From positions 1 to 43,860 of the forward strand of contig VGGV01000019.1 in assembly GCA_016868455.1 (NCBI GenBank): a stretch of DNA of 43,860 nucleotides, written 5' to 3'. The position numbers and the translations under genes are program-made. Source of the DNA: Bacteroidota bacterium (GTDB lineage Bacteria; Bacteroidota; Bacteroidia; Chitinophagales; Chitinophagaceae). The notes under the pieces were generated by a model. It was not told where the DNA came from, did no database searches, and was given only the letters and a program-made list of their open reading frames with translations. Positions 1-43,860 of the stretch are shown in pieces. Every line of letters starts with the position of its first letter. Within the stretch, counting starts at the first letter, position 1.

Positions 1-37
1 TAAGCCGGTTTGCATCAAATGGATCAGCACAAAATAA

Positions 38-1066
38 CTACTTCAGTTTTGCCAGCCTTGCTTTTGATTTATTGAATACATTTCTGCCTTTATCAATGCC
101 GCTTCTTCTTTTCTTCTGTTCTTCCAGCGGCAGGTGTATAAAGTCAAGGCACTCCTGGCTGCAGGTCCCCTCCATTTTTGTATTGCACTCATCACATTGT
201 ATGAACAGAAGGTGACATGCATCGTTCACACAATTTACATGTGTATCTGCCGGCTTGCCGCATTGATGACATTTGGCAATAACTTCATCGGATATCCTCT
301 CACCCAACCGCTGGTCGAACACAAAATTTTTGCCATGAAACATATTTTCCAGGCCTTTGGCTTTCACCTGGTTTACATAGTTGATGATACCTCCTTCAAG
401 GTGAAAAACATTTTTAAATCCCCTGTACAGCATATAGGCTGATGCTTTCTCACAGCGGATACCCCCGGTGCAATACATAATGATATTCCTGTCTTTATCC
501 TTCTCCATCATTTGTACTGCCATAGGCAATTGCTCCCGAAAAGTGTCACTGGGAATTTCGATTGCATTCTCAAAGCGGCCTACTTCATACTCGTAATGAT
601 TGCGCATATCAATCACAACTGTACCGGGGTTGGCGGTTAGTTTGTTGAATTCTTCCGCATTTACATATTTCCCTTTTTTTGACATATCAAATCCCGGGTC
701 ATCAATTCCGTCTGCCACGATCTTTTTCCGCACTTTTATATCCAGCACATAAAAACTTTTTCCGGCATCATCCACAGCAATATTGAGACGGAGATTATTT
801 AGCGGTTTAATTGAATACAGGTATTTTTTTAATGCATCAAAATAAGCTGTGGGCACATTTAGCTGGGCATTTATTCCTTCGGTGGCCACATAAATTCTGC
901 CTAAAACATCCAATACTTTTAGGTGAGTATAAAGTTTATCCCGGAAGGTTTTTGGATCGGCAATTCTGAAATATTGGTAAAAGGAAATGGTTGTTCTTGG
1001 TGTAGGATCGTTTTGAATACGTTCCTTCAGCTCCCGGCGGGAGATCCGGTTGTGTAATGGCGCCAT
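38..1066 (-). CDS. trhO: tRNA uridine(34) hydroxylase TrhO (rhodanese family)
   Basis: Predicted 342-residue cytoplasmic enzyme of the TrhO (YceA) family, which hydroxylates wobble uridine U34 of certain tRNAs on the way to 5-carboxymethoxy- or methoxyuridine. An N-terminal ferredoxin-like region (about residues 25-120, with ATEGINAQ) is followed by a rhodanese domain (about 135-235) whose active loop contains Cys199 in MYCTGGIRC. The C-terminus carries a Cys cluster (C266, C269, C279, C284, C291, C294, C302, C306) of the type thought to bind zinc. Length is normal for the longer family members. The ATG at 1066 is the first Met and matches family starts. The gene upstream in its own direction (DUF5686) ends 136 bp away, so it is probably transcribed alone. 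Family assignment is confident; the exact tRNA product is inferred from homologues. Confidence 0.93.
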
Positions 1067-1201
1067 CTTGTTTGAATTTTAATTCGTCCTTCTAAAAACA
1101 AGGAACAGGCTTCGAATTCCAGTTGCAGGCTGGACAAAATTCTAAAGCAGCGCAAAGATAAGATATACCGCTGCTCTTGCCGCTTGTACCTTTGGTCTTT
1201 C

Positions 1202-3679
1202 CTATGGCCAATCATCGCCTCTTTGACCACCAAACCGGCTCAATCCTATTCGGAATCCGTGATGCCATGCTTTTCCGTTCAGGAAAGATTGTACAAAGTC
1301 AATTCTGAATTGTTTGAAGATATTGTCAATACCGCCAAAGAGTTCAACGTAACTGGCATCCTTGTAATAAAAGCCATTGCCTCCGGCCACCAGGTATAAA
1401 TTCAGCTTCCGGATACCCGGAATTTTGTTAGTGAGCAGCCCTTTGAAATTATGTTCCAGATGGGCCAGGGCATAGAATTTTGAAATATTGCTGAACTGAT
1501 AGATTGGCAGCATTTGAAAGCTATTGAGGTATTCTGTAGCGAGTCTTGAAATATTACCATTAAAATGGTTGTAATCAGGGATGTACACTTTTTTATTATC
1601 AATGAATCCACCCATTGCCAGCCGGTAGCGGAGAATGCCGGCAAGTTTGAAATTAAGGTCGTCCCGCACGGTGAATTTCCATTTGCTGAAGTCAGCATCA
1701 CTGCCAAAAAGCTTACTGTAATTGCGGATATACACCAATGAAAAAACCGGGTACTTCGATCCTATATTTATTTTCCGGTCCGGCAATTCAATGTACCGGG
1801 CACCGGGTTGCCAGGTAATACCAAAAATTGTAAAAAAGACCTGGTGGCTCTTGATATTCTCTGTCAGTATCTCGTTGGGATAGTTTGGCGTATATGCTTT
1901 GTCCGCCTTGTTCCGCCATGTATAATTGGTTGTATTTTCCAAAGGCCTTCTGTCCTGGTACTGAAAACCCGCAACCCATGAAAATCCATCGCCAATACCT
2001 TTTCTGAAACTTCCTCTTACATAGCGGGCTTCATAGCTTTTGATCCGGTTTTCTTCACTTAATAAGCAACTAAGTGTATTTCCATTTTCACCAATCGGGC
2101 TGTTATTGTTAAACTGAAACACCCTGCTGCCGCCTGAAAGTAAAACGGAAGAAGCGTATTTCTTTCCAAACGCATATCGAAGTGTTACGTTAGGATTGAA
2201 ATGCCGGTTGGAAAATCCATATCTGAAATCAGTGGTGACAGATATTCGTTTTCTGCCCGAGGAAGTGGTGTCAAGTCTTTTGGACCAAGTAAAACCCGGG
2301 CTCATCACCCAGCCTTCTGCCGGGTTGAACGATACCATATCAATCAGTGAAGGAAAACTGATCGTAGTCCGTTTTCTCTCCCTGGCAATGCTCTGTCCGA
2401 ATAACAGAATACCGGTTACTGTAGGCTTATTCCGCTTTCTTTCCAAAGAATCGAGGTAGCGGGGATCCTTGCGGGCCAGTTCCAGGCTGTCTTTTTTCTG
2501 GTAATCCCTCATCTCTTCGGCCAGCAGAGGTACCGGGCGGTTTTTCTCCCAATACTCAATGGTTCGTTTGTTTGCGCTGTCCTTGTATTTCAGAATGGTG
2601 TTATTAAATGTTCTTTTGATAAACAGCGGTTCTATATTGATATCTGAATACACATTTACAAAGCTGCCATAGGCATCAAACCCGAACATTTTTACCGACG
2701 GATAGATGACCTGGCTGCTGATGAACCAGTTATTGCTGCTTACCGGGCGGTAAAGCTGCTCGATACGCAATGTGTCCAGCAGTTCCATTTGCGACTGCTT
2801 TACCAGCTGCAACTGCAGGGAATGTATCCGCCAGTCGCCATCCACAATAGAAATATACCCGCTGAACAGGGGTTCATACTTTCTTCTTGGAATTACTTGA
2901 ATACGGCTGACCAGGCTGCTGTCCTCAAAAAAAGTACCTTCCAGTTTATAGCGGTAGTAATGCAATGCATTTTCTGAAATGGGAGAAATAAATCCCCTTG
3001 GGTTCAGGTTATTTCCGATAAAGACATTGTCATTATAGAAAGAAAAAAAACGGGGGGCGCTAAGCCCGAACCCGTCGCTTTGCCCGCTTACACGGGAAGA
3101 GATCACTTCTGTTCTTTCCTTATCCGGGGGGCTCACCAAATACTTTGATATTGTTTCAGAGAGATAAACGATTTTTTGTTTGCTCGTATCTCCGTCCCCA
3201 AAATCCACTTTCTGCCCGAATACCTTTTTCGGATAGTCCCTCAGCCGCAACAACCCCTTTGTATACACCCGGCATTCAAATTGTGCAGGATTATCACGGT
3301 AGTAGTTTCTTTTTTTAATCGCATTACGGATAACCTGGTAAGCAGGGTCTTCCCCCGTCTTTACTACTGCTTCACTAAGGGTAATTTCCAGAAGTTTTAA
3401 AATGAAGTTGATCTCTTTATCGTTATGGTCAATTACTACTACCGCTTCTTCCTTTTTGTAACCAACATACTGGCAAACAAGGATGTGCCGGCCATTGGGC
3501 AGTTTGATGGAATATTTTCCTTCATTATTGGCGTGGGTGCCGTTGTTCGTTCCCTTTACATATACCGAAGCATAGGCCAGCGGTTTACCGTCGATTCCGG
3601 TAACAGTGCCTTTTATTTTCTGCGAGTAAGATGCCGTTAGCTGAATCAGGATAAATATTGCAAGCAGTGCCGGTTTCAT
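1202..3679 (-). CDS. DUF5686 outer-membrane protein with carboxypeptidase-like regulatory domain
   Basis: Predicted 825-residue outer-membrane protein of unknown function, common in Bacteroidota. A signal peptide (MKPALLAIFILIQLTASYSQ) leads into a CarboxypepD_reg-like beta-sandwich (about residues 22-100: KIKGTVTGIDGKPLAYASVYVKG), then a long DUF5686 region with alternating aromatic strands typical of a beta-barrel, ending in arginine- and glycine-rich strands. The frame stays open 57 codons upstream, but the ATG at 3679 is chosen because it starts directly at the signal peptide; the upstream residues look non-coding. The next gene in this direction lies 77 bp upstream. The fold and location are supported by family knowledge; the substrate or role cannot be told from sequence. 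Confidence 0.88.
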   Translation of the reverse strand: MKPALLAIFILIQLTASYSQKIKGTVTGIDGKPLAYASVYVKGTNNGTHANNEGKYSIKLPNGRHILVCQYVGYKKEEAVVVIDHNDKEINFILKLLEITLSEAVVKTGEDPAYQVIRNAIKKRNYYRDNPAQFECRVYTKGLLRLRDYPKKVFGQKVDFGDGDTSKQKIVYLSETISKYLVSPPDKERTEVISSRVSGQSDGFGLSAPRFFSFYNDNVFIGNNLNPRGFISPISENALHYYRYKLEGTFFEDSSLVSRIQVIPRRKYEPLFSGYISIVDGDWRIHSLQLQLVKQSQMELLDTLRIEQLYRPVSSNNWFISSQVIYPSVKMFGFDAYGSFVNVYSDINIEPLFIKRTFNNTILKYKDSANKRTIEYWEKNRPVPLLAEEMRDYQKKDSLELARKDPRYLDSLERKRNKPTVTGILLFGQSIARERKRTTISFPSLIDMVSFNPAEGWVMSPGFTWSKRLDTTSSGRKRISVTTDFRYGFSNRHFNPNVTLRYAFGKKYASSVLLSGGSRVFQFNNNSPIGENGNTLSCLLSEENRIKSYEARYVRGSFRKGIGDGFSWVAGFQYQDRRPLENTTNYTWRNKADKAYTPNYPNEILTENIKSHQVFFTIFGITWQPGARYIELPDRKINIGSKYPVFSLVYIRNYSKLFGSDADFSKWKFTVRDDLNFKLAGILRYRLAMGGFIDNKKVYIPDYNHFNGNISRLATEYLNSFQMLPIYQFSNISKFYALAHLEHNFKGLLTNKIPGIRKLNLYLVAGGNGFYYKDASYVELFGGIDNIFKQFRIDFVQSFLNGKAWHHGFRIGLSRFGGQRGDDWP

Positions 3680-3756
3680 GATACAGTGATACAGAAAGAT
3701 AGCACAGTACTGCGGTTTACTTTTTAACATTAAAAACTTTAAAGGCAGTTTTAACA

Positions 3757-4104
3757 TTATTTGGCTGATGACCGGAGAAAACTGCCTGTTATGGCTGCAA
3801 AGCCCCCCACCAGCCCGCCAACCAAACCTGTGACAAGAATAAGGGCCCATGAGCTGCCGCCCAGCGGCAGAATGGATGCAACTTTATGTGAGATCACACT
3901 GTTGTTCTTCATATCCATCCACCACGCCAAACCCGCCCAGAGCAGAAAAACACCCAGTAAGCCTGCAAGAAATGCTTTCCCTGCTTTTTGATGTATGACG
4001 GCAGCCACTGCCCCGGCTGCAATGGCTAAACACCACCACGGAAGGAAGAGGCCGCTGATAAAAGAAAGTAATGCGGTAAGTATGATTGCTGTTATGAATT
4101 TCAT
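3757..4104 (-). CDS. small hydrophobic membrane protein, unknown function
   Basis: A 115-residue protein with four predicted membrane segments (about residues 1-22, 24-42, 45-62 and 86-108), the last rich in glycine (LVTGLVGGLVGGFAAITG). A short polar stretch MDMKNNSVISHK separates the third and fourth helices. It starts 17 bp after the penicillin-acylase-like gene and on the same strand, so the two are probably co-transcribed. I do not recognise a named family; small four-helix membrane proteins of this sort are often annotated only as hypothetical. The composition (no stops, coherent helices, plausible ATG) supports a real gene. Confidence 0.72.
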   Translation of the reverse strand: MKFITAIILTALLSFISGLFLPWWCLAIAAGAVAAVIHQKAGKAFLAGLLGVFLLWAGLAWWMDMKNNSVISHKVASILPLGGSSWALILVTGLVGGLVGGFAAITGSFLRSSAK

Positions 4105-4121
4105 TTTTACGTATTGACTTG

Positions 4122-6569
4122 TTAGCTCTTACTGCTGAATTTCATCACCCATTTAATGTTTTTGTCTGTTCTGTCCCCCTCCCGCATAAACCAAAGTTTA
4201 TTGTACCTGACCTCCACCCAGGTGTCAATATCATGATCATAAAATCTGCTCCCGGGATTGCCGCTTTGTCCTCCGGGAAAAACACCATAAGCCTCCGTAG
4301 GTGTTGTAAGATGAACGATCATCCTCCAGCTGGGGCCATGGCTGTGTGTAACTGCGTTTATTATATTTCCATTTCCGCCAACTTGCAGTCCGCTTCTGGC
4401 AAATCCTTTCAGGTCCTTTATCAGATGATACACAGTTGAGTTTTTGAATTTGGCCCATTCCAGTTTTCCTTCAGTCTCCTTTTGGGCCAGACCGGTTGCG
4501 GCCTTCTTAAATGCAGCCGTAACTACATCCGGCAAATTTTCAACCTGCGGAGTATTGATATTGTCGGCATAGTGCAGCACTGAATCTCTTTTAAGGATCT
4601 CCATAGTGGTTTGTTCTTCCGGCCAGGGAAAAGGTAGTTTTGCCCGGGACAGCTCATCTTTCCATATCTCTGCTTCAAGGCTATCCCACCAGCATTGATA
4701 AATTGTCTGCCCCTTTGAATCCGGCGAAGCCATCAGGTCCCAGTTCCTGAATATTTGCAGATATTCTTTTTCCTTATCACTCAGTTCATTTTCTCTTATA
4801 TATTTCAGTAATATACCTTTGGCATCTTCTGCCAGTGTATTAAAATAATTGCCGTGCAGCGTCATCATATCCTTTACGGTGATGCCGGTCATTGCTGCCA
4901 GCTTATTATCAATGGTAATACCCCTCGGTGTAATATAAGAGCCGGGAATAAAATAGGGATAAGCAGAATCAACAGGCCGCTGGTTGGCGCTTTGCAAAAA
5001 GCCCCGTTCAGGGTTTTTGATGTGCGGGTTCTCCTGCTGGGGAATAAAGCCCTGCCACATAAAACTGCTGTCTTCCCCCGGCATCACATAAAGCCCCTGC
5101 CTGTCCCAGCGGGCCGGAAATTTTCCCTGCTGCCAGATGGCAATGTCTCCCGACTTTGAAGCAAATACAAAATTCTGCCCGGGACAGGTGAATGTTTTTA
5201 ATGCCTCAGCATAATCATCATAATTCTTTGCCCGGTTCAGTTTATAAAATGTATAGCCCTCATTGCTCGGATCATGAGCAGTCCAACGTACTGCAAGATT
5301 TCTTCCTTTGCCGATACTGTCTGCTCCCTGGAAACTTTCATCATACATCACCGGGCCAAAAATGGTGTAGGCAACTGTATCAATCACATCTTTGCCTCCT
5401 TTCACTTTAATAGTCTCTTCCTTGCGGATTGTTTTCTCCCATTTACCATTAAACCAGTATTCGGCTTTTGATTTGTCCTTGAATTTAATTTCATAATAAT
5501 CCTTCACATCCCGCTGGGAGTTGGTTACACCCCATGCAATACTGTCGTTAAAACCTATAATAATAAAAGGGCTTCCCGGCAATGAAACGCCATAGGCATT
5601 ACTGTTGGGAGTTACCAGTTGTATTTCATACCAAATGGATGGCAGCGATAACTCCAGGTGCGGGTCGTTACATAGAATCGGCGCCCCGCTTTGCGTTTTA
5701 CTGCCTGCCACCACCCAGTTATTGCTGCCGTTGTTGACGTCTGGTTTGGAAATTTCTCCGGCAGTTACCATATCTTTTTTAGTCAGGTACAATGAATCGG
5801 CCAAAACCGGCTTAACAGGAACAATACCCGGTTTATTGAATACGGTTCCTTTGGGCACAATCGGCACCAGTGAATCCGGCACCTGCGGATACAATATCCT
5901 CAGTTCATCGGGCATGAAGATGGATTTGGCATTGGTATTGGCCAAATCACTTTCTGTTCCCGATGAAAGATTCTTCGCCATCATCTTTAGTAATAATGCT
6001 GTCCGCAGATTACTCCATCTTTCCGGTTTAATGTTGAGCAGCTTATATTCAATAGGTATATCCGGTTCCTTTAGTGAACTGATATAAGCATTAACACCGC
6101 TTGTATAAGCATCAAATATCGCTTTCGAAACCGGGTCTTTTTCTATTTCCTTAACTGCATTTTCTGCAGCATACACCATTCCCAGTCTTCTTTGCTCACG
6201 GTCATATTGTACTGCTTTTTTACCGGCCATTTCACTGGCCCTGCCGGCAGCTGCTTTGGTCTGAAGATCTAACTGGAACAACCTGAACTTTGCATGCAGG
6301 TAGCCCTGAATGAAATACAGGTCTTCATCATTCTCGGCAAAAACATGCGGTACCAGGCGGTCATCAAAATATACTTCAGCCCTTCCTTTCAATCCTGAAA
6401 AACTCAATTCCGCATCAAAACTCTGATCCTCCGGTTCAGCATTTTGCCACAACCCATGCTGGGGGCTTAAAAATTTTCCCATGGGCGAAACGGAACCCCA
6501 TTGCTTATTGAGTGCAAAAACCAACCCGGTGGTGATGATAGCCGAAACAGTAAACGGTACAATACGCAT
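4122..6569 (-). CDS. penicillin acylase family protein (Ntn-hydrolase)
   Basis: Predicted 815-residue self-processing hydrolase of the penicillin amidase family (S45), exported to the periplasm. The N-terminal hydrophobic segment MRIVPFTVSAIITTGLVFAL acts as signal or anchor, followed by the alpha chain (YFIQGYLHAKFRLFQLD), a spacer, and the beta chain, which should begin at Ser282 in NNGSNNWVVAG, the N-terminal nucleophile after autocleavage. The beta chain shows the usual NDPHLELSLPSIWYE motif. The open frame extends 57 codons upstream, but the ATG at 6569 is preferred because it starts the signal segment and avoids overlap with the divergent lemA region. Family members cleave acyl amides such as penicillins or acyl-homoserine lactones, or act on unknown amides; the substrate here is not predictable. 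Confidence 0.9.
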   Translation of the reverse strand: MRIVPFTVSAIITTGLVFALNKQWGSVSPMGKFLSPQHGLWQNAEPEDQSFDAELSFSGLKGRAEVYFDDRLVPHVFAENDEDLYFIQGYLHAKFRLFQLDLQTKAAAGRASEMAGKKAVQYDREQRRLGMVYAAENAVKEIEKDPVSKAIFDAYTSGVNAYISSLKEPDIPIEYKLLNIKPERWSNLRTALLLKMMAKNLSSGTESDLANTNAKSIFMPDELRILYPQVPDSLVPIVPKGTVFNKPGIVPVKPVLADSLYLTKKDMVTAGEISKPDVNNGSNNWVVAGSKTQSGAPILCNDPHLELSLPSIWYEIQLVTPNSNAYGVSLPGSPFIIIGFNDSIAWGVTNSQRDVKDYYEIKFKDKSKAEYWFNGKWEKTIRKEETIKVKGGKDVIDTVAYTIFGPVMYDESFQGADSIGKGRNLAVRWTAHDPSNEGYTFYKLNRAKNYDDYAEALKTFTCPGQNFVFASKSGDIAIWQQGKFPARWDRQGLYVMPGEDSSFMWQGFIPQQENPHIKNPERGFLQSANQRPVDSAYPYFIPGSYITPRGITIDNKLAAMTGITVKDMMTLHGNYFNTLAEDAKGILLKYIRENELSDKEKEYLQIFRNWDLMASPDSKGQTIYQCWWDSLEAEIWKDELSRAKLPFPWPEEQTTMEILKRDSVLHYADNINTPQVENLPDVVTAAFKKAATGLAQKETEGKLEWAKFKNSTVYHLIKDLKGFARSGLQVGGNGNIINAVTHSHGPSWRMIVHLTTPTEAYGVFPGGQSGNPGSRFYDHDIDTWVEVRYNKLWFMREGDRTDKNIKWVMKFSSKS

Positions 6570-6675
6570 AGAAGGTGAATGATGGGGAAAGATAAGAAAT
6601 GTAACAAGAATTTTGCGATTCTCATCTGTTAGCATATTGTTTTTCACTAATTTCATTCCAATAAAACAAACAACT

Positions 6676-7236
6676 ATGGTGGTTTTAATTGTAATCGGTA
6701 TTATTCTCTTGCTCGTAATCTGGGTGATTAGCTTATACAACGGGCTGGTCAGGCTCCGGAACAGAAGGCAAAACGCATTTGCTGATATTGATGTGCAGCT
6801 CCGGCAGCGGCATGACCTGGTTCCCCAACTGGTGGAAACCGTTAAAGGCTATGCGGCGCATGAAAAGGAATTGCTGATGAAAGTAACCGAGGCCAGAACG
6901 GCTGCCATGTCGGCAAAATCTATTGATGACAAGATAGTGGCCGAACAACAACTGACCGCCGCCCTGCAGGGATTGAAAGTACAGGTAGAGGCATATCCCG
7001 ATCTGAAAGCCAATCAGAATTTTCTGCAACTGCAGGAAGAACTCAGTGATATCGAAAATAAGCTCGCTGCCTCCCGGCGGTTCTTCAATGCAGCTACTAC
7101 GGAATACAACAATGCTGTGGAATCGTTTCCCGGCAATATGATTGCCCGGAATTTTGGATTTAAACGGGAAATTATGTTTGATCTTGGAGAAGACATAAGA
7201 AAAAATATGGAAGAGCCGCCGAAGATTCAATTTTAA
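6676..7236 (+). CDS. lemA: LemA family protein
   Basis: Predicted 186-residue membrane-anchored coiled-coil protein. One N-terminal transmembrane helix (about residues 2-21, MVVLIVIGIILLLVIWVISL) is followed by the family signature YNGLVRLRNRRQNAFADIDV and QRHDLVPQLVETVKGY, then helical repeats and the terminal FxxRxFN-type segment RRFFNAATTEYNNAVESFP. The ATG at 6676 is used rather than the upstream in-frame codon because it begins the membrane helix. The M48 peptidase gene follows after 29 bp on the same strand; this lemA/M48 pairing is widespread and suggests joint work in membrane protein quality control, although the biochemical role of LemA is not settled. Confidence 0.93.
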   Translation: MVVLIVIGIILLLVIWVISLYNGLVRLRNRRQNAFADIDVQLRQRHDLVPQLVETVKGYAAHEKELLMKVTEARTAAMSAKSIDDKIVAEQQLTAALQGLKVQVEAYPDLKANQNFLQLQEELSDIENKLAASRRFFNAATTEYNNAVESFPGNMIARNFGFKREIMFDLGEDIRKNMEEPPKIQF

Positions 7237-7265
7237 CCGCCAACCCTAAAGGGGAAATAAGAAAC

Positions 7266-8204
7266 ATGCAATATGTTGGTTTAGATAAGCAAATCAGGAA
7301 AAACAATTTTAATTCTCTGCTGTTGCTGATAGCATTTCCGGCATTGCTACTGGCAATGACCTATCTCCTGATTTATTTTACCCGGGAAGAACATCATGAA
7401 GATCCCCATACGCTTTTTTTCCGGGTTATGCCTTTTGTTCTTGCTGCCACAGGTATCTGGTTCCTCATTGCCTGGACCGGTCATGCTGCCTTCATCCGCA
7501 TGGCCACCGGCAGCAAACCCCTTGACCGGAAAGAAAATAAAAGGGTGTACAACCTGGTGGAAAACCTATGTATTTCCCAGGGCATGACGATGCCGAAAAT
7601 TTACATCATTGAAGATGATTCACTCAATGCTTTCGCCAGCGGTATTGACCATAGAACCTATTCCATCTCTCTTTCAAGGGGCATTATTAATAAACTGGAT
7701 GATGAAGAACTGGAAGGGGTGATTGCCCATGAACTTACTCATATTAAGAACAGGGATGTAAGGCTGCTGATTGTGTCCATCATCTTTGTCGGCATTTTTG
7801 CCTTCCTGGCTGAAGTGGTCTTCCGCAGCCTGCGGCATGCGGGTTCAGGCAAACGAAGCAGCAAGAACGGGAAAGGAAGCGGCGCCATTATCCTGATTGC
7901 GATTGTCGTTACCGCTGTTGCATACTTTATTTCAATTCTGCTGAGGTTCGGTATCAGCCGTAAAAGAGAATACCTTGCCGACGCCGGGGCTGCAGAAATC
8001 ACCAAAAAACCCTATGCCCTTGCCAATGCTCTCAGAAAAATATCCAACGACCCGCTGATTGAGGCAGTGGAAAGCCGGGATGTGGCGCAATTGTTTATTG
8101 ATAATCCAAAGCCCTCCACACATCAATCGGCTTCATGGGATAATATGTTTGCCACGCATCCGCCGATTGAGAAGAGGATTGATCTCTTAGAGCAGTTTGT
8201 GTAA
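7266..8204 (+). CDS. htpX: M48 family zinc metallopeptidase, HtpX-like
   Basis: Predicted 312-residue integral membrane metalloprotease of the HtpX/Ste24 superfamily, which degrades misfolded membrane proteins. Two N-terminal membrane helices (about 18-37 and 56-78) precede the zinc motif HELTH at residues 155-159; a further helical pair follows (about 168-185 and 204-225) and the third ligand is expected at the Glu of RKREYLADAGA. The conserved NAFASG segment before the zinc motif is present. It lies 29 bp after lemA and probably forms an operon with it. The stop codon lies 11 bp before the left repeat of the four-helix-bundle unit. The N-terminus and length are ordinary for the family. Confidence 0.93.
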   Translation: MQYVGLDKQIRKNNFNSLLLLIAFPALLLAMTYLLIYFTREEHHEDPHTLFFRVMPFVLAATGIWFLIAWTGHAAFIRMATGSKPLDRKENKRVYNLVENLCISQGMTMPKIYIIEDDSLNAFASGIDHRTYSISLSRGIINKLDDEELEGVIAHELTHIKNRDVRLLIVSIIFVGIFAFLAEVVFRSLRHAGSGKRSSKNGKGSGAIILIAIVVTAVAYFISILLRFGISRKREYLADAGAAEITKKPYALANALRKISNDPLIEAVESRDVAQLFIDNPKPSTHQSASWDNMFATHPPIEKRIDLLEQFV

Positions 8205-8214
8205 GTAAGTTGTT

Positions 8215-8647
8215 AGTCCTGAGTCATTAGTCGTTAGTCACATAAACTTATCGGGGTTGTTTATCATATACAAGATAAGCCTCGCTACTTCGTCATTTTT
8301 AGCTGTAATGTCAAGATGTTTTTCAGCCGAAATGTATTTACAGGCAAGAGAAAAATCCAGCCAAACCTGTGTCTCAGCATTTTCCGTTTCAGCATCATTT
8401 AGTTTTGAAATAAAATAGTCTTTATACCTTCTTCGTTTGTACGCTTCAACAAAATTGGTGCAAACCGATCTGGACGATCTTCTTATTTGGTCTGTAAGAC
8501 TGTACTTCTCTTCCGGCGAAAAACTTTTGGTAATCTCAAAAATTTCCATGGCCAGGTCAAAAGCTTTTTGAAATGCAATTAATTTTCTGTAGTCTCCCAT
8601 ATATTTAAATTTTGTTATTTCATACTAATGACTAACGACTCAGGACT
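8215..8647. mobile_element. 433-bp unit bounded by 24-bp inverted repeats, carrying a four-helix-bundle gene
   Basis: The left end (8215-8238) and right end (8624-8647) are inverted copies matching at 22 of 24 positions. Each end is built of a 7-base tandem motif: the right end reads ACTAATG ACTAACG ACTCAGG ACT. The only gene inside is the four-helix-bundle CDS on the minus strand, whose stop codon overlaps the left repeat. The right repeat supplies the last codons and stop of pcm. I see no target-site duplication and no transposase. That it is mobile is inference; the inverted repeats themselves are visible. Confidence 0.6.
8238..8600 (-). CDS. four-helix bundle protein (23S rRNA intervening-sequence protein family)
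   Basis: A 120-residue all-helical protein of the family first known from open reading frames in 23S rRNA intervening sequences (TIGR02436 type), related in fold to the Avd accessory protein of diversity-generating retroelements. Typical motifs are present: YRKLIAFQKAFDLAMEIFEIT, SLTDQIRRSSRSVCTNFVEAY, YKDYFISKLNDAETENAETQ and the terminal ARLILYMI. The family forms pentamers with a basic surface and may bind nucleic acid, but its function is unknown. Here it is not in an rRNA gene: it sits between htpX and pcm, and is bracketed by 24-bp inverted repeats, the left one overlapping its TGA stop. The ATG at 8600 gives the normal family start. Confidence 0.9.
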   Translation of the reverse strand: MGDYRKLIAFQKAFDLAMEIFEITKSFSPEEKYSLTDQIRRSSRSVCTNFVEAYKRRRYKDYFISKLNDAETENAETQVWLDFSLACKYISAEKHLDITAKNDEVARLILYMINNPDKFM

Positions 8648-9320
8648 CTTTTCCCCCAACCATCGGTACAAAAGAAAAATTATCAAACACTTCTTCTTTT
8701 ATCGCCCCGTTTTCCAGTTTGGTGATGCGCCGCATCTGCTGAATTTCGCCTGCGCCAAGGGGAAGTACCATCATGCCACCCGGCCCGCCTTCCGGCGAGG
8801 CAGGTTTTAATTGCTCAATCAGTTTGGGGGGAGTTTCCGGAGCGGCAGCTGTTATCAGTACCCTGTCAAAAGGGGCATAAGTGGGAAGGCCTTCATAGCC
8901 GTCGCCGTAAAAGAATTTGATGGAAGGATATTTTTTCAGAAAGTCAAACTTCTTGTTTGCATCAAAGAGTTTTTTCTGTCGCTCGATGGTATAAACCTGT
9001 GCACCCATTTCAGCCAGTATCACGGCCTGGTAAGCGCTGCCGGTACCAATTTCCAGCACTTTCATAAAGGGCAGTACTTCCAGCAACTGGGTTTGATATG
9101 CTACGGTATAAGGCTGGGAAATGGTCTGGCCTTCGCCAATGGGGAAAGCCCTGTCTTCATAGGCCACTTCATCAAAAGCAGAATCCAGAAAAAAATGCCG
9201 GGGCACTTCCAGCAGGGCATCCAGCACCCGGTCGTCGGAAATACCTTTGGCCTGTATGCCTTGCACTAATTTTTTACGAAGTCCTTTATGACGGTAAGTA
9301 TCTTCGGTGGGTCTGCTCAT
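8640..9320 (-). CDS. pcm: protein-L-isoaspartate O-methyltransferase
   Basis: Predicted 226-residue SAM-dependent enzyme that methylates L-isoaspartyl residues in damaged proteins. It shows the PCMT hallmarks: YEDRAFPIGEGQTISQPYTVA, the SAM-binding loop VLEIGTGSAYQAVILAEMGA and FSFVPMVGGK near the end. Two oddities are visible. Between KP and GG of the usual LKPGG turn there are about seven extra residues (ASPEGGP) encoded by a GC-rich repeat at 8781-8804. The last residues and stop (Glu-Ser-TGA) are encoded by the right inverted repeat of the neighbouring four-helix-bundle unit, so the native C-terminus was replaced or trimmed. The fold core is intact, so it is probably still functional. ATG at 9320. 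Confidence 0.93.
   Translation of the reverse strand: MSRPTEDTYRHKGLRKKLVQGIQAKGISDDRVLDALLEVPRHFFLDSAFDEVAYEDRAFPIGEGQTISQPYTVAYQTQLLEVLPFMKVLEIGTGSAYQAVILAEMGAQVYTIERQKKLFDANKKFDFLKKYPSIKFFYGDGYEGLPTYAPFDRVLITAAAPETPPKLIEQLKPASPEGGPGGMMVLPLGAGEIQQMRRITKLENGAIKEEVFDNFSFVPMVGGKES
8781..8804 (-). repeat. GC-rich palindromic element inserted in frame in pcm
   Basis: Read on the coding strand this begins CCTGCCTCGCCGGAAGGCGG. It aligns with the element at 33947-33967 (CCTGCCTGCCGGACAGGCAG...) over CCTGCCT, GCCGGA and GGC-GG. It encodes ASPEGGP, which interrupts the normally contiguous LKPGG turn of Pcm without shifting the frame. Membership of one family is inferred from two copies only. Confidence 0.5.
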
Positions 9321-9361
9321 TTTTATAAAAGAAAGAATTTCCCTGTAACTTTTTTCTTCTG

Positions 9362-9696
9362 CTATTTTTTCTGGTAATAAACAACATTTGAACCCATAAC
9401 TGCACCGGGCATTGCTTTTAAAATATCTTCAAACATTTCCATAATAACAGCATAGTTGTTGAAAGGTGCAATCAATATAATACGCAAACGGGGTATTTTG
9501 CAAAATTCTGCTGAAACCGTAGCTGGCTGTCGAAAGTGAGAAAATGTGTAAAGCTGTGTTCTATCAACAGAGGCAGGAGTTCACCGTTCTTTTTTGAGTT
9601 CCATTTCATATCTGAAATGGTGAACACTTCCATTCCCTTTTCAAGGAAACGGTACTTCAGTTTTTGCGGCAGATTTTCATCAAGCAATAATTTCAT
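9362..9696 (-). pseudogene. DUF5615 (PIN-like) putative toxin, frameshifted
   Basis: The frame starting with ATG at 9696 reads MKLLLDENLPQKLKYRFLEK and encodes a DUF5615-type PIN-like nuclease domain: acidic D6 and E7, TISDMKW, and FLTFDSQL. It hits a stop at 9472 after only 74 residues, whereas the family usually has about 110. From about 9480 the adjacent frame stays open to a TAG at 9362 and encodes PFNNYAVIMEMFEDILKA and VVYYQKK, a plausible C-terminus. Restoring one base near 9475-9480 would give a protein of normal length. It overlaps the DUF433 gene by 17 bp, the usual antitoxin-then-toxin order. Either decayed, an assembly error, or a -1 frameshift site. Confidence 0.7.
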
Positions 9697-9919
9697 CCAG
9701 TTTTCCAATGTTTGAAGACTGAAAAAGACGGGCAGTAGATTCAAGAACACCTTCCACCTGATCCCTGGAAACTCCCGGAAAATCCTGCAAAAAATCATCC
9801 AGGCTTATCCCCTGTTCAAGATGAAAAAAGAGTGTGTCTACAGTAACCCTAGTTCCTTTAAAAACAGGCCTTCCAAACTGGATATCGGGGGAAACAGTTA
9901 TGTATTCATGAAGATTCAT
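9680..9919 (-). CDS. DUF433 family protein, putative antitoxin
   Basis: A 79-residue DUF433 protein, recognised by ITVSPDIQFGRPVFKGTRVTVD and the helical segment LEQGISLDDFLQDFPGVSRDQVEGVLE. DUF433 proteins carry a winged-helix-like DNA-binding fold and are usually encoded just before DUF5615 PIN-like proteins, where they are considered VapB-like antitoxins. Here the same order and a 17-bp overlap are seen. Because the downstream partner is frameshifted, this antitoxin may be an orphan remnant. The ATG at 9919 is the first in frame and fits the family start (MNLHEYI). Family assignment is strong; the toxin-antitoxin role is inferred from context. Confidence 0.87.
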   Translation of the reverse strand: MNLHEYITVSPDIQFGRPVFKGTRVTVDTLFFHLEQGISLDDFLQDFPGVSRDQVEGVLESTARLFQSSNIGKLDEIIA

Positions 9920-10183
9920 GCTATAAAATTAGCAAATATTATTCATTTGCAGTGTATCTTTTACAGAGGTCTTTATGGTGGTAGGTTGAGGTGGGGCGCA
10001 TAAGTAATTACGCAAGATATGGCATGAGAGGAAAATCGGGAAAAGTAAAAGAGCGGATTGTCATAACAGCAATCTGTCTTCCAGGTTACTGACAGGACAG
10101 GCAGGCAGAAAATTGTATAACATTAATTTATTGGCATTTAAACAGGCATTTTTTGAAGAGCCCATCTGATATCATAAATTTAG

Positions 10184-10780
10184 GTGCAAGCGGCAATAAT
10201 ATTGAGACCATCATTAATCATAATCTCAACATTCTTTTTGACGATACTTTCCATTGGGCAATCTTCCAAAGAACAGGACTTTGTATGGGCACTCAAAAAA
10301 GTTGTAAGGGCTCTCTCTAAGCGAGACCCTGTAACATTATCCAGGTATATTGACAAGAAAACCGAGGTTTATATCCTTAACAGAACTGGTGTTGTTGACA
10401 CTTACAAACATTTTTCAACGCTGGGGTTCAGTGATACCACTTACCCGAATGCTCCGTTTTATGACAGTGTAAAACTTTCCAGGTTAAAGTATTCCAGGCT
10501 TCCAACCTTTGATTGTGAAAAATGGACAAAGACTGGAACATTTGTAGACACAACCCGTACCGATCATTTGCTCTCAAAAATTGCAAAAAGTTTAAGCAGA
10601 GCATTTAGAGGAAGAGTTTCTATAAAAAAGATTACTGAATTTTACAATCTCGAAAACAAAAGCAGAAGAATCGTTATCGCTGACAATAATTCGAATGAAT
10701 TAATTATTTATTTGAGTTTTATAAATAATAAATGGGTGCTTACAATAATTGATAAAGCAACTTGTGATTGTAGCGTTTGA
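10184..10780 (+). CDS. secreted hypothetical protein
   Basis: A 198-residue protein with a likely signal peptide (about residues 1-27, hydrophobic LIIISTFFLTILSIGQ, cleavage near SIGQ-SS). The mature part is rich in Lys, Ser and Thr and ends in TCDCSV; no enzyme motif is evident. I do not recognise a family. The start is uncertain: no ATG lies between the in-frame stop at 10181 and the hydrophobic stretch, so GTG (10184) or TTG (10202) must be used. The gene is A+T-rich compared with its neighbours and has a 264-bp upstream gap with no gene (it holds a GACAGG/GCAGG-type repeat fragment at 10091-10108). Transfer or an orphan gene are both possible. Confidence 0.6.
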   Translation: MQAAIILRPSLIIISTFFLTILSIGQSSKEQDFVWALKKVVRALSKRDPVTLSRYIDKKTEVYILNRTGVVDTYKHFSTLGFSDTTYPNAPFYDSVKLSRLKYSRLPTFDCEKWTKTGTFVDTTRTDHLLSKIAKSLSRAFRGRVSIKKITEFYNLENKSRRIVIADNNSNELIIYLSFINNKWVLTIIDKATCDCSV

Positions 10781-10850
10781 TTAATGACAAAAAATTAAGC
10801 CTGCTTGTGGTGAGTTTTGCAGCAGTAAGATTGGACGCAAAGTCCAGGCA

Positions 10851-12584
10851 TTACAATCTCATATCCCCAATCACCGCCTTAATCTTCTTATCCAATTCCT
10901 TATTCACTTTTTCAAAATCTGCAGCGTTATTCAGCTTTGTGTTCACACTAAAATAGAATTTGATCTTTGGCTCCGTGCCGCTGGGCCGGGCTGATATACT
11001 GCCGCCATCCTCTAATATAAACTGGAGCACATTGCTCTTCGGGAGGTCAATCGCCCACTCCTCTCCTGTTTGAGGATTGCGACCTTTCCTCAGTTCATAG
11101 TCAAGCAGCTTCACTACGGCTGAGCCATTGATGCTTTTGGGCGGGTTGCTCCGGTAACTTTCCATCATCGCAGCAATCTGCTGCTGGCCATCCATGCCTT
11201 TTTTTGTTATGGATATGAGGTGTTCTTTATAAAATCCGTATTGCACATACAAGTCAATCATTTTCTCATACAGGCTGCGTCCCTTTTCTTTTTCATAGGC
11301 GGCCATTTCGCAGAGAAGGGCCACGGCGCTTACGCCGTCTTTATCCCTTATTTTATCGCCGATCATCAGTCCAAAACTTTCCTCGCCGCCGATGATATAG
11401 TTTTCTTTTCCTTCTTTCTGCCTGATCATTTCAGCGATCCATTTAAAACCGGTCAGCACCCGGTAACAACTCACACCATTACCGGCAGCTATGGCATCAA
11501 TCATCGGTGTGGTAACAATGGTGGTAATCACCATATCATTGGGCTTTGCAATACCCTTTGTTTTTCTTGCTTCAATCAGGTAGTTAAAGGCAAGCACGGC
11601 TGTCTGGTTACCGTTCATCAGCACCCATTTACCTTTATCGTCTTTCACACCAATGGCAATGCGGTCGGCATCCGGGTCGGTGCCGCAGAGAATATCAGCG
11701 TTCAGCCGCTCTGCCATTTTCAGCCCCAGGCTCATTGCCTCGCTTTCTTCCGGGTTGGGATAAACAACCGTTGGAAAATTTCCATCCGGCACTGCCTGCT
11801 CTTTTACAATATGTATATTCTTAAATCCGAATTTCTCCAGTACAAGGGGCACCAGTTTGATACCCGTACCATGAATAGAGGTGTACACAATCTTCATGTC
11901 ACTGTGCCTGGCGATCACTTCCGGGTACACACTCAGTCCCTTTACCATCTCCATATATTTTTCATCCACCCGATAGCTATCGGGTTCTTTTCCGATAATG
12001 GTGATATTGGCTTCACCGCCGCTCCATTTCACATCATCCACAGAAGTTATTTTATCTACTTCTCTGATCACATTTTTATCATGTGGCGGCACTAACTGCG
12101 ATCCATCATTCCAGTAAGCTTTGTAACCATTATACTCTTTCGGATTATGTGACGCTGTACACACGACACCGCCCTGGCAACCCAGCTCACGGATGGCATA
12201 AGATAATTCCGGTGTGGGGCGCATATCTTCAAACAAATACACTTTGATGCCGTTTGCAGCAAAAACATTGGCAGCTGTTTCCGCAAAAAAGCGGCTGTTG
12301 TTGCGGCTGTCATATGCAATGGCCACTTTCACATCACTAAAGCACTGTTTCAGGTAATTTGCATAACCCTGGGTAGCCATTCCCACTGTGTATTTATTCA
12401 TCCGGTTGGTGCCAACTCCCATCAATCCTCTTAAGCCTCCTGTACCAAATTCAAGGTTGCAGTAAAAGGCATCGGCCAGTTCGGCCGGGTTTTCTTTCTG
12501 CAAACGTCTTATCTCATCCTTAGTGGCCTGGTCAAAATTGCCGGAAAGCCATGCATCAATCTTAGCCTGTATTATTGTGTCCAT
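10851..12584 (-). CDS. phospho-sugar mutase (phosphoglucomutase/phosphomannomutase)
   Basis: Predicted 577-residue cytoplasmic alpha-D-phosphohexomutase interconverting sugar 1- and 6-phosphates, most likely glucose phosphates given its length close to Bacillus PgcA. All four family loops are visible: the phosphoserine loop TASHNPKEYNGYK (Ser145), the metal loop GTDPDADRIAIG, the sugar loop GGEESFG and the phosphate-binding loop RPSGTEPKIKFYF. The start FGTGGLRGLMGVGTNRMN is typical. Codons 201-205 (PDSYR) coincide exactly with a copy of the CCCGATAGCTATCGGG palindrome. It is convergent with the preceding secreted protein and divergent from the downstream toxin-antitoxin genes, hence monocistronic. 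Confidence 0.94.
   Translation of the reverse strand: MDTIIQAKIDAWLSGNFDQATKDEIRRLQKENPAELADAFYCNLEFGTGGLRGLMGVGTNRMNKYTVGMATQGYANYLKQCFSDVKVAIAYDSRNNSRFFAETAANVFAANGIKVYLFEDMRPTPELSYAIRELGCQGGVVCTASHNPKEYNGYKAYWNDGSQLVPPHDKNVIREVDKITSVDDVKWSGGEANITIIGKEPDSYRVDEKYMEMVKGLSVYPEVIARHSDMKIVYTSIHGTGIKLVPLVLEKFGFKNIHIVKEQAVPDGNFPTVVYPNPEESEAMSLGLKMAERLNADILCGTDPDADRIAIGVKDDKGKWVLMNGNQTAVLAFNYLIEARKTKGIAKPNDMVITTIVTTPMIDAIAAGNGVSCYRVLTGFKWIAEMIRQKEGKENYIIGGEESFGLMIGDKIRDKDGVSAVALLCEMAAYEKEKGRSLYEKMIDLYVQYGFYKEHLISITKKGMDGQQQIAAMMESYRSNPPKSINGSAVVKLLDYELRKGRNPQTGEEWAIDLPKSNVLQFILEDGGSISARPSGTEPKIKFYFSVNTKLNNAADFEKVNKELDKKIKAVIGDMRL
11968..11985. repeat. 18-bp palindrome, copy 1 of 4 (in mutase gene)
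   Basis: ACCCGATAGCTATCGGGT is a perfect 18-bp palindrome inside the phospho-sugar mutase gene, translated as Pro-Asp-Ser-Tyr-Arg. The 16-bp core recurs at 23197, 24784 and 34024. Confidence 0.85.
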
Positions 12585-12690
12585 ACAAACGGAGTTAAGA
12601 TACCGACGAATTTCGGCTCAATTTCCAACATTAACAAATACCGTAGAAAGGCACATAAATAAATCGTATTTTAGGGGTGAAAATCTTATT

Positions 12691-12924
12691 ATGACAACAA
12701 CACTCATTAAAAAGAAACTTGCAAAAAAGATTAATGAAATAAGCGATGCCGCTTTTTTGAAAGCACTGCATACTATTGTCCAATATAAGAAGGAAGAAGA
12801 AGAGTTATATAAGTTGTCAGCTCCGCAAAAAAAAGAACTTGACCGCAGAAAAGCACTCCACAAAGCCGGACAAAGCAAATCATACTCGTTGAGCAGCCTG
12901 AGAAAATCACTGCTTAAAAAATAA
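12691..12924 (+). CDS. small antitoxin-like protein upstream of ParE-type toxin
   Basis: A 77-residue, highly charged helical protein (MTTTLIKKKLAKKINEISDA, later KKEEEELYKLSAPQKKELDRRK). It lies 2 bp before a RelE/ParE-superfamily toxin gene, and its size and helical character match the short antitoxins that Bacteroidota pair with ParE toxins. No named DNA-binding motif is certain. The open frame extends upstream, but the first 56 codons overlap the divergent mutase gene and look non-coding; ATG at 12691 follows a plausible leader. The role is inferred from the partner. Confidence 0.75.
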   Translation: MTTTLIKKKLAKKINEISDAAFLKALHTIVQYKKEEEELYKLSAPQKKELDRRKALHKAGQSKSYSLSSLRKSLLKK

Positions 12925-12926
12925 AC

Positions 12927-13229
12927 ATGCCATACAAGGAGGTAATAAAGGAAGAAGCAAGGGCGGATATTGCTGAAGCGATGTCTTATTATGCATCCAA
13001 AAGCAGTGGGCTTGATACCCGGTTTTTCAACGAAGTAGCGGCAACTATAAAACATATTTTGCGAAATCCCTTTGCATTTAAAAAGGTGTATAAGAATTTC
13101 CGGCAAACTTCCGTCCGTAAATTCCCGTATGTAATTTTCTATGAACCCGAAGGAAACAATGTGATAATCTATTCTGTTTTTAATACCTGGCAACATCCGG
13201 CAAAGAAAATAAGCCGTGTTAAAAAATGA
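12927..13229 (+). CDS. ParE/RelE superfamily toxin
   Basis: A 100-residue protein of the RelE/ParE toxin superfamily. Seen in the sequence are the helical start EVIKEEARADIAEAMSYY, the LDTRFFNEVAATIKHIL helix, the turn NPFAFKKVYKNFRQTSVRKFPYVIFYE and the final beta strand NNVIIYSVFNTWQHPAK. ParE-type members inhibit DNA gyrase, RelE-type cleave mRNA; the DIAEAMxYY start resembles the ParE branch, but the target cannot be decided here. It is separated by 2 bp from its likely antitoxin and overlaps the next gene (DUF2279) by 4 bp (ATGA), so all three may share a transcript. Confidence 0.86.
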   Translation: MPYKEVIKEEARADIAEAMSYYASKSSGLDTRFFNEVAATIKHILRNPFAFKKVYKNFRQTSVRKFPYVIFYEPEGNNVIIYSVFNTWQHPAKKISRVKK

Positions 13230-14230
13230 TCAGTTTGTATTTGCGGATATTAATACTCCTGTTTTTTGTCCCCTGCACAATAACCCTGCTGGCTCAAAAT
13301 GATACTACCCAACTGACAAGAGACCCATTATATGATACTTCAAAAATCCAATATGGGATTGACATATCCGCATTAACTCCAAAACAAAAGAAAACCCGGA
13401 CCTGGCTTGTAACCGGCACCAATGTTATCGGGTATGGCGGAGTAATGGCCGCCCTTGCATCAGCCTGGTATGATGATTACACCAAAACCAAACTCCATTC
13501 TTTTAACGACAGCCGTGAATGGCTGCAGGTGGATAAGGTGGGCCATGTTTACGGCACCTGGATAGAAAGCATAGCTAATAATGAACTATGGAAGTGGGCG
13601 GGCATGGAAAGAAAAAAACGGATCTGGATAAGCGGCCTCACCTCTTTTGCATTTCAAACCACGATTGAATACTTAGATGGCCGCAGCGCCGAATGGGGCT
13701 GGAGCTGGGCTGACTTTGGCGCCAATGTGCTGGGAAGCGGAACATTTATAGCACAGGAACTGGCATGGGACGAACAGCGAATCCAACTCAAATGGTCATT
13801 TCACCGTAAAAGCTACAAGGATGCTTCGCTCAATCAGCGCAGCAATGAATTGTTTGGTAAAAGTTCTCCTGAACGTTTTTTAAAGGATTATAACGGACAG
13901 ACCTACTGGGCCAGCGCCAGTCTGAAATCTTTCTTTCCCAAAAGCAAACTGCCCGGCTGGCTTTGTGTGTCTTTAGGATATGGCGCTGAAGGGATGTTTG
14001 GCGGTGAAGAAAATATTGCAAAGGATGCCGTCGGCAACATCATTTTCGACCGGCGGGATATAAAACGCTACCGCCAGTGGTACCTTGCCCCGGATATTGA
14101 CCTGAGCAAAATAAAAACCAACAGCAAGGCCCTCAACTTTGTATTCCTGGTACTCAGCGCTTTTAAATTTCCCGCTCCTTCACTGGAGTTTTCAAACGGG
14201 AAATTCAGGGTGAATGCAATTCATTTTTAA
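13226..14230 (+). CDS. DUF2279 family protein (exported)
   Basis: A 334-residue exported protein of the DUF2279 (YfiM-like) family of unknown function. A signal peptide (LRILILLFFVPCTITLLAQ, about residues 5-23) precedes the family core: a hydrophobic segment GTNVIGYGGVMAALASAWY, the motif DKVGHVYGTWIESIANNE, a second segment ISGLTSFAFQTTIEYLDGRS and WGWSWADFGANVLGSGTFIAQE. Membrane-embedded small helices with conserved His and Asp are typical. The ATG overlaps the stop of the ParE gene by 4 bp. Its translational link to a toxin gene is probably accidental, as DUF2279 proteins are usually stand-alone. Confidence 0.85.
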   Translation: MISLYLRILILLFFVPCTITLLAQNDTTQLTRDPLYDTSKIQYGIDISALTPKQKKTRTWLVTGTNVIGYGGVMAALASAWYDDYTKTKLHSFNDSREWLQVDKVGHVYGTWIESIANNELWKWAGMERKKRIWISGLTSFAFQTTIEYLDGRSAEWGWSWADFGANVLGSGTFIAQELAWDEQRIQLKWSFHRKSYKDASLNQRSNELFGKSSPERFLKDYNGQTYWASASLKSFFPKSKLPGWLCVSLGYGAEGMFGGEENIAKDAVGNIIFDRRDIKRYRQWYLAPDIDLSKIKTNSKALNFVFLVLSAFKFPAPSLEFSNGKFRVNAIHF

Positions 14231-14273
14231 AGCCCGGCGGCTTGCCCTAAATTAGCGGCTGCAAATCCTCATC

Positions 14274-15596
14274 ATGCAAATTGCCCAACAGGTTTTATTT
14301 ATCCTTCTCAGCGTTTTTTCTATCTGGCTTTTTTCCAAAAAAGTAAAAGAGATACGCCGGAATATCAAACTTGGCCGTGATGAAGACCTGAATGATCACC
14401 CTTCGCAGCGATGGAACAATGTGCTGCTGCTGGCTTTTGGACAAAAGAAAATGTTTCGCAACCCGCTGGTAGCCGTTCTGCACTTTTTTGTGTATGCAGG
14501 TTTCATTATCATCAATATCGAAGTACTGGAAATTATTCTGGATGGAATTACCGGCAAACACCGCCTTTTTGCAGCCCCATTAGGCGGCTTGTACAGTTTC
14601 CTCATCAATGCTTTTGAAGTGCTGGCCCTGCTGGTGCTCCTGGCCTGTGCCATTTTCCTGGTACGCAGAAATATCATCAAACTGAAGAGGTTTATCAGTA
14701 AAGACCTGGATGGCTGGCCCCGCAGCGATGCCAATTATATCCTTATTACCGAGATTGTACTGATGACGTTGTTCCTGTTTCTGAATGCAAGCGATACATT
14801 ATTACAGGCAAGGGGCGTTGAACATTATGCGACACATCCTATCGGCAGTTTTATTCTGTCGCAGTACCTGCACCCGGTTATCAGCGGAGTGAATAATGAA
14901 GGGCTGGAATTGATTGAACGGGGTTGCTGGTGGCTGCATATCGCCGGCATCTTTGCTTTTCTGAATTATCTCCCCTACTCCAAGCACCTGCATATTGTGC
15001 TGGCTTTTCCCAATGCATATTATGCCCGTCTGAAGCCGATAGGTGAAATGGATAATATGAAATCCATCCAGAATGAAGTTCTGTATGCCATGCAGCCCGA
15101 GCTGGCGCCATCGGAACCTGCTGCCCCGCAGCGCTTCGGTGCAAAAGATGTAACGGACCTTAGCTGGAAAAACCTGATGGATGCTTATAGTTGCACAGAA
15201 TGCGGACGTTGTTCGGCTGCCTGCCCGGCCAATTTGACCGGTAAGCTTCTCTCGCCCAGAAAAATTATGATGGATACCCGTGACCGGCTGGAAGAAGCGG
15301 GAAAAAGCATCAGCAAAAATGGTGAACTAAAAGATGATGGAAAGAGTTTGCTGCATGATTATATAACTGTGGAAGAACTTCGGGCCTGCACCACCTGCAA
15401 TGCCTGTGTGCAGGAATGTCCTGTAAGCATCAGCCCGCTGGATATTATTTTACAATTACGCCGTTATTTGGTAATGGAAGAAAGCAACAGTCCGCAGGAA
15501 TGGACAGCCATGTTCAGCAACGTGGAAAATAATTTTGCACCGTGGAAATTCAGCCCTGATGAAAGGGATAAATGGGCAGAAGAAATGAAAAATTAA
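14274..15596 (+). CDS. membrane 4Fe-4S dicluster protein (HdrC/NarI-like)
   Basis: Predicted 440-residue membrane redox protein. Five or so N-terminal helices (about residues 4-22, 62-90, 107-131, 155-172 and 222-240) resemble the cytochrome-b-like gamma subunit of nitrate reductase, followed by two ferredoxin motifs: C307-C310-C313-C317 (CTECGRCSAACP) and C372-C375-C378-C382 (CTTCNACVQECP). This resembles heterodisulfide-reductase-like electron-transfer subunits common in Bacteroidota. Its natural partner is the CCG-domain protein at 18314, normally adjacent but here 2.7 kb away behind three minus-strand genes. Physiological donor and acceptor are unknown. Confidence 0.9.
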   Translation: MQIAQQVLFILLSVFSIWLFSKKVKEIRRNIKLGRDEDLNDHPSQRWNNVLLLAFGQKKMFRNPLVAVLHFFVYAGFIIINIEVLEIILDGITGKHRLFAAPLGGLYSFLINAFEVLALLVLLACAIFLVRRNIIKLKRFISKDLDGWPRSDANYILITEIVLMTLFLFLNASDTLLQARGVEHYATHPIGSFILSQYLHPVISGVNNEGLELIERGCWWLHIAGIFAFLNYLPYSKHLHIVLAFPNAYYARLKPIGEMDNMKSIQNEVLYAMQPELAPSEPAAPQRFGAKDVTDLSWKNLMDAYSCTECGRCSAACPANLTGKLLSPRKIMMDTRDRLEEAGKSISKNGELKDDGKSLLHDYITVEELRACTTCNACVQECPVSISPLDIILQLRRYLVMEESNSPQEWTAMFSNVENNFAPWKFSPDERDKWAEEMKN

Positions 15597-15603
15597 TACC
15601 CTC

Positions 15604-16331
15604 TCAGCCTCCGAGGTTCTGCCGCATCTTTTCAATCTGCATCCGGGTACCCAGCACTATCACTTTCATGCCTTTGGTGATATTGGTATCCTCCGGCGGA
15701 TTGATCACAAATTTTCCTTCTCCATCTTTTATACCAATACAGTTAACACCTGTTTTATTCCAATTCATTACATCATGCAAGGTTTTATCTTTTATTTTTC
15801 CCGGCAGTTCATCATAAGGAACTGATTCCACATTGATGATTTCCCTTTCTTCTCCTGACAAATAATCAATAAACTCAATCCCATCTGGTTTGGTAACCAG
15901 TGTGGCCATGTGGGTACCGCCTATTTTGTCGGGCAGTATCACATTATCCGCCCCTGTTTTCTGCAGTTTGGGCAAGGTGAAATAAATATGGTCGCCGTTC
16001 CTCATCGTCCAGTTACTCCTGAAATTTTCATCGGTAGCATTCCTCAGTTTTTCCATTGACTCAGCAGCGCATTTTTCAAATAATGCTATCAGTTCTTCTT
16101 TACTGGAAAGTGTGTTCGGCTTGTAGCCCTTTGCAAAATCCAGTTCATCAGTATCGAGTGTAACCGTAAGCCCGTTAGGAATTTCTGCCACATGCGTGAC
16201 CGGTCTTTTCAGCGTCATGGATTTTTCATGGGGCCTCCAGTCGCCTTTCTCAAATGGTACGGCCGTAAGCATTTTTCGGGTTGATTTCATTTCGTTTTCC
16301 CATTCGTGAATTAAGGTGTCTTTATTGCCAT
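15604..16331 (-). pseudogene. chimera: DinB-family N-terminus fused to K+-channel TrkA-C domain
   Basis: The open frame from ATG at 16290 encodes 228 residues in two unrelated parts. Residues 1-108 are DinB-like (WRPHEKSM, VTHVAEIP, TLDTDELDFAK, NWTMRNGDHIYFTLPK) but stop before the C-terminal HLxHHR helix that carries metal ligands. Residues 109-228 match the C-terminal RCK/TrkA-C part of K+ channel proteins (KTGADNVILPDKIGGTHMAT, then MNWNKTGVNCIGIKD and KGMKVIVLG), lacking the pore and the Rossmann half. The join is near 15960-15975. Upstream, LIHEWENE is encoded in frame without a start codon; ATG at 16331 (MAIK) would connect if one A were restored near 16320. Two lesions in one gene suggest decay; misassembly is possible. 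Confidence 0.75.
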
Positions 16332-16354
16332 GGTATCAGGCTTTATGTTATCAG

Positions 16355-17110
16355 TTATTCTTTTTCCTTATGGTGGTAATGAGTGATTTTCTCAAGTCCT
16401 TCTTCAATCTTTTCGATTTTTTCCATCTGCTCTTCAATCTTGTGTGTCAGCTCTTCAGGGTGTTCCAGCTGATGGACAGGATCTTTCTTTTTCAGGATGC
16501 GCCACAACTGCAGGATGGCGGTTAAAGCGAATATCCCGCCAATCACCAAGTTCAGTATATCCTGGTTCCGGCTGATTGTGTTCGCAATCAGGATGCCGCC
16601 AAAAATAAAAACACAGTTGCCGATAAAAGTGCCGATGCCGATACCCATAATGTAGGAATTATAATGCCCGGACCTCGGCAGCAATACTTTTTTGGTGAAC
16701 AACACGGTACTCCATCCAAACCAGAAAGGGATCTGTACCGGGTTCAGGGCGCTCATTACAAACCCCAGTACAAATTTGGGCAGCGAACTGCTCAGCACCA
16801 CGTTTTCCTGTACATTGGGATGCAGGGCAGCATAAAAACTGGAAACCGCAAGCGCCACCACAATCAGCAGGGTTATCCATTCCAGCGCTTTCAGCACTCT
16901 TTCCTGTTTCCGTATCCAGTCCATAGCCACCAGCGAAACCCTTACATAAACAATTTCTGCCAGCAATGAACCCATAGAGAAAAGCATGGCCGAGGTGACG
17001 CCGTCAGAGATAGAAATCTGCATGGCCGCAATGTTAAGTGTTCCTAATGGCAGGGAGCCGAGAAAACTGACCAGCATGCCGGTAAAAAAAATCTTCAGCA
17101 AAGAGTGCAT
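16355..17110 (-). CDS. LysE family exporter
   Basis: Predicted 251-residue inner-membrane protein of the LysE/RhtB superfamily, which exports amino acids or related metabolites. The family signature is at the start: FFTGMLVSFLGSLPLGTLNIAAMQISI, followed by about six hydrophobic segments, the conserved ALNPVQIPFWFGW in mid-protein and a charged C-terminal tail (KIEEQMEKIEKIEEGLEKIT) that would form a short coiled coil, plus HYHHKEKE. The frame opens with TTG at 17134, but ATG at 17110 is chosen because it starts directly before the first membrane segment. It sits between the chimeric gene and the ATP-grasp gene, 39 bp after the latter's stop, and is probably co-transcribed with it. Substrate unknown. 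Confidence 0.86.
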   Translation of the reverse strand: MHSLLKIFFTGMLVSFLGSLPLGTLNIAAMQISISDGVTSAMLFSMGSLLAEIVYVRVSLVAMDWIRKQERVLKALEWITLLIVVALAVSSFYAALHPNVQENVVLSSSLPKFVLGFVMSALNPVQIPFWFGWSTVLFTKKVLLPRSGHYNSYIMGIGIGTFIGNCVFIFGGILIANTISRNQDILNLVIGGIFALTAILQLWRILKKKDPVHQLEHPEELTHKIEEQMEKIEKIEEGLEKITHYHHKEKE

Positions 17111-17149
17111 GAAGCGAAAATACAAAAAGGGCAACTGGATTAATTCAAA

Positions 17150-18187
17150 CTAATCATACTTTTCAAGGAGGCGAAAATGTTTTTTGGCATTGCTTAAGTA
17201 TTTCCAGCCGCGCCTGAATGACCAGTAAGGAGTACCGTTTTTATGATTATACCGGCTGATCCTGTATAATGCTTTCCAGTGGTGAAGTATGACGCTGTAA
17301 GCCCGCCAGATGCTCATACCACAATCATAAATATGGTTCGGCTCAGCGCCGCATCCGTTAAACTCAAGTATAAGAAAGTTCTTTCCCTGCTTCAGGTCCT
17401 CAATGGATGTGGTTTTGATGTCGTACCGCCCGTAAAAGAATTTATCGGTATAATGACTCAGCTCATCAAAAACCCTGTGCAGCTTATCATCAATTTCCTT
17501 ATGCAGGTTGGTAAAGTGGGCGCCCCGGTTATGATTCCCTGCATAGGACAGATAAAAAATCTCCCCTTCGGGTATCACCCTGTCAAAACGATGACCGTGG
17601 CGGTGCTGCATTTCTTCCATCCGGAACCGGGCCCTGGGGTGAGCCAGCACCAGTTCTCTTAAGGTTGATTTGCTGTCACCTTTTACCTGCAGCAGCTCCT
17701 TGTGGATAAAACCGCTTACCACACCTTTTTGCTCCCAAGGGTAACGGTAATAAAATACACTGACTTCCACAGGCAATTCCACCAGGTCCTGCACAATATA
17801 TTCTACCGGTATTTTTTCATGGTACTTATGCAGCTGTTCTTCATTTTCAATTTTTCTGAAAAGTATCCCTTTCATTCCCACATCTGGCTTTACAATAAAA
17901 GGATATGTGAACCCCGCTTCTGTAACTTTTTTCAGCACTTCGTCAATAGGCCAGTTATGCATGATGTAAATGGTCGTTGGTACCATATGGCCGGGCAGCT
18001 GATCATACATTTCTTTCTTGCCTTCGCCCTCAAACCCCCCAAAGGTGATGGTGGGGTTGGATGAACTGAAATACCAGAATGACCGGCTTTGCAGGCAATA
18101 CCAGAGCCAAACCGGGCCAATAGGGAAATAAAGAACGTAGAAGTTCCATAGCTCCCACTTAAACAATTTTTGAAAAAGTTTTTTCAT
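17150..18187 (-). CDS. ATP-grasp domain protein, membrane-associated
   Basis: A 345-residue protein with a hydrophobic N-terminal segment (about residues 13-32, LWNFYVLYFPIGPVWLWYCL) followed by an ATP-grasp-like ligase fold: FIVKPDVGMKGILFRKIEN (nucleotide-binding lysine and glycine-rich loop), EYIVQDLVELPVEVSVFYYR, and the metal-binding FLILEFNGCGAEPNHIYD. Proteins of this kind in Bacteroidota are often labelled D-alanine--D-alanine ligase-like, but the real substrates are unknown. Starts at ATG 18187. It is followed on the same strand by the LysE exporter, so the pair could make and export a small amide or peptide; that is only a suggestion from context. Confidence 0.8.
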   Translation of the reverse strand: MKKLFQKLFKWELWNFYVLYFPIGPVWLWYCLQSRSFWYFSSSNPTITFGGFEGEGKKEMYDQLPGHMVPTTIYIMHNWPIDEVLKKVTEAGFTYPFIVKPDVGMKGILFRKIENEEQLHKYHEKIPVEYIVQDLVELPVEVSVFYYRYPWEQKGVVSGFIHKELLQVKGDSKSTLRELVLAHPRARFRMEEMQHRHGHRFDRVIPEGEIFYLSYAGNHNRGAHFTNLHKEIDDKLHRVFDELSHYTDKFFYGRYDIKTTSIEDLKQGKNFLILEFNGCGAEPNHIYDCGMSIWRAYSVILHHWKALYRISRYNHKNGTPYWSFRRGWKYLSNAKKHFRLLEKYD

Positions 18188-18289
18188 TTCAACGGCAACA
18201 AAATAAAGGAAAGAAAAGCAAATGAAGCATGAATTGTATTCCGGCCGGGTTATTGCACTTCATGGGCATGCAGGCTGAAAATTTTTATG

Positions 18290-18297
18290 TAGGTTTG
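18290..18297 (+). promoter_or_regulatory. possible Bacteroidota -7 box upstream of CCG-domain gene
   Basis: TAGGTTTG fits the TAnnTTTG -7 consensus of the Bacteroidota primary sigma factor and lies 16 bp before the ATG at 18314. No clear -33 TTTG box is seen, so this is weak. Confidence 0.3.
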
Positions 18298-18313
18298 AAA
18301 CAAATTCAGATGA

Positions 18314-19096
18314 ATGAAAGTACCGACCGCATCAGAGCTAATGGCCGAAGGAAAAAGTCCTGAAATTCTTTTCTGGGTGGGTTGTGCAGGCAGTTTCGAT
18401 CAGCGGGCGCAAAAAATAACAAAGGCATTTGTGACCATCCTGAACAAAGTGGGCATCAGTTATGCCATTCTTGGCAAGGAAGAAATGTGCACCGGTGATC
18501 CGGTGCGCCGTGCAGGTAATGAATTCATGTTCCAGATGATGGCTTATCAGAATATCCAGCTATTGAACAACTATGGTATTAAAAAAATTGTGACGACCTG
18601 CCCGCATTGTTTCAATACGCTGAAAAATGAATACCCCGAACTGGGCGGCAATTATGAAGTTATTCATCATACCACATTTCTTCAGCAGCTGATTGATGAT
18701 GGAAAGATAAAGATGAAAGAAGGAGGAAGTTTTAAAGGCAGGAAGATCACTTACCACGACAGCTGCTACCTGGGCCGTGCCAATGAAATTTATAAAGCTC
18801 CGCGAAAAGTGCTCGAGGCATTGGATGGTGAGCTGGTGGAAATGAAACGTTGCCGGAGCAACGGGCTGTGTTGCGGGGCCGGTGGGGCCCAGATGTTCAA
18901 AGAGGAAGAAAAAGGAACTAACCGTATCAATATTGACCGGGCTGATGAAGCCATAGCTACAGGCGCCAGTATCATAGCTTCTGCCTGTCCTTTTTGTAAT
19001 ACCATGATGACGGATGGCGTAAAACTGGCCGAAAAAGAAGAAACCCTGAAGGTACTGGATGTTGCAGAGCTGGTGGCAGCCAGCTTAGCCGACTGA
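18314..19096 (+). CDS. (Fe-S)-binding protein with CCG domains (HdrB-like)
   Basis: A 260-residue cytoplasmic Fe-S protein with two cysteine-rich CCG domains, as in heterodisulfide reductase subunit B and the GlpC/LutA family. Seen are C24 (VGCAGSFD), C59 (EMCTGDP), C96 and C99 (TTCPHCF), then HDSCYLGR (C151), C180 and C186-C187 (LCCGAGGAQMF) and ASACPFCNTMM near residue 235. It probably works with the membrane dicluster protein at 14274, passing electrons to or from a quinone or disulfide; these two genes and the protein at 19506 are usually neighbours in Bacteroidota. Its 3' end overlaps the convergent gene by 12 bp. Confidence 0.9.
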   Translation: MKVPTASELMAEGKSPEILFWVGCAGSFDQRAQKITKAFVTILNKVGISYAILGKEEMCTGDPVRRAGNEFMFQMMAYQNIQLLNNYGIKKIVTTCPHCFNTLKNEYPELGGNYEVIHHTTFLQQLIDDGKIKMKEGGSFKGRKITYHDSCYLGRANEIYKAPRKVLEALDGELVEMKRCRSNGLCCGAGGAQMFKEEEKGTNRINIDRADEAIATGASIIASACPFCNTMMTDGVKLAEKEETLKVLDVAELVAASLAD

Positions 19097-19453
19097 TTCA
19101 TTGTCCAATATCAACCTTTCCTGCACTTCAAAGGCCTCCCTTAATTTCCCTTTTGGAATCGGGACATTTATTCCCCTGACTCTGTTTCCCTGTTCATAAC
19201 TGATTTCAAGGATATGGATGCAGCCGGCTTCCCGGATATGAATTTCCCTGAACCGGCAGCTCCTGTTTTGAAATGATTCAGGCTCCCCGTTGACCCATAC
19301 CCTGTCCACCGCTATTCTAACCTCGGGCGCCTGTTTTTCCCGCAGTGTACATAACCGGTGAAAAACAAAATACAAAAGGCCTTTCTTTCTCGATTTCCAG
19401 TACTGAAAATGCCTCCATCCTTCTTTTGTGTAGTTCCAGCAGGTAAGATGCAT
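19085..19453 (-). CDS. conserved hypothetical protein
   Basis: A 122-residue protein starting MHLTCWNYTKEGWRHFQYWK, rich in Arg and aromatic residues (FVFHRLCTLREKQ, FREIHIREAGCIHILEISYE) with a final PIPKGKLREAFEVQERLI helix. I do not recognise the family. An earlier ATG at 19507 would overlap the divergent gene starting at 19506, so 19453 is preferred. It converges on the CCG-domain gene with a 12-bp overlap at the 3' ends. Coherent amphipathic strands and helices, not a shadow of another frame, argue for a real gene. Confidence 0.68.
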   Translation of the reverse strand: MHLTCWNYTKEGWRHFQYWKSRKKGLLYFVFHRLCTLREKQAPEVRIAVDRVWVNGEPESFQNRSCRFREIHIREAGCIHILEISYEQGNRVRGINVPIPKGKLREAFEVQERLILDNESVG

Positions 19454-19505
19454 AGCTTTATTTATGGGTAAAAAATTAGTTGGAATTTGGTTGTAATTTA
19501 GCGGC

Positions 19506-20024
19506 ATGAACCTGGAATATAAATACCTGCTGGACGGTAATTTTGACCCGGAATCAAAAGTGTGGGTCTACCAGTCTGGCCGTACATTTTCAATGGCTGA
19601 GGCGCTGGAAATTGAAGAGATGCTGAAAAACTTTACTGCCAAATGGCTGAGTCATGGTGTTCCTGTAAAAGGTGCCGGGTATTTATTCTTTGGCCAGTTT
19701 TTGATATTGATGGCAGATGAAACGGCGGCAGGTGTCAGCGGGTGCAGTACAGACAGTTCTGTAAGGCTGATAAAAGATACCGAACAGCGGTTTCAGGTGA
19801 ACATGTTTGACCGAACTTCGCTGGCTTTTGTTGTTAAGGATAAAATACAATTATTGTCCCTCTCTCAGTTGCAATATGCACTTGATAACGGGTTTATTGA
19901 TGCTGAAACTTTATACTTTAATAACCTGGTACAAACAAAGGCAGAGTTGGAGACGGAATGGATCATTCCGGTAAAAGACAGCTGGCTGGCAAAGAAAATT
20001 TCTTTTACAAAACAAGTTTCCTAA
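19506..20024 (+). CDS. conserved protein of the type labelled ABC transporter ATPase in Bacteroidota
   Basis: A 172-residue cytoplasmic protein with the conserved VWVYQSGRTFSMAEALEIEE, LKNFTAKWLSHGVPVKGAGY and SGCSTDSSVRLIKDTEQ blocks. Bacteroidota homologues are commonly deposited as ABC transporter ATPase although no Walker A or B motif is present here either, so that label is not supported. It usually follows the two Fe-S proteins, as it nearly does here, which suggests a link with that redox module. The Cys in SGCS is conserved and may be functional. The start ATG is certain from spacing to the divergent gene. Confidence 0.78.
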   Translation: MNLEYKYLLDGNFDPESKVWVYQSGRTFSMAEALEIEEMLKNFTAKWLSHGVPVKGAGYLFFGQFLILMADETAAGVSGCSTDSSVRLIKDTEQRFQVNMFDRTSLAFVVKDKIQLLSLSQLQYALDNGFIDAETLYFNNLVQTKAELETEWIIPVKDSWLAKKISFTKQVS

Positions 20025-20039
20025 CTTAGGAATCCCTAA

Positions 20040-20077
20040 GCGGCAGTAGCTCAGTTGGTAGTCCGCCGGTTGGCGGA
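20040..20077 (+). pseudogene. truncated tRNA-Gly copy ending in a GC-rich hairpin
   Basis: Bases 20040-20061 are identical to the first 22 bases of the intact tRNA-Gly at 20121 (acceptor strand and D-arm up to GGTAG). The match then breaks into the hairpin TCCGCC-GGTT-GGCGGA (20062-20077), followed by TCCCATGCTG, which weakly recalls the anticodon region (TTCCCAAGCT). No acceptor 3' strand follows. It looks like a tandem tRNA copy damaged by insertion or replacement with a palindromic element. Confidence 0.6.
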
Positions 20078-20120
20078 TCCCATGCTGTAAACAGGGAGTT
20101 ATTGAAATAGAAAGATATTA

Positions 20121-20193
20121 GCGGCAGTAGCTCAGTTGGTAGAGCATTAGCTTCCCAAGCTAAGGGCCGAGGGTTCGATTCCCTTTTGCCGCT
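20121..20193 (+). tRNA. tRNA-Gly (anticodon CCC)
   Basis: A 73-base cloverleaf is complete: acceptor GCGGCAG pairing with TTGCCGC (one G-T pair), D-stem GCTC/GAGC, anticodon stem TTAGC/GCTAA with loop TTCCCAA giving anticodon CCC for GGG codons, a five-base variable loop, and T-stem GAGGG/CCCTT around TTCGATT. The 3' CCA is not encoded, usual in this phylum. The stop codon of the outer-membrane protein on the other strand begins at its discriminator base. A truncated copy lies 60 bp upstream. Confidence 0.95.
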
Positions 20194-22103
20194 CACTTTT
20201 TAAGCACTTGCTTCTTCGCCGTCTTTGTAAAATTATACGCCACACTCAGCCGGTAATTCCGGGTTTGCGTGGCGTTGAAACTTTCCAAATTAAAATTGGG
20301 AGCATAAGTAAAACTCCGGGTTTGCTGTTGCACAAACGGGTCAATGGCATTGACCGTGATTACCAGTTTTTTTGCAAAGAATTTACGCTGCACACCGATG
20401 TTCATACTCGTTGTCCAGCGGGCAAAGCCTTGCGGGTTGGCAAAGCGGTTCAGGTTAAAGCTGCTGGTGATATTCCACAAATCGGTTGGGGTAAAACTGT
20501 AATTCAGGTTAAAGGTAAAAGATCCGCCGTCGCGAAACCGGCGGACGGTTTTGTCAAATTCGCCGTACACATTGTAAATAAAACTGGCGCTGAGATTAAC
20601 CTTCAGCTTTTGGGATAGCGTTACCCCGTTCCAGGTGCTGATCTCATATTCTTTCCTGCCGCTGATATTCTCCCAGGTAATCTGTGTTTTCTCACCGGGT
20701 ATCAATGTGCGTACCTGGCTGAAAACATCTTCCACGATATTGTATCCAATACCGAGGTTGACATAATATTTTGTTTTTGTACGGCCTGCCACGAAATCAA
20801 AATTATGAGCGGTTGATGCTTCTAATTTCTCGTTGCCAAACCGGATATTATAGGGATTGGAAAAATCAATGGCAGGGTTCAGTTCATTGATGCCCGGGCG
20901 GCGGATGCTGCGGCGGTAAGCCAATGTGAGGTTTAGCTTTTCCTTCCATGTTTTGTTGATATTGGCAAAGGGCAGCAGGGTCCAGTAATGATTCTTCACC
21001 TCCCCGCTTTCTTTCAGCAGTTCAAACCCTATATCCGTTTTTTCAGCTGATGTACCGGCTGTAAAGCTGAAATTTTCGCCCAGTAACTGTTTAACAGAGG
21101 CCCTTATATTAGTAACAGTCTGGTGAAACCAGAAATCATTGCTCAGCAGGTCAAGCGGCACCATGATGCCCTCCGGTTTCTTTTTATAACTGGCGTCCAC
21201 CACTACATGGTTATTGGACCGATTGTAGGCGGTTCCGAAAGAAAGAAACGTTTTCTTATTATCCCGCATCTTATCATAATTCACCCGCAGGTGATGGCCG
21301 TTAACCTTTGTATTGTTCAGCTGCTGCTGGGCGCTGTCCGTTCCGCTGAAAGTGTAATCAGGATTGAAATATTGCTGGTAAAAATCCCGGTCGCTTCTGT
21401 TAAGTGAGAAGTTGTAACCGGCAATGATCTTCAGTGTCTCCCCCGGTTTGCCCTTCCATGTGTAAGTAAAATTCATACCGGGACTGTAATGATCCCCTTC
21501 ATTCTGAACGTCCCTTCTGCTGAGTTTCCACAAATCATTAAAGCGGTTGAAATTTCTGAATTCAGTGCTGTTGAAGTTATCATAGCTGTTCTGGTTATAG
21601 TTGAAAACAAAATTCAGCTGGTTATTCTTATTGATGTCATAATCCATATTCACCCGCAGATTGGGCCGCCAGTTTTTATTGGTAAAGTGGTTTGTGGTGT
21701 TAAAGAAATTGGATGAGTCGGTGTAAATATTATTTCGTATTGAATAACCATTGCCCACAAGGCGGTTGAAACCTGCTCCGGCATTAATACTAACTGCAAA
21801 CCCCTGTTTCCGGTAACTGAAATTCCCGTGAATGCTCCCTTCTCTCCTTGTGCCGGCTGATACATTGATGCGGCCGCTCTTTCCCACTTTGCCTTTTTGG
21901 GTAACAATATTTATAACGCCGCCCTGTTCATTGGCATATTGCGGCGGCGGGTTGGTCATTACTTCAATCTTTTCAATAGAACTTCCTGGTAAAGATTCCA
22001 GCAGATCCTGCAGTTGCTGCAGGTTCAGTTCAACCGGCTTGTCGTCAATAAGAATTTTAGGCTGCACAAGGTGAAACTCCGCACAAAAAAACAAGACGAT
22101 CAA
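20193..22103 (-). pseudogene. outer-membrane beta-barrel receptor, 5'-truncated
   Basis: The frame encodes the C-terminal ~625 residues of a TonB-dependent-receptor-like protein with an OMP_b-brl_3 type barrel. It enters in the middle of the plug domain (QPKILIDDKPVELNLQQLQD, SIEKIEVMTNPPPQYANEQGG, VINIVTQKGK) and continues through barrel strands to the end (YRLSVAYNFT). Signal peptide, CarboxypepD_reg domain and the first half of the plug, around 150-250 residues, are missing, and no good start codon exists (the first is TTG at 22103). The break lies about 30-50 bp from the first REP-like repeat of the RAYT cluster, so truncation during repeat or transposase activity is likely. Without a signal sequence it cannot reach the outer membrane. 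Confidence 0.8.
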
Positions 22104-22131
22104 CCAGACGAGATTAAATAGTATGATTTAA

Positions 22132-22233
22132 GTTTATTGAACCCAGTTGGGGTTCAGTTTGTTCATTCACTATCTTCCCTGCCCCGCATTCGGCGGGACG
22201 GGGTTATTAATATTGAATCCCTCCGGGATTCAG
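22132..22233. repeat. REP-like composite (three hairpins), left copy near RAYT 1
   Basis: Hairpin ACCC-AGTTG-GGGT after TTTATTGA, then a CCCCGC-centred hairpin (22182-22203), then TTATTAATATT and TCCCTCCGGGA. The same order recurs at 22861-22956 in direct orientation, with the same TTATTAATATT linker. Confidence 0.8.
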
Positions 22234-22310
22234 CAGAAAATCAGATGAGGTCACTTCTATGTATCTCACCAGCCTGTGGTTAACATATTTATTTTGTTGA
22301 GGAAACCAGC

Positions 22311-22403
22311 TAAGCCCGAAGGGCTTAAATTTGAATAACTCCGGGTGAAACCCGGAGAGAAAGATACAACCCGGACAAAACAACCCCGAAGGGGTTGAAT
22401 AAA
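22311..22403. repeat. REP-like composite (three hairpins) directly upstream of RAYT 1
   Basis: TAAGCCC-GAA-GGGCTTA (22311-22327), CTCCGGGT-GAA-ACCCGGAG (22339-22357) and AACCCC-GAA-GGGGTT (22382-22396). Loop-to-loop distances are 29 and 41 bp, against 29 and 42 bp in the RAYT-free element at 43238. The last hairpin plus GAATAAA is an inverted copy (21 of 22) of the one just after the RAYT gene. Bases 22234-22310 hold nothing I can name. Confidence 0.8.
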
Positions 22404-22412
22404 TTAGCCACT

Positions 22413-22859
22413 ATGCGTACCTATACACAAATTCTTTATCAGATTGTCTTTAGCACAAAGCACAGGGAACAAGTACTGCAAAAAGAAAACAGGTCAGGGC
22501 TTTTTAAATATATCGGGGGCATTTTAAATAAAAGCAACTGCCATCTGTACCGTATGAATGGCGTAGAAGACCATCTGCATATCCTGACACATCTCCATCC
22601 CTCAATAGCGCTGGCTGATTTGATAAAGAATATTAAAATAGCAAGCTCAGGTTTTATAAAAGATAATGGACTCTTTAAAGGCTTTACCGGCTGGCAGGAT
22701 GGTTATGGCGCATTTGCTTATGCAATCTCAGAAAAATCAAGATTGATTGAGTATGTGAAAAACCAGGAAGAACATCATAAAACAATTTCATTTCGTGATG
22801 AATACATTGAGTTACTAAAGGAACATGAGATTGAGTTTGATGAAAAGCATCTGCTCTGA
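22413..22859 (+). CDS. REP-associated tyrosine transposase (RAYT 1)
   Basis: A 148-residue Y1/HUH single-strand nuclease of the IS200/IS605-like superfamily. The metal motif is HLH at residues 54-56 (VEDHLHIL), and the likely nucleophile is Tyr114 in LIEYVKNQEEHH, the RAYT-type context. FTGWQDGYGAFAYA is also typical. Such proteins nick single-stranded REP hairpins and are usually domesticated, not classical insertion sequences. ATG at 22413 is preferred over an upstream in-frame codon at 22395 that would lie inside the hairpin flank. The gene is bracketed by inverted hairpin repeats (22382-22403 and 22861-22882). Confidence 0.92.
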   Translation: MRTYTQILYQIVFSTKHREQVLQKENRSGLFKYIGGILNKSNCHLYRMNGVEDHLHILTHLHPSIALADLIKNIKIASSGFIKDNGLFKGFTGWQDGYGAFAYAISEKSRLIEYVKNQEEHHKTISFRDEYIELLKEHEIEFDEKHLL

Positions 22860-22860
22860 A

Positions 22861-22956
22861 TTTATTGAACCCCTTCGGGGTTCTGTTCACTATTGTTGCT
22901 TTTTCCCCCGCATTATATGCGGGGTTATTAATATTTAATCCCTTCGGGATTCTTAA
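22861..22956. repeat. REP-like composite (three hairpins) directly downstream of RAYT 1
   Basis: AACCCC-TTC-GGGGTT hairpin starting 9 bp after the RAYT stop, then CCCCGCAT-TAT-ATGCGGGG (22906-22924), TTATTAATATT and TCCCTTCGGGA. It is a direct repeat of 22132-22233, and its first hairpin is an inverted copy of the one upstream of RAYT 1. Confidence 0.8.
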
Positions 22957-22980
22957 GAATCAAACGAATGAGTTTTTGTA

Positions 22981-23215
22981 CTGTCGCTGACGAGCCGCCC
23001 CGCCGCTATCAATGGCAGGAGTTTACGATGCTAGTGCATCTCCAACCAGATGAGCTTTGCACTATTGCCCAAAGGCTGCCCGACAGAAGCGGATACCCCC
23101 AACGCTGTGGTCGGGGTCTGTGACCCGGCTGCGGAGGAAGTAGTAGTCCCGCTTTTCAGCGGGATAAACTCCTGGCGGGAACTTCAGCTCATCGGACCCG
23201 ATAGCTATCGGGTTA
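22981..23215. repeat. structured non-coding stretch with crossing inverted repeats
   Basis: No convincing gene lies between 22860 and 23335. Beyond the REP composite this stretch holds hairpins GGGTC-TGT-GACCC (23114-23126) and TCCCGCT-TTTC-AGCGGGA (23147-23164), two longer-range pairs (CAGGAGTTTA 23016-23025 with TAAACTCCTG 23165-23174; GATGAGCT 23049-23056 with AGCTCATC 23186-23193) that cross each other, and it ends in an 18-bp palindrome. It may be a composite repeat or a structured RNA. Confidence 0.45.
23196..23213. repeat. 18-bp palindrome, copy 2 of 4 (intergenic)
   Basis: ACCCGATAGCTATCGGGT, perfect palindrome at the end of the structured intergenic stretch upstream of miaB. Confidence 0.85.
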
Positions 23216-23310
23216 CTAAAGATCACAGCCCCAATCACTAATTCACAAATAACCAATCAACCAATTATCCAAACTCCCTGCCATCCTGTCACAAATCCGG
23301 GTTTATGCAG

Positions 23311-23318
23311 TATATTTG
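23311..23318 (+). promoter_or_regulatory. possible -7 box of miaB
   Basis: TATATTTG fits the Bacteroidota -7 consensus TAnnTTTG and lies 17 bp before the ATG of miaB. No good -33 box is visible, so confidence is limited. Confidence 0.38.
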
Positions 23319-23335
23319 CAGTCCATTCCCCCTTT

Positions 23336-24772
23336 ATGATTGACTTGATGACAGATAGAACCCATGATGAAGCAAAGCAGGGTGAAGCCTATGCTCCATT
23401 TAATGGCGACCCGAATCAATACCGGAAACGGTTTTACATAGAAAGCTATGGCTGCCAGATGAATTTTTCGGACAGCGAGATCGTGGCTTCCATATTAAAT
23501 AAAGAAGGTTTTGGCGCCACCCGCCATGCGGAGGAGGCTGATCTTATTTTCATCAACACCTGTTCAATAAGAGAAAAGGCCGAACAAACCGTTCGTAAAC
23601 GGCTGACAGAATTCCGCAAACTGAAAGAAGAAAAGAAAGGTATGCTGGTGGGTGTGCTGGGATGCATGGCGGAAAGATTGAAATCAAAATTTCTGGAAGA
23701 AGAAAAACTGGTGGATATCGTTGTGGGCCCGGATGCGTATCGCTCATTGCCTACGTTGGTTGATGAAGCTGAAGGTGGACAAAAAGCAGTGAATGTTTTG
23801 CTGAGCAGGGATGAAACCTATGCGGATATTTCGCCGGTGCGATTGGATAGTAATGGCGTAAGCGCCTTTGTAAGCATTATGCGGGGATGCAATAATATGT
23901 GTTCCTTCTGCGTGGTGCCGTTTACAAGGGGAAGGGAAAGAAGCCGTGATGCAGAAAGCATCATCAATGAATGTAAAGATTTATTTGAGAGAGGATATAG
24001 TGAAGTGACGCTGCTGGGGCAGAATGTGGATAGTTACAGCCTCCCCCTACCCCCCTCCCAAGGAAGGGGAACTGAGCAGTTCTTCACTTTTGCGATGCTG
24101 CTTGAAAAAATTGCTCAGATTGCTCCGGAACTAAGAGTCCGTTTTTCCACTTCGCATCCAAAAGATATTACTGATGATGTGCTGCACACGATGGCGAAGT
24201 ATGAGAACATCTGCAAATACATCCACCTGCCGGTGCAGAGCGGTTCGACAAAAATACTCCAACTGATGAACAGAACATATACACGGGAATGGTACATGGC
24301 GAAAGTGGACAGGATAAGGAAGATAATGCCCGACTGCGGTATCAGTTCAGATATCATTGCCGGTTTTTGTACTGAAGATGAACAAGACCACCAGGATACA
24401 CTCAGCATTATGGAATACAGCCGCTATGATATGAGTTACATGTTCGTTTACAGTGAACGACCCGGTACCCTTGCTGAAAGAAGGTTTAAAGACGATGTAC
24501 CCGAAGAAGTTAAAAAGAGAAGACTGGTTGAAATAGTGGAGCTGCAAAATCGTCTCTCTTTAGAAAGCAACAGGAAAGATATAGGCAAAACATTTAAAAT
24601 ACTGATAGAGGGTGACAGTAAGAGAAGTGATAAGGACTGGATGGGAAGAAATTCGCAGAATAAAGTGGTGGTGTTTGCGAAGGAAGACTATCAATTGAAG
24701 AAAGGTGATTATGTGAATGTAAAGGTGGAGGATTGTACGCAGGCGACCTTGTTGGGAAAAATTATTAATTAA
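23336..24772 (+). CDS. miaB: tRNA-2-methylthio-N6-dimethylallyladenosine synthase MiaB
   Basis: Predicted 478-residue radical-SAM methylthiotransferase that converts i6A37 to ms2i6A37 in tRNAs reading UNN codons. The N-terminal UPF0004 domain has its three cluster cysteines C40 (SYGCQMN), C76 (INTCSIRE) and C110 (LGCMAER); the radical-SAM motif is C185-C189-C192 (CNNMCSFC), and a C-terminal TRAM domain follows (about 412-476). Residues 235-247 ([13 protein letters not shown]) lie between the conserved LLGQNVDSY and the helix FAMLLEKIA; they are encoded by a C-rich repeat (24040-24070) inserted in frame. This loop tolerates length variation, so the enzyme is probably active. ATG at 23336; 23348 is an alternative. 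Confidence 0.95.
24040..24070 (+). repeat. C-rich palindromic element inserted in frame in miaB
   Basis: CCTCCCCCTACCCCCCTCCC followed by AAGGAAGGGGA. It shares the plan C-run, TA, C-run, short loop, G-run with elements at 33778, 33853, 42215 (inverted) and 43168. It encodes [11 protein letters not shown]-type residues in MiaB. Confidence 0.6.
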
Positions 24773-24782
24773 GAAAAATGCC

Positions 24783-24800
24783 ACCCGATAGCTATCGGGT
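24783..24800. repeat. 18-bp palindrome, copy 3 of 4 (intergenic)
   Basis: ACCCGATAGCTATCGGGT lies 11 bp after the miaB stop and 58 bp before the sigma-54 activator gene. It lacks a following T-run, so a terminator role is not supported. Confidence 0.85.
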
Positions 24801-24857
24801 GAAACACAGAGGCACTGAATTAAACTCTGTGTTTCAGTGCTTCAGTGGCTTACGACT

Positions 24858-26126
24858 ATGGATATTCAAAATATAAAAAACCGTTTTGGCATCATCGGCA
24901 ATGCACCGGCACTCAATTATGCATTGCAGGTGGCGGCACAGGTGGCCAATACCGACCTGACGGTGCTGATACACGGGGAAAGCGGGGTTGGTAAAGAAGT
25001 ATTTTCCCAGATCATTCATTCAATTTCTGCACGGAAACATAATCCATTCATTGCAGTAAACTGCGGCGCCATCCCGGAGGGCACTATCGATTCCGAATTA
25101 TTCGGTCATGAAAAAGGCTCCTTTACCGGCGCTGCCGATGCAAGAAAAGGGTATTTTGAAACGGTAAACGGCGGCACCATCTTTTTAGATGAAATAGGTG
25201 AGTTGCCGCTTGGAACCCAGGCAAGATTATTACGGGTGCTGGAAAGCGGTGAATTCATCCGGGTGGGTTCATCTAAAGTGCAAAAGACAGATGTAAGGGT
25301 GATTGCGGCATCTAATAAGGACCTGTTGCAATTAGTGCAGGCGGGAAAATTCAGGGAAGACCTTTATTACCGTTTAAGCACAGTCCCCATCCGTGTACCT
25401 GCACTACACGACAGACCCGAAGACATTCACCTGTTGTTCAGAAAATTTGCGGCTGATTTTGCAACAAAGTACCGCACTTCATCTGTTCAATTAGATGAAG
25501 AGGCAAAACAACTGTTAATTAACTACCCCTGGCCGGGCAATGTGCGGGAATTGAAGAATATTGCGGAACAGATTTCAGTTCTTTCTCAGGATAAACAGAT
25601 AACGGCAAAGGAACTCAGCAAATACCTTCAGCCATATTCCAATAACAGGATGCCCGTACTGGCTTCCGCTAATGGCCACAGCCATGAGTTTGCGAACGAA
25701 CGGGAAATACTGTACAAGCTTTTCTTCGATATGAAAAAAGATGTAACAGAATTGAAAAGAATGTTCCTGGAAGTACTGCAGAACCCCGCCATGGTGGCGC
25801 AAAACCAGGCGCTGATCAATGATCTTAAAGAATCGGAAGCCTACAGGATGAAAAGCACTGAATCACCGGTCAAGCTCCCTCCCATGCCGGTTAGCATGAG
25901 TACGGCACCGCTATTGCACCAGCCTGCACAGCCGGTTATAATCGGTAATGACATACAGGAGCATGAAGAAGTGGACGAAAGCCTGAATATTGTGGAAAAG
26001 GAAAAGGAACTTATCATTAAAGCGCTGAAAAAGCACAAGAATAAAAGAAAAGACGCTGCCCTCGACCTGGGTATCAGCGAAAGAACATTGTACAGAAAAC
26101 TTAAAGAATACAATAGAGAAGAATGA
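24858..26126 (+). CDS. sigma-54-dependent transcriptional activator (AAA+, Fis-type HTH)
   Basis: A 422-residue bacterial enhancer-binding protein without an N-terminal receiver domain. The AAA+ core starts almost at once: Walker A GESGVGKE, the sigma-54 contact loop as GSFTGA (the usual GAFTGA with A to S), Walker B GGTIFLDEIGELPLG, then FREDLYYRLSTVPI and WPGNVRELKN. A linker with a coiled-coil-like segment (about residues 275-330) precedes a Fis-type helix-turn-helix KRKDAALDLGISERTLYRKL. The gene stop overlaps the LptE-like gene by 4 bp (ATGA), so regulator and envelope genes are translated together, an arrangement common in Bacteroidota. Signal and target promoters are unknown. ATG at 24858 starts the AAA+ core properly. 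Confidence 0.92.
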   Translation: MDIQNIKNRFGIIGNAPALNYALQVAAQVANTDLTVLIHGESGVGKEVFSQIIHSISARKHNPFIAVNCGAIPEGTIDSELFGHEKGSFTGAADARKGYFETVNGGTIFLDEIGELPLGTQARLLRVLESGEFIRVGSSKVQKTDVRVIAASNKDLLQLVQAGKFREDLYYRLSTVPIRVPALHDRPEDIHLLFRKFAADFATKYRTSSVQLDEEAKQLLINYPWPGNVRELKNIAEQISVLSQDKQITAKELSKYLQPYSNNRMPVLASANGHSHEFANEREILYKLFFDMKKDVTELKRMFLEVLQNPAMVAQNQALINDLKESEAYRMKSTESPVKLPPMPVSMSTAPLLHQPAQPVIIGNDIQEHEEVDESLNIVEKEKELIIKALKKHKNKRKDAALDLGISERTLYRKLKEYNREE

Positions 26127-26644
26127 TGAAATTTTTTCTGCATACAGAAAGTTATGCGGCTGTCTTTTTTGCCCTTTTGCTCTTACCCGGCGCCTGCACC
26201 ATCAAATACGGGTTAAAGGATGTTTCCATTCCTGCTGATATTAAAACAGTAAAGATTAATTATATAGAAAACCGGGCCCGGTACATAAACCCGCAGCTAA
26301 GCCCCCGGCTTACGGACAGGTTGCGGCAAAAAGTGGTGGGGCAAACCCGGTTAACACAGGTAAACAATGACAATGCAGACTGGGAAATCAGTGGTTTCAT
26401 TACTGATTATTCTTTCAGCACCTCCGCCATCTCCAACCAGCAGGTGGCCAATAACAGGCTTACAGTTAGTGTGCATGTAACCCTGATCAACCGGAAAATG
26501 GACGATGTAAAAGATTATGATGTAAGCAGGAGTTTTGAATTTAAAGGCAACCAGTCGCTGCAGCAGGCCGAAAATGCCCTTGGTGATGAAATGATAAGAA
26601 CACTGACAGACGAAATCTTCAATAAGTTATTTTCTAACTGGTAA
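26123..26644 (+). CDS. lptE: LptE-like LPS-assembly lipoprotein
   Basis: A 173-residue lipoprotein: signal peptide with lipobox LLPGAC (cysteine at about residue 26), followed by the LptE-like alpha/beta fold (KYGLKDVSIPADIKTVKINYIENRA, TDRLRQKVVGQTRLTQV, ISGFITDYSFSTSA, then ALGDEMIRTLTDEIFNKLFSNW). LptE plugs the LptD barrel that delivers lipopolysaccharide to the outer leaflet. It overlaps the sigma-54 activator by 4 bp and is followed after 20 bp by a hypothetical gene and secG, probably one operon. Assignment rests on lipobox, fold pattern and the known Bacteroidota gene order. Confidence 0.85.
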   Translation: MMKFFLHTESYAAVFFALLLLPGACTIKYGLKDVSIPADIKTVKINYIENRARYINPQLSPRLTDRLRQKVVGQTRLTQVNNDNADWEISGFITDYSFSTSAISNQQVANNRLTVSVHVTLINRKMDDVKDYDVSRSFEFKGNQSLQQAENALGDEMIRTLTDEIFNKLFSNW

Positions 26645-26664
26645 GTTACCCCTATCTTGTACAC

Positions 26665-27513
26665 ATGAACCCCCGCATCAACCAGCTGGTAAAATCACTG
26701 TTGCAAAAAGACTCACTGGACCAATGCAGCCTTCCCGAACTGCAGCAGTTTGCCGAGCGCCACCCTTACTTCGGCGCTGCCCAGTTGCTGCTTACCAAAA
26801 AAATGCAGTCTGACAGTCCGGAAGAATATCATGAGCAGCTTCAAAAAACATTACTCTTTTTTCATAACCCCCTGTGGGTGGAGCACATGTTAAATGATAC
26901 CGGGACCGCTGAAATCCTCAAAGCCAGGAAAGAAGCAGTCATGACAAACGTTGTTGTTGCAGAACCAGCTGAAAATACTGTTACGGATAAAAAAGGGGCA
27001 GGTGAATTCGCCGGTGAGAATATTTTACCCGGCACGGTACCCATCGGGGAAATGGAGAGTACCCCTGAAAAAAACCCTGCACAATCTTTACCCGAATTGC
27101 CTTCCTTAAAAACTGAAGCGGCAGTCAATGCAAAAGATGAATTGGTTTTTGAGCCCTTTCATACAGTTGATTACTTTGCCTCTCAGGGCATCAGGCTGAA
27201 AGAAGAGGAAAAACCGAAAGATAAGCTTGGGCAGCAGTTAAAAAGTTTTACCGAATGGCTGAAGGTGATGAAACGACTGCCCATTGCCGAAATTGTAAAA
27301 AGTTCCGAACCGGCAGCAGAAAGAAAAGTGGAGGAAATGGCGGAAACTTCCTTACAGGACCGTGAGATTATTACTGAAACGATGGCAGAGGTTTGGGAAA
27401 AACAGGGCAACATCACAAAAGCCATTGAGATCTACAGTAAATTAAGTTTGCTTGAACCCTCTAAAATCGCTTATTTTGCAGCCAAAATTGAGGATTTAAA
27501 GAAACAGATCTGA
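26665..27513 (+). CDS. hypothetical protein with C-terminal TPR-like helices
   Basis: A 282-residue cytoplasmic protein. The N-terminal 80 residues (PRINQLVKSLLQKDSLDQCS, LQQFAERHPYFGAAQLLLTKK) form helices seen in many Bacteroidota homologues; the middle (about 95-180) is low-complexity and acidic; the C-terminus (ETMAEVWEKQGNITKAIEIYSKL, then EPSKIAYFAAKIEDLKKQ) looks like one TPR unit. No enzyme motif is seen. It lies between lptE and secG with 20-bp and 1-bp gaps, so it is very likely in that operon; a role in envelope assembly is a guess from position only. Confidence 0.8.
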   Translation: MNPRINQLVKSLLQKDSLDQCSLPELQQFAERHPYFGAAQLLLTKKMQSDSPEEYHEQLQKTLLFFHNPLWVEHMLNDTGTAEILKARKEAVMTNVVVAEPAENTVTDKKGAGEFAGENILPGTVPIGEMESTPEKNPAQSLPELPSLKTEAAVNAKDELVFEPFHTVDYFASQGIRLKEEEKPKDKLGQQLKSFTEWLKVMKRLPIAEIVKSSEPAAERKVEEMAETSLQDREIITETMAEVWEKQGNITKAIEIYSKLSLLEPSKIAYFAAKIEDLKKQI

Positions 27514-27514
27514 T

Positions 27515-27877
27515 ATGACAACGATATTCATTATACTGGTGATCCTGGCCTCTGTGATACTGGGTCTTATTGTGCTGGTGCAGAACCCCAAAGGAGGCGG
27601 GCTGGCAGGAAATATTGCCGGTTTCAGCAACCAATTCATGGGTGTAAAACAAACCACTGATGTTTTGGAAAAAGGCACCTGGCTTTTTGCAGGTATCATT
27701 GGCCTGCTGAGCCTGGTCTCGGTTATTTTTATTCCCAAATCTTCCGGCACCGAAACTGACAGAACAAAAGAGGCTACCGGCGCTACCGTTCCGGCCAATA
27801 CCCAGCCGAAGGTTCCGGCTAATGCTGTACCACTAACACCTTCTTCAGGCCAGACGCCAACAACTCCGAACAAATAA
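27515..27877 (+). CDS. secG: preprotein translocase subunit SecG
   Basis: A 120-residue inner-membrane SecG, the small subunit of the SecYEG channel. Two membrane helices (about residues 2-23 and 51-72) flank the conserved cytoplasmic loop LVQNPKGGGLAGNIAGFSNQ, here in the Bacteroidota form, followed by KQTTDVLEKGTW. A Pro/Thr-rich tail (about 90-120) is common in this phylum. It starts 1 bp after the preceding stop and is the last gene before the terminator at 27897, so it closes the sigma-54 activator/lptE operon. Confidence 0.93.
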   Translation: MTTIFIILVILASVILGLIVLVQNPKGGGLAGNIAGFSNQFMGVKQTTDVLEKGTWLFAGIIGLLSLVSVIFIPKSSGTETDRTKEATGATVPANTQPKVPANAVPLTPSSGQTPTTPNK

Positions 27878-27896
27878 CATTTAAACAAATAATTAT

Positions 27897-27929
27897 CCCC
27901 CGTTTTGCCCTGGCATGACGGGGGTTTTT
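27897..27929 (+). terminator. rho-independent terminator after secG
   Basis: Stem CCCCCGT/ACGGGGG (7 bp) with a 14-base loop followed by TTTTT, 19 bp after the secG stop codon. Confidence 0.88.
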
Positions 27930-28010
27930 ATGTCTGTCCCCCTTCCGGTAAAGCGGATTTCTGGTTTTTACAGGTAAATTGCAGCAGCACTTCCTGTTCA
28001 AGTAACATTT

Positions 28011-29063
28011 ATGAAGAAAAAAATATTGCCGGCCCTTGCCGGTATCATTCTCACAACAGGCGGTTATATCAGTTATAAACTGTTTAAACCTGCCGTTGAC
28101 AATAAGGATGGATTGTATTTCTATATAAGAGAAGGCGAAACACCTGAAGGAATAAAACAAGAACTTGTAAACAGTCAATTTTTAAAAAAAGAAAGCGGTT
28201 TTGATCTTGCCTGTACTGTTCTCCGGTTTAAAAAATCCAAACCCGGCCGGTATTTATTAAAGGATGGAATGAGTGTATGGAAGCTGGTACGGATGCTGCG
28301 CAGCGGCGAGCAGGCATTGGTTAAGCTGACAATTGTAAAAGAAAGGACCAAAGAAATGTTTTCGGGCAAAATGGGGGGCAAAAAATTTGACCTGCAATTT
28401 GACTCCCTGCAAATGATCAGTTACCTCAACAATAATGACTCGCTGAAGAAGTTTGGAGTGGATACAAACACAACCCTGTCTGTTATTATACCCGACACTT
28501 ACTTACACAAATGGAACAGCACCCCCGATAGACTGATGCAGCAGTTATACGCTGCTTATAAAAAATTCTGGAGCGAAGAACGAACTGCCAAAGCTTCCCG
28601 TTGGGGATTTACACCGCAGCAGATAATGATTCTGGCTTCAATTGTTGAGGAAGAAACCAACCGGAAGGATGATAAATACAATATCGCCAGTGTTTATATC
28701 AACCGTTTGCGAAAAGGCATGCGGCTCCAGGCGGACCCTACTGTGAAATTTGTGACCCGTAATTTTCAGCTCGGGCGCATAACGGGGGTGCACCTGAAAC
28801 AGGATTCGCCCTACAATACCTATCTGCATGAAGGTCTTCCCCCCGGCCCTATCTGCACTCCTTCCGTTGAATCAATCGAAGCTGTGCTGAATGCACCGGA
28901 AACGGGCTATCTTTTTTTTGTAGCCAGTTATAAATTTGACGGCAGCAGCATCTTTACCACTAACCTGAATGATCACAATAAAAATGCCCGTATGTTTCAT
29001 GCTGAACAAAACAGAAGAACTGATTCTATACGGAAAATAAAAGAAAATTCTGCATCCAAGTGA
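28011..29063 (+). CDS. mltG: endolytic murein transglycosylase MltG
   Basis: A 350-residue membrane-anchored lytic transglycosylase that cuts nascent peptidoglycan strands and so sets glycan length. One N-terminal helix (about residues 4-22) anchors it; a LysM-like region follows (FYIREGETPEGIKQELVNSQF), and the YceG catalytic domain holds IPDTYLHKW, ILASIVEEET (catalytic Glu in residues 211-216), YINRLRKGMRLQADPTV, SPYNTYLHEGLPPGPICTPS and the final NDHNKNARMF. All family blocks are present. The stop overlaps the GTG start of the next gene (GTGA), implying translational coupling with the YihY-type protein. Confidence 0.94.
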   Translation: MKKKILPALAGIILTTGGYISYKLFKPAVDNKDGLYFYIREGETPEGIKQELVNSQFLKKESGFDLACTVLRFKKSKPGRYLLKDGMSVWKLVRMLRSGEQALVKLTIVKERTKEMFSGKMGGKKFDLQFDSLQMISYLNNNDSLKKFGVDTNTTLSVIIPDTYLHKWNSTPDRLMQQLYAAYKKFWSEERTAKASRWGFTPQQIMILASIVEEETNRKDDKYNIASVYINRLRKGMRLQADPTVKFVTRNFQLGRITGVHLKQDSPYNTYLHEGLPPGPICTPSVESIEAVLNAPETGYLFFVASYKFDGSSIFTTNLNDHNKNARMFHAEQNRRTDSIRKIKENSASK

Positions 29064-30013
29064 TAAAGAAAATCACCGATAAGATCAGTTCATCAGCGCC
29101 GGCGAAACATGTTGTCCGTAAAAGCAAAAGTACTTCCCTGCCCGGCTTCAGGGGAATACCGCTTTATGATGTGGTGATGTTCTTTATCAAACAGGTAAAA
29201 ACAGTCGGGATGACAGAAAGGGCATCCGCCATTTCTTTTAACCTGGTAATGGCTATTCCGCCGGCCATTATTTTCCTTTTTACCTTAATCCCCCTCCTTC
29301 CCATATCAAAAGAATTTGAAGAAGGGCTGTACAGTCTGATCCGGGATGTGATACCCGGTGAAAAGAACAATTCCAACCTGATTGGTTTTTTGCACGACTT
29401 TATCAATAACCCCAGGAACAGCCTGCTTTCCTTAGCCTTTATTTTATCCTTATTTTTTTCTTCCAATGCCATGATGGGCATCCAGCGTTCCTTTGATAAG
29501 AACTACATCGGTTTCCGTAAACGCAAAGGGTTCCAGAAAAGGATATCAGCCCTCAAAATCACATTCATCATCTACATACTTGTTTTTATATCCGTATTGT
29601 TATTGGTTGCCCAGGGAAAGGTTCTTGATCTTTTCGCCGTCAACCGGACATGGAGAGCCATTATTACCAATGCCCGCTGGCTGGTGGTGGTGCTCCTGTT
29701 TTTTTACTGCATATCATATATCTACCGCCATACACCTGCAGTGGATAAAAAATGGAGGCTGATAAACCCGGGTTCCATACTTGCCACATTACTGATGCTG
29801 TTTACTACCCTGTTATTTTCCTGGTGGGTGAGCCGGTTTGGGTTGTATAATCAGTTATATGGCTCCATTGGTACTGTGTTAATTTTGATGGCGCTTATTT
29901 TTATTAATTCATTGGTACTGCTTATTGGTTTTGAACTGAATGTCAGTATAAGCTCCCTGAAGAAAATTGCCGACGAACCGAAAGAGAATGATGCAGACGG
30001 CGCTCAGAGCTGA
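29060..30013 (+). CDS. YihY/BrkB family membrane protein
   Basis: A 317-residue inner-membrane protein of the YihY (formerly ribonuclease BN) family of unknown function. About six membrane helices follow a 35-residue basic N-terminus. Typical blocks are MTERASAISFNLVMAIPPAIIF, LSLFFSSNAMMGIQRSFDKNY, YRHTPAVDKKWRLINPGSILA and the terminal VLLIGFELNVSISSLKK. It starts with GTG at 29060 inside the mltG stop (GTGA), so the two are co-translated. The ribonuclease activity once ascribed to the family belongs to another enzyme, so that label should not be used. Confidence 0.9.
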   Translation: MIKKITDKISSSAPAKHVVRKSKSTSLPGFRGIPLYDVVMFFIKQVKTVGMTERASAISFNLVMAIPPAIIFLFTLIPLLPISKEFEEGLYSLIRDVIPGEKNNSNLIGFLHDFINNPRNSLLSLAFILSLFFSSNAMMGIQRSFDKNYIGFRKRKGFQKRISALKITFIIYILVFISVLLLVAQGKVLDLFAVNRTWRAIITNARWLVVVLLFFYCISYIYRHTPAVDKKWRLINPGSILATLLMLFTTLLFSWWVSRFGLYNQLYGSIGTVLILMALIFINSLVLLIGFELNVSISSLKKIADEPKENDADGAQS

Positions 30014-30058
30014 ATAAATTTTCCGAAATTTGGTGACTATAATAAAATCAACTAAATC

Positions 30059-30661
30059 ATGAAAAAAATACATTTTGCTGCGCTTCCGGTACTGGCAATG
30101 GCAACCGCTCTAACTGTAAGCATTGAACCCCTGCCGCTGGGGTCTCCCGTCCCCAAGCCGGATGTAAAGATGAAAGACATTTTGGGCAAAGAGGTTTCCC
30201 TGAAAGATGTAAAAACAGACAAAGGCCTGCTGATAATGTTCAGCTGCAATACCTGCCCTTATGTAATCAAGAACCAAAGCCGTACATACGAAGTGTGCAA
30301 ATATGCCATGGGGAATGGTATCGGTGTGGCCGTGCTGAATTCCAATGAGGCCAAAAGAGACGATGATGATTCATTTGAAGACATGAAGGCCTATGCCAGG
30401 GCACAAAATTACCAATGGTACTACCTGGTTGATCAAAACTCGGCCCTGGCCGATGCTTTTGGTGCCAACCGTACCCCGGAATGTTTCCTCTTTGATGCCG
30501 GCGGAAAACTGGTTTACCATGGCGCCATTGATGATAATCCAAATGATGCCGGCGCTGTAAGCCGCAAGCACCTGATGATGGCTATTGACGAAATGAAGGA
30601 AGGCAAAGAAGTTTCTGTGAAGAAATCCAGGTCGGTGGGTTGCCCCATCAAACGGCTCTGA
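30059..30661 (+). CDS. thioredoxin-fold (redoxin) protein, exported
   Basis: A 200-residue thioredoxin-fold protein with an N-terminal hydrophobic segment (about 5-22, probable signal peptide). The redox motif is C63-N-T-C66 in MFSCNTCPYVIKN, followed by VAVLNSNEAKRDDDDSFEDM, a WYYLVDQNSALADAFGANRTPE segment with the cis-proline-type turn TPE, and FLFDAGGKLVYHGAIDDNP. This is the AhpC/TSA-like group common in Bacteroidota with a CxxCP active site. The natural partner is unknown. It has its own leader of 45 bp and is followed by a terminator, so it is probably monocistronic. Confidence 0.88.
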   Translation: MKKIHFAALPVLAMATALTVSIEPLPLGSPVPKPDVKMKDILGKEVSLKDVKTDKGLLIMFSCNTCPYVIKNQSRTYEVCKYAMGNGIGVAVLNSNEAKRDDDDSFEDMKAYARAQNYQWYYLVDQNSALADAFGANRTPECFLFDAGGKLVYHGAIDDNPNDAGAVSRKHLMMAIDEMKEGKEVSVKKSRSVGCPIKRL

Positions 30662-30684
30662 TCTTACCGGATAAACTGATTTTG

Positions 30685-30715
30685 GTCCTCTCCGGTCAGG
30701 GGAGGACTTTTTTTT
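30685..30715 (+). terminator. rho-independent terminator after thioredoxin-fold gene
   Basis: Stem GTCCTCTCC/GGGGAGGAC (9 bp, one G-T pair), loop GGTCA, then eight T residues, 24 bp after the stop codon. Confidence 0.93.
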
Positions 30716-30793
30716 ACAGATATTTATGGAAGATCACCCGTGCCCCATCTAAGCGGTTGAGTAACTTCATTACCTCACCCAAAATCATTGCTT

Positions 30794-30997
30794 ATGTCTT
30801 CCCGTCAGTTCCTTTAGCGCCTGATTGTTTTTGCCTTTCTGGTTTTGCTCGGCTTTGCACTGGCCATGGGTATTTACTACCAGGGTTTTATGGGCATAAC
30901 GCTGACCCTGGTAAGCCTTGGAGCCTGTATTTATTTCCTGTATATCGCAGCAAAAGCAAGGAAGGCGATAAGGGAAGCAACTGAAGATATTGCTTAA
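30794..30997 (+). pseudogene. small two-helix membrane protein interrupted by an amber codon
   Basis: ATG at 30794 reads MSSRQFL and then TAG (30815-30817). The same frame continues for 58 sense codons to TAA: RLIVFAFLVLLGFALAMGIY, then FMGITLTLVSLGACIYFLYI and the charged tail KARKAIREATEDIA. This is a convincing small membrane protein with two helices and a positive-inside tail. One base change (TAG to CAG, Gln) would restore a 67-residue protein. Another long frame over the same bases is a shadow with no such pattern. The stop overlaps the convergent TlpA-like gene by 4 bp. Confidence 0.65.
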
Positions 30998-31497
30998 TTC
31001 TTTTTCAGTAAAGCCATGATTTCAGTTTTCAGTTCGCCGTGGGAGAGTTGTCCTTCAATAAAATTCCGGTAACCTGTTTTGTTATTGACAAATAGGGTTG
31101 CCGGAATAGCTCCCGACCACCTCGGGTCAATTTTCGGGCAAAAATAATCCGCATTGGTTTCATCCAGCCATACAACAGGGGCTGTTATCTTTCGCTTGCT
31201 GATAAATTTTGAAATGGTTTTTGGATAGGCTTCTTTAAAGTCAAGGCTGACGAGTAACAGCAGGATGCTATCTCCGGCTGAACTTACAGATTTGTTATGC
31301 TCATCTGCTTCTTTGATGAAATATGGAATCTCTTCAATACAGGGTCCGCACCAGGAAGCCCAGATATTTACAATCATGGGTGATTTGCTTTCTGCAATTA
31401 TTTTCTCAACATCTGTGATCTTCACCATCTTTATTTCCTGGGCAAAGGAAATAACCGATACGAACAAAAAAACTGTGAATACAATAAATCTTTTCAT
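30994..31497 (-). CDS. TlpA-like thioredoxin family protein
   Basis: A 167-residue periplasmic thioredoxin-fold protein. A signal peptide (about residues 1-19, FIVFTVFLFVSVISFAQ) is followed by the TlpA/ResA pattern: IVNIWASWCGPCIEEIPYF with the redox pair C50 and C53, LLLVSLDFKE, and the cis-Pro turn SGAIPATLFVN. Such proteins keep cytochrome-c or other exported cysteines reduced. The next gene in this direction (TrmH) lies 10 bp upstream, so they may be co-transcribed although their functions are unrelated. A third cysteine (FCPKID) is not part of the family motif. Confidence 0.88.
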   Translation of the reverse strand: MKRFIVFTVFLFVSVISFAQEIKMVKITDVEKIIAESKSPMIVNIWASWCGPCIEEIPYFIKEADEHNKSVSSAGDSILLLLVSLDFKEAYPKTISKFISKRKITAPVVWLDETNADYFCPKIDPRWSGAIPATLFVNNKTGYRNFIEGQLSHGELKTEIMALLKKN

Positions 31498-31507
31498 TTT
31501 TCAATTT

Positions 31508-32107
31508 TTACTCCCCCTCCGGGGCTGGGGGCACACTCCACTCCTTCAGCAACTCCTGATACCTGACGCTGTCGAGCCCCGGCCGGTTGTAATGCCCGGC
31601 TATGAATTTTTGTCTGTATGCCTCATACAAAGTTACCGCACAGGCCACACTGATATTCAGCGAACGAATGATTCCAGCTTGCGGAATAACAAAATTTCCA
31701 TCAGCCAAAGCCCTGATTTCATCGCTTACACCACTGTGTTCATTACCAAATACCAGGGCAATGCTTTTGGTAAAATCAATGTTGTGTAAACTTACCGCAT
31801 CGCTGCTGAGGTGTGTTGTTAAAATGGTTGAATAACGTTTTCTTAATGATGAGAAGCATTCATCCGCATCAACATATTGGTGAATGCTGAGCCATTTAGC
31901 GGCACTGGAAGAACTTTTAGCTCCCCATTTTTTATGCCTGGGGAATTTTGTATTCAACACATAAAGATCCTGCACTCCTACCGCATCGCATGTCCGCATC
32001 ACAGCTGATATGTTATGTGGGTCAAAAACATTTTCCAGTACGACAGTTATATTAACCTGCCGCCTGTCTAAAACTGATATAAGCCGTTGTTTTCGTTCGG
32101 GGGTCAT
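31508..32107 (-). CDS. trmH: SPOUT-family RNA 2'-O-methyltransferase (TrmH-like)
   Basis: A 199-residue SAM-dependent methyltransferase with a trefoil-knot SPOUT fold. Motif 1 is NITVVLENVFDPHNISAVMRTCDAVG (the N of DPHNISA and R of MRTCD are conserved), motif 2 is IALVFGNEHSGVSDEI, motif 3 IPQAGIIRSLNISVACAVTLYEAYRQ. The order and length fit TrmH, which methylates the 2'-hydroxyl of G18 in tRNA; a related rRNA target cannot be excluded. Start ATG at 32107, 173 bp from the divergent mmsA ORF, with a three-hairpin repeat in the shared leader. Confidence 0.9.
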   Translation of the reverse strand: MTPERKQRLISVLDRRQVNITVVLENVFDPHNISAVMRTCDAVGVQDLYVLNTKFPRHKKWGAKSSSSAAKWLSIHQYVDADECFSSLRKRYSTILTTHLSSDAVSLHNIDFTKSIALVFGNEHSGVSDEIRALADGNFVIPQAGIIRSLNISVACAVTLYEAYRQKFIAGHYNRPGLDSVRYQELLKEWSVPPAPEGE

Positions 32108-32180
32108 TGAATAGTAGCTGTTTAGCTTGTAATACTGGGCAAAATAAGTATTTTTATAGTTGGTGGTTGATTCGTTATTC

Positions 32181-32268
32181 AGGACTAAAGTCCTTTATAT
32201 AATTAATCAACTAACCCAGGCATGAATGCCGGGATTAAAGAAAATAGATTCCCAAAGGGCTTTAGCCC
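32181..32268. repeat. REP-like composite (three hairpins) upstream of mmsA
   Basis: AGGACT-AA-AGTCCT (32181-32194), CCCAGGCAT-GA-ATGCCGGG (32215-32233, one mismatch) and GGGCT-TT-AGCCC (32257-32268). Same three-hairpin layout as the other clusters but different stems and centre spacing. It occupies the leader of mmsA. Confidence 0.75.
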
Positions 32269-32289
32269 AGAAAGTTTAAAATGCTTGTC

Positions 32290-33747
32290 ATGAAATATTC
32301 TCCTGTTCAGAATTATATCAACGGAATTTTTGTTGATGCTTCTTCTGCCCGTAAACTGCCGGTTATATCACCCATTGACGGCAATCATTTATCAGATGTT
32401 CCCATGTCAACCGGTAAAGACTTGGATGATGCAGTAAAAGCCGCCAAAGCTTCTTTTACTGCCTGGAGTAAGATGCCCATAAAAGAAAGGGTGCAGGTTT
32501 TTTTCCGCTATAAAACATTATTGGAAAAAAATCTGAAAGAACTGGCTGAACTCTGCAGCGAAGAAAATGGCAAGACGTACAGCGAATCTGTTGCTGAAAT
32601 TGAAAAATGTATTGAGTTAACAGAGTTCGCCACGTCACTTCCTCAATTAGTAACCGGTGAAATATTAGAAGTAAGTAAAGGTGTTGAATGCAGAACAGAA
32701 CATGTTCCTCTTGGAGTTGTTGCTTCTATTGTTCCATTCAATTTTCCGGCGATGGTTCCTAATTGGACGATTCCGAATGCCATCGCATTGGGAAATTGCA
32801 TGATTTTAAAACCATCTGAAAAAGTACCGCTGTGTTCGGCAAGGTTGGCGCAATTATTAAAAGAAGCCGGATTGCCCGATGGTGTTTTTAATATTGTTAA
32901 CGGCGACAGCGAAATCGTTACGGCCATCTGCGATCACCCCGGCATTGAAGCGGTTTCGTTTGTTGGCTCCACCAAAGTAGCGAAGATTGTTTATCAAAGA
33001 GCCACACAAAATTTCAAAAGGGCATTGGCTCTTGGCGGCGCAAAAAATCATTTGATGGTATTGCCCGATGCCAAACCGGATATGACAGCCCAGAATGTGG
33101 CAGCCAGTATGAGCGGATGCGCCGGCCAGCGCTGTATGGCGGCATCTGCAATGGTCGCTGTCGGTGAAGTGGATCATATTATTAATAAGATTTGTGATGA
33201 AGCCAAAAAGATTATACCGGGTGAAAATCTTGGGGCTGTTATCAGCAAAGAGTCCAAAGAAAGAATAGAAGGATATATAACTGAAGCGGAAAAACAGGGA
33301 GCCAAAATTTTGGTGGATGGCCGCAATGCCAAAGTGAAAGGAAAGGAAAATGGCACTTATGTGGGTCCGACGGTAATTGATTATGTAAAGCCTGATATGG
33401 CAGTTGCTAAAGAAGAAATCTTTGGTCCCGTTATCTCTATTATGCGTACTAAAACAGTGGATGAGGCTCTGGCAATTGAAAACTCCAATCCTTATGGTAA
33501 TGCAGCATCTGTATTTACACAAAATGGCGGCATGGCCCGTTACATCATTGACAAAGCCAGTGCCGGCATGATTGGCGTAAATGTAGGGGTGCCCGTACCA
33601 AGAGAACCTTTCTCCTTCGGCGGCTGGAACGAAAGCAAATTTGGCGTCGGCGATATTACCGGAAAGAGTTCTATTGAATTCTGGACCAAGCTGAAGAAGA
33701 GTACAACCAAATGGAATCCCGAAGCCGGCGTTAACTGGATGTCATAA
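32290..33747 (+). CDS. mmsA: CoA-acylating methylmalonate-semialdehyde dehydrogenase
   Basis: A 485-residue NAD-dependent aldehyde dehydrogenase of the MmsA/IolA family, which converts malonate semialdehyde or methylmalonate semialdehyde plus CoA to acetyl- or propionyl-CoA with loss of CO2. Motifs seen: VPFNFPAMVPNW, ILKPSEKVPLC, VSFVGSTKVA and the catalytic Cys in SGCAGQRCMAAS (residue 282 counted from this start). The Gly-Gln-Arg-Cys-Met signature separates this family from simple aldehyde dehydrogenases. It is the last step for beta-alanine carbon in the pyrimidine locus. ATG at 32290 (MKYSPVQNYI) is preferred to the one at 32281 since family members start there. Confidence 0.93.
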   Translation: MKYSPVQNYINGIFVDASSARKLPVISPIDGNHLSDVPMSTGKDLDDAVKAAKASFTAWSKMPIKERVQVFFRYKTLLEKNLKELAELCSEENGKTYSESVAEIEKCIELTEFATSLPQLVTGEILEVSKGVECRTEHVPLGVVASIVPFNFPAMVPNWTIPNAIALGNCMILKPSEKVPLCSARLAQLLKEAGLPDGVFNIVNGDSEIVTAICDHPGIEAVSFVGSTKVAKIVYQRATQNFKRALALGGAKNHLMVLPDAKPDMTAQNVAASMSGCAGQRCMAASAMVAVGEVDHIINKICDEAKKIIPGENLGAVISKESKERIEGYITEAEKQGAKILVDGRNAKVKGKENGTYVGPTVIDYVKPDMAVAKEEIFGPVISIMRTKTVDEALAIENSNPYGNAASVFTQNGGMARYIIDKASAGMIGVNVGVPVPREPFSFGGWNESKFGVGDITGKSSIEFWTKLKKSTTKWNPEAGVNWMS

Positions 33748-33777
33748 CATAATGATGAAAGAAGTAGTGAAGTATCG

Positions 33778-33968
33778 TCCCTCTCCTTTGGAGAGGGATA
33801 AGAGGGTGAGGCTGGAACCCGGAGGCGGGGGTGAATTGGATGAGTTGAGGCGGCCTCCCCAAACCCCTCCGAAGGAGGGTTCTTGGAGTCTTCAAACTTA
33901 TAAAGTCATTAAAAGAATCGGAGTCTGAGGTCCCTTCTTCGGAGGGCCTGCCTGCCGGACAGGCAGGT
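33778..33968. repeat. cluster of GC-rich palindromic elements between mmsA and aminotransferase
   Basis: TCCCTCTCC-TTT-GGAGAGGGA (33778-33798) with a G-rich tail; CCCTCC-GAA-GGAGGG (33865-33879) after CCTCCCCAAA; and CCTGCCTG-CCGGA-CAGGCAGG (33947-33967). Together these are nearly all of the 259-bp gap; no gene is present. Confidence 0.75.
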
Positions 33969-34006
33969 AGTATTACTGAAGCTGGGTTCATAAATAATAA
34001 AAAACT

Positions 34007-35374
34007 ATGAGTACAAAAACAATCCCGATAGCTATCGGGACAGAAGCACAGGAGATAATTCAGAATAACCTGGATTATACTTTGTTCTCCTGGTCCAAAC
34101 AAAAAGGCATCGCCCCTATCGCCGTAAAAAATGCCGAAGGCGTGTACCTCTACGACTATGATGGCAAACGCTATATTGATTTTTCGTCGGGACTGATGAA
34201 TGTCAATATCGGTCATGGCAACCAGCGGGTAACGGATGCCGTGGTAAAACAAATGCAGGAAGTGGCTTACGTTACGCCCAGCTGTGTGACCAAAGTAAGA
34301 GGCGAAATGGGAAAGAAGATTGCATCCATCACACCGAAGGGTTTGAAAAAAACTTTGTTCACTCTTTGCGGGGCTTCGGCTATTGACAATGCGATTAAAC
34401 TGGCGAGACTTTATACAGGCCGTCATAAGATCATTGCGAAGTACCGGGCTTTTCATGGTGCGTCATACGGCGCCATGACTGCCGGTGGTGACCCGAGAAA
34501 ATTAGCTGCTGACTCACAGCAAATGCCCAATGTGGTGCATGTGGAAGATCCATATTGCTATCGCTGCCCTTTTGGGCAGACATTTGGCTCCTGCAAATAT
34601 GAATGTGCCAGTCATGTAGAAAGGGTGATTCAGTTTGAAGGCCCCGAGAATGTTGCCGCAATATTGATGGAAGGTGAAAGCGGTTCTTCCGGTTGCATAA
34701 AATATCCGCCGGATTATATGAAGAAGATCAGGGCTATTTGCGATAAATACGGTATCCTGCTGATAGTGGATGAAGTAATGAGCGGATTTGGCCGCTGCGG
34801 CAAATGGTTTGGAATAGATAATCATGGTGTAGTGCCGGATATGATTGCGACGGCAAAAGGAATCACATCAGGCTATGTGCCACTGGGCGCATTGATTGTG
34901 TCTGACAAAATCGCCGCCCATTTTGATGACAGGGTGCTGTGGCTGGGCCTCACCTACTCTGCCCACCCGGTTAGCCTCGCAGCCGGCATGGAAGTATTGA
35001 AAATTTATGAAGATGAAAATATGTTCGCTAATGCCGTGGCAATGGGGAAATATGTAGAAGAGCAGGTGGAAAAGCTGAAACAAAAACATCCCAGCATTGG
35101 TGATTTCAGGAATACAGGTTTGTTAGGTTGTATTGAACTGGTGAAAAACAGGGCAACCAAAGAACCGATGGCGCCATTTAATGCAAAGCCTGATGAAATG
35201 GCCGTGATGAATAAAGTAGCGGCAAGGATCAAAGATCTGGGCATGTACACATTTGTTCGGTGGAATTACATTTTTGTAGCGCCACCGCTTTGTGTAACTA
35301 AGGAGCAAATTGATGAAGGGCTGAATATAATTAGTGAGGCCATCGCCATTGCTGACCAAAATATGATTCCGTAG
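34007..35374 (+). CDS. class III aminotransferase, probable beta-alanine aminotransferase
   Basis: A 455-residue PLP enzyme of fold type I, class III. Seen: DFSSGLMNVNIGHGN, AFHGASYGAMTAGGDPRK, IVDEVMSGFGRCGKW and the Schiff-base lysine K284 in IATAKGITSGYVPLGA. A CxxC...CxxxC stretch (DPYCYRCPFG, SCKYEC; residues 184-200) is also found in some relatives. In this cluster, between mmsA and dihydropyrimidinase, the natural substrate is beta-alanine, giving malonate semialdehyde with pyruvate or 2-oxoglutarate; this is inferred from context. Residues 6-11 (IPIAIG) are encoded by an 18-bp palindrome just before the conserved IIQNNLDYTLFSWS, apparently an in-frame insertion. Confidence 0.9.
   Translation: MSTKTIPIAIGTEAQEIIQNNLDYTLFSWSKQKGIAPIAVKNAEGVYLYDYDGKRYIDFSSGLMNVNIGHGNQRVTDAVVKQMQEVAYVTPSCVTKVRGEMGKKIASITPKGLKKTLFTLCGASAIDNAIKLARLYTGRHKIIAKYRAFHGASYGAMTAGGDPRKLAADSQQMPNVVHVEDPYCYRCPFGQTFGSCKYECASHVERVIQFEGPENVAAILMEGESGSSGCIKYPPDYMKKIRAICDKYGILLIVDEVMSGFGRCGKWFGIDNHGVVPDMIATAKGITSGYVPLGALIVSDKIAAHFDDRVLWLGLTYSAHPVSLAAGMEVLKIYEDENMFANAVAMGKYVEEQVEKLKQKHPSIGDFRNTGLLGCIELVKNRATKEPMAPFNAKPDEMAVMNKVAARIKDLGMYTFVRWNYIFVAPPLCVTKEQIDEGLNIISEAIAIADQNMIP
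34023..34040. repeat. 18-bp palindrome, copy 4 of 4 (in aminotransferase N-terminus)
   Basis: TCCCGATAGCTATCGGGA, perfect palindrome starting 17 bp after the A of the start codon, read as Pro-Ile-Ala-Ile-Gly. The outer pair is T/A here and A/T in the other three copies, so the dyad is kept while the base changes. Confidence 0.85.
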
Positions 35375-35415
35375 CAGTCAGATATATATTGAAAAGAAGA
35401 ATAGATGAAAGTCAC

Positions 35416-35481
35416 AACTCCGCAGGAGTTGACTATTTATAGAATGAAATATAAGTGAATACCCCAACCCGGTAAGGGTTG
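35416..35481. repeat. REP-like hairpins H1 and H2 upstream of RAYT 2
   Basis: H1 AACTCC-GCA-GGAGTT (35416-35430), 34-bp AT-rich spacer, H2 CAACCC-GGTAA-GGGTTG (35465-35481). The RAYT-free element at 41682 has the same two stems in the same order with an identical 34-bp spacer length. Confidence 0.8.
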
Positions 35482-35497
35482 AACCAATAAAAATAAA

Positions 35498-35998
35498 ATG
35501 CCGAATACATACACCCAATTATACATTCAGTTTGTATTCGCCGTTAAATGGCGGGAAAGTCTCATTCAAAAATCCTGGAAAGATGATTTATATAAATACA
35601 TAACAGGTATTGTTCAAAATAATAAAAGCAAGATGCTGGCAATAAACGGTATGCCCGACCACATTCACATATTTATTGGCTATAAACCTTCTGTTGCTAT
35701 CCCCGATTTAATAAAAGATATAAAAGTTGCCAGCAGTTTATGGATTAATGAAAAAAAGCTGGTTAAGGGAAAATTTAACTGGCAGGAAGGTTATGGCGCT
35801 TTCTCCTACAGGCTGAGGGATATTGATGAGATTTGCAGATATATTCAAAATCAGGAATCACATCATCATAAAAAATCGTTCAGGCAGGAATATATTGAAT
35901 TATTGAAAGACTTTTCGGTTGAATATGAAGATAGATACCTGTTTGAGTTTTTTGATGAGGTATATTCAACTCCTCCGGAGTTGGAAAATCAAAAATAA
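35498..35998 (+). CDS. REP-associated tyrosine transposase (RAYT 2)
   Basis: A 166-residue HUH/Y1 nuclease, clearly homologous to RAYT 1 (shared TYTQ start, DLIKDIKVASS, WQEGYGAFSY, QEYIELLKD). Metal motif HIH at residues 55-57 and probable nucleophile Tyr115 in ICRYIQNQESHHH. Its last ten residues (STPPELENQK) are not conserved and are encoded by a REP hairpin (35967-35983), so the repeat has become part of the gene. It interrupts the pyrimidine locus between the aminotransferase and the transporter. Full-length and apparently intact; ATG at 35498. Confidence 0.92.
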   Translation: MPNTYTQLYIQFVFAVKWRESLIQKSWKDDLYKYITGIVQNNKSKMLAINGMPDHIHIFIGYKPSVAIPDLIKDIKVASSLWINEKKLVKGKFNWQEGYGAFSYRLRDIDEICRYIQNQESHHHKKSFRQEYIELLKDFSVEYEDRYLFEFFDEVYSTPPELENQK

Positions 35999-36034
35999 CT
36001 TATAGTACTATAGAGATTTGTCTCCTGCGGAGAC
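35967..36034. repeat. REP-like hairpins H2' and H3 at the 3' end of RAYT 2
   Basis: CAACTCC-TCC-GGAGTTG (35967-35983) inside the RAYT coding region, 36-bp spacer, GTCTCC-TGC-GGAGAC (36020-36034). The element at 41682-41801 has the matching pair with exactly the same 36-bp spacer, ending ATTT before the GTC stem in both. Confidence 0.8.
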
Positions 36035-36052
36035 CACAAAAACAAAAGAAAC

Positions 36053-37546
36053 TTGAAGAGCAAAGAGCAGTATATAATCTCAGAGCCTAAAACTTTCTCC
36101 CCGGGGGGTAATGGGGCCATGGAATTTTCCCCCCTGTACAACGAAGACCTAGCCCCGGTTCCGCCCGAAAAAAGAACCTGGAACAAATGGCATATAGCTG
36201 CATTGTGGATTGGTATGGCGGTTTGTATTCCCACTTATATGCTGGCAAGCAGTCTCATCAACCAGGGGATGAACTGGTGGCAGGCCCTTATCACCATCCT
36301 GTTGGGAAATGTCATTGTTTTAATTCCGATGATCCTGAATGCACATGTTGGAACTAAATACGGAGTGCCGCTTCCTGTTTTTCTGAGAATGAGTTTTGGC
36401 ATTAAAGGTTCCGTTCTTGCATCACTGCTCAGAGGATTGGTAGCCTGCGGCTGGTTTGGCATACAAACATGGATTGGCGGTGCCGCTATTTACCAGTTGC
36501 TGGCGGTAATGTTTCCGTCGATGGCAGCTACACCTTTCCTTGGTGATTTTATCGGACTTAACCTGGCACAGGCTCTTTGTTTTTTATTTTTCTGGTTCAT
36601 CAATATCTGGATCGTTTATCGGGGCATTGACTCCATTAAAAAATTAGAAGCATGGTCGGCTCCGTTTTTATTACTGATCGGACTTTGTCTCTTACTATGG
36701 GCCTGGTTCAGGGTGGGCTCCCTAAAAGATATACTGAATGCATCTTATACGCTTTCTTCTCAAAACAATGTTGACTTCGGGCAAATATTCTTCCCCGGTT
36801 TAACCGCTATGGTTGGCTTTTGGGCAACGCTGTCATTAAATATTCCCGACTTTACCCGTTATGCTAAATCGCAGAAAGACCAGGCTATGGGGCAATTGAT
36901 TGGATTGCCCCCCACCATGGTTTTCTATTCTTTTATCGGCATTGCTGTTACCAGTGCAACAGTTTTATTGTATGGCGAAGCTATCTGGGATCCCGTTGTA
37001 TTGATGGGAAAATTTGAATCACCGGTAGTAGTTATTATATCAATGCTCGGCCTGACTATTGCAACCCTTTCCACCAACATTGCAGCCAATGTGGTGGCGC
37101 CGGCAAATGGCTTCTCTAACATGGCCCCTAAGAAGATCAGTTTTAGAATGGGCGGCTATTTAACCGGCATTATTGGAATATTGATTTTCCCATGGAAGCT
37201 GATTGCCGATCCGCAGGGATATATCTTTCGCTGGCTTATTGCTTATTCAGCATTGCTTGGCGCCATGGCCGGCATTATGATTTGTGATTATTATCTTATA
37301 AGAAAAACAAAGATCAGTGTAACAGAATTATTTAACCCTGATGGTCCGTACAAAGGGTGGAATACCCCGGCATGGATCGCTTTTGTGGTCAGCCTACTCC
37401 CTGTTATTCCCGGATTTCTAATTGCAGTGGGTGTAAGCAACCCTGTGGCTTTCCCTGCTTTTTTCAATAACTTGTATTCTTATGCATGGTTTGTGACATT
37501 CTTTTTATCATTTATTATTTATTGGTTGATAGCCGGAAAAAAATAA
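36053..37546 (+). CDS. NCS1-family nucleobase:cation symporter
   Basis: A 497-residue membrane transporter with about twelve helices of the NCS1 (Mhp1/PucI/FurE) family that imports uracil, allantoin, hydantoins or thiamine. Seen: WNKWHIAALWIGMAVCIPTYM (helix 1 with the family motif), an ASLLRGLVACGWFGIQTWIG block, SLNIPDFTRYAKSQKDQ and LSTNIAANVVAPANGFSNM. In this locus uracil or thymine is the most plausible substrate. The start is TTG at 36053, since no ATG precedes the charged N-terminus; the next ATG (codon 23) is an alternative. Hairpin H3 of the RAYT 2 repeat ends 18 bp before it. Confidence 0.9.
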   Translation: MKSKEQYIISEPKTFSPGGNGAMEFSPLYNEDLAPVPPEKRTWNKWHIAALWIGMAVCIPTYMLASSLINQGMNWWQALITILLGNVIVLIPMILNAHVGTKYGVPLPVFLRMSFGIKGSVLASLLRGLVACGWFGIQTWIGGAAIYQLLAVMFPSMAATPFLGDFIGLNLAQALCFLFFWFINIWIVYRGIDSIKKLEAWSAPFLLLIGLCLLLWAWFRVGSLKDILNASYTLSSQNNVDFGQIFFPGLTAMVGFWATLSLNIPDFTRYAKSQKDQAMGQLIGLPPTMVFYSFIGIAVTSATVLLYGEAIWDPVVLMGKFESPVVVIISMLGLTIATLSTNIAANVVAPANGFSNMAPKKISFRMGGYLTGIIGILIFPWKLIADPQGYIFRWLIAYSALLGAMAGIMICDYYLIRKTKISVTELFNPDGPYKGWNTPAWIAFVVSLLPVIPGFLIAVGVSNPVAFPAFFNNLYSYAWFVTFFLSFIIYWLIAGKK

Positions 37547-37552
37547 ATTAAC

Positions 37553-38932
37553 ATGTCTGTCCTGATTAAGAACGGAAGAATCATTACCGCTGATGCGGAC
37601 TATGTGGCCGATATTTTTACTGAAGGCGAACAAATAAAAACCATTGGCAAAAACTTAAACCTAACTGCTGATAAAGAAATTGACGCCTCCGGCAAACTCG
37701 TTTTCCCCGGCGGTATTGACCCGCATGTGCATTTGGATATGCCTTTCATGGGAACTTATTCTTCAGATAATTATGAAACAGGAACAAGGGCTGCATTGTT
37801 TGGCGGCACAACAATGGTGATTGATTTTATTTTGCAGAAACAAGGCAACTCATTACAGGCTGCACTGGATGAATGGCGAGGAAGAAGCAACGGCAACTGT
37901 GTTGGCGATTACAGCTTTCACATGGCTGTCACTGACTTTAATGACAACACCAAAAAAGAAATACAGGGTCTGATAGAAAAAGAAGGTATCGTTTCCTTCA
38001 AAACATTTATGGCCTATAAAGGCGCTCTGATGATTGACGACCGCCAGATGATCGGCCTGATGGAAGAAGTAAAAAAACACGGCGGCCTAATCAATGTACA
38101 TGCCACCAACGGCGATATGATTGATTACCTGGTGGCAAAACACAGAAGCGAAGGCAAACTCTCCCCTCTTTATCATTGTTTATCACAACCGGAGATAACA
38201 GAAGCCGAAGCGGCCGAACGGTTTGTGGATATGAGTTATTATACCGGTTGCCCGGGTTATATCGTACACCTCACCTGCGAAGGCGCATTGAATGCGGTAC
38301 GCAATGCGACAAGAAGAAATCAGAAAACATTTGTGGAGACCTGCATTCAGTATTTAATCATTGATGCATCATTATACGAAAGAGAAGATGGCTCCAAATG
38401 GGTAATGAGCCCTCCCCTGCGGGAAAAGAAAGACCAGGAAACATTATGGGCCGGTATCAACCAGGGACTGGTACAGGTTGTTGCCACCGACCACTGTCCT
38501 TTTAAATGGGAGCAGAAACTGATGGGCAAAGATGATTTCAGTAAAATACCGAATGGTCACCCCGCCATTGAGAACAGAATGGAACTTTTATACAGTGAAG
38601 GAGTGGGCAAAGGAAGAATCACTTTAAACAAATATGTGGAAGTGGCCTGCACCAACCCGGCGAAAATATTCGGCATGTTTCCCCGCAAAGGAACGATTGC
38701 TGTGGGCAGCGATGCGGACATTATGATTTTTGACCCCAATGAAAAACATATCATCTCCGCCAAAGCCCATCACATGAATGTTGACTACAGCGGCTACGAG
38801 GGCTGGGAACTGACGGGGAAAGTGAAAACAGTTTTACTGAGAGGCAAAGTAGCTATTGAAAATAATCATTGCAAGATTGACAGAGGTTTTGGTAAATTTA
38901 TAAAGCGGAAAAAGGTCTTTCAAAATATTTAG
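37553..38932 (+). CDS. hydA: dihydropyrimidinase
   Basis: A 459-residue cyclic amidohydrolase that opens 5,6-dihydrouracil to N-carbamoyl-beta-alanine (and dihydrothymine likewise). The binuclear zinc site is visible: H58 and H60 (GIDPHVHLD), the carbamylated lysine K150 (SFKTFMAYKG), and downstream His and Asp (INVHATNGD, IVHLTCEGA, VATDHCPF). The dihydropyrimidinase-specific SPPLREKKDQ and PNGHPAIENRMELL segments favour this over hydantoinase, allantoinase or dihydroorotase. It starts 6 bp after the transporter and the two are surely co-transcribed. The next gene, an esterase, breaks the usual adjacency with beta-ureidopropionase. Confidence 0.95.
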   Translation: MSVLIKNGRIITADADYVADIFTEGEQIKTIGKNLNLTADKEIDASGKLVFPGGIDPHVHLDMPFMGTYSSDNYETGTRAALFGGTTMVIDFILQKQGNSLQAALDEWRGRSNGNCVGDYSFHMAVTDFNDNTKKEIQGLIEKEGIVSFKTFMAYKGALMIDDRQMIGLMEEVKKHGGLINVHATNGDMIDYLVAKHRSEGKLSPLYHCLSQPEITEAEAAERFVDMSYYTGCPGYIVHLTCEGALNAVRNATRRNQKTFVETCIQYLIIDASLYEREDGSKWVMSPPLREKKDQETLWAGINQGLVQVVATDHCPFKWEQKLMGKDDFSKIPNGHPAIENRMELLYSEGVGKGRITLNKYVEVACTNPAKIFGMFPRKGTIAVGSDADIMIFDPNEKHIISAKAHHMNVDYSGYEGWELTGKVKTVLLRGKVAIENNHCKIDRGFGKFIKRKKVFQNI

Positions 38933-39054
38933 TCATTAAAGTTGATTATTTCATGAACCTATGCTTCTTTAAAACGGCAAGATAAAATTGAGCATCATTT
39001 TTTCCCTTTTTCATTCAGACTAATTTAAAATGTTATAACCACTACTTTTAAATC

Positions 39055-40764
39055 ATGTATAAAAAATTTCTCTTAATTACTTTCTTATTTGTTGCTGGCG
39101 TTTCCAATGCCCAAACATTTCGTATTCAAATTGCTTCCCAATTAAATGAGAACGCATTAGATGGTAGGCTGCTATTATTAATTTCTAAAAATAATAGCAA
39201 AGAACCCAGGTTTCAAATAAGTGATGCAACCAATACTCAAATGGTTTTTGGCAAGGATATAGAAAACTGGCACAGCGGTTCATCTCAAATAATGAGTGAA
39301 GAAGCATTTGGATACCCTATTGAAAGGATCAGTAATATTCCAGCAGGAGATTATTATGTGCAGGTACTATTACACAAGTATGAAACTTTTAAATTAAAAA
39401 CCGGTCACACGGTTAAGTTGCCAATGGACAGAGGCGAAGGTCAGCACTGGAATCAAGCGCCGGGAAATATTTATTCCACCCCTGTAAAGATTTATATCGA
39501 TCCAAAGGCATCCAATGAAATATCCATTACTATCGATAAAATAATTCCTCCCATAAAGGAGCCTGATGATACGAAGTACATCAAACACATAAAAATACAA
39601 AGCAAGTTACTCACCGAATTTTGGGGAAGGCCTATGTTCATTGGTGCACATGTACTACTACCAGAAGGCTTCGATAGCCATCTAACCGTAAAATATCCGC
39701 TGGCCATTTTTCATGGTCATTTTCCAACAGACTTTGGCGGGTTTCGTACCACAATGCCTGATCCGAAATTAATACCTGATACAAATGACCGCTTTAGAAT
39801 CACAGGATATAACATCATTCAACAGCAAGAAGCATATGATTTTTATAAACAATGGACCGGACCCGGCTTTCCGAGAGTGATAGCTGTAGAAATTCAACAT
39901 GCCAATCCTTATTATGATGATTCGTATGCCGTGAACTCTGCTAACCTGGGGCCATATGGCGATGCGATTACCTATGAATTGATACCAGAAATAGAAAAAC
40001 ATTTTCGTGGCATTGGACAAGGCTGGGCCAGATTCCTTTATGGCGGATCCACCGGAGGATGGGAAGCATTGGCAGCACAGGTATTTTATCCCGATGAGTA
40101 CAATGGAAGTTATGCGGCTTGTCCTGATCCGATTGACTTTCGTCATTACGTTACTGTTGATATTTATAACGATAAAAATGCCTATTATGTAAAAAGTGAT
40201 TTCAAAACTTTACAGCGACCTGGTCATAGAAATTACCTGGGTCATGTAAGTGCAACTTTGAGAGAAATGAATCATCGGGAACTTGCATTAGGAACTAAAA
40301 GCAGAAGCGGAGATCAGTTTGATATTTGGGAAGCTGTTTTTTCGCCAATGGATAGCGACGGTTATCCAAAACGTATTTATGATAAATATACAGGTGCAAT
40401 TGATACAGCAGTTGCAAGGTATTGGAGGGATAACTATGACCTGACACATATTATAAAGCGAGACTGGCCAAAGTTTGGAGACAAGCTGAAAGGAAAAATT
40501 CATATTTACGTCGGCGATATGGATAACTACTATTTGAATAACGCTGTGTATACTGCCGAAGACATGCTAAAAAAATTGAGCAACCCTTCCTGCCATTGCG
40601 AAGTAACCTTTGGTGACAGGGCAGAACATTGCTGGAACGGTGACCCTACCCTGCCAAACTATATAACCCGTTTACGTTATAATCAAATGTTTATTAAAAA
40701 GTGGGCTGAAGAAATAAAAACAAGAGCCCCTAAAAATGCCGACCTTAAATCATGGAGATATTAG
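39055..40764 (+). CDS. secreted alpha/beta-hydrolase, putative esterase family
   Basis: A 569-residue exported protein with signal peptide (about 1-19, LLITFLFVAGVSNAQ). An N-terminal beta-rich region (about 21-165) precedes an esterase-D-like alpha/beta-hydrolase domain: PLAIFHGHFPTDF, then the nucleophile elbow GGSTGG (Ser332), PDPIDFRHY, and a likely catalytic His in DRAEHCWNGD. Substrate unknown. It lies between hydA and the beta-ureidopropionase gene with AT-rich, hairpin-free spacers of 122 and 53 bp, and its own base composition seems more AT-rich than its neighbours. No obvious role in pyrimidine breakdown; late insertion into the locus is plausible but not proven. Confidence 0.82.
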   Translation: MYKKFLLITFLFVAGVSNAQTFRIQIASQLNENALDGRLLLLISKNNSKEPRFQISDATNTQMVFGKDIENWHSGSSQIMSEEAFGYPIERISNIPAGDYYVQVLLHKYETFKLKTGHTVKLPMDRGEGQHWNQAPGNIYSTPVKIYIDPKASNEISITIDKIIPPIKEPDDTKYIKHIKIQSKLLTEFWGRPMFIGAHVLLPEGFDSHLTVKYPLAIFHGHFPTDFGGFRTTMPDPKLIPDTNDRFRITGYNIIQQQEAYDFYKQWTGPGFPRVIAVEIQHANPYYDDSYAVNSANLGPYGDAITYELIPEIEKHFRGIGQGWARFLYGGSTGGWEALAAQVFYPDEYNGSYAACPDPIDFRHYVTVDIYNDKNAYYVKSDFKTLQRPGHRNYLGHVSATLREMNHRELALGTKSRSGDQFDIWEAVFSPMDSDGYPKRIYDKYTGAIDTAVARYWRDNYDLTHIIKRDWPKFGDKLKGKIHIYVGDMDNYYLNNAVYTAEDMLKKLSNPSCHCEVTFGDRAEHCWNGDPTLPNYITRLRYNQMFIKKWAEEIKTRAPKNADLKSWRY

Positions 40765-40817
40765 AAATAGCATGATAGCTTTTTTTAAATTTAAATTTTA
40801 ACCTACAAACCATTCAT

Positions 40818-41684
40818 ATGCCAAGAATCATTAAGTCAGGCCTTATACAACTCTCCCTTCCAAAAACAGAAGGCGAAGGCACCATCGAAGAAATAAAAGA
40901 AGCCATGGTGCAAAAACATATTCCCATGATTGAAGAAGCGGGAAAGAAAGGTGTGCAGATACTTTGTATGCAGGAAATTTTCAACACACCCTACTTCTGC
41001 CCCGGGCAAGACAAAGCCTGGTATGAAAGTGCAGAAACTGTTCCCGGCCCCACAGTGGAACGTATGCAGGAATATGCAAAGAAGTATCAAATGGTGATGA
41101 TTGTTCCGATGTATGAAAAAGAACAGGCCGGTGTTTTATATAATACTGCGGCAGTGATTGATGCCGATGGAACATATTTGGGCAAATACAGAAAGAATCA
41201 TATCCCCCACACATCCGGTTTCTGGGAAAAGTTTTTCTTTAAGCCCGGCAACCTGGGATATCCTGTTTTTCAAACCAAGTATGCAAAAGTAGGTGTGTAT
41301 ATCTGTTATGACCGTCATTTTCCCGATGGCGCAAGATGTTTGGGATTGAACGGCGCTGAAATTGTTTACAATCCTTCGGCAACAGTAGCTGGTCTTTCTC
41401 AATATTTGTGGAAACTGGAACAGCCTGCACATGCTGCGGCCAATGGATATTTCATGGGTTGCATCAACCGGGTAGGTTATGAAAAACCATGGAACCTGGG
41501 TAAGTTTTATGGCAGCAGTTATTTTGTTGATCCCCGCGGACAGATTTTTGCTCAGGCATCGGACGATAATGATGAATTATTAATTGCAGATTTTGATTTG
41601 GATATGATCGAAGAAGTTAGGGCAACCTGGCAATTCTTCCGCGACAGAAGACCGGAGACGTATGGAAGGCTCGTTGAACTCTAA
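40818..41684 (+). CDS. beta-ureidopropionase (N-carbamoyl-beta-alanine amidohydrolase)
   Basis: A 288-residue nitrilase-superfamily enzyme with the Glu-Lys-Cys triad: E53 (MQEIFNTPYF), K126 (YRKNHIPH), C163 (VYICYDRHFP). The branch containing the eukaryotic-type beta-ureidopropionases and N-carbamoylputrescine amidases shares these motifs. Context (dihydropyrimidinase upstream, PreT/PreA downstream) points to hydrolysis of N-carbamoyl-beta-alanine to beta-alanine, CO2 and ammonia; on sequence alone carbamoylputrescine remains an alternative. The stop codon overlaps hairpin H1 of the element at 41682. ATG at 40818. Confidence 0.9.
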   Translation: MPRIIKSGLIQLSLPKTEGEGTIEEIKEAMVQKHIPMIEEAGKKGVQILCMQEIFNTPYFCPGQDKAWYESAETVPGPTVERMQEYAKKYQMVMIVPMYEKEQAGVLYNTAAVIDADGTYLGKYRKNHIPHTSGFWEKFFFKPGNLGYPVFQTKYAKVGVYICYDRHFPDGARCLGLNGAEIVYNPSATVAGLSQYLWKLEQPAHAAANGYFMGCINRVGYEKPWNLGKFYGSSYFVDPRGQIFAQASDDNDELLIADFDLDMIEEVRATWQFFRDRRPETYGRLVEL

Positions 41685-41801
41685 ACTCCATAGGAGTTTA
41701 ATCTATATAGAAACGTTATAAGTAATACAGTTCAACCCCGTACGGGGTTGAACATCACATGTTGAAAGTTCTTTTTATAAATATTTGTCCCCTACGGAGA
41801 C
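41682..41801. repeat. RAYT-free REP-like composite (H1-H2-H3)
   Basis: H1 TAAACTCC-ATA-GGAGTTTA (41682-41700, includes a stop codon), H2 a perfect 24-bp palindrome (41730-41753; half-site GTTCAACCCCGT), H3 GTCCCC-TAC-GGAGAC (41787-41801, one mismatch). Core-to-core spacers are 34 and 36 bp, identical to those around RAYT 2. Confidence 0.85.
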
Positions 41802-41818
41802 ATTAAAGACCAAAACAA

Positions 41819-43189
41819 ATGGCAATAGTAAATAACAGATTAACCAAAGAACAATACGAAGCCAACTTCGCCGACATTCACCCGCCGTTTGAAAACATAA
41901 CCGCAGCGCAGGTGGAAGCCAACCGTTGTTTGTTTTGTTATGATGCGCCATGTACCAAGAGCTGCCCCACAAGCATTGATGTTCCAAAATTTATCAAGCA
42001 AATTGTAACAGAAAATATTAAAGGCTCGGCGCATACTATTTTTTCTTCCAACATTATGGGAGCAGGTTGCAGCAAAGTTTGCCCTGTAGAAAAACTATGC
42101 GAAGGAAGTTGTGTATTCAATTTACTGGATGAACCCCCTATTCCTATTGCAAAATTGCAACGCTATTCTACTGAAATGGCAATGGAGAATAACTGGCAAC
42201 TGTTTGAGCGGAAGCCCTCCCCTTTAGGGGATAGGGGGCAGGATGGGGGCAAAGTAGCCGTAGTCGGCGCCGGCTCTGCCGGCCTAAGTTGCGCCCATGT
42301 TCTCTCAAGAGAAGGAATTGATGTAACCATCTTCGAAAAAGAAAGCAAAGGTGGCGGGTTGATGACTTATGGAGTTGCAGCCTATAAAGTCACACCGCAG
42401 TTTTGCGAAGATGAAGTGAACTATATCACCTCTATCGGGGGCATAGAAATAAAATACAACCAGGAACTTGGAAAGGATGTAACTCTTTCGCAATTGAAAA
42501 AAGATTACGACGCCGTTTACCTTGGCATCGGTGTGGGTGTGGCAAGGCAATTGAACATTCCCGGGGAAAAATTAGAAGGCGTGGTGGATGCTATAAAATT
42601 TATCTATGAAATTCGGGCCAATGGATATTCATCGGTTCCCGTTGGAGATAAGGTAGCTGTTATCGGTATGGGCATGACAGCCATTGATGCCGCCACACAA
42701 GCCAAACGCCTCGGTGCAAAACATGTAACAATGGTCTATCGCCGCACCGAAAAAGAAAAACCCTGCACACAGGCTGAACTGGATATGGCTATGCTGGATG
42801 GCTGCGAAGTGATCTGGCTGGCAGCGCCACAAAAAATAAAAGGCGCTGCAGGAAAAGTAAAGCAGCTTGTTTGCAGTGTGATGAAACTCGGCGAACCCGA
42901 TGCCAGTGGCCGCCGCTCCCCTGTTGACACCGGCGAAACATTCACTTTGGATGTGGACATGGTCATCAAAGCAGCGGGACAGGTGCCGTTTGAAAAATTA
43001 ATAAAGAAATCAAGGCTGGATAATAAGAACGGAAAGATTGTTATTAATGAAAACTGTGCGACTAATATCAAAGGCGTCTTCGCCGGTGGGGATGCAGTGA
43101 ATGGTGGAAAGGAAGTAGTGGATGCTGTGCAGGCGGGAAAGGATGGAGCAAAGGCGATTTTGAAATACCTAAACCCCCAAACCCCCTAA
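41819..43189 (+). CDS. preT: dihydropyrimidine dehydrogenase subunit PreT (NAD-dependent)
   Basis: A 456-residue FAD- and Fe-S-containing oxidoreductase of the GltD-like family; with PreA it forms the NAD-linked dihydropyrimidine dehydrogenase reducing uracil and thymine. Eight N-terminal cysteines for two 4Fe-4S clusters are seen: C37, C40, C45, C49 (CLFCYDAPCTKSCP) and C84, C88, C94, C98. The FAD motif is VVGAGSAGLSCAH, the NAD motif VIGMGMTAIDAA. Residues 134-144 (SPLGDRGQDGG) lie between the conserved WQLFE and KVAVVGAG and come from a G-rich repeat inserted in frame (42215-42250). A second repeat supplies the last residues LNPQTP and the stop. preA follows 225 bp downstream. Confidence 0.93.
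   Translation: MAIVNNRLTKEQYEANFADIHPPFENITAAQVEANRCLFCYDAPCTKSCPTSIDVPKFIKQIVTENIKGSAHTIFSSNIMGAGCSKVCPVEKLCEGSCVFNLLDEPPIPIAKLQRYSTEMAMENNWQLFERKPSPLGDRGQDGGKVAVVGAGSAGLSCAHVLSREGIDVTIFEKESKGGGLMTYGVAAYKVTPQFCEDEVNYITSIGGIEIKYNQELGKDVTLSQLKKDYDAVYLGIGVGVARQLNIPGEKLEGVVDAIKFIYEIRANGYSSVPVGDKVAVIGMGMTAIDAATQAKRLGAKHVTMVYRRTEKEKPCTQAELDMAMLDGCEVIWLAAPQKIKGAAGKVKQLVCSVMKLGEPDASGRRSPVDTGETFTLDVDMVIKAAGQVPFEKLIKKSRLDNKNGKIVINENCATNIKGVFAGGDAVNGGKEVVDAVQAGKDGAKAILKYLNPQTP
42215..42250. repeat. G-rich palindromic element inserted in frame in preT
   Basis: Contains CCCCT-TT-AGGGG (42219-42230) and then a run of GGGGGCAGGATGGGGG. On the other strand it resembles the C-rich elements at 24040 and 43168. 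Encodes PSPLGDRGQDGG. Confidence 0.6.
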
Positions 43190-43196
43190 AGGGGAG
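43168..43196. repeat. C-rich palindromic element covering the preT stop codon
   Basis: CCTAAACCCCCAAACCCCCT then AAAGGGG; hairpin CCCCT-AA-AGGGG at 43183-43194. The TAA stop of preT is the loop. It supplies the final six residues of the protein. Confidence 0.65.
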
Positions 43197-43237
43197 TTTG
43201 CCAACGCACAAAGCCAGCTTATTTGAAAAGACCTACC

Positions 43238-43347
43238 GCCCCGTAGGGGCTAAATGTTGGTAGCCCCGGATGAAATCCGGGGTAATGAAAACGAAGAATG
43301 TATTCAGAACCCCGTAGGGGTTCAACATTGATGAATAGCGAACAGAA
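43238..43347. repeat. RAYT-free REP-like composite between preT and preA
   Basis: GCCCC-GTA-GGGGC (43238-43250), CCCCGGAT-GAA-ATCCGGGG (43264-43282), GAACCCC-GTA-GGGGTTC (43307-43323). Loop-to-loop distances 29 and 42 bp match those upstream of RAYT 1 (29 and 41). Bases 43331-43347 resemble the inverted flank found after RAYT 1. The rest of the gap to 43414 holds a GCGAC...GTCGC dyad but no gene. Confidence 0.8.
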
Positions 43348-43414
43348 TCCTGAAGAGTGCGACGCAACGGAAGTTTATCCGTGTTAATGTCGCTGGTAAC
43401 ATAAAAAAAATATT

Positions 43415-43860
43415 ATGGCAGACATAACAAGCAATTTCCTCGGCATCAAATCCCCCAACCCCTTTTGGTTAGCCTCTGCCCCACCGACGGATAAAAAATA
43501 CAATGTACTCCGTGCATTTGAAGCCGGCTGGGGCGGTGTGGTGTGGAAAACACTCGGCTCGCAGGTAAAAAATGTATCATCACGGTATAGTGCGGTTGAC
43601 TATGGCGGGCAACGGGTGATGGGCTTTAATAATATTGAACTCATCAGCGACCGGCCGCTGCATATCAACCTGAAAGAAATAACCGAATGTGTAAAGCTCT
43701 TCCCCGACCGGGCCATGATTGTTTCCCTGATGGCCGACAACGACCGCAAGAGCTGGCATGAACTGATTAAAAAATGCGAAGACGCCGGCGCCATGGGTTT
43801 TGAACTCAACTTCGGCTGCCCGCATGGCATGACGGAACGGGGCATGGGCGCCGCCGTGGG
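43415..43860 (+). CDS. preA: dihydropyrimidine dehydrogenase subunit PreA (partial)
   Basis: The first 148 codons of PreA, cut off by the window end. They start MADITSNFLGIKSPNPFWLA and contain SAPPTDKKYNV, the EAGWGGVVWKTLG barrel strand, a NNIELISDRPL segment and FELNFGCPHGM, characteristic of the FMN-binding TIM-barrel of dihydropyrimidine dehydrogenase and related dihydroorotate dehydrogenases. The C-terminal ferredoxin domain should follow beyond the window. Together with PreT it would reduce uracil to 5,6-dihydrouracil with NADH. Start ATG at 43415 is 225 bp after preT, with a hairpin cluster between. Confidence 0.94.
   Translation, partial: MADITSNFLGIKSPNPFWLASAPPTDKKYNVLRAFEAGWGGVVWKTLGSQVKNVSSRYSAVDYGGQRVMGFNNIELISDRPLHINLKEITECVKLFPDRAMIVSLMADNDRKSWHELIKKCEDAGAMGFELNFGCPHGMTERGMGAAV

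Follow-up and report, generated by a model that had tools for sequence, protein, structure and literature searches.

Two transposase genes and a gene-free hairpin array

The window, i.e. the whole stretch of 43,860 nucleotides that was analysed (contig VGGV01000019.1 of a Bacteroidota bacterium of the Chitinophagaceae), carries RAYT 2, a TnpA-Y1 transposase gene (ORF at 35498-35998, plus strand, 166 aa), and a second intact TnpA-Y1 gene, RAYT 1 (22413-22859, plus strand, with the ATG at 22413 as start). The genome has two intact Y1 genes, which are 44% identical to each other. The RAYT 2 protein (P0001) shows DHIH at residue 54, WQ at residue 95 and YIQNQESHH at residue 115, and its HUH and tyrosine motifs are intact. 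To the left of the gene lies a two-hairpin unit (35411-35484, minus strand, directed outward from the gene) composed of the outer hairpin H1, a B hairpin of the left type (CAACTCC/GGAGTTG, 35415-35431, minus strand, from the hairpin listing), and the inner hairpin H2, an A hairpin (CAACCC/GGGTTG, 35465-35481, minus strand) ending 16 nt ahead of the start codon. The right unit (35964-36039, plus strand) comprises the inner A hairpin H2' (35967-35983, plus strand) and the outer hairpin H3, a B hairpin of the right type (GTCTCC/GGAGAC, 36020-36034, plus strand), giving the order B-A-[gene]-A-B. The layout H1-H2-gene-H2'-H3 given in the preliminary description is correct as to order and positions, except that H2' is located within the 3' end of the gene. 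An NCS1 gene ORF is found at 36053-37546.

A gene-less twin of this array, likewise situated between co-directional genes, lies 6 kb from RAYT 2. Its order is B-A-B, that is, two head-to-head units (41679-41753, minus strand; 41730-41806, plus strand) with a single A in common. Twin H1 is a B hairpin of the left type (AAACTCC/GGAGTTT, 41682-41700, minus strand), and the upstream gene's stop codon is part of its stem. The central hairpin H2 (A, 41730-41753) has a 10-bp stem and, being common to both units, no strand. Twin H3 (B, right type, 41787-41801, plus strand) was taken directly from the sequence, as its stem is imperfect and absent from the hairpin listing; the hairpins claimed earlier for 41682-41801 are all present, with one mismatched pair in H3. 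Predicted folding of the twin yields three separate hairpins. A nucleotide search of the own genome with the twin returned itself and weak matches of 15-24 nt, and structure models were therefore needed. Model R1, the training set of which included both RAYT 2 flank units and both twin units, scores the former at 72.6 (left) and 73.4 bits (right) and the latter at 66.0 and 69.8 bits. Model R2 was derived from 35 right-flank units at loci outside the window and L011-L013; it scores the held-out twin units at 23.3 and 16.8 bits.

The name RAYT does not agree with the protein class. Against the NCBIfam model REP_Tyr_transpos (NF047646, cut-off 80) P0001 and the RAYT 1 protein (P0002) fail with 28.7 and 21.3 bits, while both pass transpos_IS200 (NF033573, cut-off 55) with 73.7 and 58.6 bits. 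Y---NP, given as the motif of TnpA-REP class 2 in the extracts of PMC6006769, occurs in none of 82 proteins, and Y---Q--HH is present in P0001, P0002 and 80 of the 82. Judged by motifs and NCBIfam models, the RAYT 2 protein fits TnpA-Y1 subclass 1.2 and is closer to IS200 TnpA than to TnpA-REP. In extracts of Quentin et al. 2018 (PMC6006769) this subclass consists of IS-like enzymes that lack both IS ends and REPs, being generally devoid of typical terminal IS200 structures, and no REP is listed there. The genes studied here resemble the subclass in Y---Q--HH, WQ, a length of about 150 aa, low copy number and an occurrence mostly in Bacteroidetes, but differ from that account in being flanked by A-B units, on at least one side in 82 of the loci examined.

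A directional two-hairpin unit

Spacers of 34 and 36 nt are found in the RAYT 2 set and the twin set alike, as previously noted, when H1 is taken as AACTCC/GGAGTT and H2 as CAACCC/GGGTTG. Stems and spacers had both been described as differing in sequence; outward from H2, however, a TTCTATAAATATTT-like box precedes the outer hairpin in all four spacers, which are thus not unrelated. H1-H2 and H2'-H3 are one unit of approximately 75 nt on opposite strands, with the order hairpin A, a stretch of about 35 nt with a CTAYAAA-like box at its end, and hairpin B. The equal 34/36 spacings reflect one A-B spacer read twice, H1 and H3 being B hairpins on opposite strands. The repeating unit accordingly has two hairpins and a direction, and the earlier idea that three hairpins act as one recognised unit was abandoned. 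A related version, in which B-A-B is the recognised unit and the gene was inserted into the central hairpin of an older triplet, would explain why order and spacing are equal in the twin and the RAYT 2 flanks. It is most unlikely, given that two-hairpin units are found alone and in tandem, that gene-free modules with two A hairpins (B-A-A-B) occur in six of 16 hand-picked regions (one in the own genome, C10:54325-54526), and that the true three-hairpin units, those of RAYT 1, hold their third hairpin inside the A-B spacer.

At 94 transposase loci, which like the 82-locus unit set include near relatives, a centre-to-centre distance of 46-56 nt separates adjacent hairpins in 78 of the 108 pairs on the left and in 62 of the 91 on the right. 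Sixty dinucleotide shuffles of the same flanks gave a mean of 0.1 such pairs (maximum one on the left, two on the right), which rules out chance spacing and upholds the fixed geometry proposed earlier. The A-B centre distance peaks at 50-52 nt; the spacing histogram of the 94 loci counts as independent evidence, but the median of the 82-locus units does not, these having been selected at centre distances of 46-57. Terminators were ruled out as well, T tracts 3' of the hairpins being absent on inspection by eye. The CTAYAAA-type box stands ahead of B in 91 of 106 units and ahead of A in 12 (shuffled B segments, 12.3). Among 11 units of the RAYT 2 subfamily, eight of 13 stem pairs have changed on both sides, with a covariation score of 0.390 versus 0.161 for shuffled data (0 of 500 shuffles as high), and the left-type and right-type B hairpins match the orientation in all 11; a second covariation analysis is biased because its units were chosen for perfect stems. 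As far as sequence comparison goes, the cognate repeat is a directional A-then-B unit with about 51 nt between centres and a CTAYAAA-type box just ahead of B.

With R2, the nearest left-flank unit is on the minus strand in 68 of the 72 loci with a left match (78 loci have left sequence), or 39 of 42 among loci outside the training set, and right-flank matches are on the plus strand in 57 of 59. These genes thereby share with RAYTs a position between inverted palindromes. R2 recovers both twin halves on the expected strands and the flanks of the RAYT 2 orthologues in L011, L012 and L013 in register; on RAYT 2's own flanks it is out of register (the left match is shifted by one hairpin, the right one partial at 11 bits), unlike R1, which was trained on them. 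In 21 of 24 loci the A stem on the left matches that on the right (shuffled, 5.9), and hairpin type requires 17 changes on the protein tree, as compared to a shuffled mean of 44.3 and minimum of 38. By this measure the type of repeat tracks the phylogeny of the protein family.

Units are arranged singly, in tandem, and in head-to-head or tail-to-tail pairs. Among gene-less neighbouring units near the transposase genes (262 of 270 R2 rows, eight partial matches being left out), plus-minus order occurs 48 times, minus-minus 26, plus-plus 20 and minus-plus, the twin type, nine times, making the latter the rarest arrangement near the genes. Since solitary units and many arrangements exist, the twin could consist of two solitary units that came to lie head to head by chance, with no descent in common with RAYT 2. 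This is improbable: its left-type and right-type B hairpins are on the same sides as those of RAYT 2, its two halves have a single A in common, and no other unit of the RAYT 2 type occurs in the own genome among the best 150 of 1603 candidates. The matching sides support the earlier view that the twin is related to the RAYT 2 element but lacks a gene; in that element the gene, as also proposed, sits between two copies of H2.

Insertion sites, distribution and gene history

Empty targets in relatives, envisaged in the preliminary description, were found at both sites. The twin array is absent in 14 of 14 relatives read, and the RAYT 2 gene is absent in 16 of 16 and present at the same site, apart from the window, in two other genomes (L011 and L012). 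Compared with these relatives, both sites look like insertions. RAYT 2 of the window is 89.6% identical to that of L011, and the neighbouring aminotransferase 74.3%; between L011 and L012 the values are 79.2% and 88.1%, respectively. As the identity ranks differ, the history of RAYT 2 is unlike that of its neighbour. Fourfold sites are identical at 15 of 29 positions in RAYT 2 and at 30-50% in neighbouring genes; they look saturated, and silent divergence does not therefore date the insertion. The combination of high protein identity and saturated silent sites suggests purifying selection on RAYT 2.

The units track the gene. They were found in at least 17 of 19 genomes with a strong homologue (E of 1.9e-34 or less) and in at least four of 39 without (Fisher 4e-9), these counts being lower bounds and the absences soft because the best 83 or 150 candidates were scored per genome. 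Among 20 same-genus genomes of at least 2.5 Mb, units occur in 12 of 12 with the gene versus one of eight without. Layouts in genomes lacking the transposase, which the earlier reading had counted against itself, do exist but are rare: the four genomes with units and no strong homologue have 1-7 units each, and two of the four have a weaker Y1 homologue. Two genomes carry units and no homologue at E 1e-3, and two others a strong homologue with no R2 match among the candidates scored.

The hairpins may instead be RNA elements, i.e. intercistronic stem-loops of an operon that act in mRNA stability, attenuation or termination and are maintained for this function, with the transposase gene as a bystander. 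The arrays do lie between co-directional genes, and hairpin A, so close to the RAYT 2 start, could affect translation. Such a role is nevertheless unlikely, as the transposase gene sets the strand polarity of the units to its left and right alike, gene-free units occur in both orientations, the units follow the tree and the presence of the transposase, relatives of the operon have no units, and an Rfam search over 34800-42400 found nothing at E values up to 1.

Copy numbers differ widely. The own genome holds only four RAYT 2-type units, the next R1 match being at 31 bits (best 150 of 1603 candidates), which indicates that the window's RAYT 2 copy has not spread; units of this type above 60 bits number three in G058 and two in G059. 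Some relatives have 57-145 matches among the best 150 candidates scored, with at least 145 units in Dyadobacter frigoris. Only two of 72,556 plasmid records contain a homologue at E 1e-15, which gives no indication of plasmids as a main vehicle. The repeat family may be widespread, little described and perhaps mobile.

Relation to known systems and the third hairpin of RAYT 1

RAYT 2 and its hairpins probably constitute a REPtron-like element of a subclass 1.2 TnpA-Y1 (HUH) transposase, with the twin as a gene-less, REPIN-like derivative. The best reading of the system as a whole is a REPtron/REPIN-like one of a new type, the cognate repeat of which would be a directly repeated hairpin pair of fixed pitch. 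The best solved-structure relatives are the ISDra2-type TnpA chains 2xm3 and 2xma. The TnpA proteins of IS608 and ISDra2 bind two subterminal hairpins of the element ends, and two same-strand hairpins with 5' guides resemble one A-B unit; the gene flanks are, however, inverted here, whereas the ends of IS200/IS605 elements and of their non-autonomous derivatives are direct, and no transposing copy family was seen. By analogy with IS608 and ISDra2, the transposase may bind hairpins A and B on the same strand when this is single-stranded, a short tag ahead of each hairpin would guide the cut, and units would thereby be multiplied or moved.

As portrayed in extracts of PMC2817692, PMC3733652 and PMC8266576, REP/RAYT REPtrons and BIMEs likewise have a Y1 HUH gene flanked by short palindromes in inverted orientation that carry a short 5' tag, the palindrome type follows the transposase, and palindromes are also present away from the gene. 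They differ in that the class 2 motif is Y---NP as opposed to Y---Q--HH, in the tags (ATAT, ACAG or others here, with no GTAG/GTGG seen by eye in the units printed), and in that each flank is here a directly repeated hairpin pair of fixed pitch, whereas the GTAG and CGTC REPs described in the extracts of PMC3733652 are mostly head-to-head dimers. REPINs, as described in extracts of PMC3116915, are similar in forming gene-free inverted doublets, comparable to the twin and to the six B-A-A-B modules in the 16 regions selected for reading, and the same source mentions a form reduced to one palindrome by central deletion, which the single A of the twin resembles. The most likely origin of this A is a deletion between two A palindromes facing each other, the parent being either a gene-carrying copy or a gene-free B-A-A-B module. 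In REPINs, as presented in the same source (PMC3116915), each arm is one REP instead of two hairpins, and the fold is one long hairpin instead of the three predicted for the twin. The high copy number of REPINs is found in some relatives but not in the own genome with its four RAYT 2-type units (best 150 of 1603). The gene-free B-A-A-B module of L240 is predicted to fold into one long hairpin, not separate ones.

RAYT 1 is flanked by three-hairpin units (A-M-B) with a third hairpin, M, inside the A-B spacer: on the left B-11-M-23-A as read on the plus strand (22311-22397, unit on the minus strand), and on the right A-22-M-12-B (22867-22951, plus strand). In the 12 units of this type that could be delimited (excluding L106, L213, L217, several flanks with a weaker M and the window unit 22138-22232), A and B are 65-74 nt apart in the duplex and 46-53 nt (median 51.25) with M looped out, near the median of 51.0 for two-hairpin units. 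This bears on the view that the arrays are double-stranded binding sites with hairpins in helical phase, the transposase having only spread them in the past. Five helical turns come close to 51 nt, and extracts of PMC2817692 report the binding of gyrase and IHF to BIMEs as a precedent. Such sites are very unlikely here considering the variable duplex distance, even if the looped-out distance leaves phasing possible because M spans roughly two helical turns, and considering that stems are kept by paired changes (one of the two covariation sets being biased to perfect stems).

A more far-reaching and rather doubtful extension of the REPtron-like reading is that the A-B unit is itself mobile, as a miniature single-strand transposon of about 75 nt, and that a TnpA pair measures A-B along folded single-stranded DNA with the third hairpin uncounted; the subclass 1.2 genes would then be caretakers across the Bacteroidota, not insertion sequences, and these systems would form a separate branch of single-strand repeats beside REP/RAYT. 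If two-hairpin units are subclass 1.2 substrates, an orphan group of enzymes gains a DNA partner, some of the many intergenic hairpins of the Bacteroidota gain a likely source, and the way in which a single-strand transposase reads an inter-hairpin distance becomes testable, also on natural variants whose spacer contains a third hairpin. One further unit of the RAYT 1 type, with three hairpins and gene-free, lies at 43238-43323 on the minus strand.

Hairpins of RAYT 2 and of its gene-free twin

The hairpins and spacings of the preliminary description were borne out when coordinates and centre distances were read. Around the transposase gene RAYT 2 (35498-35998) they comprise H1 (35415-35431), H2 (35465-35481, 16 nt ahead of the start codon), H2' (35967-35983, within the end of the gene) and H3 (36020-36034), with centre distances of 50 and 52 nt. 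In the gene-less array, the twin, H1 (41682-41700), H2 (41730-41753) and H3 (41787-41801, with one mismatch and read directly from the sequence) are spaced by 50.5 and 52.5 nt. The three-hairpin unit proposed at the same time is replaced by a smaller one. When H1-H2 is reversed and aligned with H2'-H3, both follow a single pattern: hairpin A is followed by about 35 nt, with TTCTATAAATATTT at their end, and then by hairpin B. H1 and H3 therefore both represent B, one on each strand, and the spacings are equal since a single spacer is read in both directions. Judged by sequence, the repeating element is a directional unit of two hairpins, A then B, arranged as B-A-gene-A-B at RAYT 2 and as B-A-B in the twin, where one A is common to both units.

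Left and right are told apart by the B hairpins: among 11 units from the window and three related loci (L011, L012 and L013), AAC-type B stems occur in all five reverse units and GTC/ATC-type stems in all six forward units. The left-type and right-type B hairpins of the twin sit on the sides matching RAYT 2, and paired changes preserve the unit stems. In predicted folds the hairpins of the twin stay separate (z -3.8 and -4.3), and one B-A-A-B module forms a single long hairpin. Given its distance to the start codon, the left hairpin A could influence translation of RAYT 2. The right-hand hairpin A is itself translated, forming the C-terminal tail of the protein, and at L011 and L012 the protein match likewise extends through it.

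Strand rule and anatomy among relatives

The structure model R2, built solely from 35 right-flank units with the window and L011-L013 excluded, gave 270 matches across the best 80 of 134 RAYT 2-related loci found; 262 were used for strand counts, eight partial ones being omitted. Of the 72 loci with a left match (78 had left sequence), 68 had their nearest one on the minus strand; outside the training set the count was 39 of 42. The nearest right match was plus in 57/59, and 21 of the 80 loci had no right-flank match. Within the window both twin halves were recovered, at E 2e-5 and 0.002 and each on the strand expected for it; the RAYT 2 flanks were matched only partially or out of register, and the orthologue flanks at L011, L012 and L013 in register.

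The 106 units compared come from 82 loci, mostly of Bacteroidota with a few records labelled Ignavibacteria, Nitrospira or Edwardsbacteria. Stem length is 5-7 bp and loop length 3 nt in most of them. A CTAY or TAYAAA box stands ahead of B in 91 of these units and ahead of A in 12, and centre-to-centre distances of adjacent hairpins peak at 50-52 nt. Both flanks share the hairpin type in 21/24 loci, and this type tracks the protein tree (17 changes versus 44.3 in shuffles).

RAYT 1 (22413-22859), the second such gene in the window, and its relatives have A-M-B units, in which an extra hairpin M of 19-23 nt directly precedes the CTAY box. In 12 such units the centres of A and B lie 65-74 nt apart including M and 46-53 nt (median 51.25) without it, close to the 51.0 of two-hairpin units. 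This fits a distance read along folded single-stranded DNA. The spacing might instead reflect duplex phasing, with which the distance including M is still compatible, M being about two helical turns. At RAYT 1 (region 22138-22951) A-M-B units stand in inverted orientation on both flanks, with a further unit upstream (22138-22232); a gene-free unit of this type lies at 43238-43323. A different palindrome, CCCGATAGCTATCGGG, has four copies in the window (11968, 23196, 24782 and 34023) and recurs beside gene-free units on contig C7.

Gene-free units and empty sites

In its own genome, RAYT 2-type units (66-73 bits with R1, a model trained on RAYT 2 and the twin; next 31) were found only at these two places among the 150 candidates scored of 1603, and R2 additionally picked up a B-A-A-B module (C10:54325-54526) and a unit of three hairpins (C1:25694). 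Among the matches listed, B-A-A-B occurs in six of 16 hand-chosen regions, the rest being A-B-B-A, single or mixed. Gene-free neighbour pairs near genes are plus-minus (48), minus-minus (26), plus-plus (20) or minus-plus (9). Across 58 genomes, units occur in at least 17 of 19 with a strong RAYT 2 homologue versus at least 4 of 39 without. Layouts in genomes lacking the gene, which the preliminary description named as a refuting case, occur, though rarely. The exceptions are G029 (at least one unit), G057 (at least two), and G038 and G053 (at least seven each), the last two carrying weaker homologues. Among the 20 genomes from the same genus that reach 2.5 Mb, the figures are 12/12 versus at least 1/8. 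The 12 genomes behind the chosen loci hold from at least 3 to at least 145 matches each. At L242-L245 (G060) the layout is reversed, with gene-free A-B-B-A modules whose two B hairpins are consistently 5-7 nt apart, and Dyadobacter frigoris (L042, G062) has long tandem hairpin ladders with a pitch of ~54 nt.

A comparison of orthologous sites, proposed earlier, suggests insertions at both places. By family matches the twin has a nitrilase-family gene on one side and a glutamate-synthase-small-subunit-like gene on the other; from operon context we take these to be beta-ureidopropionase and a dihydropyrimidine dehydrogenase subunit. This gap is 137 nt in the window versus 51-110 nt, without B-A-B, in 14/14 other genomes read, in three of which the downstream gene is merely 40-41% identical. 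G058 carries RAYT 2, yet its twin site has no B-A-B. The RAYT 2 site, between aminotransferase and NCS1 transporter genes, lacks the gene (gaps 7-146 nt) in 16/16 relatives with both neighbours in the fetched stretch, L191 being left out as its stretch did not include the second neighbour; with the gene the gap is 682 nt in the window, 854 at L011 and 767 at L012. Loss in the relatives is a possible cause of the empty sites; kinship derived from RAYT 2 protein identity conflicts with that from its neighbours.

The transposase and its putative action

The RAYT 2 protein, P0001, has the motifs DHIH, WQ and YIQNQESHH, scores above the cut-off of the NCBIfam IS200 transposase model and below that of the REP-associated transposase model, and its closest solved chains are IS200-type transposases. 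It shares the Y---Q--HH motif of TnpA-Y1 subclass 1.2, for which the relevant passages of PMC6006769 give no REP and describe typical terminal structures as generally missing. Beside the observed anatomy, strand rule, gene association and site differences, a mechanism may be proposed because of the analogy with IS608/ISDra2 and TnpA-REP, as outlined in parts of PMC6006769 and PMC8266576: the transposase would take units in single-stranded form as its substrate and bind their A and B hairpins, and the tags would serve it as guides. The lone A of the twin is compatible with a deletion between A palindromes facing each other, a route mentioned for REPs in passages of PMC3116915 and PMC6006769. 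Searches of open-access papers listed none that treats two-hairpin units together with subclass 1.2. The CGTC-tagged REPs of some Bacteroidetes differ from the present units in that, as described in PMC3733652, their stems measure 8-9 bp and a transposase is not associated with them. Further Y1 transposase gene remnants occur in the same genome at C10:76392-76565, with in-frame stops, and at C37:16330-16434 and C43:14917-15021, both of which fall below Pfam's cut-off.
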